The position numbers and the translations under genes are program-made. A DNA stretch of 64,000 nucleotides from Hydra vulgaris (Eukaryota > Cnidaria > Hydrozoa > Anthoathecata > Hydridae). Below the pieces are notes generated by a model. It was not told the DNA's origin. It did no database searches and saw nothing but the letters and a program-made list of their open reading frames with translations. Location: the NCBI RefSeq assembly GCF_038396675.1, contig NC_088926.1, forward strand, positions 11,663,001 through 11,727,000, in the 5' to 3' direction. Positions 1-64,000 of this stretch are shown here, piece after piece. Each line of letters opens with the position of its first letter. Position 1 is the stretch's first letter.

Positions 1-346
1 AAAAAAAAAAAAAGTACTTGTTATATAAACTTCTTAAAGTTGCTAAATTATATTAGTTTTGATAAAATAGCTCAAAACTTGGTTACATTAATACCTGTAA
101 AAAAAACCATGTTAACTAATACATAATCATGAAAAACTAGTTTAAAATATTAATGAAATTTTAAACTATTAATGAAAAGCTTTAACTAATTTAAAATTTT
201 TCTGCTCTTAAAAAAAAAAAAACATTTATCACTTATATCACTTTCTGTTTCTTTTTCTTATTTTTATTACTTTTTATTACTTTATTATTTTTATTACAGC
301 ATTTTTTTTTTATGTTAGAACGTTATTGAGTGTCTATATCAAAGAA

Positions 347-690
347 TTTTTTGATATTAATCTTATTATTGGATAAATTGATATTCAACAGAGGAATTAT
401 TTAATAATAAAATTTTAAATTATAACTTTAGTTTTCCCTTATTTTTAAACCTATTCAGTAATCTTTATATATATATAGGGAACATAATATTAATTTTTTG
501 ATATTAATCTTATTATTGGATAAATTGATATTCAACAGAGGAATTATTTAATAATAAAATTTTAAATTATAACTTTAGTTTTCCCTTATTTTTAAACCTA
601 TTCAGTAATCTTTATATATATATAGGGAACATAATATTAATTTTAAACCTATTCAGTAATCTTTAATATATATATGGAACATAAATGTAC
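347..690. repeat. 147-bp tandem duplication (about 2.3 copies)
   Basis: A block beginning TTTTTTGATATTAATC recurs 147 bp downstream almost unchanged. The G of TTTTTTG is at 353 and again at 500. A third partial copy starts near 640. Each copy ends in a short TA run followed by GGGAACATAATATTAATTTT. No coding signal is seen. Confidence 0.9.
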
Positions 691-718
691 ATATGAATAT
701 GTGCATTTATGTTCCATA
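673..718. repeat. Inverted repeat, 21-bp arms, 4-nt loop
   Basis: The arms 673-693 and 698-718 pair at 20 of 21 positions around TGAA. The hairpin lies at the end of the tandem duplication and just before a TTGA tetranucleotide run. Confidence 0.85.
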
Positions 719-759
719 AATGCACACTACTGTATATATATGCAGTTATTAAAGTAAAA

Positions 760-2790
760 ATTTATTGATTGATTGATATGAACTTTTTTGTTTCTAGAAG
801 CTTTATGTATCTTGATAATAACTAGATAAATAAACGTTTTTAGAGCATGCAGGGACAGATACAGTAAAAGGATGAGACTTTGCTGAATGAGGAGTCAAGC
901 GAGAATGAGTTTTGGTTGATGAAACTAGAGATAATAGCTCCTTTGAGCAGTGACCCTGATAGTATTTGTAGAAGAGAGAAAGAGATTTTTACAACGATGG
1001 GAAAGAGACTCAAGCTTGCCAGATAGAACAGATCCAACTACATTTACAATGCGTTTTTGGACCTTGTCTAGAAGAGAAAGAGAATCATTAGAAGAACTAG
1101 CCCATATATGTCAACAGTATTCTATATATGAGCGAATATGAGATTTGAAGAAGTAGTGAATGAAATCAGAAGTAAAATGGTGGTGAGCATGATAAAGAGA
1201 AGCAACCTTAACATATGATAACTTAGCAATAGATTGTATATATGGTTTTCATGAGAGGTCAGTAGTGAACAATAATCTAAAAAGACATAAAAAGGGGACT
1301 CAGCCATTTATCAATATAAGAATGTTGACAGTATTGTGATAGTTAGTTGCAGTAAATAACTGAGTTTTATTGGAGTTAAAATTTACAAGTAACTGCGAGC
1401 CCCAATCTGTTACAAAGTGAGATCAGATTCAAGATCAGCTGCTTTCTCTAACCAATCGATAAGAGAAAAACTTTTGTCATAACAGGAGTATATAGTTGAG
1501 TCGTCAACAAATAGAGCCATTTCAGATGTATGGTTGTCAGGAAGATCATCAAAGTAGATAAGAAACAAAACAGGACCAAGGATAAAACCTTGAGGTATCA
1601 TAGAAGTTACTGGCAATAAAGAAGAGTGTTAGCCTTCAAGGATGACTTTATTAACTAGCCTTCAAGGATGACTTTAATAACACAGTTACAAAAGATTTAA
1701 TAATCTCAAAAACTTTCCCAGATACACCTTACCGGTAAGTTATTTGAGTCAAGATGGGATGTGAGAAATTTGTAAATTAAAGTCTCAAAAGCCTTGCTAA
1801 TAATAGATAGAAGACTGATCAAACAATAGTTAGAAGAGTCAGAATGTTCTCTAGAATTTTTTAAAATTGCAACCAAAAATGCCATTTTCCAGCAGGCAGG
1901 AAAAAACACTCAGTCAAGCACTTACTGAATAGTTTAAAGAGAATTGAAGAGAGTTCTGGAGAACAATTTTGTAAGACTCTGACAGGAATGTTGACTGGAC
2001 CACAAGCTGTAGAAGAGTTTAATCAAGATATGACTTTATGGCAACAATGGAAGCTCGAGTGATTTGAATGTCTAATTATGGGTGTACCTGTTTAACTAAA
2101 ATGGAAGGAAGAGTAAGAGCATAAGATTCAAGAGTCAAACTAGAAGAAATGTTTTATGCAATTAGTTCAGTCTTACCTTTGGGTGGGTAATAAGATCAGT
2201 CCTATGAATGGGAGATGGAATGTTAAACCTATCTTTGTTAAAGACGCTTGTAAAGATTTTCCAAAAGTCTGTAGAGCCTAACTTCCAAAATAAGATGTGA
2301 GATTTAGTGAACTGGGGGTAATGGAGCTTAGCATCCAACAATACATTTTTGCATTGATTTCTTGCAATGATAAATAGGTGTTTATAATAATAATAAATAG
2401 ACAAGAGAGTTTTTCTTTTGAAAAAAATGATTTTGATTAGATATAGCAGCTGCACAAGAAAGTAAAAACCATGGATTAGAATAAGGCTTGACTTGAAACT
2501 AACATAAAGGATTAAAAGCTTTCAATCCTGACTAGATCCAGAAGGTTATGTAGAAGGTGTATTTATTAGCAGAGAGAGAAAAGATATGATCCCAAGGACC
2601 ATTATGATGAAAATTACATAAAGAAACCCAGTTAGCTTTAGGGTAGTAGTAAGTAGTGCGATAATAGGGCAAGTCTGAAAAAGAAGTATGAGATAAAAGA
2701 TTTATTAAGTCCATTGCATGGTCAGAACCATCTTAAGGAAAAAAAGAAGAAACTGAACACAAGCTTGGGTCAGAGACAAGACACGTCTTG
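760..2790 (-). mobile_element. Degenerate LINE copy (family A, jockey/CR1-like)
   Basis: Read on the minus strand, broken frames match the linker and reverse transcriptase of a non-LTR retrotransposon. The order is linker (2714-2162), RT fingers (1909-1706, CWKMAFLVAILKNS) and RT palm (1616-1410), with GFILGPVLFLIYFDD and the catalytic-site relative FVDDSTIYS. Several stops and frameshifts separate these pieces, so the copy is dead. The 3' side is on the left, where a TTGA/TCAA microsatellite near 760-775 may be the tail. The same family recurs at 19.5, 30.1-31.6, 46.5, 55.6 and 60.1 kb. Family naming is inferred from motif style only. Confidence 0.8.
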
Positions 2791-5700
2791 ACAAATCAAA
2801 ACAGTTTTGTTTTGGCTTTGCTAATTCTTTAGGACAATCTAAAAGTTAATTGCTTTTTGTTAAAAAATTCAAGTATATATTTGTACACGCTGGGTTTTTC
2901 CTCCTGTTTGAATGAGTGGTGTTAATTTGGAATGTGGTCTGACATGCTTAGAAGTTCTGATGCAATTTTTTCAAAGTCAAAATCACCACGCAAACATAAA
3001 AATTATTTTATTTAGAAATATTACTGTTCAAGAAAAAATTTATTATATATCTGATGCTATAATATATTATATAGATATGTGCCCATGTGTCATTTAGACT
3101 CACCTAATTTATGGATGCCGTAAATGTGTATCATGTGTTATTATGGTATTGATACCACTTCGGTGGTTACCAGATATGACCCACATGTGGTTTTTATACT
3201 CATGCTATCTAAGTATTTTAAATACCATGACCATACTTGGCTACATCTTAGCCATCTAATAAATTGAATGTGGCGTGTATAAAATTTTGTCTGCTACTCT
3301 ACATAATTTTATTTAAACGTGCCCTTATTGAACTCTTCAATTAGGTATACTGGAACGGCTTAGCATTAAATGTTTGTATTTGTACATTTACTCACTTGTC
3401 AATGATTGTTATTTATAATTTTAGTAAGATCACGCATAATAAAAACAGTTCGCGGTCGGTTTCCATATCGTCAGCTCGGAATACAAGAGTCGTTTCGAAA
3501 TTTTATTAAAGTTATATATAAATATATAATTATCTAATTTATGTAAATTTAATATTATGTTAATGAAAAAAATTCTTTTTGAATAACGTTGTATTGTAAC
3601 TATATATAAGAATAATTTTTTACATTCATACAACTTTAAATTTACATAAATTAGAATATTACATATTTATATATAATTTTAGTAAATTTGACGATATATT
3701 GAAAATGGTTGCACAAAGGTCGCAAGACGGTTGCGCGATCATATGGAAACATTCGTCGTACGACAAATTTTGTCATAAGATATTTTATGGCTGTCGTTAT
3801 AGGTGATAGGTGTCCTAGAGATAGAGAAAATTAACGATAATTGTCGTACGACCCTAAAAAATGATTAACTGATTTTATTTTTGTGCGTTGTTTTATATTT
3901 TCATTTATTAATACTGAACAGCGCAACCAATATTTTTTCAAAAATAAAATGTAAAGAAAAATAAGAATGTAGTTTAATAGAAACATTAGGCCGAATGACT
4001 CAGCTGTTGCACGATCACGGTCGCACAACTGTTGTGTGACTAAATGAAAACCAACCTTAACTTGTTTAAAAAGCAAGTCCTAATTTTTGACGGAGAGAGG
4101 TAGACAAGCACCCCTTTTTCTGACAACGTTAGTAATTATAGCTGCGCCAGCCTAATTGCTCGAATAAATTGCATTTTCCGAGTCTACAAGATCAATTTAA
4201 TTTAAGTCTACAAGAATAATTAAGATTACAAGTTTAAAAGGTTAATTAAAATTAATCTTTTAAAGTTATTTTATATGGCTGAAGAAGAAATAATGATAAC
4301 ATTCAAAGACCTTTTATATACCACTTGTTTCTAATTAGTGTCAATTCATGTGGAGAGTATGTAACCTTTCAAGTATCAGAAATGCTAGTATATTTTTTTT
4401 TTGTAAAATCAATTTTATTAAAGATTTTTTAAAAAAATGTTGTAAATTTGTTTTTATTATTCCTTGTTGCATTAATTCTTTAATGATATCAGAAAAAAAT
4501 ACAATAACAAAGTTTCTGTTAGAAATTTATTATTAAAGGATTAGTAAAAAAAGTTTTTTATTAGCTTATCAGTAAAATTAGGTTTTTAATTTAATTTTAC
4601 ATTATGTATGACTTTTAGATTTCAATTTTGCTTTATCAGTTTTTATGTTATTTTATCTTTAGAAGTTGAAAATTGTTTGCTAGAATCGAAGTGTAAACAT
4701 ATATACAAATAACAACAGTAACAACAATAACATTTTTTTTACAAACCAAAGCCTAGTTTTAGCATTGATTTATTTTAAACCTTTGTTATAAATGTATTTT
4801 GTGTGTGTGCATATGTATGTGTAAGTGTAACTCCACGTGCATGTATGTTTTATATAACTATATTGAATATAATAGCTGTATTAAAAGTGTATTTAAAAAA
4901 GATTGTAATTGAAAATATGCATATTAAATTACAATATTATAAATATTTAATTAGTTTCAATGTTGCTTACAAATTGAAAAGTATAGGTTTCCTAACCATG
5001 TTCTCTGTATTAGATAGGTGTTAATTATTGTTACCTTCATAATGTTAAGTACAAATATGTATTAATATGGAATATCAAAATAAAATAATCCCAATATTCA
5101 CATAATTACTTTTTTATATAATTATTCTGTCTCGCTTAATTTCCCCTTAGTTTTAATGGAGTGCTTTTTAAGCGTTTTAACTCCTTTTTTTAACAGAATT
5201 GCAACATCTCATTACTTGAATGCCCAAGCGTATTAACTCCTTTATTCCAACAAATTGTTCGTTGCACTAACGTAACAAACTCATAATTTTTAACGGACTA
5301 ATATAAACGGAGTTCAATGTGTTAAAGTTTGAATCCGTTGGTTTAATTCATAAATTTGTTCTTTAAACTTTTTTGCATTTTGAATAACAGGTTTTTGTTA
5401 ATATAAAACTTTGAAAAGGTTTATACAAAACAACAACAACAAATGTCAAACATATAAATAAAAAACAACTAAATAAAAAATATAGAACCATAAAATATTT
5501 ATCATAAGTTGCATTAATCTTTAACTCGCTTATAATCCTTAAGACTTATAAGAAAACACGTCACAAGAAAAATACGTTACGAAGAAACCCGTCGCAAAGG
5601 AAACACGTAAGTAAAAATAATAGTATATATAGTATAATATATAAAAAGATATAATATAATATAGCATAATAAATGACATATAATATAGTATACAAATAAG

Positions 5701-6990
5701 AAAATAGTGAGAAATTGTCTGATTGTTGACGTAGAATGAAAAGTTATACCGATTGTGTATTTAATTTACTTGTAATTTTTTATTAATGAATAAATGATAA
5801 TTTATATTAGAAACAAATTCTTTATATGAGAAAACAAAATATTAAACTTTTTCAAACCATATGTATTAAAATTTTTATAGAAATACAGACAAAATTTCAT
5901 ACTTCAAAATGTAAGTTTATTCTTTAACCCTGTTAATTAACAAATTGATAAGTCTGAATAAATGCCTTAGAACGTTAATTATGTCGTACTATACAATTAT
6001 TTGTTTTTTTAATTATAATTATTTAACTTAAACTTTGTACTGCGCTATTGACATATTATTATTCTCCTGCGTAAAAATAAACCTACAAATGGTCACCCAA
6101 AGTATAATATAACCCGATTTTATCTATGCAACTCGCTAAATACACAAAAACTGGCTGTTAAAGCAATAAATACATGTTTACAATAGCTTAATGATATCTT
6201 TAAGCAATTCATTAGAAAGTATACTTTTTATTTTTATCTGTTGATTTTATTTTCTACGAATTCCATTTTTTAATTTTTAAGAATTTTATTTATTAATTAA
6301 TAACTGCGTTCAATGAATTGAACTTTTGATGGATGTCAAGTATTATTAACCCATTTGATCTTTATTTTTAGTCAAATTAAAAATGTATTTAATGAAATAA
6401 CCAGCGCAAAAACAGAAAAAATTTAAAAGGTAAAATCTCAATTAAATAGTAAAAATTTATAGTGGCTCAATTCAGTGATGGGTCCAGCATTTTTTGGTGT
6501 ATCTCAATTTGAGGGGTTACAAATTTTACCCGTTCCCTCTTTTATTTTATATAACTTCCGCACGATTAACACGTAAGCGTGACGTCAGCGTTACACTATC
6601 AGGGAATCAGTGACCTGGGTAAATATATATTTGATACTTAAAATTTATTGATGAATACAATTTTATTTGAGAATAACAAAAAAATTATTTTATAAACTTG
6701 TTGTTCTGACGTTTGGGGGCAGGGGGGGGGATAATACCGATATTTAAACAACAAAAATCAATTAAAAAGACAACACAATTTTTGCGTTATTGTCAATTAT
6801 TTTAGTAAATAAGGAAAATAAAATTTTTAAAAACATATAGTATTAAATAAATCATCTGAACTTGGTACAAACTATGCCAGCATTGGAAAAAACCCTGATC
6901 AACAATTGTTGATTTTATTGTTTTGTTAATTTGTTTAAGATACTTCCCTCTAGTGTGTTGACCATTAAGCCATTGTAATTCTTTTTTTAT
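2791..6990. other. No recognisable gene
   Basis: I see only short chance frames and AT-rich sequence. Two stretches are richer in CG than their surroundings. At 3440-4050, GTCGTACGAC is repeated in inverted orientation near 3764 and 3840, which could be a decayed MITE. At 6475-6600 a TTCCGCACG / GTGACGTCAGCG segment is present. Neither shows convincing paired termini. Confidence 0.5.
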
Positions 6991-7009
6991 CCTTATCTTA
7001 ATACTGCCA

Positions 7010-7990
7010 GATGCATTTTTAATATTATTTGAAGGTTTTGAAATTCGTGCTTCGTAATTCGTGTTTTTTGTTAATTGTATCAGGCCGTTGGTCCTTTAAT
7101 GATAAGTTGGATTCTTGTTATTATGACAAAACAAAAAAAAACTTTACTTTAGTATTATTGTTTTTGTTTGGTTCTGTATCAACTAGGTTTGGATTGTCTT
7201 CATTTTTTATGAAGTACAAGTTGATTAATAAGCTTCAAAATAGAACTTTTTGCAGTTTCCTTAAATAAACCATAACAACTGACATTTAGCCCTTACAGCA
7301 AATTATAAAGTTAATCCAGTTCATCAGAATAAACACTTTGCCTTTTTTTTTATTTCAAAGACTAACGCTTTCTTAGTTTCTGCACTTAATGGTAATCATT
7401 GCTTTGATTATACATCCATCATAAGTTTTAAAGTGACATCTGCAGTTATTAAACTAGCATCTGGTCAACACAACCTTTCGACTACCACTTTGATTGCATT
7501 TAGTTGCGGTGTACAGTTAATAAGAGAAAATAAACTTGTTTCTGCAGAATAAAAGTGTTCTTCCAAATCGACCGAAGCTTTTTTAAACACAATCACACAA
7601 TTCGTAAAATTGCTCTAGCATAGTTAGAAGGCTCTTCCACATAGCTTTGGTATTTAAATACAATGCCTTTTCTTTTCCAAAAAAGTCATCGATTGACTTT
7701 TTGCCCGTTTTAATATTGTAGCTCCATTAATAACACTAGTGACATAATACTTCAAATTAAAACTATGCCAATTTAGACTTCAAAGTTTTCAAACATTTTT
7801 CTGCACATGTACTTCCATGTACTTAAATAAAGCCAAAGTTATAGAATTTTCTTTTGACATGAAAACTATCAATAATATACAGCTGGTTCCTTATTAACAT
7901 CCTCTATTCCAATGTTAAACTGAATTTTATAACTTGTACTTTTCAAAATTAAAATTCATTAATCATTTTTTTAGATAATTTCTCTATGAT
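7010..7990 (-). pseudogene. hAT transposase remnant
   Basis: On the minus strand, scattered in-frame blocks resemble the middle of hAT transposases. VTSVINGATILKRAK (about 7700-7755) fits the family's VTDGA..MVK.GK catalytic-region block. It is followed by a block starting SIDDFFGKEKALYLNTKAMW (7592-7710), then a block containing VVVERLCRPDASLITA (7415-7565), which fits the conserved VEALCRRDA.LL.AE segment. Stops and frameshifts lie between the blocks. No zinc finger and no C-terminal dimerisation motif were found. The assignment rests on remembered family motifs. Element ends are not resolved. Confidence 0.55.
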
Positions 7991-8200
7991 TCATGAAGAT
8001 TTTTATATTTGTATTTTGGAGATAGAGGAATATTTAATAACACCACAAATACAAAACAGTTAAGCATGACATTTTAGATGTCTTGTTATTTTTATAAATA
8101 AATTTAGTACAAATTACTAATAATATTACGTATTTAAAACGCTCTTGATTAAAATAAATTAATTAAAAAAATGACAAACCGTAAAAAACAAAAAAAAAAG

Positions 8201-8300
8201 GTACAAATCAAAAGACGTCCAAAAAGTTCAAACAGACGTTCCAAACGTTCAAAAGGCGTTTAAAAGATTTCTTTTTTACGTCCCTTGCCTACTGGGTAGA
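8201..8300. repeat. Short interspersed ACGTYC motif cluster
   Basis: Within about 70 bp the motifs GACGTCC, GACGTTCC, ACGTTC, GGCGTTT and ACGTCCC recur, separated by CAAA/AAAA spacers. This looks like a subterminal repeat of an unidentified DNA element, because CpG clusters are rare in this window. No partner terminus was found. Confidence 0.4.
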
Positions 8301-8670
8301 AAAAGTTGTTCGCGCTCAATTATTTGTTGCAACAACATAGGTTTAAATTTAATAATGTGTCTTTAAATCTGTGTCTTCAAGGTTATTTATCATGAACAAT
8401 TGTGTTGTATTGGCTGACACAGTGCTGCATCATTTCAGCAAAATGTTTTCACCGCCAAGTTCACGGGCGCAAGGTTTGCCACCGCAGTTGAAATTGTATC
8501 GAACCTTCTCAGTTATCACTATTTTTAAGCGTAATTATAACATGTAAAACTTTATGTAGCATTTAATTTGTGATTTACAGCGCGAATAACACTTTACAAT
8601 CTATTATCTATAGTAATAAAGACATGATAGAATGTCTCAATAAGTATTTAAAACTAGTGTTTAAAAAAAC

Positions 8671-8693
8671 AAATGTCTCAACTTGAGACATTT
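8671..8693. repeat. Perfect hairpin, 11-bp arms
   Basis: AAATGTCTCAA, one C, then TTGAGACATTT. Another AATGTCTCAA lies about 40 bp upstream near 8630, so the motif is present three times locally. Confidence 0.8.
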
Positions 8694-8712
8694 TTTGTTT
8701 TGTTTCATTTTT

Positions 8713-9064
8713 AAAATGTATCTAATCGTCGCGTTGGTTTGAATTGAAATTTTCTAATTGAAATTTTTTATATTAGGAGAATTTAGAAAAAAATATTTTA
8801 ACTTTTTTTTAATGTTTAATAAAAACTATTTATATTATTGTTTTTTTATTTAGTTGTGTATTCTTTTTTTAGATGATATAAAAATATTAAAATGTATCTA
8901 ATCGTCGCGTTGGTTTGAATTGAAATTTTCTAATTGAAATTTTTTATATTAGGAGAATTTAGAAAAAAATATTTTAACTTTTTTTTAATGTTTAATAAAA
9001 ACTATTTATATTATTGTTTTTTTATTTAGTTGTGTATTCTTTTTTTAGATGGTATATAAAAATA
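8713..9064. repeat. 176-bp direct tandem duplication (2 copies)
   Basis: The block starting AAAATGTATCTAATCGTCGC at 8713 repeats at 8889 with a period of 176 bp. The copies are almost identical, differing mainly at the end (AGATGATATAAAAAT versus AGATGGTATATAAAAAT), which implies a recent duplication. It is non-coding. Confidence 0.92.
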
Positions 9065-9336
9065 CATAAGTAAACAAAAATTAATTATAGAGTAAAATTT
9101 TTTTAATAAACTAGAGGTTTCACCCAACATCACCAAATTCGCTGAAATTTAGCACAAATGTGTAAAGATGTAAGTTAGGAAATGTGTAAAGATGTAAGTT
9201 GGGAAAGACTGTGGATTTTTTTCAAAAATTTTTTATCCCTTGAAGAATTACAGCAACTTAAAGTTTGTTAGTTTTTGACTAAAATCTAAGGGGGAAAAGT
9301 TCCGGAAATGTGTCCGTTTACTACTACCCTTATAAG

Positions 9337-11691
9337 TTTTATTTACCATAATTTTAAAGTTGTAAACCGGGACAGGCAGGGTTTGCGGCGGTGGAGGGAG
9401 GGGGTTGTTTAGAAAGAGGTATTAGTGTGTGTGTGGGGGGGGGGGGGGGAGGGCGAAGGGGGAGTGGGAGGGGGTGCAAAATGCTGAAATAAATGACCAG
9501 AAAGATAAGAGAGGAAGGAAAATAGTGCTTTTTTGTGTTTCAAAAAACATGGCATCCTGTAAATAAGTTTCATGAAAGTCTTTATATAAAAAATGAAGAG
9601 CTCCATTGCCCAGCTGCTGAAGGGATCTAAAGCAAAGAAACAAAATTTTTAAATCTAACAAAAGATATATGAGAAAAAAACTATTCATGATAGTTATACT
9701 TTTTAGTAGTACTTTTTTTTGCAAGTTTAAATTTTCTCATAAAAAAGTGAGCATGTAATGCTAAAGTTCAACTCGCAGTACAGCAATGCACGTACCGTGA
9801 ACTCCTTCAATAGATCTCGGTCATCTGAACAAATGTTTTTATAATTAACAAAATACGCTCTTCATTTGCAGACGTTCCGGGCAAACACTAAAGGTATTCA
9901 ATAACTTTTACCAGATTAGGTACACCAATGTCTTTTTATTGAAAGTGCTTGAATAATTGAACCCATTTGTCAACATAAGCGATTTGGATTTTCAATGAAC
10001 TCCATTCTTTCTTTTTTGATGCAAAAAATATTTTTGCACTTGACATCTCATCAAAAAGATTGCCAATATTAAATTTCTGTTGATCATCTGAATCATAAAT
10101 ATTATTTATAGCTTCACCAGTTTGTTCAATATTCTCCCACTTTAGTACGTGATCAAGTCCAATCCATGCAAATATCTCAGCCCCACCAAAACTATTTTCC
10201 CACAGTTCAATATAAGAGGTACATTGTTTATAACAGGAATTTACCTCTATTATAAATGTTTTAACAACCTGGGCACTAAATTTTCTAAGCAACTGTTTTG
10301 CTCCTTGTGGGACAAAATTATTATTCATTTTTTCCTCATGATTAGATTTTAATTTTTTTAGTTCCAAAATAAGGTCTGTTGCATTTTATTGACTTTTTTC
10401 CATAACTAATACAGTTTTGTTAAAATTATTTAGCTGATCATACACAAACCAGAAATATAACTCACCTGTTTCACTTTCAAAATGCTTGCAAAGCACGTGG
10501 ACACTTTTCTTGAGAAACAAAATATGACTTCAGGGCCTCAAACATATACAAAATTCTTTCAATTGCGGTTTACAGAGAAAGAAATCTAGTACTTCCATGC
10601 TGGATTATTTTTCTATATTCCACATATACAAAATCACAAAATTCCTTTAACTCAGTTACCCGAACTGTGTAGACATGAAAATACTTATACATTTTTATAA
10701 CAAGAGCTTCAAGTTCAATTGGAAGACCATCCACAGCAGATTAAATTATATTGTGCACAATATGTGCACCACAATCATTGCCAACAATATTAACACCAAG
10801 TTCTTATTTAAGCCTGTTATAAATATTATTTTTACCTTTTCTATGTACTCCAGCAAAATTTTTCAATTGTCAAAACGTTTCAATTGTCAGAACAAAAAGC
10901 AGCTATTTTTTATTAACTTTTTGACGCTACAATTTTGAAATTAACTTATCAGTCAATATTTTATAAGTTTCACTATCACGAGATTCAAAATCCAGAAGTT
11001 TTACTTTGACACCTTCCAGTGGTAAAAAGTACCAAACAACAACTGTTGATAGTTTTACTTCTTTTCTATTTGATGTGTCACTTACAAAAACTCTTACAAA
11101 ATGTGTCTTCTGTGTGTCATCATGTAACTTTTTTACTGATTAAGGTGCCAGAACATTTAAAATTATTGCTTGACATTTGGTTCTTGCAGCACCAAATTTC
11201 GGTTCAAAAAACTTTGTGATTAGTTTTAAACTACAGTCAGATGTTTTGAAGCTCAAATCATGCATTGCTGTGTGAATGGTAAATGTAGCCTTCTTTGCTG
11301 CAATAACTAAATCACCTTCATTGAGTCTATCATTTTTAAAAAATCCTTTAAGATAAAGAACATGCGGCAGCCAAAACTCCAGCTACACATACACTAATAA
11401 AGTCAACGGTTAGCATTATTCAAGATGATTCCAAAATAAGACTTTGAATTCCTGATAAAACACAGACCTAGAAAGTAATTGTTAGTATTCGTATTTGTAT
11501 CAAAATAAATTGATTTTCGTTGTCTGCTTTTTTTTTTCAAAATTTAAAATCATGAATTTTGTTTGGAACAAAATGAAACGAAAAGCTCATTTTTTCCGAA
11601 AGCGAGACAAAACGAAAGCCGTTGGGACACTGGTACAAATGGCATAAAACCGGGACACTCCCGGGTCAAAACGGAATGTATGGTGAGCCTA
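9337..11691 (-). mobile_element. hAT element with putative 8-bp TSD
   Basis: CTTATAAG occurs at 9329-9336 and 11692-11699, immediately outside two related inverted termini. Reading inward, the right end is TAGGCTCACCATACATTCCG followed by ...ACCCGGGAGTGTCCCGG. The left end is TTTTATTTACCATAATTTT followed by ...AAACCGGGACAGG. They share ACCATA and the CCGGGAC block. The interior carries a hAT-like transposase pseudogene on the minus strand. The left end also has a G-rich tract (9385-9475). The 8-mer is itself palindromic, so the TSD call is suggestive, not proven. Confidence 0.6.
9936..11330 (-). pseudogene. hAT-like transposase pseudogene
   Basis: A minus-strand coding trail runs from about 11330 to 9936 with roughly half a dozen stops or frameshifts. 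Blocks include FLKNDRLNEGDLVIAAKKA and KFFEPKFGAARTKCQA near the N-terminal side. VKLLDFESRDSET and ELGVNIVGNDCGAHIVHN follow; the D/N-x-x-G-x-N/H pattern is typical of the hAT RNase H core. VRVTELKEFCDFV and TRFLSLQTAIERIL come next. The last 143 codons (10367-9936) are uninterrupted and include GGAEIFAWIGLDHVLKWE, ending at a stop after KHFQ. This resembles hAT proteins related to vertebrate ZNF862/ZMYM-type genes. I see no zinc finger or C-terminal dimerisation motif. Confidence 0.65.
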
Positions 11692-12084
11692 CTTATAAGG
11701 TGCATGTAGTAATTTTGCAAAACTAAAATTTGGTACCAAAGGAGTTTGAATCCTGTTTAATCTAAAAATTATAGATTTATATGGCGTATCCTTTTTTTCT
11801 TTCATTGCTGGTTTTATGCTGATTAAGAATCGTATGAAGACATAGGTCTAAAAATCAACAGAAAGTGCTCTAATTTGATGTCGAAGTTTAAAAAACTACA
11901 CTCAAAAACGCTTATACTCGTCATTTTTTTATACTCGGTTATAATTAAAATTCTTTTTCAAAAATGAAATTAAAAAGCCTGGTTTCTATCAACAATTTAA
12001 AGCAAAACTGTAAAAGATGCTGAGCGTATCATTTTCTGATTTATCTATGGTCCAAACCTTAACCCTGTCTCAAATCATGTAAGT

Positions 12085-12216
12085 TTAATAGCACCAATCA
12101 CTATTTATCAGTCAATGTATGTGCATTTAGTTGTGCCAATCCCTATTTGTCAGTCGATGTATGTACATTCAATTGCGCCAATCCTTATTTGTCAGTCGAT
12201 TTATGTACATTTAAAA
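12085..12216. repeat. 42-bp minisatellite, about 3 copies
   Basis: The unit carries CCAATC(A/C)CTATTTRTCAGTC and ATGTATGTRCATT. The CCAAT starts fall at 12094, 12136 and 12178, a strict 42-bp period with about 10 percent divergence. Confidence 0.85.
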
Positions 12217-12400
12217 AGCAATATCTTAAATTAATTTTTAAAAAAATTAAATAAAAATGTATAAAATATATTCATAAAAACATTTAATTTAGTTTAAATT
12301 TAATTTAATTTTGACGACAATAAAAACCGGGTCGCGTAATTAGTATTAGTATTAGTATTAGTTTATGCTGTGACTGGTATTGCTACCAGTGAGTGTGATT

Positions 12401-13600
12401 TTATACACATTTTGACAGCTGAGTCTCGTGATGGTTTGACTCCCATCGATCAAGTGTTGCTTTAAATGAACTTACTGAAGTAGCTTTGACAGCAGTTTCT
12501 GGCTGTGCATTCCAGTAATTTGCAGCTCGGTTAAGTAAAATGTTTTCTCTATATTTATGTTTCGAAAACTTTTTTGAATATTTTAGGATATGGCCACGAG
12601 TACAATTTGATTTAAAGGAATGATGTTTTTGTAAATTCAATTTTATCGTAACCATTGAAAATTTTATACAGTTGTATTATATCACCTCGTTGTCTTCTTT
12701 TAACAAGTGAGGGCATTCTAAGACAAGCAAGTCGATCTTCATAGCATAATTTACTGATTTGAGGTATTAATTTACGACGCTGTACTTTTTCTAAAATGAC
12801 AATATCTTGTTTTTGATAAGGAGCCCATACGGGTACAGCAAACTCAAGAAGTGGTCGGATAAAAGAAAGATATAGAGATTTTAGCAGTTCTGCATTAAAT
12901 TGAACAAACGATTTCTTTATAATGCCCAACATGCGATTTGCTTTGCTTGCACTCAGTAATACCTGATTTTTCCATTTCAAGTTATCTGAAAAAATCACTC
13001 CTAGGTCTCTTTCAGAATCTGACGTATTGAGTTTACAACTTTTTATATAAAATGGATATTGCTTATTTTTAAAGCCATAGTGCATAACTAAACACTTTTC
13101 AATATTAAATTTTAGTAACCAGTCTTGTGTCCAAGCATATGCAGAGTTCAAATCGCATTGTAGTTTATTATGTAACTCATCAGAAGAAGTAATTGACATG
13201 ATTTTGGTGCCATCAGTATACAATTTTGAAATATTTTTTAGAGGCTCAGGAAGATCATTTATATAGAGTATAAACAGTGGACCCAATACTCAGCTTTGTA
13301 GAACTCCACTGTACACCTCAGCCCAAGGTGAAACATAATCTCCCATAACAACTCTCTGCCTTCTATTAGATTAGAAAGCTCGAAACCAATTAAGTGCCAG
13401 GCCACTAATACCATATGCTTTAAGTTTTGAGATAAGCCTTTGATGTGGAACAGTATCAATTACTTTTGCAAAATCAAGTAAAATTACATCATCAGGAATT
13501 TCTTGATCAATATTTCTTGTAATATAATTTAGAGTTTCAATTAAATTGGTCGTGCATGACCTGTTTTTAACGAAATCGTGCTGTTCATTAGCTATAATAT
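12401..13600 (-). pseudogene. LINE reverse transcriptase, inactive (YTDG)
   Basis: The frame contains LLDFAKVIDTVPHQRL (first RT aspartate kept), then LGPLFILYINDLPEPL. The normally invariant YADD box reads YTDGTKI, so the second catalytic aspartate is a glycine. Downstream come the thumb and tail blocks (RDLGVIFSDNLKWKNQV, LSFIRPLLEFAVPVWAPY), then a -1/+1 shift at about 12650 into KYRENILLNRAANYWNAQP and a stop at 12401. At about 13377 an in-frame stop interrupts the RT. The class is certain; CR1 clade membership is inferred. Confidence 0.9.
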
Positions 13601-13636
13601 TATTTTCGTGAAGATTTTTTTCTAACTTGTTTTTTA

Positions 13637-15343
13637 TTATTCTTTGAAGTATTTTAAAAGTAATACAAGGAAGTGATATAGGTCTATAATTTCCAGAATC
13701 AGTTTTGTCACTTTTTTATATAGTGCAGTTATATTTGCTGAATTAAATTGATTTGGTAGTTGACTTATTTCTATTGACTCCTTAAAAATAAGTGTGAAAG
13801 GAAGAGCAAAAGCAGTAGCATAGTTTTTCAAGATATATGGATGTAACTTGTCAACTCCATATGCTTTATTTTGATCAAAATTTTTTAGCCTTTCGAAAAC
13901 ATCATCATAATGAATATCTTCAGGAATTAAATTAAAGGTGCTATCATTTATTCTTGTTTTAAAAAATGAAATACAACTTTTACTTTCATTTACAAAAATG
14001 TTTTGAAAGTTTATATTTAGTAGATCAGCAATTTTTTTAGGATCTTGAGTTATTTCACCACTTGGTTGCCTCAGTGCTTTTATAGAGTATTTTACATATT
14101 GTTGAGAATTCGTATATCTATATAATAATTTTGGGTTCTTTTTACCTTTATCAACAATCATTAACTCATACTTTCGTCTTGCTATGGAACTTTCAACTGA
14201 AACTCTTTTTGATAACTGTTTATATTGGCTACAAAGATTTGAGTTTTTCCATTCACTTGAACAATTTAGGTATCTTAAATTCTGCTTTTTTCTAATGAGT
14301 GAAATTAGGTCTTTATTTAGCCACATATTCCTTGATGATGAATTTACAAATGAGGTATTTATAGGTACATATAAGTTACACGCTTCTTCAGTATAATAAA
14401 TTAACTCGTCATACATTTCTTAAACACTTTTGGTATGAAATCTCCAATACTATTATAATCAGTTTTTCAATATACAAATTTTTTTCCTCTGTATTTTCAG
14501 TCTTTGTTTTATTTTTTAAAATAAAATCAAAATATAATATCAAATGACCTCTGGTTATGTTTCCTAAAACAAATTTTCTATCGATGGCACTTATTTATTT
14601 GCTGACTGAGTGGTGAATATTAAATCTAAAATGTTTACGGCAGATTTATTTGTTGTTTGAAACGTTGGTAAATTTACATGCTGATATAGGTAATTGTCAT
14701 TTATTATTCGATAGAAATCATGCTCAATGCATGATGGTCTTTTAATAGAGTTTATAGATCCATTGGACCAACTTTTCTCAGGAAAATTAAAATCTTTAAC
14801 TATAGTTAGATCTTTAAAACCTTTTAGGTCAGCATATTCTCTTGCAGTTTTAAATACATTTTCAATATCCATCATATCCATGAAGTCATAAGGTCTATAA
14901 ATACATCCAAAGAGATATTTATCATGGCTAAACTGGACAACAGCCCAGACATGCTCTATTTGACTCATTGTAAATGCATTATTGTTAAGTTCATATGAAA
15001 TTATTTTGGAATCAATATAAATACATACACCTCCACCTCAACGACAATCACATCTGTCTTTTTTATATAAACAATAACCATCCAAATTGCAGAGAGAAGT
15101 AGGTTTGAACCATGTTTCAGTAATGCTAATAATTGTAGGATTGTAAGTTGCAACTACTAGTTTAAACTTAGCAAATTTGTTGTCAAGAGATGTGGCATTT
15201 AGGTACATGCAATCTATTTTTTCAATATTATTAGATAACAGACGATTAGCCTTACTGCCTAAATTCGATTGGTTTCTTTTTAAATTTTTGGATTTGATTT
15301 CCACGAATACCGTACCAAAAGGGATCCGTCTCCTTAAGGGCAT
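13637..15343 (-). pseudogene. LINE apurinic-like endonuclease and linker
   Basis: Minus-strand blocks of an exonuclease/endonuclease/phosphatase domain are seen. SITETWFKPTS keeps the catalytic Glu. GCIYRPYDFMD and TIVKDFNFPEKSW follow, where GDFN has become KDFN. A late block reads FVLGNITRGHLILYF, where the usual SDH triad is RGH, so the catalytic Asp is lost. The 260-codon frame at 14416-13637 is the linker plus RT fingers (KKNPKLLYRYTNSQQYVK, NKAYGVDKLHPYILKNYA). Stops at about 15040 and 14590 and a frameshift at about 13700 break it. Confidence 0.85.
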
Positions 15344-15522
15344 TATTAAGTTTATTTCGTTCTGTTCTGAGTATGAAATCCTGTTGACGTTCAGTATCTG
15401 TTTAATTTGGAGATAATTTTGTAGATATTTTTAAAACTTGGAAGCAATTTTAATTTTTTGGATGAAATTAGTATTTTGTTTCGTAGATTGGAATCAGCCA
15501 AGATAACCAACAACGGACCTGG

Positions 15523-15993
15523 CTAGTCGGAAATTTTACTTCTTAATCGTCTCACATTTTTAAAATTTATGTCTTGAACTCCAATTTCTGTAAATATTTC
15601 CAACACTTTTGATTTATTTTCAACTACTTTATTGTCTAAAGAAACTTTATCGGATTCTGACACTCCATAAATAATAATATTTTTAGCTCTCTTTTTACGT
15701 TCATTTAATTCATTTATAGTAGAATTTGCTATTATAAGTTGATCGTTTAGTTTCTTAACTTGTTTCCCTGATTTTTGAACTTGAATCCAATCATTTGTGC
15801 TTGATTGCTTGACTAAAGAGCTAGTTTGTGCAATGTCAAATTTCAATTGATTTATTAATTCTACATTAACTACTTTTTCTGACTCTAAAAGTTGCAAGCG
15901 CTCATATTTTTGTTTTTCGTTCTTCTCTATATTTTTTATTCTATCAGAAAGTGATAACAGAAACTGTGAAATTTTGCCACACCGCTCATGCAA
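15523..15993 (-). pseudogene. LINE ORF1-like coiled-coil protein
   Basis: This 156-codon minus-strand frame lies just upstream of the endonuclease of the same element. Residues 10-60 form a heptad-like coiled coil rich in K, E and L. Residues about 100-120 (RKKRAKNIIIYGVSES) look like the start of an RNA-binding fold like that of L1-type ORF1p. It ends at the stop after RRLRSKISD at 15523, which looks truncated because the family normally continues. It probably bound the element's RNA. The element's 5' end is near 16075. Confidence 0.65.
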
Positions 15994-16149
15994 TATTTTG
16001 AAGGTTGCTGAATAGTTTTCTTGTCCAAAGGCTGAACATTATTTGATGTAGGAGAGCTATCACCCTTCACAGTGGATTACCTCCTTACTAACACAAATAC
16101 TTAAAATAAATGTATGGAAAAAACTTGCCTTGACGTTTACTAAAGATTA

Positions 16150-16574
16150 GGATTATCGACAGAAAAAATTAAAAAATATGAAAGATACATTAAATGTTTA
16201 GATTAAATATTGTTCCAGATTTTGTTTTACCCTCATCATTTCAATCACAAAGTAGTTTTTCACCATTAAGTCCAAGTGCAGGTAGCTGTAGCAGCGATTT
16301 CACTTTAACTGAATCTTGAAAAAGATTAATCGATACCACACTATCCAATAAAAAGAAGGCACGGATCACTAATCAGAACGAAGAATTATTGTCACAATCA
16401 TTAGTAGAATGTGACAAAAGTTGATGGAAGATGTTGAAGATGAAATTACCCTATTTTGTAGAAGCCTTATTCCAATAATGAAAGAACTCCCAATAAAAGA
16501 TAATAGACGGGCTATGATAAAGATAAAAACACTTCTTTTCAATGTGAAATACGGTGAGCAAGAAGAAATTTAGA
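16150..16574 (+). pseudogene. MADF/BESS-domain protein fragment (Harbinger partner type)
   Basis: The plus-strand frame ending at the stop near 16574 contains DEITLFCRSLIPIMKELP followed by [17 protein letters not shown]. This fits the BESS motif: acidic start, LF..S, a proline-containing turn, then an R..A..KI..LL amphipathic helix. Upstream (16200-16420) is a low-complexity linker with stops. BESS motifs close MADF/SANT DNA-binding proteins, including the second protein of animal Harbinger transposons. A Harbinger-type nuclease exon lies 0.8 kb away in convergent orientation, which supports that reading. Confidence 0.6.
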
Positions 16575-16576
16575 GC

Positions 16577-16707
<131 letters not shown>

Positions 16708-17383
16708 GTTAATTTTACTTTGCTATTATATTTTCTTTGGTTTATTTTTATTTTCACTTTTAAAGAACATTGGAAATCTTAACTTTTTGTAGCATATTAT
16801 CAAAATTTTTTATTTTCACCAGAAGTGCAGTTTTTTACCAACTATAAAAACTTTTTAATTTTTCTTTAAAATATTTCTATATAAAGTAATCTTTTTAGTA
16901 ACATAGAAAAATAATATTTTCAAGTTCACGATTTTACGTTATTGTTGAAGTGAGATAATTTAATTAATATATCATTGAAAGTATTTTTATTTATATCATT
17001 GAAAGTAATTTTATTAACTTTGTCTTTGAAAAATATCAGATTAAAAAGTTTCATAATATTTTTCCTGAAATTTGTTATTGCCATGAAACTCATTGCTTAC
17101 TATAATAAATTTTTTTTAACAATAAGTTCTTTAGTTTATTTACATCAATTTGTGAAGATGCTTTGAGTCTCATAATCTTTTTCACTTAATTAGGCTTTAA
17201 TTTTTTTGATCTTTTTTATACAGAATTTTACAAGTATAAACTATACAAAATATTATACTTGAGTAAATTGTCATAATCTAATTTTTATCAAGAGTGTATT
17301 TTACTTTAATTTCAGAGGTAAATTTTAGTTTACTTTTTTAGTGAAACATGAATGGGCTAACATTTTAAACAAATTTATGAAAT

Positions 17384-17548
17384 TTACTTATTTAATAAGT
17401 CAAATCGCCAACTCAGTCCTCCTTCTGGTGCAAGAAAGTATTCTTTAAAGTCATCTCTAACTTGTTTTGCATTTTTCGAGTAGTTGTTAGAGCTTAATTG
17501 TGACAGTGGTTGTAGTGCAACAGAACATGAATCTTTCCTCCAATTACC
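17384..17548 (-). pseudogene. Harbinger-type nuclease, C-terminal exon
   Basis: A minus-strand open block of 54 codons plus stop follows a good splice acceptor (GGATATTAG at about 17549). It reads GNWRKDSCSVALQPL, then NNYSKNAKQVRDDFKEYF and PEGGLSWRF before the stop. This is the C-terminal signature of HARBI1/ALP1-like DDE nucleases (WR, YS..A...R..F..YF..EG...W). The catalytic exons, which would lie at higher coordinates, were not recognised, so this is a remnant. It faces the MADF/BESS fragment tail to tail, the usual layout of Harbinger elements. Confidence 0.65.
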
Positions 17549-17858
17549 CTAATATCCAATAAATATTACCTTGTTAATTTATATAACTAAATGTAATTAT
17601 ATTTAGCTATAATCTACATTCACCCTAAGTTTTGGTAGATAATTAGTAAAGTATTGAAAATAATAAGCAGATAATTAGGTATTTAAAATATGTCTATTAA
17701 AACTAATAGTTATTTGTTCAAGCAATATGTTCTTTATAAATATAACTTTATTTTTATTTTAAACATATTGTTTAAGTGTACTTTGCTCATTAGGAATATT
17801 GTATTTAAGATTTCTTCTATTCAAGTGTTTAGATAATAACTCCGCATTATAGTTTTAT

Positions 17859-18530
17859 ATGGATAACAAAATCAATTGTTCATTTGTAAATGATTATGGA
17901 ACTTGTTATACACAATCACATACCCAAGTAAGAGATCTGATCGAAGATATTGACAAGAATGATCATAAATTACTTGTAAAGCGAACAAACTTGAAAAAAG
18001 AACAGTTTACTAGTATATGCACACATCATCGTGATATGTTAATAGTGAGATATAAGAGTAATCAGAAAAGTTGCTGTAATCCATTTCTGACTCACAGAAA
18101 AAGTGTTTAGAGGTAAAAGTTTACATATTTACGTTTTAATGGGTAATACCATTCTTAATAAGTTGTTTATAAGTTTTTTGTAATAGGATTTGTTCATTGT
18201 TTTATAATAATAGTATAATTAATGTTATAGTATTTGAGTAATATAGTTTTCTCTGCATTTTCTTTTCAGCGTCTCTACGTGTAATTACAATGCATACTGT
18301 ATTAGAACCAAACCGTAGGTTTAAATCTTATACCTGGAAAAAAGTTGCGTCCAACCTGTCGTAGTAAAGTTATGCAACATTTATGAAAAAGTATGAGTGA
18401 AAATAATGAAGATTTTAATATTGTTAATATTAATATTTAATATTGTCAAGCTGCCGGTTGTAGCACTCATAATAAAATTCGAGAAGTACATTTAGCTTAA
18501 CATAGATAAAGAACCTGTACTAAAGTATGA
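17859..18530 (+). pseudogene. N-terminal fragment of an unnamed transposon zinc-binding protein
   Basis: The plus-strand exon 17859-18114 carries ICTHHRDMLIVRYKSN followed by SCCNPFLTHRKSV. A stop then a donor (GTAAAA) end it. After an acceptor near 18270 (TTTCTTTTCAG) the second block gives SLRVIT, and after a frameshift LIPGKKLRPTCRSKVM. The paired CxxH / SCCNPF...H and C-x-x-C patterns look like zinc ligands. I know this arrangement only as an uncharacterised, repetitive invertebrate family. The fragments near 37.7 and 52.5 kb look like later parts of related proteins. No function is assigned. Confidence 0.5.
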
Positions 18531-18789
18531 AGAAAGGTCGGTGTCGAATTACAAATATGAGCCTAAACTATTACATAAGTACAAAAGTAGCAAACAACGC
18601 ATAAACGAACACATCAGATCACTTGAGACATCCGATAGCATCACATCAACCTATTATGATTTGATATGATCCACATTAAATGAACATTTAAGTTAGTTTT
18701 TGTAACTCAGTTACCGGGTCCTATACAGGAGTTTCCTCGGCGCACTCAAAAAGTATGTAACATTGGTGAGAAAAACTTAACCTTTCATT

Positions 18790-19400
18790 AGATAAAAAAT
18801 GTTGTTTGTTGAAAAAAAAATCAATGGTTGTAGATGGCTTACATCCCCGCGTCTTTAAAAATTGTTCAGAAGCATTTCTAATATCTATAACACTTATATT
18901 TAAGCAATCAATCGTAACTAGATCTGTACTTGTGCTTTGGAGACCATCAAAAATTACGCCAATTTTTAAGAAGGATTGCAAATTAAAGGCGTCAGATTAC
19001 AGACCGGTATCACTCACTTCAGTTCCTTTCAAGATTATGGAGGGAATTTTATATGATCACGTAATAAAGCACTGTCTTGAAGATAATCTTTTAACACAAA
19101 ATCGACATGGTTTTATCCCAAACAAAAGCTGTGTAACGAATTTGTTAGAGACATAATGATGGACGCCACTTACCGGGGTCATTTGTTAGACGTAGTTTGC
19201 ACAGACTTTGCTAAAGCGTTTAAAAAGGTTCCGCATAATTGACTAATGCATAAGTTTGAAGATTATGGAGTTCGAGGAGAGCTTTACAATTGGATCGGCA
19301 ACAGCGTGTACAAATCGGCAACAGCGTGTACAAATTAATGGTCTAATATAAATGGACTGAAGTTATAAGCGGCGTACCTCAAGGTTCAGATATGTGGTAA
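18790..19400 (+). mobile_element. CR1/jockey-like RT fragment
   Basis: Plus-strand blocks VDGLHPRVFKNCSEAFLIS, ITPIFKKDCKLKASDYRPVS and NRHGFIPNKSCVTNLLET run up to a shift near 19150. A second frame then gives VVCTDFAKAFKKVPHN and a degraded continuation. FAKAF retains the first RT aspartate block as DFAKAF. A 17-bp direct repeat (ATCGGCAACAGCGTGTACAA) is duplicated at about 19293-19330. The fragment is truncated at both ends and abuts the family A LINE copy at 19.5 kb. Confidence 0.8.
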
Positions 19401-19499
19401 AACATCACATAATCAACAAACAAAACTATACAGGAAAGATGTATTATAACAAATTCTTTTCACTGAGAACCATAATTTTTACAATGGATCCACCTTAAA

Positions 19500-20490
19500 A
19501 CTGCACTATAACTATTTTGTTGTTGAGTTTTACCTTTTGCAAAGTTCACCAGACCTAATTGCTCTTTTTTTTTGAGTTCAACTGTCTTATTTTGTGATCT
19601 TAGTGTTGATGGTTATCTTCCTTTAATTCATAAAGACTATGATACTATCATTTATTCTTGTCTTGATAAGAAGCCAACACTCTCTGATTGCTTGGAGGGG
19701 ACATTTGAACTTAAAAAAGATCTCACTTCTGCTATAGCTTGAGGCTCTCAGTGGCTGGTAAACTTTAACTTAAAATCAATTTTTTTTTCATCTAACTGTT
19801 ATTGCAATAATCTAGATCTTCAAATATTTATGAACGGTAATATACTCGATGAGTCATTTACCCTTCATCTTCTGGGATTAACTCTTACTTCCGATTTTTC
19901 TTGGAAACCATATATTAAGTAGATTGCAAAATTAGCATTTGCTAAGGTTGCATCTTTTTATTGTGCTCGCCATTTTCTTACTCAAGATTCTATTCTTTAT
20001 CTATATAAATTTCAAATCCGTCATTGCAAGGAATACTGTTGCCATATCTGGAGTGGATCTCCGAATGATGCCCTTTCTCTTTCTAAAACGCTTTGTAAAC
20101 ACAGCTGCTCTTGCAACCAACCATCAACCATTGCCAAATTGTCGTAATGCTACTTCTCTTTCTCTTTCCTATAAATACTATAATGGGCACTGCTCTAAAG
20201 AGCTAGCGTCTTTTGTGCCATCTACTAAAATTCATTCTTGAGTTACTCGTCATTCAATTAAGTTTCATTCTTTTATTGTGACTGTTTTTGAGTGCTCCAA
20301 GAATTCTTATTCTTCTAGTTTTTTTCCTCGAACATTAGTCCCTTGGATCTCGCTTCCTTCATCTTGTTTTCCTGATTTCTATAATTTGCAATCTTATAAA
20401 CTTCATCTTTCCTCTTCCAGTAACTTCCAACTCTAATAGTAGTTGCTTGCAGCCTTGTTGAAAGTGAAGATGTTGAAAAAAAAAATAAAA
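19500..20490 (+). mobile_element. LINE family A copy, internally deleted
   Basis: This is the only family A copy on the plus strand. A short endonuclease piece (SSPDLIAL, then SVDGYLPLIHKDYD, about 19550-19645) jumps directly into RT thumb sequence (STIYSCLDKKPTLSDCLEGT) and then LTSDFSWKPYIK and AKVASFYCARHFLTQDSILY. Everything in between, including most of the RT, is deleted. The 3' end has CTTGTTGAAAGTGAAGATG followed by an A-rich tail near 20477, matching the 3' end of the copy at 30.1 kb. Confidence 0.8.
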
Positions 20491-21340
20491 AAAATGTGTT
20501 CAATTTATTAATGATTAATTAATTATTTATTAATTAATAATAATATTAATTATTCATATCCTTATCTTCTTAGTAGAAAAAAAGTACACAAATGATTTTG
20601 ATGTAATCCCTGTACAATTTTGTAAGTTAAACCATGAATTTTTAAATGCATCTTCTTCAATGCTATTCTATCTTATATTCTGAGAAAAATTACTAGACAA
20701 GAATGCAAGAATTTATTAATAGACATAAATAAAATTATTATTAATAATTGGCAAAAATATAATACAATACCAATTGTTTAAAAGCAAAAATTCTCGAATA
20801 TTTATTTCCAAGTAAAATAGAATTTTGGGAATTTCTTTTGAGTAAATGACAAGCGTTGTTTCTCATAATCATTACTTTAGCTATAATTTTGGAAAAATCA
20901 TTATTAAATATTTAATAATATTCGCTTTAAAAATCCTCTGTTGATTGGTTCTCTAATGTAACTTTATAAAATTCAGTAATTTTCGACATGACCATGAGTA
21001 CAGGGGCAATACCAGCCATTGTGAATCTAAATATAAAACTTATACTTTTGTTTCATAATTTTTATAAAATATATATAAAATTCAAACCAATAAACATATT
21101 AATAACCAGGAATCATTGTTATAAAAAACTCTTTTAGGGTAAAAGACCACATTACCTCATAAGCATTTGTTTAAATAATTAACTTTATAAAATTTTAAAG
21201 AAATATTTATTATAGTATGCTAATAATTAAAAATAACAATTCAAAAATCACCCAAAGTTTACCCTAAAAAAAACCCCAAGTTTACCCGAACTTTGGGTAA
21301 TTAAACTTTACCTTTTACTTTAAAATCTTAACCTAATCGT
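20490..21340. other. No recognisable gene
   Basis: AT-rich sequence. On the minus strand a short frame starting MAGIAPVLMVMSKITEFYKV follows a possible acceptor at about 21027 and stops after 30 codons near 20930. I could not assign it and it may be chance. Confidence 0.3.
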
Positions 21341-21344
21341 AAAC

Positions 21345-21451
21345 CGGGGGTTACTTTGAATAGCGGGGTTACTTTGAATAGCGGGGTTACTTTGAATAGT
21401 GGGGTTACTTTGAATAGTGGGGTAACTTTAAATAGATGGGTAACTTTGAAT
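21345..21451. repeat. 18-bp minisatellite GGGGTTACTTTGAATAGC
   Basis: About 5.8 units start at 21347, 21365, 21383, 21401, 21419 and about 21437. Related single copies occur at 26630-26640 (GGGGTAACTTTAATAACG) and in inverted and direct orientation at 27843-27878 (ATTCAAAGTTACCCCA ... TGGGGTAACTTTGAAT). The motif may be the terminal repeat of an older element into which the hAT at 21749 inserted. Confidence 0.85.
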
Positions 21452-21935
21452 AAAAATCTTTTTTTTTTCCAGTTGTAAATATGACAAGAATTATGAAACT
21501 GTTCAAACCTTAAACATCAAAGTATTAAAAATAGTTTATATTTTGATTATTTAAAGTCTTACTTTTATTGGTTGCTATTGTTCCTTAAAAAATGAATTAA
21601 ACATTTCGGACATTTTTCTCAAAAATATTAGTCAAAATACCTTGTACACTGTCTCAGCTAGTGTAGCAGCTTGTTGTCTAAGTTACATAATGTTTGTTTA
21701 TAAATGTATTAGGCATGTAAAATCTAAAAAGGTTTGTTAGCCTACTATCAGAGACGTATTTAAGGGGAGCCAGGAGGGCTTTGGCCCCCGGGCGCCAGCT
21801 TTCAGAATGCTAGAGTTTTAGAAAATCGTAAAATAGTCATTTTATATCATTTCACGAAAATTTTTATATTATTATTATCTCCAAATCATAGACCTACTTA
21901 TAGACTAAATATCTCCAGTTTTATCCGGCAAAATT

Positions 21936-22547
21936 TGGTTAGCAGAAGAAAATATCACTCAAAAGGCGATCAAATTAAACCTGCAAATTATACATAACTA
22001 AGCGTCAATTATTCATCCAAGAACGTTGGTTTGATACTGAAAGTCACGTGTCAAAACAAACAATATATAGCATGTACCGATAGCGTAATGGGTAAGCTCA
22101 ACACTCATGCGCCGGCGTTTCGAGGTCTACTCCTACGAGTAATTCAGATATAAATTATTTTTGATTTATAGTTTTTATTAAATATTTGATTCTTATTTTT
22201 TAATTAGTAAATAATATACCAGAAATAAATGTTGGGTTTTGCCTATTAATTTCATTTTACGCTTAATTAACTTTATTAACGGAAATACTTACTAGGTATA
22301 GAGACAGCTATTTAGTTTAAAAAATGAAATAATTCTTCAAAGATTTTCTTCGTGAAAAAAAAACAAAAACTTTCAAAATACTTTAAACTTTCAATAAACT
22401 TTGTACTAATATGCCCTAATCAGTTTGTTTTTTATTTTATTTTTTATACAATTTAAAGTGATAAGCAGAATAAATTACGCATTAATTATATTAAATTAGC
22501 AATTGGGCTTTGATCGCCTTTTGAGGGATACATTCTTTTGCTAACCA
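21936..22547. mobile_element. Nested element with about 38-bp inverted ends
   Basis: GGTTAGCAGAAGAAAATATC followed by ...CTCAAAAGGCGATCAAA at 21938-21975 matches, inverted, TTTGATCGCCTTTTGAGGGATACA...TGCTAACC at 22509-22546. About four fifths of the positions agree. It lies between the hAT left end and the first transposase exon. Its interior includes a tRNA-like segment, so it may be a small non-autonomous element carrying SINE sequence. Confidence 0.6.
22078..22140 (+). other. tRNA-like / SINE-head segment
   Basis: TAGCGTAATGGGTAAGC (22081-22097) resembles a pol III A box. GTTTCGAGGTCTACTCC (22117-22133) is a weak B-box match about 35 bp later. Flanking arms do not form a clean acceptor stem by eye, so this is more likely tRNA-derived repeat sequence than a functional tRNA. 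Confidence 0.35.
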
Positions 22548-23292
22548 TCTTGTATATACCGCTTGTGCACAATATAATTTGGAATTTTTTATTGTTTCAA
22601 TATAATTTGTTTTTTTATTGTTTGTCTAAGTATTTTGCTCTTCAGTATATTGTCTGCTTAATGCCTTGTATTACAGTATACGATCTTGAAAAAGGTAAAC
22701 ATTTGTATTTCAATCATTGTTTTTAGTTTAGTATTATTAGTAGTATTTATTGTTATCATATATAATTTGTATTCTGCCTACTGAGCTTTTTATATAATTT
22801 TTAATATTATTCAATATTATGCTTATCGCATAATGGTATAAACTTATAATAAAACATACCTTTTAGGATTCTTAATTTAAAAAGCGATGATGGTTTATAG
22901 TACAAAGCTTAGCGGTGCAGAAAACCGAAAACGATCTCATGCAAAAAATGAAGATGAAGCGAAAATACTTTTAAAGACTGCTAAGTTAGAAACATATTTT
23001 GTCTTTACAGATAAACAGCCTAACACATCGCCAAGTAAGTTTATTTAGCTAGAAAACCATACGTTTTATTAATTTTGCAAATATATTATACATATAGGTA
23101 CATATTGTTCTGTTATTTATTGCTTATACTTCATATTGTTATTTGTACTTCATATTGTTATTTGTACTTCATATTGTTATTTGTACTTCATATTGTTATT
23201 TGCAATACATATTGTTATGTTATTTATTATTTAATGTAAATAATTTATATCTAAAACGTAGATATGCGTAGTAATCGTTATTTATGCTTTAG

Positions 23293-23788
23293 GTTGAAAA
23301 TGTAGTAAATAATACCAGCAATCAAAATGATCACAGCTTTATTGTTAATGAGAATAACCTATCAAATCCAGACGATCTAATATTAATATTATCAATTAAG
23401 AGCAGTACTGAAACCAGTAAAACTCTATTGTCTACAGAATTCGAAGAACTAAATGATACACCTTGTTTGTCCATGCATGAACATAACAAGCCCAAATGTT
23501 TATTGTAAAATCTTTATTTAAAATTTGATATAATTTATAAATAATATCTTTTGGTACATGCAAGTTATATTAAATTTATTATATTTTTCTCTATAGAAAC
23601 CAAAATGATCACAGGTTCACTGTTAATAAAGATAATCTATCAAACCCAGAAAATCTAATATTATTAAATAACAGCAGTACAAAAACGAGTTAAACTCTAT
23701 AGTCTACAGAATCGAATGAAATAAATGATACACCACGTTTGCCAATAGATGAACATAACAATCTTCCTAAACAGTGTATTGTTCCTGA
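23293..23788 (+). repeat. Tandem exon duplication inside the hAT gene
   Basis: Exon 2 and exon 3 both encode a block like NQNDHxFxVNxxNLSNPxxL, followed by SSTxTS and LNDTP/INDTP and EHN. They are separated by an intron with its own acceptor (CTCTATAG). DNA identity is high across about 180 bp. The second copy has acquired a stop (ACGAGTTAA). Confidence 0.8.
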
Positions 23789-24028
23789 GTAAGCTTTTTT
23801 TAATTTTTTAATTTTTTTCACGGTAGGTTACAAGTATAAATATGTACATAGGTAGACCATTTTTTTTAGTCGCTTGTTATGTTAAATTATGTTAGAAAAT
23901 AAATTATTAATAAGTACACTGTACATTTTAAACGATACTTTTATCCTCTAGTTATATTATGCATTTATCTCTATTATCTAATGCTTGAATGTTTTTGTAG
24001 AATTTTTTTTATATTGTATTTTTTTTAG

Positions 24029-24130
24029 TATAGTGATTAATATAAATTAATATATGTTTGTATAGAAAATGTTTTTGTTTTTTAATAATCATCAAATATC
24101 AAATATTTTTAAAAAAGGGCGCTTAAAAAA
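24029..24130 (+). repeat. Internal copy of the hAT 3' subterminal region
   Basis: TATAGTGATTAATATAAATT through AAAAAAGGGCGCTTAAAAAAA (24029-24130) recurs nearly unchanged at 26423-26525. There it directly precedes the final 38 bp of the element. The internal copy lies in the intron before exon 4 and lacks the terminal inverted repeat. Confidence 0.9.
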
Positions 24131-26422
24131 ATGTTTTTGTAGAATTTTTTTTATATTATTTGTTATAAACTGTGAATAATATTTTTGGTTTTTGTATATT
24201 AAATAAATATATTTTCTCTTTAGAAATGATCCTGCCAATTGCATAAAAAATCAAGAAACGATAGATTATTTATCAATCAATGGATTTAACCAAAATTTAG
24301 AGAAAAATAATTTCCAAAAGTCAAAAAGAATTTACACTCAAATAATTGGTGGGGTAAGACGTACTCGTTTTCGTTATTTGTCAAAAAGTATTTTTGTATC
24401 TACTCTTGTTAATGGTGAAAAAATTAACGGAACATTTTTGATTTACTCAGAAAGTAAAAGATCAATATTTTATGCACTCTGCTATTTATTTTGTGGCACT
24501 ACATCGTTTGCCACAGTTGGTTTATCAGATTGGAAAAAAGGAGAAGAAAAAATCAAACGTCATGAAAATTCACAACACTAAAAATTGTGTAATAAATATG
24601 AAAGAAAGAAAAGAAGTATTAAATTGAGTTAATCAAAAGCTAAAGTATCAAGTAGAAACGAAAATAAATTATTGGAAAAAAATGTATCGACAAGAGTGGT
24701 AACTGTTGTGAAATCCCTTTTTTCTTGTGGAATGTCTTTTAGAGGTGATGATGACCGTTTTGGATCTGTTCATAATGGGAACTTCATGATGAGTATAGAG
24801 CTTATTGCTCAGTTTGATCCTTTTTTAGCGCAACACGTTGAAGAATGGAAATAAAGGAAAAGGTTCAACATTGTACCTGTCATTTAATATATATGAGCAG
24901 TTCATAAGTATAATGGCAGATGTTATTCAACAAATGGTAAAAGTAATAAAGGAAGCTAAATACTTTTCCATCAGTATTGATTCTACTCCTGACATTAGCC
25001 ATGTAGATCAACTGTCATTCACTTTTCGGTATGTTCAAAAGAATGGCTGTCCGGTAGTAAGATTTTTAGGGTTTTTACCCAATTCTGGTCATAAATCTGA
25101 AGAATTAACAGATGCTGTATTTTTAGTTTTAGAATTGCATGGATTAGATATTAATAATTGTCGTGATCAAAGTTACGACAATGCGTCTAATATTTCTGGT
25201 AGATATACAGGATTTCAAGCTCGCATTAAAGAAGTTAATCCTTTAGCTACATTTGTACCATGCTCGGCATACTCTTTAAATCTTTTTGGTGAATGCGCTG
25301 TGGGCTGTTGTATTTATACTTCTGAATTTTTTATTCTGCTTCAAAATATTTATAAATTTTTCAGTGCCTCTACATATAGATGGAAAATACTTCAGAAGAA
25401 TTTGATTAAAACAGAAAATGTATCACTTAAAAAACTATCAGATACTAGGTGGTCACCAAGATCTGATACAAGTATTAGTTTAAACAAAAATTGGATTGAA
25501 ATAATGCACTGTCTTTTATTAAAGATGATAAAACAGAAAAATCTATTTCAAAATCAGAAGCTAACGAGCTATATTTAAAACTAGACAGTCTTAAAACAGC
25601 TATAATGGCCGCATTATGGGGCGATATACTAGAAAGATTCAACAAAACTAGTAAACAATTGCAGTCAGTTGAGATTGATTTAGAAACAGATGTAAGTTTA
25701 TACGAATCTTTAATTCGATATGTATTAGATTTAAGAAGTATGTTTGGTATCTATGAAGAGAGAGCAACTAATTAATCGGAACACAAAACATATAAAAAAA
25801 TACGCAAAAGAAAAAGCAAACTAACTGCAGATGAAAAAAGAGAAGGAGAAACAAATTTTGAAATTCGAGGCTCTTTAAGAATTAATACATATTATGCTAT
25901 TATTGATAAACTTCATTTAGAACTAGAAAGAAGAAAATTGTGCTATGATGAAGCTAATAAAAAATTTATTTTTTTATTTCAACTAATAAAACTATAGCCA
26001 TCAGAAGTTTACAAAAAAACAGAAATACTTCAAAATATATATAAAAATGAACTTTCGTCTTCATTTGCTAACGAGTGTATACAATTCAGAAGTTATTTAA
26101 CGAGTTTAACTGAAAACGTAAGACCTAAAACTATAATAAATATCTATAAAATGATCAGAACTGAAAAACTTCAAGAGCTGTTTCCTTACGTAGATATAGC
26201 ATTAAGAATATATCTATGCTGCCCAACATCCAATTGTTCAGCCGAGAGATCATTTTCAGCATTAAAGAGGGTTAAATCTTATTTGAGGTCGCGAATGGCA
26301 GGTGATCGTCTTAATAGGTTAGCAATTCTATATATAGAATGAGCACTTATCATAGATATGAACTTTAATGACATGAAAAATATATTTGCAAAACAAAACT
26401 CACATAGAAAATTATAATTTTC

Positions 26423-26525
26423 TATAGTGATTAATATAAATTAATATATGTTTGTATAGAAAATGTTTTTGTTTTTTAATAATCATCAAATATCAGTTAT
26501 TTTTAAAAAAGGGCGCTTAAAAAAA
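26423..26525 (+). repeat. hAT 3' subterminal region (partner of the 24029 copy)
   Basis: Second copy of the roughly 100-bp direct repeat, immediately inside the right terminal inverted repeat. Confidence 0.9.
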
Positions 26526-26817
26526 CAGTGCCCCAGGGTGCCAAAAATTCAAATACATCTCTGCCTACTATAGTTATGTTCTATTGCTATAGCATTACAT
26601 ACTTTATTGTATATATTTCTTCGCACATGGGGTAACTTTAATAACGTTCAAAAAAACCCCACTACATAAATTGTCAGAAATATGAAACAACTTAAAGATT
26701 TCTTTTGTCATACATGTTTTATATAAAATATTGCTATGAATAAAAATTAATATGTCATGTGTATAAAAAGTAAGTCACACACACATATTTTTTTAGCTGT
26801 AATTTTTTAAAGCTGCG

Positions 26818-26933
<116 letters not shown>

Positions 26934-27119
26934 TTTATGTGTGTCTGTGTGTATATACTATTTTTGCAGATCACAAATAAATTTTAAACCTTATATAAAA
27001 AAAAATTTCATATAATGCGTGTGTACATTTAATATTGTGTTGAACTAAATTTGTTGAAAGTACTGTTATTCATCTTTATTTTTGTTTAGCATTTCATAGC
27101 AGTACTATCCCACGTTTAT

Positions 27120-27880
27120 ACAAAAAAAAATTGATGCAAGGCAGTATATAAATTTAATGAGTCCCAGTTTTCAACTTAATAGTAACAAGAGTGCTTTACC
27201 ATACAAAAAATTAGTAGATGTTCACAGGGTGCAAGTTGACACTTTTTATAATAAGGTTTAAAAACGTACTCCAAAAGCACAAGGAAAATCCATAATTTTT
27301 ACAAATATGCAAAAATTAGCAATTGTACAACATGTTATGTTACGTCAACCACTTTTAGTGCCTCTGCTCAAATCGTATCTGGTTATGTTTATAAAGCTGA
27401 CCATTTATGGACAACAAGAACCAAAAGTGGACCACCTAATGTACAATACAACCAAATTCAGGACGGTTTAATACTAATGGCATTTTTGACTATTTTGTTA
27501 TTGTTTTTTGTCAAATTGCAAGAAGTTCCTATTAGTTATAATGTAAGCAATCTTTTCAGTGATTTACTAAAGAAAATAGTACTTTGTTGCGAAGAAAACA
27601 GTATCTTGTTCTATAACTGGTAACTCTACCTCTTGATGTTACATTTTATAGATCTCTTAAAACATATTAAAGGAAAATACTTGATCAATCAAAAACCTCT
27701 TGTTCAAAAAAAGCATAGACAATTACAAAAAATATATCTCTTTCTTTACTTATAAACATTATATTCGTCAGATCAAAAGGTAATCAGCAACTTAGTAGCT
27801 TAGAGGTTTTGAAAAAAGGTCTTGCTTATACAGAATACGTATTCAAAGTTACCCCATTTGTGGGGTAACTTTGAATGACC
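27120..27880 (+). other. Possible pogo-like transposon remnant
   Basis: A short plus-strand block near 27205-27345 (VHRVQVDTFYNKV, then KRTPKAQGKSIIFTNMQKL) has the spacing of a psq helix-turn-helix followed by the G+..IF...E linker of pogo-like transposases. It is degraded. At 27843-27878 an inverted pair ATTCAAAGTTACCCCA / TGGGGTAACTTTGAAT echoes the minisatellite at 21345 and could be the far terminus. Weak evidence. Confidence 0.25.
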
Positions 27881-27923
27881 AATTAATTTTGAGGGCTATA
27901 TATTGAAAACATGATATATTGAG

Positions 27924-27989
27924 AACCTATTAATGCATAAGAAATTTTTAAATTAGATTTAGAAAAATTTAACTATGCATTAATAGGTT
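27924..27989. repeat. Inverted repeat, 15-bp perfect arms
   Basis: AACCTATTAATGCAT at 27924-27938 pairs with ATGCATTAATAGGTT at 27975-27989. The loop is 36 nt. Confidence 0.8.
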
Positions 27990-28211
27990 TTTTATATCAT
28001 ACATGTAAAATTACTTCGTAACCAATGCAAATCAAATATTTAAAATTTACATGATTGAATGATTCATATTGAAATAGATCATGATGCTGTAAAGCTGAGT
28101 ATTACAGAAAAATGATGCTCAATTCATTTTTTATTTTAGGGGATTTTTTTATCCCAATTACTGGTTTTAGTTTCAACAGCGCCATTTAAAGGATGGTTTT
28201 ATACAAATACT

Positions 28212-28586
28212 TATACTGCCCTACTTACAAAATAGACAGTAACTGCAAAATTTCCATTCTGAGATATTCTTAAAAAACAAAAAACGTATTTAGCCAACCA
28301 GTCAGCTTAGTACATGTCAGAAACTTTTAATATCATCAACTGACTTCAAAAAAGAGGTTTTAATAATTTTTTATTTAATTATCATAATTAAGCATATACA
28401 GTCGTTTTGTTATGAACTAAAATTATTAATTAATTTGTTAGCATGTTTTAGGTAAGAAAGAAAACAAATACAGTCTTTTTGCTTTGTACCATAAGAGAAT
28501 ATATGTTAATGAAGTAAACTCCGGTCCTAAGTCTTTTTTCATTTTTTTTCACTTACTGTCTTTAATTTTGTAATTAGGGCAGTATA
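28212..28586. mobile_element. MITE, about 375 bp
   Basis: TATACTGCCCTACTTACAAA followed by ...ATAGACAGTAAC near 28212-28246 is the imperfect inverse of CTTACTGTCTTTAATTTTG...TAATTAGGGCAGTATA ending at 28586. Terminal TA dinucleotides suggest a Tc1/mariner-type target, but the TSD is not decisive. There is no coding content. Confidence 0.65.
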
Positions 28587-29400
28587 GTAAAATTTTAAAA
28601 GATAATTATAACTTATTTGTTCTATATAAAATTCTAATGTGTATTTTCAAAGTCGTTTTGCATTGTATTGTAGACTAAGAGGTATATGAACTAAAATAAT
28701 GGGAGGTAAAAAAATCTTTTTTAAATTATGTGAGATAAACTACTTACTAACAATTTTTCTTAAGAATCTGGAAAAAATTTTCATAGTATTTTTATTTTCT
28801 ATTATGATCTTTTGATTATTTCTTGTTACAATTTTAAAAAAATGTAACAAGAAATAAAAAAGTCTTCCAACTTCCCCTAATTTTATTTTGAAATATCAAA
28901 AAGTTAAATTCTTAATATTTGAAAATAAAGCTATTCTTAATTAAAACTAATGTTGTTATGATAATTCTGAAAAATTCTGAAAAAAATTATGCAAACCTTT
29001 TATCTGATACTAGAGTTCGTAACTGCATTGTTGGATTAACCTTGATAAGTGTATTTCTGTTAATATCTTCAAAAAATATCTGAACAAAAAAAGTTATAAA
29101 TTGATAATTAAGAACTCACGTGATAAAAACATTTGAAATATATTCACTACACAAAAGCATTTGAAAACGACCCATTACATAAAAGATGCAAAAAAATAAG
29201 TACTGAGAACTTTCTTAAAGTTTATTTTTATCTAAAATATTTGTCAAAACAGAACTTTTGTTAATATATATTAAAAAAATAAAAAGTTAGTTAAATTTTG
29301 ATTCCTTTGGCTTTTTTATCTCCCAAAAGAAATAAACAAAAGAGAGGGAGCCACTAAAGTCAGAAACTTACTCTTTCTTTTTTCTTCCTGCAGTCATTAC
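28587..29400. other. No recognisable gene; one hairpin
   Basis: AT-rich. An inverted repeat with 13-bp perfect arms lies at 28818-28855 (ATTTCTTGTTACA / TGTAACAAGAAAT). Confidence 0.6.
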
Positions 29401-30048
29401 AACCCTCTTTCAACCTTATAATTCAGAAACATAAACCTTGAATAACAAAGCTGTAGTGCAGAGAAATAAGTTGAGGCTAATAATACCTATATTACTTATG
29501 TATTATAACTTTTCTTAATAAAAATAATACAAATGCTACAAACTGGTTATAGACCAGTCATCAACCCTCTTTCAACCTTATAATTCAGAAACATAAACCT
29601 TGAATAACAAAGCTGTTGTGCAGAAAAATAAGTTGAGGCTAATAATACCTATATTACTTATGTATTATAACTTTTCTTAATAAAAATAATACAAATGCTA
29701 CAAACTGGTTATAGACCAGTCATCAACCCTCTTTCAACCTTATAATTCAGAAACATAAACCTTGAATAACAAAGCTGTTGTGCAGAGAAATAAGTTGAGG
29801 CTAATAATACCTATATTACTTATGTATTATAACTTTTCTTAATAAAAATAATACAAATGCTACAAACTGGTTATAGACCAGTCATCAACCCTCTTTCAAC
29901 CTTATAATTCAGAAACATAAACCTTGAATAACAAAGCTGTTGTGCAGAGAAATAAGTTGAGGCTAATAATACCTATATTACTTATGTATTATAACTTTTC
30001 TTAATAAAAATAATACAAATGCTACAAACTGGTTATAGACCAGTCATC
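29401..30048. repeat. 162-bp tandem array, 4 copies, SINE-derived
   Basis: Four almost identical units start at 29401, 29563, 29725 and 29887 (each AACCCTCTTTCAACC), with an exact 162-bp period. The first about 90 bp of the unit match the body of the tRNA-derived SINE at 43.7 kb in the same plus-strand orientation (CCTTATAATTCAGAAACA, then AACAAAGCTG..GCAGAGAAA). The other 70 bp are unrelated. Confidence 0.95.
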
Positions 30049-30120
30049 ATCATTGCAATAAGCATGTAACAATGGGTGTAGACAGGAAAAAAAAAGATAT
30101 AGGCAGGTGGTAATGATGAA

Positions 30121-31600
30121 AAGAAGTGTTTTTTTTTAATGTCTTTGCTTCCAACAAGGCTGCAAGGAACCACTAATTAGAGTTGGAAGTTACTGGAAGA
30201 GAAAAGATGAAAACTGTAAAGCAAGATAACGATTGACAGACGACTTAAAAGATAGCAAATTATATGAACAAGGAAAGTAAGATGAAGGAAGCAAACTCCG
30301 AAGAACTGATGTTCAAAGAAAAAAACTAGAGGAATAAGAGTTTTTGATTCGGGTAATCAAAAACTCTTATTCCTCTAAGAATTAAATAAGAGTAAATGAT
30401 TCGGGTTGTCTGGAAAGCGAGTTGGAAAGTAGATTATTTGAGTTAGGGATTGAGAAAGGCAAAAGTTGTGGGCCTTAATGCCTGCAGAATTACTGACACT
30501 AGAGACAAGCCATTCAGTGTGATGAGCATTGAAGTCACTGACAAAAACAATATAGGCTGATGGATAAAGAGAGAGGGCTTGGTCAATATGATCAGAAATA
30601 ACATCAAAAAGAGTGCAGTCTTGAGATGAAGAAGAGCGATATAGAACAAAGAGAAAGTCAATAGAGTGAAGTGGTGCTAAACGAAAGCACATGAAAGAAT
30701 AGTCTGTGGATTCAAACCTAGTTTCACGACAAATGGGTGAATTCTTACGAATGTAAATGCCCAGGCCAAGCATGTGACTATTAGAGTTTTTATGAATTAA
30801 AGGAGGATAACCATCAACACTAAAATCGCAAGATGAGACAGCTGAACTCAAATTACTTTCACAAAGAGCAAGTAGGTCTGGTGAACTTAGCAAGAGATAA
30901 GACTTAACAAAAGAAAAGTTACTTCGAAGACCACGAATATTAGTGAAAGATTTTTTGTGTTTTATAGTTTTTGGTACTTTATTCATTTTTAAATTTGTTG
31001 AAGAACTTGACTCAAAGCATAGATAGTACTCAGAACACTGTTTAATAGCCCAAGCAATTGCCACTTTAGCGTTAGACAAAACCTTTTTACAATGGTTTCT
31101 AGCAGTAATAAACATGTCTGTTTTCTGGACAACTGTTTTGCTGATTGATATGGAAGTAAAGGTTTCGACTGGAAATTGCAGCAGCACAATGTGAGGAGAA
31201 CCACGGAGAACAGTGAGGCTTGAACTGGAATCATCAAGAAGGAATAAAAGATTCTATGCCAGCCTGAATTTATGAAGTCATGTAAGAAACACATTTGTCA
31301 GCAGGAAGACGAAAGATTTCTACCCAAGGGCTAAAACAAAGGAAATTAAAGGAAGAGTCCCAGTCAGCTTTAAGGTAGTTGTTTTATCATTTTAAAATTT
31401 GTTAAAGAACTTGACTCAAAACATAGATAGTACTCAGTACACTGCTTAATAGCCCAAGCAATTGCCTCATTACTATTAATAAACCCTAAGCCGTAACAAA
31501 GGAAACCAAATCTGGCCTTGACAATGCACACCAAAAGTACAAACAGGGACACCATCTATGTGCAACATGGTACTGTTAATACTTTGATATTTTTCAGCTG
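30121..31600 (-). mobile_element. LINE family A, two truncated copies joined head to tail
   Basis: On the minus strand the pieces appear in an impossible order for one element. From the right: a segment ending EAIAWAIKQCTEYYLCFESS (about 31470-31390), then post-endonuclease linker (NYLKADWDSSFNF to ARNHCKKVLSNAK, 31380-31062). Then a second copy of AIAWAIKQCSEYYLCFESS (31060-30990) leads into an endonuclease domain (NIRGLRSNFSFVKSYLL, ALCESNLSSAVSS, VFVSDFNAHHTEW) ending near 30385. The RT is deleted and the 3' end follows at 30300-30121. The first copy lacks the endonuclease, the second the RT. The EN frame (31187-30375) is open for 270 codons. Confidence 0.8.
30328..30376. repeat. Perfect inverted repeat, 22-bp arms, 5-nt loop
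   Basis: AGAGGAATAAGAGTTTTTGATT, CGGGT, then its exact complement. It lies at the deletion junction of the LINE copy, between endonuclease and 3' end. Confidence 0.92.
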
Positions 31601-32300
31601 TTGATGGAATCAGCCTCTCTGAGAGCTACCACTGAGTTCGGAAAACCTGACTACCAGCCGGCCTCAGAACCATAAAACTAAGTTTTAGAGCTATACCCTC
31701 ATTAGGAGATAAAAGAATGAGTCGCCTAGTCAAAAAAACAAAGACACAAGCAAAACCCATGCATTAACACAAGATCCAGCATTCAACATCCTTAACTGGA
31801 AATAATGTATTAAAAATACATCTGCGCCAGCCTAATAGATGAAGAAGGAGTTGGTCAACAGATAGTATATATTTACCCCTTTAGTCTTTGCCTAAGAGGC
31901 CTTTTAAAAAACAGTAGCCAGATGCATTTAACATCTGCCCAAGATGAGTATTTTTATTGAGACACCATCTCTAGCCTTTACTCAACCAAGAGCCCTAAGG
32001 CAGGGGGTGTTTTGAGTCGGACTTGGCATCTCCTAGCCTTTGCCTAAAAAGGCGTATCCTACAAGGCAGCAGGACATGAAGCAGATTGTACTGGGTTACA
32101 TGTTACCAGTAGCAGGATAACCTGACTTGACTTTGAAAATTAAACAGGTGCTTTGGAAAATTAAGCAGGTGCATTATTAAAATTAAACAGGTGCTTTGGG
32201 TGTATTGCAGGTGTTAATGGGTGTAAACAAGTTTCAATGGATTTCAATGGATGCAAACAGGTGCTATTTAATATAAATAGGTTATAAAGGATGGATTTTC
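31600..32300 (-). other. Probable LINE 5' region plus degenerate short repeats
   Basis: This stretch is less AT-rich than its surroundings and directly adjoins the 5'-most LINE piece. It has recurrent GCCTTTGCCTAA / AGTCTTTGCCTAAGAGGCC motifs, probably untranslated leader of family A. From 32130 to 32290 irregular units of AAACAGGTGCTTTGG-like sequence follow. No frame is convincing. Confidence 0.4.
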
Positions 32301-32454
32301 AACTTTTATTAGGCGCTTAACTCTTAATAGAAAACAGACACTAGGTGTAAGCAGGTAATATTAAATGTAGTTATAATCTTAAAAAAAAAATTGCTGAAAG
32401 GTGTCTAATGTTAACAATAATAAATAGAAATAAATTATTATTTATTAATTAAAA

Positions 32455-32523
32455 ACCTAATCTTTGTTTAGTCTTGAAACCCAAGATCTAGATCTTGGAT
32501 TAAGAGAATAAACAAAGATTAGG
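32455..32523. repeat. Imperfect inverted repeat
   Basis: CCTAATCTTTGTTTA pairs with TAAACAAAGATTAGG. Inside lies a second palindrome, CCAAGATCTAGATCTTGG. Confidence 0.8.
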
Positions 32524-32639
32524 ATCTTTTTTTGGAGGTTTTTAAAAAATATATTAATATATAAAAAATATTAAGATATAAAATAAAAAAATAAATAAAC
32601 TTTGTTATAATTTAAATAAAACAATATAATTGTAATAAT

Positions 32640-33330
32640 AAAAATAATAATAATAACAATAATAATAATATACAATACTGTTGAGTTTTAATGTCATGTT
32701 AAATCTTTTATAGACAAAACAAAAAAGTTAAATGTACTCAATTAAGTCTAGTTTAGCTTTAAATAAGTTGACGCTTTTAACTTCTATTGTTTTAATTGGT
32801 AATTTATTCCAGAATTTGACTGAAAGATTTGTGAAAAATCCTTACAATTTCAAGTGAAATATTTGTTATTGGTGATTAAATTATGATACCTCAAATATTG
32901 GAAAAAGAACAAGAAAAAGTGTTATCTTATGAACACTTTTGAAGCAATTTAAAAAAAAACCTGGTATTGATTTTTCCATTAGCTGCAACCAATTATCACA
33001 GCAACAATTAACACTTTTTGGAATTTAAAAATGAACTTTTTAGTATTTTTTGGAATTTAAAAATGAACAACAAATGTTAAAAGATTGTTTTTAACTGCTG
33101 GGAATAAGAAATAAAAAAAAAGACATCCTCCAAAAAAATTTTTTGTCAAGAAAACCTTCAAGTTTTTGAATTTGAATATTACTTTTTATAGATATCATGT
33201 TGAATGTATGCTGAAAACAAAACTTGAAAATTGTATTTCCTTTATTTTTGGTCCTGGTTCTAATTTGAGTATATTTTCATTTCCAGGTATCAATTTCAGC
33301 AAAACATCAGTACAACTTGACCCATAACAA
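32640..33330 (-). mobile_element. CR1-like LINE 3' end
   Basis: The minus-strand frame near 32840-32735 reads NLSVKFWNKLPIKTIEVKSV then NLFKAKLDLIEYI and a stop. This is the extreme C-terminus typical of CR1/L2 RT proteins (WN.LP..V..A.S...FK..LD). An (AAT)n tail follows at 32640-32670. Upstream (33180-33330) degraded sequence continues. It is 5' truncated. Confidence 0.7.
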
Positions 33331-34125
33331 TTATCCAAAAAAAGTTTTGATATTAAATAAAAATTGTCAAAAAACTGTTTATTAAGAACATACAGTTAAA
33401 TAAAACTTTATTATCTTTAAAAAGCTAAATGCTTATAGTCAAGAATTGCAAACAAATCAAACCTTTTTTAAATATATTATTTCTATGCAAATGAATAAAT
33501 ATTTCTTTTATAGAGTTTTATTTTAAATTGATTTGAAAAATTCTTAGTTTATTTCATATGCTTCATTAAAAAACAATTAAATTTATTATAAAATTTATTT
33601 AGTAGACTTATCTAAAAGTTATAGAGTTGAGAGAGGAAACCACAATAAACAGCCTTCTTAACTGTAGTTGCTCTCTGGTATTAATATAAAAAATTTTTAA
33701 TGAAAATTTATTTAAAAATTTTTAAAGATTTTTAAAGTTAGTTGACTGTTTTTTACAAACATCAACATCGACATCATTATCGACATCAAAAATATATCAA
33801 TACTTTTTACAAACACAATCAAAATCAATATGAAAAATCTAAAATTTTAATTTCCACCACCCTAGTAATACTGTGCTTAACTTAAATTTCCACAACCAAA
33901 CATATCAAGGACAAGTTGTTTCAGAGAAATAGTGTGATTCTAGCAATAATTTAAAATAAATAAAAAAAGCAAAGAATACAAGAAAAAAAAAAAAAAAAAG
34001 CAGTTACAGAACTGCATTCACATTTTGATTGTAAAACTAATGTAAAATAACTTATGTAAAATAATCTTAAACTTCGATAAATTTTAAGTGCAACAAAACA
34101 AGTTTTTAATCAACTTTTATTATTT
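33331..34125. other. No recognisable gene
   Basis: AT-rich with poly-A tracts. Around 33760-33830 a short degenerate ACATCAAYATCRACATCA repeat is seen. I looked here for the last TTC4 exon and did not find it. Confidence 0.5.
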
Positions 34126-34240
34126 TTACTTTTTCAACTCTATTTGTGATCTTGGCATTCTTGAATAGTCTGGTAACAGATTTTTACTTTTTCAACATCC
34201 ACTCTTGGCATTCTTGAAAAGTCTGGTAACAGATTTTTTA
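34126..34240. repeat. Short direct duplication (about 55 bp)
   Basis: CTTGGCATTCTTGAA(T/A)AGTCTGGTAACAGATTTTT occurs twice, each time preceded by TTTTTACTTTTTCAAC. Confidence 0.85.
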
Positions 34241-34482
34241 GTACAAAAAGTTTAAGAAAGCTTATCAGGTTCTAAAACTGAATTTTAAAATTATACAGAA
34301 CTCATGCATTTAAAAAAATATAAAATATATTTATTGAATGTTTATTATTATTGAAAAGTTTTGAAAAATAAATTTCTATGAATAAACTTTACTTTATTGT
34401 AATCACACTTAAAGTTTTTTTGGCTCAAATTCCAAAACTTACAAAATATTGCATAACTTTGTATTATGTAAAAATTACTCTT

Positions 34483-34668
34483 GCGCAACCCTCGGAATTA
34501 GGAAAATGTTAGAGGTTGGCATTAGGTCAGCAAAAAAATTTGATAGAAAGAGGTTACCATAAAACATAGAAACGAGGTTGGCAGTTTTTTGCTGACCTCA
34601 AACACTTTTAGGTCAGCAGTTAGGTTGGCATTGCCGAAGGCCAACCCTAATTCCAAGGGTTGCTTGCG
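34483..34668. mobile_element. Foldback-like MITE, about 186 bp
   Basis: The ends GCAACCCTCGGAATTAGG and CCTAATTCCAAGGGTTGC are inverted copies. Inner segments (GGTTGGCATTAGGTCAGCA versus GCTGACC...GGTCAGCAGTTAGGTTGGCA) are also repeated in both orientations. A TTGCG pentamer flanks both ends as a possible target duplication. It lies downstream of the last detected TTC4 exon. Confidence 0.75.
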
Positions 34669-35142
34669 TTATCACTCATATAAAACATCTTCCAATAGAA
34701 TTTCTTTTTATCATCATAACTTTAAAAGGGAAGAAAAAGCAATCCATTTTATTGAAACAAAAATTATTTAAAAAAAATTGTCCCCATAAGTATCATCTAC
34801 CTATAACCTCCATAATAAAACAATATATAAACACTTTTAATACTCAAAATGTATTTATAATGTGCTCAGTGGTAAAGAAATATTCCTTTATGCTGAATGT
34901 CTTTAGTTCAAACTGATTATCAAACTCACTTTAAATAAATTGTTATCAAAAAAACTTTTTGTTGTAAAAAAAAACTTTTTGTTTATTTTAGATTTTGTTA
35001 TTAATTCATCTTTACAAGATTTTTAACAATCTCAAAGAGTATAATAGTAAACCACAAATATTAAAAATACTTAAAATCTTCCTTCTAAAAGAGGAAACCT
35101 AAAAAATTGCCTCAAACAAATCATGAATAAAATTATTTTCCT

Positions 35143-35235
35143 CCTAAAGGTCATATGCCTAAAAAAAAGAAATCCTAAAGGTCATATGCCTAAAAAAAAG
35201 AAATCCTAAAGGTCATATGCCTAAAAAAAAGAAAT
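35143..35235. repeat. 31-bp tandem repeat, 3 copies
   Basis: The unit CCTAAAGGTCATATGCCTAA...AAAGAAAT starts at 35143, 35174 and 35205. The copies are virtually identical. Confidence 0.95.
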
Positions 35236-35763
35236 GTAAACAGCACATCATCTACAAGATTGTAAAAAAACTATTTTATATTTTATATCAACTTTTGCTT
35301 CCTTCATTAGTTGTTTTTTTTTTGTACTTCTTTTTTTTTTTTTTAATTATTTAAGAACAATATACTTTTATTGAAGCATAAATTAGTTTATTGAAGCATA
35401 AATTTTTAATATATTAAACAATAATTCACAATATTTCCATAACTCTTCTAAAGACACTAACATTACTTACCTAAAGTGCTGTTTTCCTTTTAATGTTTTT
35501 AATTATAATTTTATGTAAAATAAAATTAAAGTTTTAAATAGAGGGAGCAACTCAAAATTTAAAAGCTTTTCCACTATTTTTAAAATAAAATTAAAAAAAT
35601 TACTTTGAATAACAAGTGATTTACGTGACATAATATAACAGATACAGATTTATCACAAAGTGGCATCAATATATTAATTTTTTTTCCCACAAGTATTTGC
35701 TTGTGCAGGCTCACTCAATGAGTAAGCCTAAAGAAACTTAAATAAAAATAAGCAAGTTGTAAC

Positions 35764-38700
35764 CTCTATATTTTTTAATGAATATGCTTTCTCCACATCC
35801 CAAGGTGGATAGGTTTCAAAAATAACTGCAAGCTGTTCACTCAAACTAAAAAAAATTAAAAAAAAAACTTGTACAAGATTGATATCAAACATTTACTTTT
35901 ATTGTTTTAAACCTTTTGAAAATTACCTTATATCTTCACAAAAATCTTCAATAAAGTCAGATTGACCAAACTCTGGGTAGACAAAGTAACAAGGCCAGTG
36001 AAGCATTTTTCTATCATCTAAATATAACTTCCCACTTTCTGGTTTGTTTAATGTGTTCAAAAGCTGCTCTATATGTTGAGGTGTGGAACCACTTTCGAAA
36101 TTTATTTTGCGAGACTAAAAAAATCAAAAAATAAATTAATAATTATTTAACACCATAATCATACCAGATTATTAACAAAAATACAAAAAACAATGCACAA
36201 ATATGCAAGACAATGACAATATATTATGAGCACAAATAGTTAAAAAACCTTTTGATGAATTTTTTTTAACTTTTTGTCTTGATGAAATTTTAAAAGCTCT
36301 ATCTCTGTTTGTGTGGATAGGATAAGCTTCCAAATGTTCTGAGTACTCTTGTACCTATAACATCAATACAATAGACACAAGCATATTTCTAGCTAGAAGG
36401 TACTTCAATTCGTGTAGCTTGAGAAGGTGGACAATATGAGCTAAATATTAGCTGCTTGGATGTTGGACAACATGAGCTAAATTTTATGTATGTTGATACT
36501 GGTGTAGAATGAGGATGACTTGCAAAAAATTAGGGTAATTGGAGCTAAACCAACCCCGCCCCGACCCCTAACTGCCCCCTTCCTAGAACTACGTGTCCTT
36601 TAATCATAAAAATTGTTTTTTTGTTCTATCATAAACTAGATCAAAATTCATCGACAGATTTCAAATTTCATCAAAAAATCTCTTTTCGTTTAAGATTTAT
36701 AACTATGCAAAGTCTAAAATTACCCCCTGAAATAACTTTAAATGGTCTCAACTTTTAAACGAAAATTTTTTTTTTGATGTAATTTGAAATCTATTGATGA
36801 ATTTTGATCTAGTTTAATATAAAACAAGCAAAAAATTGAAATGTGTTTTTAGAAACAATACCCTAGGGGGGATTCGGGAATCGTTTCGAACACCACAAAA
36901 TCATGCCCATGCCCCTGTATTTAGATTTTCAGAAATGTTTGTAATAGATTTATCAATTTTTTTTTAAAGTTTTTAAAAACGTTTGTTTAACATTGAAATT
37001 TACAGATGAATAAGTAATTTTCATTACTTTTTATTTACATTTTTATTAAAATAAAAACAAAGTAAAGCAACCTTTAAATATTAACAATTAGTAAAAGCTA
37101 GCAGTTGCTAATTGTTAACAGTTGCATAATAACTCCTTGCACGCGTTGATATACGAACTGAAAGCATGTTTATAGCCATTATAATGACATTTGATTGATA
37201 TGACCGAAATATCATGCCAATATTTTCAATCCATATCATAAGTTATTTATTTGAAGCATTCATTTAAAATGCATTAACATGCAAAAGAGCATAGTGATTT
37301 TGTTAAAAAATTTTGCATTTGCTGCTTCAGGAAAAGCAAGGATTTAAGACCAATAAATAATGCTGAAACAACTTATTTAAATCTAAATAAAAAGAAAAAT
37401 GACTACTCAAACCTTATATAAACTATATTCTGGAAAGGTTATTCAGCGGATAACCCTGACCTTCCTACCATGCTTTGCTCAAAATGTAGAAAAAGGCTTG
37501 CAGGGACTGATACTTACTTCATTATGCAGTAGTGTTATGAAGGTAATTATAACTATATTGATGTTTAATTTACTTCAGTTAAAATTTAGTTTCGCTATTT
37601 TAGTTATTATAGCTGCTATACATATGCTATAAAATTTAGACCTGAATACCTGAGTTATTAGAGGGAGAAAATGTGAATGTTTTATTTGTGAAAATGGGCG
37701 CAAATCAAAATTGGAAAAAATATTGGCCCCTATGTTTGAATGTGTGTCGGGAAAACTTGTTTATCAAGGCGCTGAAGATGTTTCAAATAAACCTGCAGAA
37801 AGACTAATTTGTCAAGATTGCTATGCCCAAGTGGGACAAGGAATTCGACATCCCTGTACAAAATTAGAAAGACAAAAGAATTTGACTGCCATTATAAAAT
37901 CAACATCCCCAACAACGCAAGGAAAAGTTCTGCCCAGCTCTATCAAAGATTTCAGCACAAATGACTCAGGGAACACCTTAGCTTTGAAAACTTTTGGTCC
38001 GAAGTAACTCACTATCTCTTTCGGAAAGACTGAGGTTAAGAAACCTTACTTTTCTCTAGACAAATTGAACAAACTTCAATTAAAACTACATTCCAGGTAA
38101 GTTTCTGTTGCTTAAGAATACTTTTAAAAATAAATTAGTTATGAGGTTAAAGCCAATTTTTGTAATAACTTCATTATGATTTCTAAGTAATCGCAACATG
38201 ATTGAAGTTGCATGATTTCTGAGAAGTGAGGCATGACAGAAAAGTGTGGAATCTGGTTTCAATATTAAACTAATTGAGAACAGCGAAATGATTGGAAAAT
38301 TATTCAATTGTGATTAACTCCCAGAATTAAATGAAAACAAAGAGGTAAGTAAACTAATACCAAAAAAAAAAATTTTCATCGTTAGATTGCAATTTGTATC
38401 ATTCATTTTAATTTTTTATGAATGTATAGTTGATAGAAAAAGATACTCCTATTGTGTATTGCAATGACATTGAAGAGCTTGTAGCAATGGTACTTCATCA
38501 CAGAAGTCAAAGAACAAATGATGTTGATAACAAATTAGGAGTAGATGGAGGACAGGGATTCCTTAAAGTTACACTGTCAATAACCCTAAAACTGGAGTTA
38601 AAAAATAATGAAATTCCAGAAAAAACTGATTTATTAATTAAGTAATTTTAAGCTTTGCATGGTTGTAAATCTTAAACGAAAAGAGATTTTTTGATGAAAT

Positions 38701-41700
38701 TTGAAATCTGTCGATGAATTTTGATCTAGTTTATGATAGAACAAAAAAACAATTTTTATGATTAAAGGACACGTAGTTCTAGGAAGGAGGCAGTTAGGGG
38801 TCGGGGCGGGGTTGGTTTAGCTCCAATTACCCTAATTTTTTGCAAGTCATCCTCATTCGACACCAGTATCAACATACTAGAAATTTGAGTATGCTCCATG
38901 CCTCTTAGTTACCTATCTTGAACAACAAAATTCCTTTGTACTCCTCTAAAATATGTGATTTCTCCCAAGGCCCCCCACTAAAAAAAGTTGTGGCTTACAT
39001 TTTTTGAATGAGGAAGTGTTTTCTAATGATAATCAAAAAAAAAATTTCTGGGGATGTGTTGCAAGGTCTTAGAGTATGTTCCTATGCACCGTGATTTGTT
39101 GTTGAGTTTAATGCCTGCTAAAAAATGCATTGATTTAGTTCAAAAAATGCTAATACAGTTTATGCTGAATATGATGAACACATTGCATGTATTACTATTG
39201 ATAGAGCTTTTGTAGCAGAAAGTGGATGTTTAAGTAATTAATGACAAAGAAGACTTTTCCGAATTTTAAGTTGTAATAAAAGAGAAGCATGACTCTATTG
39301 AACTGACTGATCCATTGATGATTGCACCATTAAGAAATTGTTTTGCCATTCTCTGACAAAAAATGAATAAACACTTCAAAAATACATAGTAGATGAATAT
39401 GGTAAAGGCCTTCCACTAAGACTCCAAAACTCGCTGGAGTATCTTACACACAATGCTCCAACGTTTTGTAAAAAATTGAAAAATTGCACTCTCAAGTTGT
39501 TGATCCACTTTGAGCCTAAAATTGAGATAACTGATAAGGAGTTCGATGCAATTTTATGACTTGTTGTTGTTTTATGACCTGTTCCAGTAAACTTAGTTGT
39601 GGAAGCATTGTTCCAAAATAATGCAGCAATGTTGTCAGCTGGTACAACACTATTGTTCATAATAAATAACCATAATAAATAAATACAAATTTAACTGTTA
39701 AGTTGAAAGCTATGTTGGTGCAACAATTCAATGAGTGACGTATAACTTTTCCCAGATTAATACAATATTTGCACAAGGGCCATCAACATTACAAGAATTT
39801 TGATCCAGCGCTATCTTTTGAGCACCTTAGCAAATCAGCCATTGTAAATACCATTGCTCGATGGATGGACTCAATCAGTATATAATCCTCTCCCTTCAAC
39901 CAGTGTTTCTTCTGACAGTGATTCTCTTGACAACACTGTAATTGCTTGTCTATAATAACTTGTCATTGAAAGAAAAGCTTGATATGGTAGTTTTGAATGA
40001 GATTTTCAACTTGTAACAACAGTCACAAAACTGCAATCATCTCTTAAAGATGATACTCTGAATGCCCTATTTTTCTTATGGGCATTTTTTACAAAAGAGA
40101 AAAAAGCAAAAAAAAGAAAGTTTTTTATTTTGATATAAAATAAAAATTGAAATTTTTACAACTAATTTGAGATTTTATTCATATTATAAAATAATTTAAT
40201 TAACGGTATTATACTGGTATTTAAATTATTCAGTACCAAAACACCTTTAAATAATATCGGTATTAGATGCACTACTTCTCATTATACTATCAACATATCT
40301 ATTGAATTTGACTAAAAGACAATCTAGAAAAACAAATTTATAAAACTGATTTTATTTCATAAAGAAATATTAAAAACAAGAAAAATTTTATACCATTATT
40401 CCATCAATTAACTCTTTTCGTTTCTTGATATCTTTAACTGCTCTCATTTCCTTTTTTCGTTGATCTCTTTCTTTTTGTTTCTGGAAAACAATTTATCATT
40501 TTCTATCTAAAAATCATCTTAATTGACTTAAGTTATCTTAAATTTACTTTTATACTTACAATTTGTACATAACATTTTTTTTTTAACTCTATCATCTTTA
40601 AATCATCCTTATCAATGTTTTCGAAATGTTAAGAATAATAAAATCTTAAAACTTAGAATGAATATGAAATACCAAATTTTTCAAAGAGTTAAATTTGCTT
40701 TTCATCAAAAAAACTGAATAATCAACCATTAAATAAAAAATAAAGGTAAACGGTATAGAAACAATTGTTAAACTAACATTTTAGCATGTTTAGTTTTCAG
40801 AAAAAGTACAATAATAACAATAATAAAATAAAAGAAAATTTGACAAACATAGATAAACCTAGTATGAAACAATAAGTCAAGAAACTTTTAAAATTTGCTA
40901 AACCAAAATTTGAAAAAAATCAAACACACTTTAATAAAAGTAAAGTAGAAAAGATATTGCAAGACCTTTGTCACACCATTCAATGCATTCTTTATATTTT
41001 TCCAGATCAAAGCAACATATAGCACCACGAGTAATGGCTTTCTTATGTGAAGAATCAAACTTTAGAGCCCATGTAGCATCCTTAAGAGCACTGCCATTAT
41101 TGCCTAAAAAAACATCAAATTTTTACTAAATTTTATCTAAAAACCTGATTTTTTTTTTTAACTATTTTTTTAATTAACTAAAAATTTAATCCTGAATATT
41201 ATACCTATTATATAAATATACTTTATGTAATCTAACTAGTGTTGTAGAATCAAGCATTAGTATGAATGAATTGCAGAAAACTTTAGATTTATACTTTATA
41301 CGGATGTAAAACTTTTTGACAGTGTTCAGAAAGTTGTTAGAATTTATGTCGAGAATAAAAACAAAATTTATCAATCTTATAATTGAAGAAAGAGGTATTG
41401 CTAATTTAAATTTAATAGTAAAAATATCAATTGAGGTCAAACCTTTTTAAAGGTTATCAATGTTTTGATAAACCTTTAAAAAGGTTTGACCTCAATGATC
41501 CCAAAAAAATCATTATTCTTTATCTGAAATATAGATCAACTTGTTCAAGATCTTTGATTCAAGATCTTTTGTCCTAAGATTGTGAAAACTTGATTGGTGA
41601 AACTTCTCTTTTTGTTTTTCACTTACATTTCCAAAATTTTTGGGAAACAGCCTTATTTTGATTTTATGATCACAAAAAACTTAAAACAACTACTTTTACT

Positions 41701-42880
41701 AAAATTTATGATTTTTTTTGCTGCCAAATGAGCATTACTGTTATTATTTTTGCTGTCAAATGAACATTACTATTATTAATTTCTTAAATTATTAATTTAA
41801 TAATTATTAATTAATAAATTATTATTTAAACTATTATTATTTAAACTATTATTATTTAAACTAATCTAAACTTTAAAGTTGTTATTAAAAAGTTGAAAAG
41901 TTTTTACTAAATTTTTTATTGAGTATTATTTGTAATTGGTATTATATGAAAAAGAAAAGTCTTTTTACATAGATATTGTAACAAAAACAAACAAAATCAA
42001 AACAAGCAATTTTTTTTAACCAGGAAACTTGGTTATAGTTATTTACAAAAATTGAAAATAACTTAAAATGCTTTTTGCATTAATATTTTGTATAAATCAT
42101 AATATATTGTAATTCAAAAAAAATTTACAATTTTAATAATATTAAAATTTTATATTTTACTGCAAAAAAAAAAGTTGTATGTTAGTATCTTAATAATTAA
42201 ATTAATATGTTTTCTTAAATTTTAAAGAAACGTAGATGTTCTCATAAATTTTAAGAGTTAAAAAACAAAATTTGTTCAACTAGTTAAATTAAAGATTAAA
42301 AAAACAATTAAATTGATTATTTATTATTTTTTAAGTAATATAGATTGGTATAAAACAAAATAGCACACCAAGACTTAATTTTACATGTTGAAAAAAATTA
42401 ACTTTTGATTTTTATTTATTATATTATTTTTATGCAGTTTTTATTTGTTTTTATATATTATATTTTATATATAATTTTCATGCATTATTCTTATTATCAT
42501 TTATATAATCTTTAAATTTGTTTGTTTTTGTTCAAAATTTCAACTTAATTTAATAATGTTGATTTAACATTAAATCAAAAAAAATTTAAAAAATAATATA
42601 ATCAATAAAATTAATTATAATGTCACAAAATCTAGAAATTAATAAAGATTGAAATAAAGATCATCTTGAGAAGGTTGTGAAGGAAGGGTGTCTTTTAAAC
42701 AAACAATAAATTACAAACATTCACAAAATTTAAACAAACAGTGAAATACAAAAGCAAAAACAGTTAATTTCAAAAAGTTTTTGTTCACTTTAATAAGGTG
42801 AAACCTCTTTGATGTGGATATGAAATATAATACATATTTTGCAAAAATAAATTTTAAATTTAATAACCTTAATGATAAAT

Positions 42881-42922
<42 letters not shown>

Positions 42923-45900
42923 TATAACAACAATAACAATGACAATAATAATATAATCACCAGCAAAACTCATTACAAAAACATCATTTTATATTATTTT
43001 GAAATTTTTTTAATTATGGCCACTTGTTTAAGGTTTTGAACAACTTTAGCAAAGAAGTTAATTGACATGTAATTATAATTGTAAATATGAGTGAAAACAT
43101 GTAACTATTGGTTTTTTTGTAAATCATAACAGTTACCAAAATTGAGATTCAAAGATAGAACAGCCAAATTTAATCTCACAATGAGCAAATAGGTTACTTT
43201 TGCTGTGTGGTAAAAAAGATAAAATAATCAAGATCTCTTAAATATTATGTTTAACACCAGCTAAAGAAAAAAAATTAAAATATAAAAAAAAATCTGTAAA
43301 AAAAACAAATCAAAATTACTAAAATAAGTTTCTATATTTAGAATTATAAGGTAGTGTCACTATTGAATTGTCAAACAGTAGAAATTGAATACGTAATTGT
43401 ATTTTACAGTTTCAGTTACATTTTAAGAACAAGAGTGACAACAGTATTAGTTGCAAATGCATGTGGTGATAACTTTAAATGTTTCTTTTTCCAGGAAAAA
43501 TATTTTTTATTACTGTATTTGTGATGCACCTTTATGATGAAGCTTTACTAGATTCTTTTACAAGGCAGAACATCATTTCCAATTTTGAAGTAAAAAGAAT
43601 AATATCTCTATATAACATCTACACATTTTTTTTTTAATTTAAGTTTATTCGTTTCCCCAAGGCAGAGAAGACCATTAAAGACGAGGAGGCTACTTAATTG
43701 TGGTTATAACCCTTTCTTAACTCTATAACTTCGAAAACAAACATTGATAAACAAAGCCGCTGCGCGGAGAAACAAAGTGAGCACGGTACTACCTGGGAAG
43801 TGGTGGGGATTGAACTCACAACCTCTCGCTTATGAAGTGAGCGCTCTACCACTACACCCCCTACTGCATTTACATACTGAACATCCAGCACCTCAGTTTT
43901 TAGGTAACAACTTGAGGTGCTGGATGCTAGTATATTAGCTTTAATGGAATTCAATCAACCACATGGTTAATTTGAAACACTCTATAACTTTTAATGGTAT
44001 TGTTAAAACTTTTTCTTGGAATTGCAAAATCCCTACCAAAAGCTTAGGAAAGAAATGTTCACTATATCAGAGAAAATTAATCAGAAAAAGAAATTAATTT
44101 TATAAATGGAAAGTTCTAAAATACTGCTACTAGGCATAAAAAAATTATCTTATGTTATTTGGTTTGTTTTTAATACCTGTTTCTTTCTTAATGAAAATTG
44201 ATTGCAAAAATATTGTTACTGGATTTTAGTTGTTATTAAAGATTTTTTTAAAAATTTTTGTTGAACATTAGTTTTTGTTGAACATTGTTTTTTTACTTGT
44301 GTTTTTATTTAAATATAGAAAGCACTGCGTTTTAAAATCCAAAAAACAGAAATCAAATTTCCTGAAATTTTTGTGGCTTTTCCTAAACTAATTTATTGTT
44401 TATCAACTAAGAAAACTTTTTATCAAAAAAACAATAAAGAATTTAATTAAATAATAAGTACTTCCTCAGTCTTTTTTAAAACAACCTTTTTATTGCCTAA
44501 ATAAAATGAAGAAAAAATTTTGTTTTTTTCTTTATCAGATACCTGTCAGCCATATATATTTGAAGCCTGTTATTATCTCTTATTTGAAGCCTGTAAATTC
44601 TTATCTCTTATTTGAAATCAGTAATCTTTTGTGAACTTGTAAGTTCTGTTTATCTGTCAAACAGAAGTCAAAACTTCTAAAATTGTGTATATAAAGAAGT
44701 GTAGTAAAGTAAAGTGATACAAAAGTAAAGTAAAGTCTTTCAAAAGTATTGCAGTTCAATAAAAATACTTCTGGGTTTATAAATATTTTCTTTTTGTTAC
44801 TATTCCTTTATTATAAATATAAATATTATGTGAAACAATATAAATTACAGACTAACTCATAATCTTTCTAAAGACTCTGCAAAGAGTATACTTTTTTTTA
44901 TTGGATTGTTACAACTTGCCCTTTTTATTGCTGACATTTGCTTTTTAGCGTTAGTTTCAACTTAAGCCACCCTTTTTTTCAATTTAATTATACTTTGTAG
45001 AGTAACTTAGTTTTATTTTATAATAATGATGGATTAATAAATGTTTAAGATTTTATATTTGTAATTTTGCCCTTCAAATTTTACTCTGCAAATTTTACCC
45101 CTCAAGAAAAGAGCCTAAAATCTAGAAAACTCAAAAGAAAAAAAAAGTTGTAACTCTAATTAAGGAGATTATTGCCTTAACCTTCATAGCTTTATCATTT
45201 CCTATAATGACAGCTGCTTTAGTGTTGGTTTTTTAATTTTATTTTTGAGAGATAGATGGTTGTCAAGCTACTCTTTCTTTAACAAATAGTACAAATAAGT
45301 TACGATTTTAGTACGGTAGATTACCACTATAGCAAAGGCAAGGAGATTTAATAAAGCTGCTAGACTAGATCCTTCATCTAAGCAAAATCTTAAAGTAGAG
45401 TGGTAGTCGGTATTGTCTAGTCATTTTTTACTTTGCAATTTAAACTCGATTGGAAGACATATTTTACAAAGCACATATATATGTTTTCATTAATTTAAGG
45501 AACTGCTTTACTGCTTTTAAGTGTCAGGTAAGAGTAAAAATTATAAAATCAAAACAAGTTTATTACAGAACATCTCTGCCAATCATTGTATTATTACATC
45601 TAATTTCAAAAAGCACTTTATTGACACATTAAAAGCACTTTATTGACACGTTAAAAGCACTTTATTGACACATTGAACGCATTTTACTGACACATTAAAA
45701 GCATATTATTGATACATTACGTATGTAATGTATCAATAATATGCTTTTAATGTGTCATCTAATTTCAAAAAGCACTTTATTGACACATTAAAAGCACATT
45801 ATTGACACATTAAAAGCACATTACTAACACATCAAAAGCACATTATTGACACATTAAAAGCACATTACTGACACATCAAAAGCACATTATTGACACATTA

Positions 45901-48900
45901 AAAGTACATTACTGACACATTAAAAGCACATTACTGACACATTAAAAGTACATTACTGACACATTAGAAGCACATTATTTACACATTAAAAGCACATAAT
46001 CAACACATTAAAAGCACTTACTTTGTTAAGAGAAAATTGAAAAAAAGTTTGTTCAAAAAAATAATAAATAAGCAACTTAGAAAGTATTTTCAAAAAAAGC
46101 AGCATAACTGCTGTTACGCTACTTTTAAAACACTTTTTTTTTATACAGCAAATGTTGTTTTTTTCGCATAAAACTCTACATATGGCAAATTTCCTTAGGG
46201 CAGGTGCCAGTACGGGGGATACTGATGCCTAAATTATCTTCCTAGAATAGCCCCTGCTATAACATTAACAGGTGCATTGCAAAAAGATTAAACATTAAAA
46301 AAGCTATAAAGAATTAGTATTGTAAAATTTAGTCGCTTTTTTTGAGTTATGCAAAAATAAATTACAGATAGAAAAACAAAGAAGAAAAACAGAAAAAATT
46401 ACAGATAGAAAAACAAAGAAGATAGCTAAAGTACAAGAAAGCAATTGACAGAAGATTTAAAATGCTGTAAAATTGTCAGAAAAATAAAAAAATGGTAAAA
46501 AGCACAGATGTTTACAAAAAAAAAACTATACAAATAACAGCTTTAAGCATGCAGGAACAGTTACAGTAAAAAGAATCTGACTTAATGACAAGTCATGCAA
46601 GACTAAATTCTGGTTAATGGTATAAGTAAAGATGTTCACTTGAGCAATGAACATGGTAGTATCTGTAGAAAACAAAAAAAGATGCAATTTTGAAAAGAAG
46701 TTAAAACTTAGTAACTAGAGTAGGTCTAACAATGTTCACATCATGTTTTTGGACCTTTTCTAAAAGTGAAAAAGACTTATTAAAAGAACCAGCCCAAATA
46801 TGACAGCAGTAAGAATAAGAGATCTATAGAGGTAGAGAATGGAATCAGGAGTAAGAATATGACAAGCAGCACAATTCAGAAGTAAGAATATATCAATAAA
46901 AAGAGGCAAGCTTAGCAGATACTAACTTTGCAATGGATTGCATATATAGTTTCCAAGAAAAGTCAGTACTGAATGTTAAGACATAAGTAGAGGACTCAGT
47001 AAGAGTGTTGCCATTCATTAATATAAGAATATCAATAATATTGCAATAATAATTAGCAGTAAATAACTGAGTTTTGTTTTGGTTAAAATTTATCATTGCA
47101 AATTAAAATTGCCACAAAACCCAAATTGTCACAAAAGAGAGATCAGATTCAAGGTTGGCTGCCATTTCTAAAGAGAGAAAAGATCAAGACTAGATTATAT
47201 AGTCACATCATCAGCAAACAGAGATTTAGAGATAAGATTTTCAAGATGATCAGGGCTTGTGATGAAGCGAGCGCGATCGCACTCCGCTCGTAAAACGCGC
47301 CCGTTAACGGTATTTTCAAACGTTTTAGGCGCGATAAACAACGCTCGTTCAGCTTATAACGAGCGTATAAAATAACGCTCGTCCAATAGTTCAAGATTAT
47401 TTTTTTATTTTCATGAAATATTTAAAAAAGATTTCTTATTAAAGATATTCTGTTATCTGATATAAAATATAAAAAGCACAACGTCGTTCTCTTTAGCACT
47501 AACGTAATGAATGAGCAGTTTAAAGTCGTTAATTGTCACTAATTTCAATAATGGAATGTGCACTCTGACAATATACAAGAAGTTTGGAAGTATAAAAATC
47601 TCTTTCGTTGAAGTAGTTTCATAAGTGTGATACTAATTCAAACATTTTTTGACGAAAGAATTATGTAACAAATAAAAAAAGATATAAAAAAGAAAAAGCT
47701 TTTTATGAGTATCGCCTTTAGCAATTTTCATGATCGCGCTCGCCGACGTTATCTCGAGCGCACATAATCACGCCCGATGAAAACATATTCTAAATTTACG
47801 AGCGCAATATAACACGCTTGACGATTTTCTTCATCACAAGCCCTGGATGATCATTCATTTTGGTAGCAACAACACAGGACCAAAGATGGAGACCAAGGTA
47901 CATTAGAAGTTATTTTCAATAACTTCTAATATACCTTGTGGGGTAAATTAGAAGCTATTGAAAATAAAAAAAATTGTTCATCAAAGACCACTTTAATACT
48001 GCAATCAGAAAGCAATGATTTAATCATTTTAAAAAGTTTCCTAGATACATCGTTTAGAGCAAGCTTATGGAGCAGATCAGCATGCCAGGCTTTATTGAAA
48101 AACTTTTATATTTCAAGAGTTATAGCCTTTGCAATCTCCAACTAATGAACAATAGAATCTTTCTGTAATAATAGCTAAGAAATTGTTTAAACAGCAACAA
48201 GTTGAAAAATAAGCTGTAGATTAAGAGAATCAAAATCAATCCTGATTGTCAGAGAATTAGTTGTTAGGCTCAAGATAATATATTAGAAATTTATTAAAAA
48301 GATTAAAAGACTTTGATAAAAGTAGTAAGAAGACTGGTTAAGCAATAGTTAGAGGGGTGTGAGCTATCTCCAGAGTTAAAACCATTTTCTAGCAGAAAGG
48401 AAAAGCTGATTCAGTTAAGCACTTGTTAAATAGTTTATGAGAGTAATGACAAAGCAGGAATGTTGTCACAATATGAAACTGTCCAATATCATCAAAAACA
48501 CAATTTAAATTCAGAAACAGCTTTGCTTATTTTTTCAAAACCTGAAAAGATAATTTACGTCATGTTTTTCTATGTCAATTCAGAACTGTTTAGAATAAAT
48601 GTATAATTAAACAAGAAAGAAGTGATTGTATATACAAATTTTAATTATTATATTTATTTTAGAATGAGGGAGAGAGTAACAAAAACTGATGCCAAAAATT
48701 GACAGTTTGACAAAAAGAGAGAAGGGGTTGAACATAATATTATGTGTTAGAGGCTGATACATGCTCCTTAACACATAATGCTACATTTATGAAAACAAGA
48801 GATAAAGTAGTTATTCTATAAAAACTGTAAAATCAAGATAACTCATATTTGTTAAATTATGCATAAAACTCAAATAAATTTGAATAAAAAAAAATTAAAG

Positions 48901-49500
48901 CATTAAATCTAAATTTACCTAAATAAAAATGACAAGCTGCACGATTTGTATAAAGAATAGCATATAGATTTTTATTTTCGTGTTTCTGTCGAAGTCCTTC
49001 ACTATACGCAATAATGGCTTTTTTATATTCTTTCCTTTGAAAACAGTAGTTTCCGTCATCTTTATGAGCTACAGCACATGCTAAAATTAATTAAATAGAA
49101 ATTAATCAATAGAATAAAAAACAATTTTAACCTTTATAAAAACTATAAAAAATATTTTTAAAGAAAAAAACCTTCAGGGTCATCACATTCATATTTTAAT
49201 GCTTGAAGAGCTTGTAAAGCAGGCGAAGCATCTATGTCTTCCTGTGTGGGAGCCTCTTTAGAGAAGGCAGGAATCAGACGAAGTTGCTAAAAAACAGTAA
49301 CACTTTGCAGAACTTAATTACCTGAAGCAACATAAACTTTATTAAATCTTATATACCTCATCTAACCTGTCAGGATCCAAACCATCTTTATATTTAAATC
49401 CTTTATTTTTTTCCAAAATATTTTGAATATGCTGATCGAGATCTTTGTCAAGTTTTTGAGCAAGTTCTTCACGAGATTTTACTTGGTCTGGAACATCCAT
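35764..49500 (-). CDS. TTC4: Tetratricopeptide repeat protein 4, Hsp90 co-chaperone (partial, spliced)
   Basis: Minus-strand exons: 49500-49357, 49286-49172, 49080-48919, 41103-40958, 40616-40560, 40480-40394, 36354-36271 (tentative), 36114-35927, 35845-35764. Apart from the tentative one, all junction phases fit. Exon 1 starts at the ATG of MDVPDQVKSREELAQ, and KNKGFKYKDGLDPDRLDE matches the TTC4/Dpit47 N-terminus. The TPR domain follows: KDDGNYCF, ILYTNRAACHFYLG and KKAITRGAICCF give the K-N / N / K-R carboxylate clamp that binds Hsp90/Hsp70 EEVD tails. A basic helix (KQKERDQRKKEMR) follows, then the wheel domain (LHWPCYFVYPEFGQSDFI, AVIFETYPPWDVEKAY). The final exon(s) were not found. Introns 3 and 6 hold SINE, LINE, MITE and TIR elements. 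TTC4 is a cytosolic/nuclear co-chaperone. Confidence 0.93.
36249..36354 (-). CDS. TTC4: Candidate TTC4 exon 7 (ambiguous frame)
   Basis: An open block follows an acceptor (TTATAG at about 36355). If it starts at 36354 in phase 0, the frame includes NRDRAFKISSRQKVKK, resembling the RAIKFDDQKVGKK stretch of insect TTC4. It must then use the weak donor GTTAAA (exon 36354-36271) to stay in phase. If it starts at 36347 and uses GTTTTTTA at 36248, a different frame (STQNIWKLILSTQ) also keeps phase. I prefer the first. This linker is poorly conserved in the family, so the exon could be wrong. Confidence 0.4.
36488..38877 (+). mobile_element. DNA element with 225-bp terminal inverted repeats
   Basis: The left arm 36488-36712 and right arm 38653-38877 are near-perfect inverse copies with outer ends GTATGTTGATACTGG. 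They include a C-rich block (CCCCGCCCCGACCCCTAACTG). Just inside the left arm (36756-36840) an extra, more diverged inverted copy of part of the arm makes a foldback. The interior carries a spliced, broken cysteine-rich coding region on the plus strand. It sits in TTC4 intron 6, antisense to the gene. No superfamily is recognised. The TSD is at most the dinucleotide TA. Confidence 0.85.
37440..38645 (+). pseudogene. Unnamed transposon protein: Cys-rich N-terminus and DGG motif
   Basis: Plus-strand blocks, in order: DNPDLPTMLCSKCRKRLAGT (about 37447-37510); a block with CECFIC, then CQDCYAQVGQGIRHPC and TKLERQKNLTAIIKS (37640-38007). After a TAA the frame continues (FGKTEVKKPYFSLDKL) to a donor CATTCCAG/GTAAGT at 38096. 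A degraded block follows (FNIKLIENSEMIGKLFNCD, about 38240-38305). A last exon (38430-38645) holds TPIVYCNDIEELVAMVL then KLGVDGGQGFLKVTLSI. Four CxxC/H pairs suggest zinc binding. The aspartate of GVDGGQGF could be a catalytic or structural acid of an RNase H-like fold (inference). The protein stops just before the right TIR, so the element is internally deleted. Confidence 0.55.
38900..39970 (+). pseudogene. Degenerate coding remnant, family unknown
   Basis: Adjacent to the TIR element's right end, plus-strand fragments such as HDSIELTDPLMIAPLRNCF (about 39290-39350), VDEYGKGLPLRLQNSLEYL then KKLKNCTLKLLIHFEPKIEI (39391-39545) and FEHLSKSAIVNTIARWMDS (39818-39880) look protein-like but carry stops and shifts. 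I do not recognise the family. It may be another decayed transposon in the same TTC4 intron. Confidence 0.35.
40617..40957 (-). other. TTC4: Putative U12-type AT-AC intron of TTC4 (intron 4)
   Basis: On the minus strand the upstream exon ends ...WCDKGLA and the intron starts ATATCTTTTC, one change from the minor-spliceosome consensus ATATCCTTT. The intron ends TATTCTTAACATTTCGAAAAC. TTCTTAAC fits the U12 branch-point consensus TTCCTTAAC, with the branch A 12 nt from the terminal AC. Joining at these borders is phase 0/0 and yields KGLAIDKDDLKMIELKKK, collinear with human TTC4. No GT-AG pair in the interval keeps the frame. Confidence 0.85.
41431..41495. repeat. Inverted repeat, about 30-bp arms, 4-nt loop
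   Basis: TTGAGGTCAAACCTTTTTAA... and its complement differ only by one indel. It lies in TTC4 intron 3. Confidence 0.92.
42888..42960. repeat. (AAT)n microsatellite
   Basis: An AATAATAAT run grades into imperfect AACAAT units. It lies in TTC4 intron 3. Confidence 0.9.
43627..43868 (-). mobile_element. tRNA-derived SINE
   Basis: Read on the minus strand, the head GTGTAGTGGTAGAGCGCTCA (A box TGGTAGAGCGC) and GGTTGTGAGTTCAATCCCC (B box AGTTCAATCCC) match a tRNA body. The anticodon-loop-like CTTCATAAG suggests a CAT-type, Met-like ancestor. A unique body (CCGCGCAGCGGCTTTG, GAAGTTATAGAGTTAAGAAA) follows and the element ends in an A-rich tail (T tract at 43627-43635 on the plus strand). It sits in TTC4 intron 3, in the same orientation as the gene. 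Its body is the source of the 162-bp tandem array at 29.4 kb. Confidence 0.9.
43882..43926. repeat. Inverted repeat, 14-bp perfect arms
   Basis: CATCCAGCACCTCA / TGAGGTGCTGGATG, immediately 5' of the SINE head. Confidence 0.8.
45608..46020. repeat. 22-bp minisatellite with an inverted segment
   Basis: The unit AAAAGCACATTATTGACACATT (TTTA/ATTA variants) recurs about 17 times. From 45725 to 45756 the array runs in the opposite orientation. It then restarts with TCTAATTTCAAAAAGCACTT, a repeat of its own left boundary at 45599. It lies in TTC4 intron 3. Confidence 0.95.
45689..45756. repeat. Perfect inverted repeat, 32-bp arms, 4-nt loop
   Basis: 45689-45720 and 45725-45756 are exact complements around GTAT. 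The arms are minisatellite units. Confidence 0.96.
47253..47845. mobile_element. CpG-rich hAT-type MITE with 8-bp TSD
   Basis: GATGATCA at 47245-47252 is repeated at 47846-47853. The ends (CA)GGGCTTGTGATGAAG and CTTCATCACAAGCCCTG are inverse copies. Both subterminal zones are packed with CGAGCG/CGCTCG/GCGCGATCGC motifs, striking in this AT-rich DNA. There is no coding frame. Comparison with the LINE copy at 1530-1560 gives the empty site. Confidence 0.85.
47894..47938. repeat. Inverted repeat, 18-20-bp arms, 8-nt loop
   Basis: CAAGGTACATTAGAAGTT pairs with AACTTCTAATATACCTTG with one mismatch. It lies within the LINE copy. Confidence 0.88.
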
Positions 49501-49526
49501 GTTTGTTTCTCTTAATAAAAATCTCA

Positions 49527-50912
49527 CTATGTGAGTAAATTATACATTATTACTTCATTAAAATCAACTTAAGTTCATATGCTGATATTATCAATATTAA
49601 CAGTCATGACATGACTGTTAGTTGACAAAATAGTTTCATGACTCATGTAACTATTTTGTATAAAATGCAAATGTAGACATCTGTACAAGAAGCAGGGCAA
49701 GTAATAGATTAAACTCATCTCTATTTTCAACAATTAGAGATAAATTTAATTTAGTTTGGTTCGAATCAATCAATATATATGCAATTATTATTGTCCAATA
49801 CCAATCAATCAATATATGTGCAATTAATATTGTCTATCCATACAAAGTTGGCACTGAAAATGGCATTTTTATTGACAAATAAAATCTCCTAATTTTCCCT
49901 GATTTTTCACTAAAACTTTGTTAATTTTTCCACAATACTTTCATCATATAATGTGTAAACTTACCATTAAAACTTCTCAAATTGGTAAATAAAAAACCAA
50001 ACTTAGATAAGAAAAAAAGATTGCCTTTTAAATTTTTTTTTTTTTTAAGGAAGAAAATAAATTTAATTATTATTTATTTATTATATACATATAATACGTA
50101 TAATATGTATGCATATATACATACATAAAAGTATATTTAAATATATATATTTATATTTATATTAATTAACGCATGCTGGACATGACATTTCAAACCATGA
50201 CATTTAAATCATATCGTTTGAAATTCCGTATAAGAGCGAACCTATAGGAACTTTTTGCCACGGCAAACTCAAACACCACCACTCGACACCGCCAACTCAA
50301 CGCTTGAGTGGTACTTCGGTACCAAATATGTTTATCAATAACAGATGCTACGTTGGATAAGTCTTTATGACTATTTGTGGCTGTTCCTATGCTAAGCCAA
50401 CAATATAACCGTATATAAGAACGTTGTATAACAAAGTATGGTATGAAATTTAAATAAACAAAAAAATAAAAAAGTCAGCAAATGATATTAGCCGCTTTCA
50501 TTTAGAAATCCTCCAGTCTAGTTTTACATGTCCCCATATAAACTAACCATACAAACAGTTGGATATTCGGAAATGATCTTTATATAATTTTAAAAATTTA
50601 TTTATGTTGAGAGCATTTAACGTCAATACTCTGTCAATTATAGGTGTTGAATGTACGGAGGAGGAGTTGTAATAAACGGGATGATGGGAATTTCAGAGAA
50701 GCTTAAAACTTATAAAAACATGAGAACTTAAGAAAAGTACGTTAAAATTTTTCAAGTCTCCAAAGAAGTTTTTGAAATTAATGTTAACGGTCATATTGCT
50801 CTAATGACTCTTTAATGTTAGCAACCTGTTCCTTTCCATTGTTCAGAGTTTATTTTCCTTGTTTAACAGCTTACTCTTAGGTACCAAATAAATAGGAGGG
50901 AACGCTTATTAC
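49527..50912. other. TTC4 upstream region; no firm gene
   Basis: This covers the 5' flank of TTC4. Near 50160-50420 the base composition is less AT-rich (CCACCACTCGACACCGCC, GAGTGGTACTTCGGTACC). This could include promoter or leader sequence, but no element can be named. The start of TTC4 was placed at 49500 because the upstream in-frame codon at 49527 is GTG. Confidence 0.35.
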
Positions 50913-50973
50913 CTGTTTTTTTATTTCCAACCCCCAGCCCCGACGCTTCTGGTGGTTTTAAAGCTGCGAACAT
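50913..50973 (-). CDS. Candidate first coding exon, MFAALKPPEASG
   Basis: On the minus strand an ATG opens a 20-codon frame, MFAALKPPEASGLGVGNKKT, ending in phase 1 at a good donor (ACAG/GTAATAAG). A splice acceptor (CACATAG) lies at 49527, just before TTC4 exon 1. Joining the two keeps frame through RFLLRETN into MDVPDQVK. It could therefore be an alternative 5' exon of TTC4, a first exon of an unknown gene, or chance. No family match is recalled. Confidence 0.35.
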
Positions 50974-51425
50974 TCTTTTTTCTGCTTTAAACAAAATTAG
51001 GAAAAACAATTTCAACCTAACATACTGCAAAGTAATGAGTCTGAAATTAGTATTGACGATAAAGAATGTGAACAAGATTTTCTATTAATTAATGATTTTT
51101 ATTCCGAAAAGATATTTCTTTTTGCTATGAGATTATTTTTATTAACTTAAAACAGTATTGAATGTTTTGACAGTGACTTTTTAAACTCGGAAAAAAAAGA
51201 CGGCAAATGAAAAAGTATTACTATTATTCCAATGGCAAGTCAAAATGGCGCTTTAGCGTTGAAAAAAGAAAATTTTGAATATAGCTTGTAACCTTTGTAA
51301 GCTGTAATCAAAACGGATTAATCTTTTAAAAGTTGACTGGATAAGTTTTTATCAATTGATCCAACAATCAAGTAGTAATTACAACAAAAATTATGATCTA
51401 CGCAAAGTAATCGTTTTTTGAATAC

Positions 51426-51470
51426 CTTTGATATTTATACCTAGTATCGAACTAGGTATAAATATCAAAG
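51426..51470. repeat. Perfect inverted repeat, 20-bp arms, 5-nt loop
   Basis: CTTTGATATTTATACCTAGT, ATCGA, then its exact complement. Confidence 0.95.
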
Positions 51471-51820
51471 TTTTAGACAATTTCTACTACTTGGTTAAAC
51501 CTAATCTTTTGCTTTCCCATATAGCTATAGCTTTGTTACGTTCTTAAAGAACGTTTTTACGGCAAGAATCAATTATATTTCTCCAAGATTTTATTTTTTG
51601 TTGTGGATTTAAAAACAAACTGCTATATTCTAAATATAAAGGTATAAATTACCTTTTCGTAAATCCGGCGAAAATACTGAAAAGAATGCTGCTAATCTTC
51701 AAAAAGCACAACATAAAAAAATAGCAATAATCTAGCTCTAAATATTGTTTACGAATTTTTTAAACTTCCAACTTTTATTTGCAATGCTTCAATTGCTTAT
51801 GTTTTTCTGAAACAATATCA

Positions 51821-53700
51821 TTAGATAATTTTTGATAAAAGTGGAATGTGTTTGATTAACTTTAAATTATGATAATTACGCAAAATATTATTGAAAAATA
51901 TGTTACTACAAAGACTGTTCCATGAAAAATGACATAATTTAACTTCGTTTCTCCCTTCAGTTATTATAAATGCATTATATAAACAATAAATAAATTTTTC
52001 ATTATCCAAATCAGCATTTCCAAACAATTTTTTTGGAAGTAAATCATTGTTTAAGAATTGTCTACATTTATTTTTATTGAATTTTGTCTCATGGTAATCT
52101 ATTGGTGCTAAGTTTATTTTGGTATTTTTCAAAAAAACAGGAGTTTGCTTTTAACTAAGGATGGTTATTAAATGATTAATAACCATCCTTAGTTAAAAGC
52201 AAACTCCTGTTTTTTTTCTGTTGTTAAGCATGTTTGACATGATTAATAAAACTTCATAAACTTCTGTTTTGTTTTACTTCGAAAATTTTGCGAAAGAAGT
52301 TTTATACAACTTTTGCAAACTACTGCTAAGAATTTTGATTTCTTTAAATGAACAAAGAAAGCTTTTTGATATTTGGTGACATTAATTTTAATAACTTTAA
52401 GTACCTATAACTTCAATTGAGTAGTTTTCAAAACTTAGAGGTTTCATACCAAAAACTGGGCTATTCAATATATTTGTGCAGGTCTTTTGAAAGCCATCAC
52501 CTCCATTAACGCCAAGTTTGATTATATAATTATATGGTGGAAGATCACGTAGATAAACCCATTTCATAAATCAATCTAACAATTTTATTACAAATAATGA
52601 TGAAGCGTTGAGCATTCCATCTTGCTAATTTCCACCTTTTACTATTTTATAGACTAGTACAAAAAGATTAAGTTTTTTGTCATATTAACTTAAACTTGAC
52701 TCAATTAGTATGCAAACTTTCCAAGTTTGGAATAAAGCTACAGTTGTGTTAGTATGTTCTAAAGAAATTAAACTAAATCGAAATCTACTACTCTTTTGCA
52801 TAAACATGATTATGAAAGCAACCTGCTCTTTTTCAAGATTATGAAAGCAACCTACTTATTTCAGACATTGACAATTTAGCAAAGTTAATTCGCGTTGACT
52901 GCAAAGCAACAGTTTATCAGATAATTTCATTTTCACAGAAAACTTGTCAATAGTTATATAAAGAGATTCTCTTTCATTTTAAACAATACAGGGTTTTGTA
53001 TCCATCAACCAATTGACATATTAACATGTCTTATCCATCAACCAATTGACTACTTATGACGTTGACACACTTTAACTTTTTATCATTACAAAACCTGCTA
53101 ATAGAGCAGTTAATCAGAAAATAATAAGAATAGTTAATCATGGAATTGTACTTTGAACTATAAAAACCTTTTTATTCTAAATTACTTTTCACTTTCTGAT
53201 GCATTTAAAAATATGGTTGAGTTTGATCAAGTTAGTTGACAAGTTAATGATGGAGAAGTTCATTTTTGGGTTCCAATCCAAGTGACAAAACTTTCGACTA
53301 AGTTGCGTTAAAGTGTCTAACGTAAAATAAATTTTATATTTCTTATAGTTATAATTTAGGCATAAAACTCCATTATTGCAAATCCAAAGTTGTAATGTAA
53401 AGCGTAGTCGTAACTCTAACAGCTGTAATCGTTGATATTTAAAACTACTTTATTTAAATTAGATTTTGACGAACAAGATTGACTTCATAGAAAGCTACCT
53501 GTAAAAAGAGATTTTTGTAATTTTTAAAAATGTTTATAAAAACTGATAGAAGACCGGCCTCAATTTTCAAGAGCAACATGAACTCAGCTTGTTCTGGCCA
53601 AAGCAATTTACAAACAACACCGTATTTTGTTACAATGCTCTTTGAACAAGAGGTACCCATATCATTTATATTTTTCAGATTTATTGCAAACAAATATTTT
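51821..53700 (-). pseudogene. Decayed unnamed transposon protein (DGG family)
   Basis: On the minus strand near 52560-52400 the frame reads WVYLRDLPPYNYIIKLGV then NGGDGFQKTCTNILNSPVFG. This matches the position and pattern of KLGVDGGQGFLKV at 38.5 kb, with the Asp changed to Asn. Other frames in the interval (53693-53454, 52132-51821) may belong to the same gene but are unassigned. There are many stops and no termini were found. It lies between the AMPK alpha and TTC4 genes. Confidence 0.45.
52131..52216. repeat. Perfect inverted repeat, 40-bp arms, 6-nt loop
   Basis: 52131-52170 (AAAAAAACAGGAGTTTGCTT...) and 52177-52216 are exact complements around AATGAT. This is the longest perfect hairpin in the window. 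Confidence 0.97.
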
Positions 53701-53714
53701 AAATTGCTTTAGCG

Positions 53715-53756
53715 TGTTGTTCGAATTATAAGCCTTTAGCATACAATTCGAACAAC
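53715..53756. repeat. Inverted repeat, 12-bp arms
   Basis: GTTGTTCGAATT / AATTCGAACAAC with an 18-nt loop. Confidence 0.75.
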
Positions 53757-55187
53757 GGTATAAAGCTAGACACATCGAAAGGCATTATTAATTAGTTAGT
53801 TTGAACTAAATAAAAAAATATTTCACGATAACCGCAACCCATAACCACAAGTCGTTCCAAATTTAAGCTGCCTTCGTAAGATATTTTAAAGACCGGCCTG
53901 GAGTAAAAAAAAAAAAAACAATTGCATGATGTCAAGGTTTTTTGTAAAGAAATCCATTCTATGAACGATTGCAACTATTTGTTAAAAGTGGTTGTTAGCA
54001 AAATCAAAAATGTTAAAATAAGTCATAGACAAAACCACGTCTTTTTTAAATTAAAATAATTGCGTTCCGGTACTGTCTTATCATTTTACTATTTAAATTT
54101 TTTCAATTTACCTGAAATCGATGTTTTTCTTGTTTTTTGTATAAGCAGTATTAAGTGATCCTGTATAGTCATTAAAGAAACTTTATGTGAAACACTTTTC
54201 TATACTCATTATACTTCAATTTGTACATTAAACATGTAAAAACATCATTGGAACAAACATGAATTGCCTTAAATAGAAACTTTCATAAGGGATCGTTCAT
54301 AAATTACGCAACGCAAAACTTATTTAAAAAGTATAAGTAGGAAATTATTTTGCTCTTTAGCGCGGCGGTTTTCGCTGGACTTGTAGGGTTGTTTGTATAC
54401 TTGCTTTAACGAAAGAGTCTTAATTTAAATAAAGGAAAACTTTTAATCATTTGTCTTTTGTCTACAAGTTTAATTTCGCGTTACGTAATTTACGGAGAAT
54501 TAATTAAAGTTTCGCGGAACGGCTATTTTTTTTATCGTTGTTTCGGTAAATTGCTAAATTAAACTGCCCAATGCCAAAACTATGATTTTTTAGTTTTTTC
54601 TTCTCAAAAACAAAACAGCAACAACAAAAACAAACGTTTCGTAATATATTTGTTTTAGGAAAGTTTTGTTGATAAGAATTTTCAAAGACATTAGTTTTAA
54701 ATATATATGTATTTAGTTTTTTTTCTCTAAAAAAATCAAAAGCTTAAGTAGACTTAAAAAATAAATCACATATTAACAAGAGATGAATAAAAAATACTTA
54801 CATACAAGATATGAACACAAATAAAATCTTTTAAAATTTATTTTCTTACAGTGGTACGTGAGTGCAGGAATATTTTTATTCTATCTTTGCTCTATTATTT
54901 TTATGCTTTATCACATATTTTAACTTAACTCCCACTTAGAATATGGTTTCTTCAATGAAGCTAAGCTGCAACTTTTTATCAGTGAAAATCTTAAAGCTAA
55001 TAAGTTTTTCTAAATAAAATCTGTTTTTCTCGATCAAAAGTTGAAGTATTTTGAAATTTATTGAAGTTAAAAAAATTAACATTCTGGTACCACCGTAACA
55101 CAATATTGCACTTAAAACGTGCAACATTGCACCTAAATTGCGCAATTTGTTAAAATTTATTCACACTACAACCCTAATAATTCACAA
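53757..55187. other. No recognisable gene
   Basis: AT-rich, with only chance frames. This is the 3' flank of AMPK alpha (minus strand) and would include its 3' UTR. TTTATT/AATAAA-type signals are too frequent here to pick one. Confidence 0.5.
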
Positions 55188-58100
55188 TTAACGCGCTAAA
55201 GCAATTATAAGTTCAGAACACGCCTCAAAAAACTCCATCACTTCGTGACAGTTTCCTGGATTTGAGTCAAAATCCGCATCTAAACTTAAATCATCATTGA
55301 AATCTGGAGGTAAGCTTTTGAAATCAAGTAAATAACCAGTATGATCAATCATATAAAGCTGTGTTGTAAATTTCAGCTGAAAAAATAAAATAAAAAAAGT
55401 AGTTTTATATGAAAAAAAAGTAGTTTTTAGTTTTATATGAAAATGAAATAGAATATAATCGGATAAATTGGTTAACTCACATAACCTGGTCCACGCTTTC
55501 TTATTTTTCGAGTTCGTAAACAGAAAGAGTTGACATTCTTCCATTCCTAAAAATTTGTAAGAGATAAGATTTTTAACACAACTTATGAAATATCCTGTAT
55601 ATAATGTTACCATGAACGGTAAGTATTAAAAGCTAATCAGAGTAGATGTAAAATAGAAGACTCAGTAAGAATGTAAAAATTCATCAATATAGGAATATCA
55701 ACAACATTGTAACAATTATTAGCAGTAAACAGCTGAGTTTTGTTTTGATTAAAATTCACCAGCCACTATTTATCATATTCAAGATTAGCTGCTTATTTTA
55801 AGTGATCAAAATGTGATGACGGTTTTTCAAGACTGGAGTGTATAGTTGTGTCGTCAGCAAATAGGACAACTTTAAGATTGCCAGTAGGATCAAAAATGTA
55901 GATGAGAAACTATACAAGACCAAGGATGGAACCATATGGTACCTCAGAAGTTACTAAAAATGAAGAAAAATGTTGCAGCATGCTGCAGTAAGAACAAAAT
56001 GATTAAATGTCTTTAAAAACATTCCCAGAAATATAAAGAAAGCTTATGGAGAAGTCCAACACGCCAGACTTTATGATGTCAAAACAATAGCCCTTGCATA
56101 TCTAATGCATGACAACACTTTTCTGTTATGGCAAGTAACAGATCAGCTGCAGAATGAGCGGATAGAAATCTGTATTGATTGTCAGAGAGTTAGTTTTCAG
56201 ATTCAAGATAAGATTTTTAAAGTTTGTTGATTAAAAATTCATAATAATAGAGAAAAGACAAATTAGGTGAAAAAAGATTTAATAATAGAGAAAATTAATG
56301 ATATAGGTACCGAAAAAAGTTTAGAACCACTTAACAATTTTGCGTAATTTCATTATTTTTCAATGTATGAAACTAATTTGAACTTTGATGATAAATTAAT
56401 GATATAGGTACCGAAAAAAGTTTAGAACCACTTAACAATTTTGCGTAATTTCATTATTTTTTCAATGTATGAAACTAATATTGAACTTTGATGATAAATT
56501 ATATATAAATGACATGCTTTAATTAAAACCTAAAGGAATTTACACCGCATTCAATCGCATACACATTAAGCGATCAATAAACAAACACACACAAATTGAG
56601 TAATTTTATGTCAAAGGATATTTAACAATTTCATCACATAAACTAATAAATCTATATACCGTAAGCAGGTTTGTCATTTTATTATATCGAATTACAATTT
56701 TATTTCAATATTCTAGTTTTTTCCAATGGGTTAAAGTAAAGAAATACCAATTGAGGTTCTTTCCCAAATTATTGCTTTATATAACCATACTTCCAAATCG
56801 CATAGGCAAATAGCGACAGTTATTGGAGTTTCCCATAGCTCTGTGACCAAGATTATTAGACTTTATAAAGAAACAGGGGAATTTACTTCAAGATCTCGAA
56901 GCGGCCGGCCGAAGGTTACTTTCTCGAGAACAGACTTAAGAATATGACAAGAGGTATTAAAGTCCCCTTTTATAAGCGCATGAGAGATTAAGGAAAGGTT
57001 GACTCCAACATGTGATCAAGTTAGTGAAAGAATCGTTCAGTTACGAAAGTCGGTTACGAAATAAATTCAAAATGCCAGCAAAGAAACCAATTAAAAAGCC
57101 GTTGATAACAACAAAGATGCGAAAGGATAGAATTAGCTTTTGCAAGGAACATATTCATTGGACAGTCGAAGATTGGATGAAAGTCATGATTTCAGACGAG
57201 TCAACCTTTTTGCAACAAAATTGCCAACAACATGTCCGACGTGATCCTAATTCCTCAAAATATGTTTCAAGATACACCATCAAGACAGTCAAACATTCTC
57301 CGGGTGTCATGGTTTGGGCTTGCTTTGCATATAAGGGTGTAGGAAGTATAGAGTTCATTGAAAAGAACGAAAAAATGAACAGTGCTCGATATGTTGACAT
57401 CTTGTCACAAAACGCAAAATGTTCTTTGAAAAAAGCTTCACTGTTCAGTATTTCAGCAAGATAATGCCACTTGTCACACCTCTAAAATATCTAAGGCTTG
57501 GTTTATAGACAACAAAGTTGAAGTTCTTCCTTGGCCTGGAAATAGTCCGGATCTTAATCCAATTGAAAATTTGTGGAAATACATCAAAGATAATCTTGAT
57601 AGAACCAAATGTACATCTACAGAATCCTTGAAGGATGAAATCAGACGAGTTAGGTGTCTGGAAGCTAATAAAGATCAGTGTTCAAATTTGGTTGAAAGTA
57701 TGCCTAGAAGACTTCATTTGGCGACTAAAAACAAAGGATACCCATGTAAATATTGACATAAATATTTACATTGCTTTGTTTAAATGTATTTATTAAAAAG
57801 TTTAAATGTTTAAAATGTATTTATTTTCAGAATTGAATTCAAGTGTGTGTTTGTTTATTGATCGCTTAATGTGTATGCAATAGAATGCGGTGTAAATTCC
57901 TGTAGGTTTTTTATCAAAGCATGTCATATATATATATATATATATATAATTTATCATCAAAGTTCAATATAAGTTTCATACATTAAAAAAATAATAAAAT
58001 TACGCAAAATTGATAAATAGTTCTATACTTTTTTCAGTACCTGTAGCTAGAGAGATCAGTGTTTTCTCCAGAGTTTTTAAAGATTGAAACCACAGATGCT

Positions 58101-58230
58101 ATTTTCCAACAGGCAGAAAAAAAGATTCAGTAAAGCACTAATTAAACAGTTTGAAGAGTATTCAAAAGTTAAAACACTTAAAATAACGATGAAGTAAATT
58201 AAGTTTTATTGTTTTATATATAAATATACA

Positions 58231-58294
<64 letters not shown>

Positions 58295-58332
58295 TATGTA
58301 TATATATACATATATATGTATATATATACATA

Positions 58333-58406
<74 letters not shown>

Positions 58407-58567
58407 TTGGTTGACCAATTCAAAAATAACTATGACAAATGGTTTAGTGTAATTGTTCATTGGTCTACTATAGTCTTGATAAATTACCAGCTCATAAAAG
58501 TTTCAAACTTTTATTGTAGAATAACATTAAACTAAAAATTATATATATATAAAATGTATATGTATAT

Positions 58568-58645
<78 letters not shown>

Positions 58646-58651
58646 TATATA

Positions 58652-58687
<36 letters not shown>

Positions 58688-58951
58688 TTGTTTTTACTAA
58701 TTAAATTATACTAACTTAAGAAAAAACAAGAATAAAAATATAACAATCATAACTTAGTAAATCTATAAAAAAAAATTTAGTAAAACAAACAAAATGTATA
58801 AAAATAGTTTGTATCAAAACGATAAAAAACAAACATTTTAATGACTCAAAAAAATTAGTACAAAATAATAAAATACATACATATCCTAATTTTCTCAAAG
58901 CACGATATAGTTCTGCCATGATATCAAAAGGGCGACTTTTTGAACGAATTC
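55188..58951 (-). CDS. PRKAA: AMP-activated protein kinase catalytic alpha subunit, C-terminal exons
   Basis: Three minus-strand exons with matching phases: 58951-58881 ([20 protein letters not shown] then LGY), 55546-55481 ([14 protein letters not shown] then IRKRGPGY) and 55376-55188 ([20 protein letters not shown] ... [18 protein letters not shown], stop). They are collinear with the alpha C-terminal domain (LGIRSQSKPYDIMAEVYRAM, EWKVVNAYHLRVR, LQLYQVDNRSYLLDFKS, DFFEMCASLITTLAR). This domain binds the beta and gamma subunits in the cytosolic/nuclear energy-sensing kinase. The kinase and autoinhibitory exons lie beyond the window. The Ser/Thr-rich loop is only about 25 residues and acidic. 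The 3.3-kb intron holds a LINE with a Tc1 element nested in it. Confidence 0.94.
56306..58045 (+). mobile_element. Tc1-like transposon with about 200-bp inverted repeats
   Basis: The right end (57843-58045) is the inverse of 56407-56593. The outer tip is GGTACYGAAAAAAGTWTAGAAC, flanked by TA. The inner segment GGAATTTACACCGCATTCAATC...CGATCAATAAACAAACACAC also pairs. The leftmost 101 bp of the inverted repeat is tandemly duplicated (56306 and 56407). The host LINE at 1.8 kb shows the uninterrupted target (…AATAgTTAGAAGAG). Confidence 0.92.
56726..57757 (+). pseudogene. Tc1 transposase, DD34E, broken
   Basis: The plus-strand frame from 56726 starts MG-stop-SKEIP. It encodes the bipartite DNA-binding domain: [36 protein letters not shown], and the basic hook [12 protein letters not shown] follows at about 56945. 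From 57012 the catalytic domain reads [14 protein letters not shown] (first D). After a shift near 57440 come [11 protein letters not shown] (second D) and [17 protein letters not shown] (E), with exactly 34 residues between D and E. The frame ends KNKGYPCKY at 57754. The catalytic triad is intact; at least two stops and two frameshifts inactivate the gene. Confidence 0.92.
58234..58402. repeat. (TA)n microsatellite with CATATATGTA interruptions
   Basis: A long TA run in the AMPK alpha intron. The Ile-Tyr frames are artefacts. Confidence 0.97.
58540..58683. repeat. (TA)n microsatellite
   Basis: A second TA run 130 bp further on, about 200 bp downstream (minus strand) of the AMPK alpha exon at 58881. 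Confidence 0.97.
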
Positions 58952-60110
58952 CTAAAATAATATACACAATATGTAAGTGAATACACATACACGCACGCAC
59001 AGTTGCCGACAACATTAAGTAACGTTGATGATAAAGCTTAGATTTAAACTTGAACAATGAAAACCAAATGTCAACAACTAAATAAATGTTTAAATTTAAA
59101 GTTTTTATTGACTATTTCAATTCTCAAGAAAAACAATTATGTCTGTAATTCTTTTTAACTCATCATTAAATTTACTCTACTAAATTGTCCTTAAGAAGAT
59201 GTGACAAAAAAAAAATAAACTGTTTCAAAAAATAAAATGTAATGGAGAATATTAATTATGGTTCATGATCCTGTTTTGGCAGCTAAACTTAAACTTTTGA
59301 AATGATTTCTAAAAAGTTGAATAGTTTTTTGAAAACCTTTTAAACAGACACACCTGTAGTTTGACTTAGAGCTTATTGATTTAAGCAACTTCTTTTGGGA
59401 AAATTATACTAAAGGATGCTTTAGCGAAGTGTAGCAATCTTTACTAGCAGCTTAAAATGAATTTAACTGATAAAAATATCATGAAAAACTAAGTTAATAT
59501 TGGTTTTGCTGTTGCTTAAACATTGACCAGGCTGAATAAAGTAATACTGACGGAAGAGTTTTTAGCTGGTTTGTTGACATCACTTTGAGAAGTCTCCTTT
59601 GAATTTTTTCCTAAAATGCCGAGTAGGATCTATTAATACTAAAATATTACCAAATATTCATTTCAAATCCAAATTAAAAGAAAACCTGTATCAGTATATT
59701 TTTATTTCTATTGCTAAAGTTAGTTGAATATGATTGTCAACAAAGTCTGCTAAACAAGCAAAAAATAAATAGAAATTTTTCTAAATAGTTTACTCAAACT
59801 GAAAATCATTTTAAGAATTTAATATTAAAATCAATAGTTCTGATTGGTTCTTCTTTGACTTTATTTGGATAAATCAAGATGATTGTAGTGCTTGATGTGC
59901 TAGATATAGTGCTTTCAAATAGTTTTTGTTTTCATATAAACAATCATTGATTGAACATGACTTTAAAACTAACAAACAGTACAGTAAGAGGGTAGCTTTC
60001 ATTATGAAATTAAAATTATTGATTTAAAAAGCTTTAGATAAAATATAAAAATGGAAAAGAACTTCAAAGTATTGAAAAGAAAAATTGTCAAAGGAAAAAA
60101 CTAGATAAAT
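58952..60110. other. AMPK alpha intron sequence, no exon seen
   Basis: I searched the minus strand for earlier AMPK alpha exons (autoinhibitory and linker regions) and saw none. The sequence is AT-rich with no repeat structure I can name. Confidence 0.5.
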
Positions 60111-60119
60111 GAAAGTTTT

Positions 60120-61200
60120 TTGAGAAAAAACAGATAGAAGAAAAGTATGTGACTAAGCTGAGTGACAAGTCATAGCAGTATTGAGTTTTGATTGATGGAA
60201 CAAATCATGATAGCTCAATTGACCAGCAACTATGAATTTGTAGAAAAAAGAAAGAGATACAACCTTACAATAGCTAGAGAAAAGCTTAAGCTTGGCAGCT
60301 AGAAAAAATCTAACTACATTTGTAATACCTTATTGGACCTTGTCTAAAAGAGAAAGTATTAGAAGAACTAGCTAAAATAGGACTATTATATATATATATA
60401 TATATATAAAATGTACACAGTATTAGAACAGTATTCAATTCAAAAATAAATGAGAGATTTATAAGGGTGACAGGTGGCATGGTGAACAATAAAAAAACAA
60501 GAGGAATCAAGAATTAAGTTTAAGAAAATTACAAGAAAATTACGATAAAGAGAGGCATCCTTAGCAGATGTTAATTTTGAAATGTATTGTATATATGGTT
60601 TCCATGAGAGGCAAGTAGTGAATGATAATCCCAGAAGACATTAAGTAGAGGACTCAGAAGTCAATGAAAATGAAGGAATGTGTTGTTCATCATGGATGAC
60701 TTTAATATTGCTTTTGGAAAGGAATGATTTAATAATTTAAAAAACTGTTTCTGATACAACATATAAAAAGATCTCAAGGAGAGACAGTATCTTAGACATT
60801 ATTGAAAGCCTTAGATGTCAAAAGTAAAAGCCTTCCACTTTCATTTATTTCCAAGAAAAACCTTTATGTTACAATGATTGAGTCAGATTCTGTTATAACG
60901 ATTGAGATAATGAAGCCAGCAGTAGAATCAGAGGGCGGAAAACCGTATTAATTGTCAGAGAGTATGTTGTTAGACTCAAAATGAGATATTACAATACTAG
61001 ATGTTTGTTAATTAAATTTTAATTTGAACAGAATTGTATAGCATTGTGTATGTATAGAATTGAAAAAAGGTCAGTCTTGAGAAGGAGAACAATAAAGAGC
61101 AGAAACAAAGAGATTGATTAAGGTTGAGTGATTGAGTTAAGAGGTGATTGAGTCATTACTATCCAAGAGTTTCTAAAATTGACAACAGAAAAGATCGCTA
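60120..61200 (-). mobile_element. LINE family A fragment
   Basis: 60130-60380 aligns with 860-1110 (AGAGATACAACCTTACAATAG, ACTACATTTGTAATACC, GGACCTTGTCTAAAAGAGAAAG). 60500-60960 continues through the RT region (AGGAATGATTTAATAATTTAA, GGCGGAAAACCGTATTAATTG). There are no open frames of note. A short TA run interrupts it at 60389-60409. Confidence 0.75.
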
Positions 61201-61520
61201 AACAATCAGTAAACTTTATAAGTGTGGCTCATGCCACTTTTTTAAAGTTTAACATTTTTTGAGTTTTAAGGGCATTTTCAAACAATCGGTGCAAATAGAA
61301 TTTTAAAAATATTCAACTATATAATAGCATCATTACAAACAATGGAAGGTTTTCTATCTATACTGATTGTGCGCATTTTTATTTATTCTGGTGGTATTTT
61401 TAAAACGCACAAGTTCGTTATGAAATTAAAAAAATGTGGTTTTTTAACACGATAGCATTGAGGTCAAAATAATCCATTTCAAGTCTAAAATCTATACTTA
61501 TTAAATGTTTTTGTTATATA

Positions 61521-62804
61521 AAGCGTGTACACAAAAAAAAATGTGGAAGAAATAGCACGTCATTTTTTTTCAGTGGTTGTATTAAAATCTTTTTAATTGT
61601 TTTGTATTTTGTTTACAACAAGTTTTGGTTTCAAAAAAATGTGTTAGTTTTTGGATGTAACTTGAAATTAGCTTTAAAAATGACAAAAGAAGAAGACGTA
61701 AAAGAAAAATTATGCACAAATATTTACAAAATCCTAATAGTAGCTACAATTCGATAGCAAAATCGTTGCAAATACATCCATACACTGTTAGTCGTGTTAG
61801 TCAACGTTTTACTCAAACAAAATCGATTAAATGCAAATCTGGTGGTGGAAGAAAGGAAGGTTTTATAGATATAAAACTAGTTAGAAAACTGGTTAACAGT
61901 TTTAAGAATAACCCAAGCCTTTCACTAAGGGAACGCGCAAAAATATGTGGATTTTCTCATAGTTTTGTTGCAAAAGTTAGAAACAAACATGGTTTTCATT
62001 CTTTCAAAGCACAAAAAGTGCCCAACCATTCTGAAACTCAACAAAAAAGTGCAAAAACCAGTGGCAGTAAGTTGTATGACAATTTTATTTCTAAAAATTT
62101 CTGTATTATTGAAGACGATGAAACTTATATCAAGTACGATCATCAACAAATTCCTGGTGCTGATTATTATATTGCCAAATATAGAGGAAAAGCAGATAAG
62201 AAATTTAAACACACAAAACATGACAAGTTTGATAAAAAAGCTTTGATTTGGCAAGCTATTTGCAGTTGTGGCAAAAAATCAGCACCTTATCTTTCTGGTC
62301 AAATATATGTTAAAGAATGTTTACAAAAACGCCTTTTACCTATCATTAAATCACACAATAACAGACCTGTGTTCTAGCCTGATTTAGCTTCAATTCATTA
62401 TTGTAAACTAGCTATGAAATGGTATAAAAAGAATAATGCGAAATTTGTGCCTAAAACAGAAAATCCTCCTAACTGCCCAGAATTGAGAGTTATTGAAAAT
62501 ACTGGGCTATTATTAAAAGAAAAATGAAAAAAACAAAAAAGCTTTGCAGAAACATTAAAGATATTAAAATATCATTTAAAAAAGCATCAAATAGTTTTGA
62601 TTCTTATTCTGTGCGCAAGCTTATGGGTACCACTGAAGCAAAAGCTCGAAATTTTATTAGATTCCAAAAGAAATATTTAATTTTTTTTTTAATGTTTGAT
62701 CTTCTTATATTATTGTATTAAAATTATTACTTGGTTCGAAATAAAAATTGAGGAGTACTTTTTAGTTGTTTTTCTACTTTCACATTTATTTCGTGTACAC
62801 GCTT
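61521..62804 (+). mobile_element. Tc1/mariner DD37E element, TA target
   Basis: The ends AAGCGTGTACACAAAAAAAA (61521) and the complement of TTATTTCGTGTACACGCTT (ends 62804) are inverse, and each is flanked by TA (61519-61520, 62805-62806). The 1.28-kb unit holds one transposase gene almost filling it. It lies in the putative AMPK alpha upstream intron. Confidence 0.9.
61670..62721 (+). pseudogene. Mariner-like transposase, DD37E, two lesions
   Basis: The plus-strand frame runs through NDKRRRRKRKIMHKYLQNPN, helix-turn-helix blocks (YNSIAKSLQIHPYTVSRV, SLRERAKICGFSHSFVAKV) and a GGGRKEG hook. The catalytic core has IIEDDETYIKYDHQQIPGAD (first D) and KALIWQAICSCGKKSAPY. VF-stop-PDLASIHYCKL (second D at 62381) follows, where a TAG replaces what is normally Trp. 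NPPNCPELRVIEN supplies the E, with 37 residues between D and E. A one-base loss after IEN shifts the frame; the original frame continues as KRKMKKTKK to the C-terminus near 62720. Only two lesions imply recent activity. The exact start codon is unclear. Confidence 0.88.
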
Positions 62805-62922
62805 TATTTGTAATCAAGGAAAAAAACAAAAAAACAAATTTGTACATTGAGTGTAAAAGCTATAAATAGTATTTAATATTGAGGAATGAAAATGAGCTTT
62901 TGGGAAAGAAAAATTCAAAATG

Positions 62923-62979
<57 letters not shown>

Positions 62980-64000
62980 TATATAAATATACAATATATT
63001 CTATATAATTATACAATATATATTCTATAACACAAACATATAAAGAGTATAAATTTTAGACTTGAAACAGTTAAAAAATAAAGCAAAATCGATGTATTTA
63101 TTACAAAAAAAAGAAGAGAAATTATTGAACGATAGAGTTGTAAACAACTCTTTCTTTTAAAATTGCTTTCATAATTTTTCATGCAATTCTGCGCATAAGA
63201 AATCATGACACACTTCTAAATATGCGCGCACGAAATCATTAGAACTGTAAAGAGGTCTATTCATGATTAATTTTAGATAGAATGATTTAGCTAATTTATC
63301 TTGATTTTATTTCAAAACTTGGGGTGGACTAAAATATTTTATTTGTAAACTTTTAATTCAAATTAAACTTTTTTGTAGGTAACATTTGTTAACAGATTCT
63401 GTTTATTTTGTGTTCTTTTTGGATAATACAAATTAGATGTTTTGCTACATATTTTATGCAACAATGTGTGGACTTTTTTGTCTTAATTCATACTATCTTG
63501 ATTATTATACTTTTTTGAATTATATTTATTTTTGGTAGACAATTTGAAAATTTATTTCCACAGTTTGTATAATTGGATTTTATTTACTCATTCAGTTTGT
63601 GTATGTTCTTACCATTAAAATGCGAAGTCGATGTGCGCTGCTCTACAAAAAGACCATTTAATATATTACAAAGATTTAATGTTGTGGTTGTAATGTAGAT
63701 AGTCAATGTCGCATCCATCATATATGTTCTAACTGTAAAATTTAAAAACTTACTTGGAAAATGGGTTTGAAAATAATAATTTTGATTTTGACTATCAGAT
63801 CACAAACAAATAGTGTCAAACTGACCAAAATGCACTTATTGCAGTCCAAGCAAGCATAATTTAATTTATTGAAATTCTCTTTGAAACTTTGTATAACCTT
63901 TTTCACCACCACAATAAAAGTAACACCTTTTTATCAAAATAAACATTAGATCAACAAACATCTTATTCTTATGGGTTTTGCAGAGAACTATAGTTTTCTT
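62805..64000. other. No firm gene; (TA)n at 62925-62978
   Basis: AT-rich DNA with one TA microsatellite. A minus-strand open stretch near 63735-63615 has an acceptor-like TTTTACAG and a donor-like GTAAGAAC, but its translation (RTYMMDATLTIYITTTT) matches nothing I know. No AMPK alpha kinase exon is seen. Confidence 0.4.

Follow-up and report, generated by a model that had tools for sequence, protein, structure and literature searches.

A U12-Type AT-AC Intron Predicted in the TTC4 Gene of Hydra and an Altered U6atac Gene in the Same Genome

The TTC4 Gene and Its Identity

The window, that is, the whole 64-kb stretch of DNA analyzed here (28.0% GC), carries on its minus strand a gene for the co-chaperone TTC4/Cns1, the eight exons of which can be read through as a single open frame of 327 codons, free of stops. 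These exons are listed below with the introns and splice signals discussed in the following sections.

49357..49500, minus strand: TTC4 exon 1, with the ATG at 49500
49172..49286, minus strand: TTC4 exon 2
48919..49080, minus strand: TTC4 exon 3
40958..41103, minus strand: TTC4 exon 4, ending in WCDKGLA
40560..40616, minus strand: TTC4 exon 5, IDKDDLKMIELKKKCYVQI, 19 residues starting with IDKDDLK
40394..40480, minus strand: TTC4 exon 6
35927..36114, minus strand: TTC4 exon 7, in which the Wheel domain begins
35764..35845, minus strand: TTC4 exon 8, in which the Wheel domain goes on
40617..40957, minus strand: TTC4 intron 4, predicted U12-type AT-AC intron, 341 nt, phase 0, 20.5% GC
40948..40957, minus strand: putative U12-type 5' splice site ATATCTTTTC, with one difference from ATATCCTT (T at +6)
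40628..40635, minus strand: putative U12-type branch site TTCTTAAC, with one difference from TCCTTAAC
40617..40618, minus strand: 3' splice site AC
40481..40559, minus strand: TTC4 intron 5, an ordinary U2-type intron (GTAAGT..CAG) used for comparison

Membership of TTC4 is judged by the combination of TPR and the Wheel domain PF18972, and the eight-exon model contains both. Pfam searches returned TPR_1 at 45.8 bits and PF18972 at 45.1 bits against a cut-off of 27, the latter over profile positions 4-61 of 114 (58 of 114); PF25060 matched marginally, at 27.7 bits for a cut-off of 27. Among the 55 PDB sequences matching the model, the top one is the TPR protein SPAG1 (9hb4, E 2.3e-17), and others are CNS1 (6hft, E 2.1e-14) and 6hfo, named 'Tetratricopeptide repeat protein 4' (E 2.5e-12), which covers the Wheel part of the model. 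Additional TTC4 exons 3' of exon 8 were not found in the 64-kb window, so the model is incomplete at its C end.

A search of the genome (911,502,276 bases in 15 contigs) gave nine matches to TTC4, seven of them strong and all seven lying within the TTC4 gene of the window; the remaining two are weak, one being a TPR on contig C6 (E 0.001) and the other lying inside TTC4. On these matches TTC4/Cns1 is a single-copy gene, and the idea that the signal stems from a paralogue or a retrocopy was rejected because every strong match is the TTC4 of the window. The raw six-frame search of the genome with PF18972 returned no match, probably because introns break up the domain.

Two of the TTC4 introns harbor other elements. 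Intron 6 contains, at 36479-38886, a 2.4-kb element with 245-nt inverted arms that are 96% complementary, which looks like a DNA transposon, and intron 3 has a tRNA match on the minus strand at 43795-43861 (33.6 bits, gathering score 29), which may represent a genuine tRNA gene or else a repeat of tRNA origin.

Borders That Keep the TTC4 Frame

The first-pass annotation of this DNA had placed an AT-AC intron at 40617..40957 with the borders GCA/...ATT, and the minus-strand sequence confirms it, for the borders read GCA/ATATCTTTTC (from 40957 downwards) ... TTCTTAACATTTCGAAAAC/ATT and enclose 341 nt. It had also held this pair to be the only one that keeps the TTC4 frame, which is wrong as written, because full enumeration within the tested ranges yields 1,358 pairs that stay in frame and contain no stop (1 GT-AG, 3 GC-AG, 4 AT-AC, 6 AT-AG, 2 GT-AC, the remainder ending otherwise). 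What stands is a narrower statement, namely that 40957/40617 is alone among pairs with GT-AG, GC-AG or AT-AC ends in leaving the residue count unchanged. Eight neighboring offsets preserve this count, with alignment scores of 191-192, and 40957/40617 is the only one of them with GT-AG, GC-AG or AT-AC ends; one of the other seven, 40955/40615, has AT-AT ends and a 5' end, ATCTTTTCTA, that is not U12-like.

The borders could nevertheless lie elsewhere, either as a U2-type intron with GT-AG ends (40965/40589, the sole frame-keeping GT-AG pair) or GC-AG ends, which would leave TTC4 with 4-12 residues fewer, or as an AT-AG intron sharing the same 5' site. Frame-keeping pairs for all of these are available (one GT-AG, three GC-AG and six AT-AG), and AT-AG is described in a passage of PMC8280824 as a known, rarer subtype of minor introns. 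The alternative joins, however, drop conserved residues: in alignments with a provisional human TTC4 sequence, the 40957/40617 join scores 191, against 149 for GT-AG, 157-176 for GC-AG, 132-171 for the three other AT-AC pairs and 160-174 for the three AT-AG pairs that combine the 5' site of 40957 with AG ends within exon 5. In Pfam the 40957/40617 join reaches 39.9 bits for TPR_1, whereas five others (one GT-AG, three GC-AG and one AT-AC join, with the AT-AG joins left out) reach 31.9, 35.5, 34.4, 33.8 and 35.8 bits, the GT-AG and GC-AG joins spanning 31.9-35.5. Moreover, the GT-AG donor AAG/GTCTTG and the acceptors inside coding sequence look poor by eye, and GT-AG or GC-AG borders would turn the U12 signals described below into a coincidence with a chance of about 2e-6. 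Other GT-AG, GC-AG, AT-AC and AT-AG borders were thus rejected on alignment score, five of them also on TPR_1, and we consider a different placement of the borders very unlikely.

The same data bear on the possibility that a small additional exon lies within 40617-40957, so that two ordinary introns would imitate one AT-AC intron. With the 40957/40617 join, the top TPR_1 stretch (profile positions 8-34 of 34) crosses the join and has no space for additional residues, whereas for the five alternative joins the top stretch listed is the preceding repeat; the provisional human TTC4 sequence likewise aligns over the join of exons 4 and 5. A hidden exon appears, on this basis, extremely improbable.

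Signals of the Minor Spliceosome in Intron 4

The AT-AC termini of intron 4, which agree with both frame and homology, are accompanied by the two signals that the first-pass annotation had reported, and the fit of both is borne out with one mismatch each to the consensus. According to a passage of PMC2846911, the rule for U12-type 5' sites is RTATCCTT with T allowed at one of the two Cs; the sequence of intron 4, ATATCTTT, obeys it, its single difference lying at +6. Near the 3' end, TTCTTAAC is the TCCTTAAC-like branch site expected of a U12-type intron, its likely branch A being 40629, 12 nt from the final intron base. The pairing of this site with the U12 of the same genome is calculated at -4.0 kcal/mol, versus -9.8 for the consensus branch site. 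U12-type introns generally have no polypyrimidine tract ahead of the 3' site. In intron 4, 12 of the 20 nt before the terminal dinucleotide are pyrimidines, compared with 10-18 in the six other introns of the gene, all of which are GT-AG and have 3-4 mismatches to each U12 signal.

Both sites were also scored against chance. Counting both strands of the window, AT 5' sites with at most one mismatch to ATATCCTT occur at 66 of 127,800 positions and AC preceded at 8-22 nt by a branch site with at most one mismatch from TCCTTAAC at 49 of 127,800, each count containing the intron 4 site itself. For the eight offsets, the joint chance that both occur is 1.6e-6, or 2.2e-6 when GT-AG U12 pairs are added (hence about 2e-6), and multiplying by the seven introns of the model gives about 1.5e-5.

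The rarity of AT-AC introns, which had been stressed initially, stands when all introns are considered but not within the minor class, since about 26% of human minor introns are AT-AC according to the part of PMC10639083 that treats them. The same source, in part, gives phase 0 as uncommon among minor introns (22% on average) and as their least usual phase in animals and plants.

Being AT-AC is not in itself a proof of minor splicing, given that AT-AC introns of U2 type exist, for example in sodium channel genes (PMC2831892, in the portion describing them), and the unusual U6atac of this genome (see below) would also count towards removal of the TTC4 intron by the major (U2) spliceosome. The U2-type examples covered there have G at +5, whereas intron 4 has C at +5 followed by a U11-type extension and carries a U12 branch site at the right distance. 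The U2-type class was therefore rejected for intron 4, and its removal by the major spliceosome is in our judgment highly improbable.

Minor snRNA Genes and an Altered U6atac

The genes for the four snRNAs specific to the minor spliceosome, which the first-pass annotation had proposed to look for, are all present in the genome, with U4atac just under its gathering score in Rfam.

C3:23990172-23990323: U12, 88 bits
C12:80632577-80632709: U11, 97.4 bits
C12:9139923-9140049: U6atac, 90.2 bits
C4:25960599-25960721: U4atac, 52.4 bits (gathering score 53)

U11 starts with GAAAAGGG versus the consensus AAAAAGGG, with G for A at position 1 as the only difference in eight bases, and could base-pair with CUUUUC in the 5' site of the TTC4 intron. 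The branch-binding stretch of U12, GUAAGGAAAAU, is unaltered, and its first bases are UAGCC versus AUGCC in the consensus (the U12 start being taken from Rfam). Between CGUCCUUAUCGAG of U4atac and CUCGAUAAGGACG of U6atac an unbroken stem of 13 bp can be formed, in which both partners depart from the consensus.

The start of U6atac, as predicted from the gene, reads GUGUUGUAUGAGCCGAGAG, and its 5'-site-pairing stretch has changed from GAAAGGAGAGAAGG to GAGCCGAGAGCCGG; comparison of GAGCCGAGAGCCGGUUAGCA with the Rfam consensus GAAAGGAGAGAAGGUUAGCA places the changes at positions 12-14 (AAG to GCC) and 20-21 (AA to CC). In 1998 Incorvaia and Padgett reportedly found that the pairing of U6atac with the 5' splice site is required for minor splicing in human cells. 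A passage of PMC4980772 states that GG14/15 of human U6atac pair with CC5/6 of the 5' site, as suppressor mutations show.

The altered gene appears to be the only U6atac of the genome. A DNA search matched nothing but the gene itself, the Rfam search (46 of 28,207 first-look candidates scored) gave one match, and a scan with the 23-base Rfam consensus allowing up to three mismatches hit two places, neither of which has U6atac sequence downstream. A second, canonical gene was rejected on the DNA search and the consensus scan. By eye, the flanks show a TATA-like stretch upstream and a T run at the RNA end. Judged by these features, by the searches for a second gene and by the U4atac stem, the altered gene looks like the working copy. 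U6atac has been reported from Hydractinia genomes by Rfam search, the relevant passage of PMC11067881 giving no sequence. Among the hits listed from the open-licence literature, judged by titles and abstract beginnings, we found nothing on a minor intron in TTC4 or on this form of U6atac, which is an unexpected finding and worth more than the intron itself.

Other U12-Type Introns in the Genome

Exons of the kinases ERK, JNK and p38 were located with provisional human protein sequences and their borders then read. All three genes have a U12-type GT-AG intron at the FPGxx position.

ERK, contig C10: GTATCTTTTT...TGCTTAACATTACAAAG, 1,753 nt, the join giving FPGKHYLDQL
JNK, contig C4: GTATCTTTTT...TCTTTAACTTGTAACTCTAAATAG
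p38, contig C14: GTATCTTTTC...TTCTTAACTAATTTTCAAG

All four U12 introns found (TTC4, ERK, JNK and p38) combine C at +5 with T at +6, and none of them has the exact branch octamer TCCTTAAC. Pairing of the kinase branch sites with the U12 of the genome is weak as well, at -5.2 kcal/mol for p38, -6.6 for JNK and -3.3 for ERK, against the -9.8 of the consensus. By our own count in a passage of PMC2846911, 11 rule-obeying introns of Trichinella comprise two with T at +6, four with T at +5 and five with CC. The comparison of 4 of 4 with 2 of 11 for T at +6 (Fisher P = 0.011) is only a hint, because the kinase introns share an ancestor, Trichinella is far removed and the genome under study is rich in AT.

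Searches for further cases were largely negative. A genome-wide scan with the pattern TATCNTTTN{40,70}TTCCTTAAC for short U12 introns of strict consensus gave 66 matches versus 99 with the reversed pattern, hence no excess, and many of the 66 are alike and so derive from repeat families. Thirty of them, fifteen lying in plus orientation, were re-read on both strands, nine having A or G at +1 and none being convincing by eye (in the nearest candidate AC follows just 7 nt past the branch A); the other 36 were seen as matched strings alone. A repeat family of the form TATCTTTTATAAATTGGAATCATC...GATATGTTCCTTAAC mimics U12 signals many times and constitutes a trap for pattern-based intron scans.

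A table of PMC2831892 includes PHB2 and STX6 among the genes that have AT-AC U12 introns in fly and human. In Hydra, the readable residues 1-284 of PHB2 contain one intron, which is GT-AG and without U12 signals, and residues 3-120 of STX6 form a single exon with a GTAAGT donor and no U12 intron in the part read. Three copies of PHB2 (C6:22.80M, C12:86.6M and C6:0.405M) show no U12 intron in the stretch read; the third has two in-frame stops with the intron kept, and looks like a pseudogene. Likewise, no U12 sites were seen at the exon borders of SNRPE or, under partial coverage, at the readable borders of NLK, an ERK-like gene, KCMF1, NAA60 and LSM12, while TRAPPC2 gave no match in the genome and a p38 paralogue stretch gave no matching exon. 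The set of minor introns in the Hydra genome may thus be reduced.

Interpretation: A Probable Minor Intron and a Possible Shift of Register

The signals and their spacing, the homology over the join, the single-copy frame and the four snRNA genes together support the initial reading of 40957-40617 (minus strand), which is very probably a U12-type AT-AC intron, spliced by the minor spliceosome, of the single-copy TTC4/Cns1 co-chaperone gene. As such, it adds one ordinary case to a known class of introns. Counting against this reading are its phase 0, the mismatch in each site, the weak pairing of its branch site with U12 and of its 5' site with U6atac, the genome-wide scan with its lack of excess for short U12 introns of strict consensus, and the absence of U12 introns from the readable parts of PHB2 and STX6. 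We infer its splicing from the DNA in the following terms. U11 would pair with the TTC4 5' site (CUUUUC against its own end GAAAAG), U12 would form base pairs with TTCTTAAC that leave its branch A bulged, and U11 would then give way to the U4atac/U6atac.U5 particle, with U6atac holding the 5' site; exon 5 with its 19 residues would be joined in frame, completing the third TPR. The order of steps from U11/U12 to U4atac/U6atac.U5 is that of textbooks, as also given in part of PMC4980772.

The last of these contacts is the one affected by the altered U6atac. In the known register, C14 and C13 would lie opposite +6 and +7 and thus face U6 and U7 of the 5' site, so that the usual pairing is absent and only a slipped pairing of 4 bp (-2.1 kcal/mol) is found. 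Deprived of its pairing partners for +6 to +8, this U6atac would recognize the 5' site either more weakly or with a shift of two bases, in which case G15 A16 G17 A18 would pair with U7 U6 C5 U4. Such a shifted pairing is possible only if +6 is U, and T is present there in each of the four introns found. The departure from the known pairing is one of the machinery, is common to the ERK, JNK and p38 introns and does not by itself remove the TTC4 intron from its class.

Calculated energies are small on this point. The altered U6atac gives -2.1 kcal/mol with each of the four own 5' sites and -1.7, in another register, with the CC consensus, versus -3.9 to -5.5 kcal/mol for the consensus U6atac with the four own sites; the shifted register is thus compatible with the data rather than strongly predicted by them. 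U11 offers no reason for U at +6, since it differs only at position 1 in its first eight bases, and its pairing (-3.9 to -5.5 kcal/mol on the four sites, -5.5 on the CC consensus) gains nothing from that U. Pairing of UAGCC of U12 with GGUUA of U6atac is calculated at -5.3 kcal/mol, equal to that of the consensus pair (-5.3), which hints at a parallel change in U12.

It is conceivable, though on balance doubtful, that the minor spliceosome of this lineage has been re-tuned, with U6atac shifted by two bases and the start of U12 perhaps moved along with it. If this were true, the AT-AC intron of TTC4 would be a surviving intron in line with the new rule at +6. A U6atac altered in the stretch that pairs with the 5' site sits in a genome that retains U12-type introns and the remaining minor snRNAs. 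Either a far weaker U6atac pairing than has been assumed suffices for minor splicing, or snRNA and introns have changed together, and Hydra makes the question directly testable.

Comparison with Known Systems

The window gene has the order of TTC4/Cns1, the Hsp90 co-chaperone in which TPR are followed by the Wheel domain, and differs from it in the C-terminal exons past exon 8, which were not found in the window. The U6atac gene matches the whole Rfam model RF00619, with the 3' stem-loop, UUAGCA and the stem pairing with U4atac kept, and departs from it at positions 12-14 and 20-21. With the ERK, JNK and p38 introns the TTC4 intron has in common the extended 5' site with T at +6, and the branch octamer of the p38 intron is identical to its TTCTTAAC; the kinase introns differ in being GT-AG, in their phase 1 (from the translated join for ERK, by eye for JNK and p38) and in sharing one position within a gene family. 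Compared with the AT-AC introns of PHB2, STX6, SLC9A7, KCMF1 and others in the fly/human table of PMC2831892, the TTC4 intron shares their ends, an extended TATCYTT 5' site and a TTAAC branch site near the 3' end, whereas it lies in another gene and position, has T at +6 and phase 0, and carries TTCTTAAC instead of TCCTTAAC.
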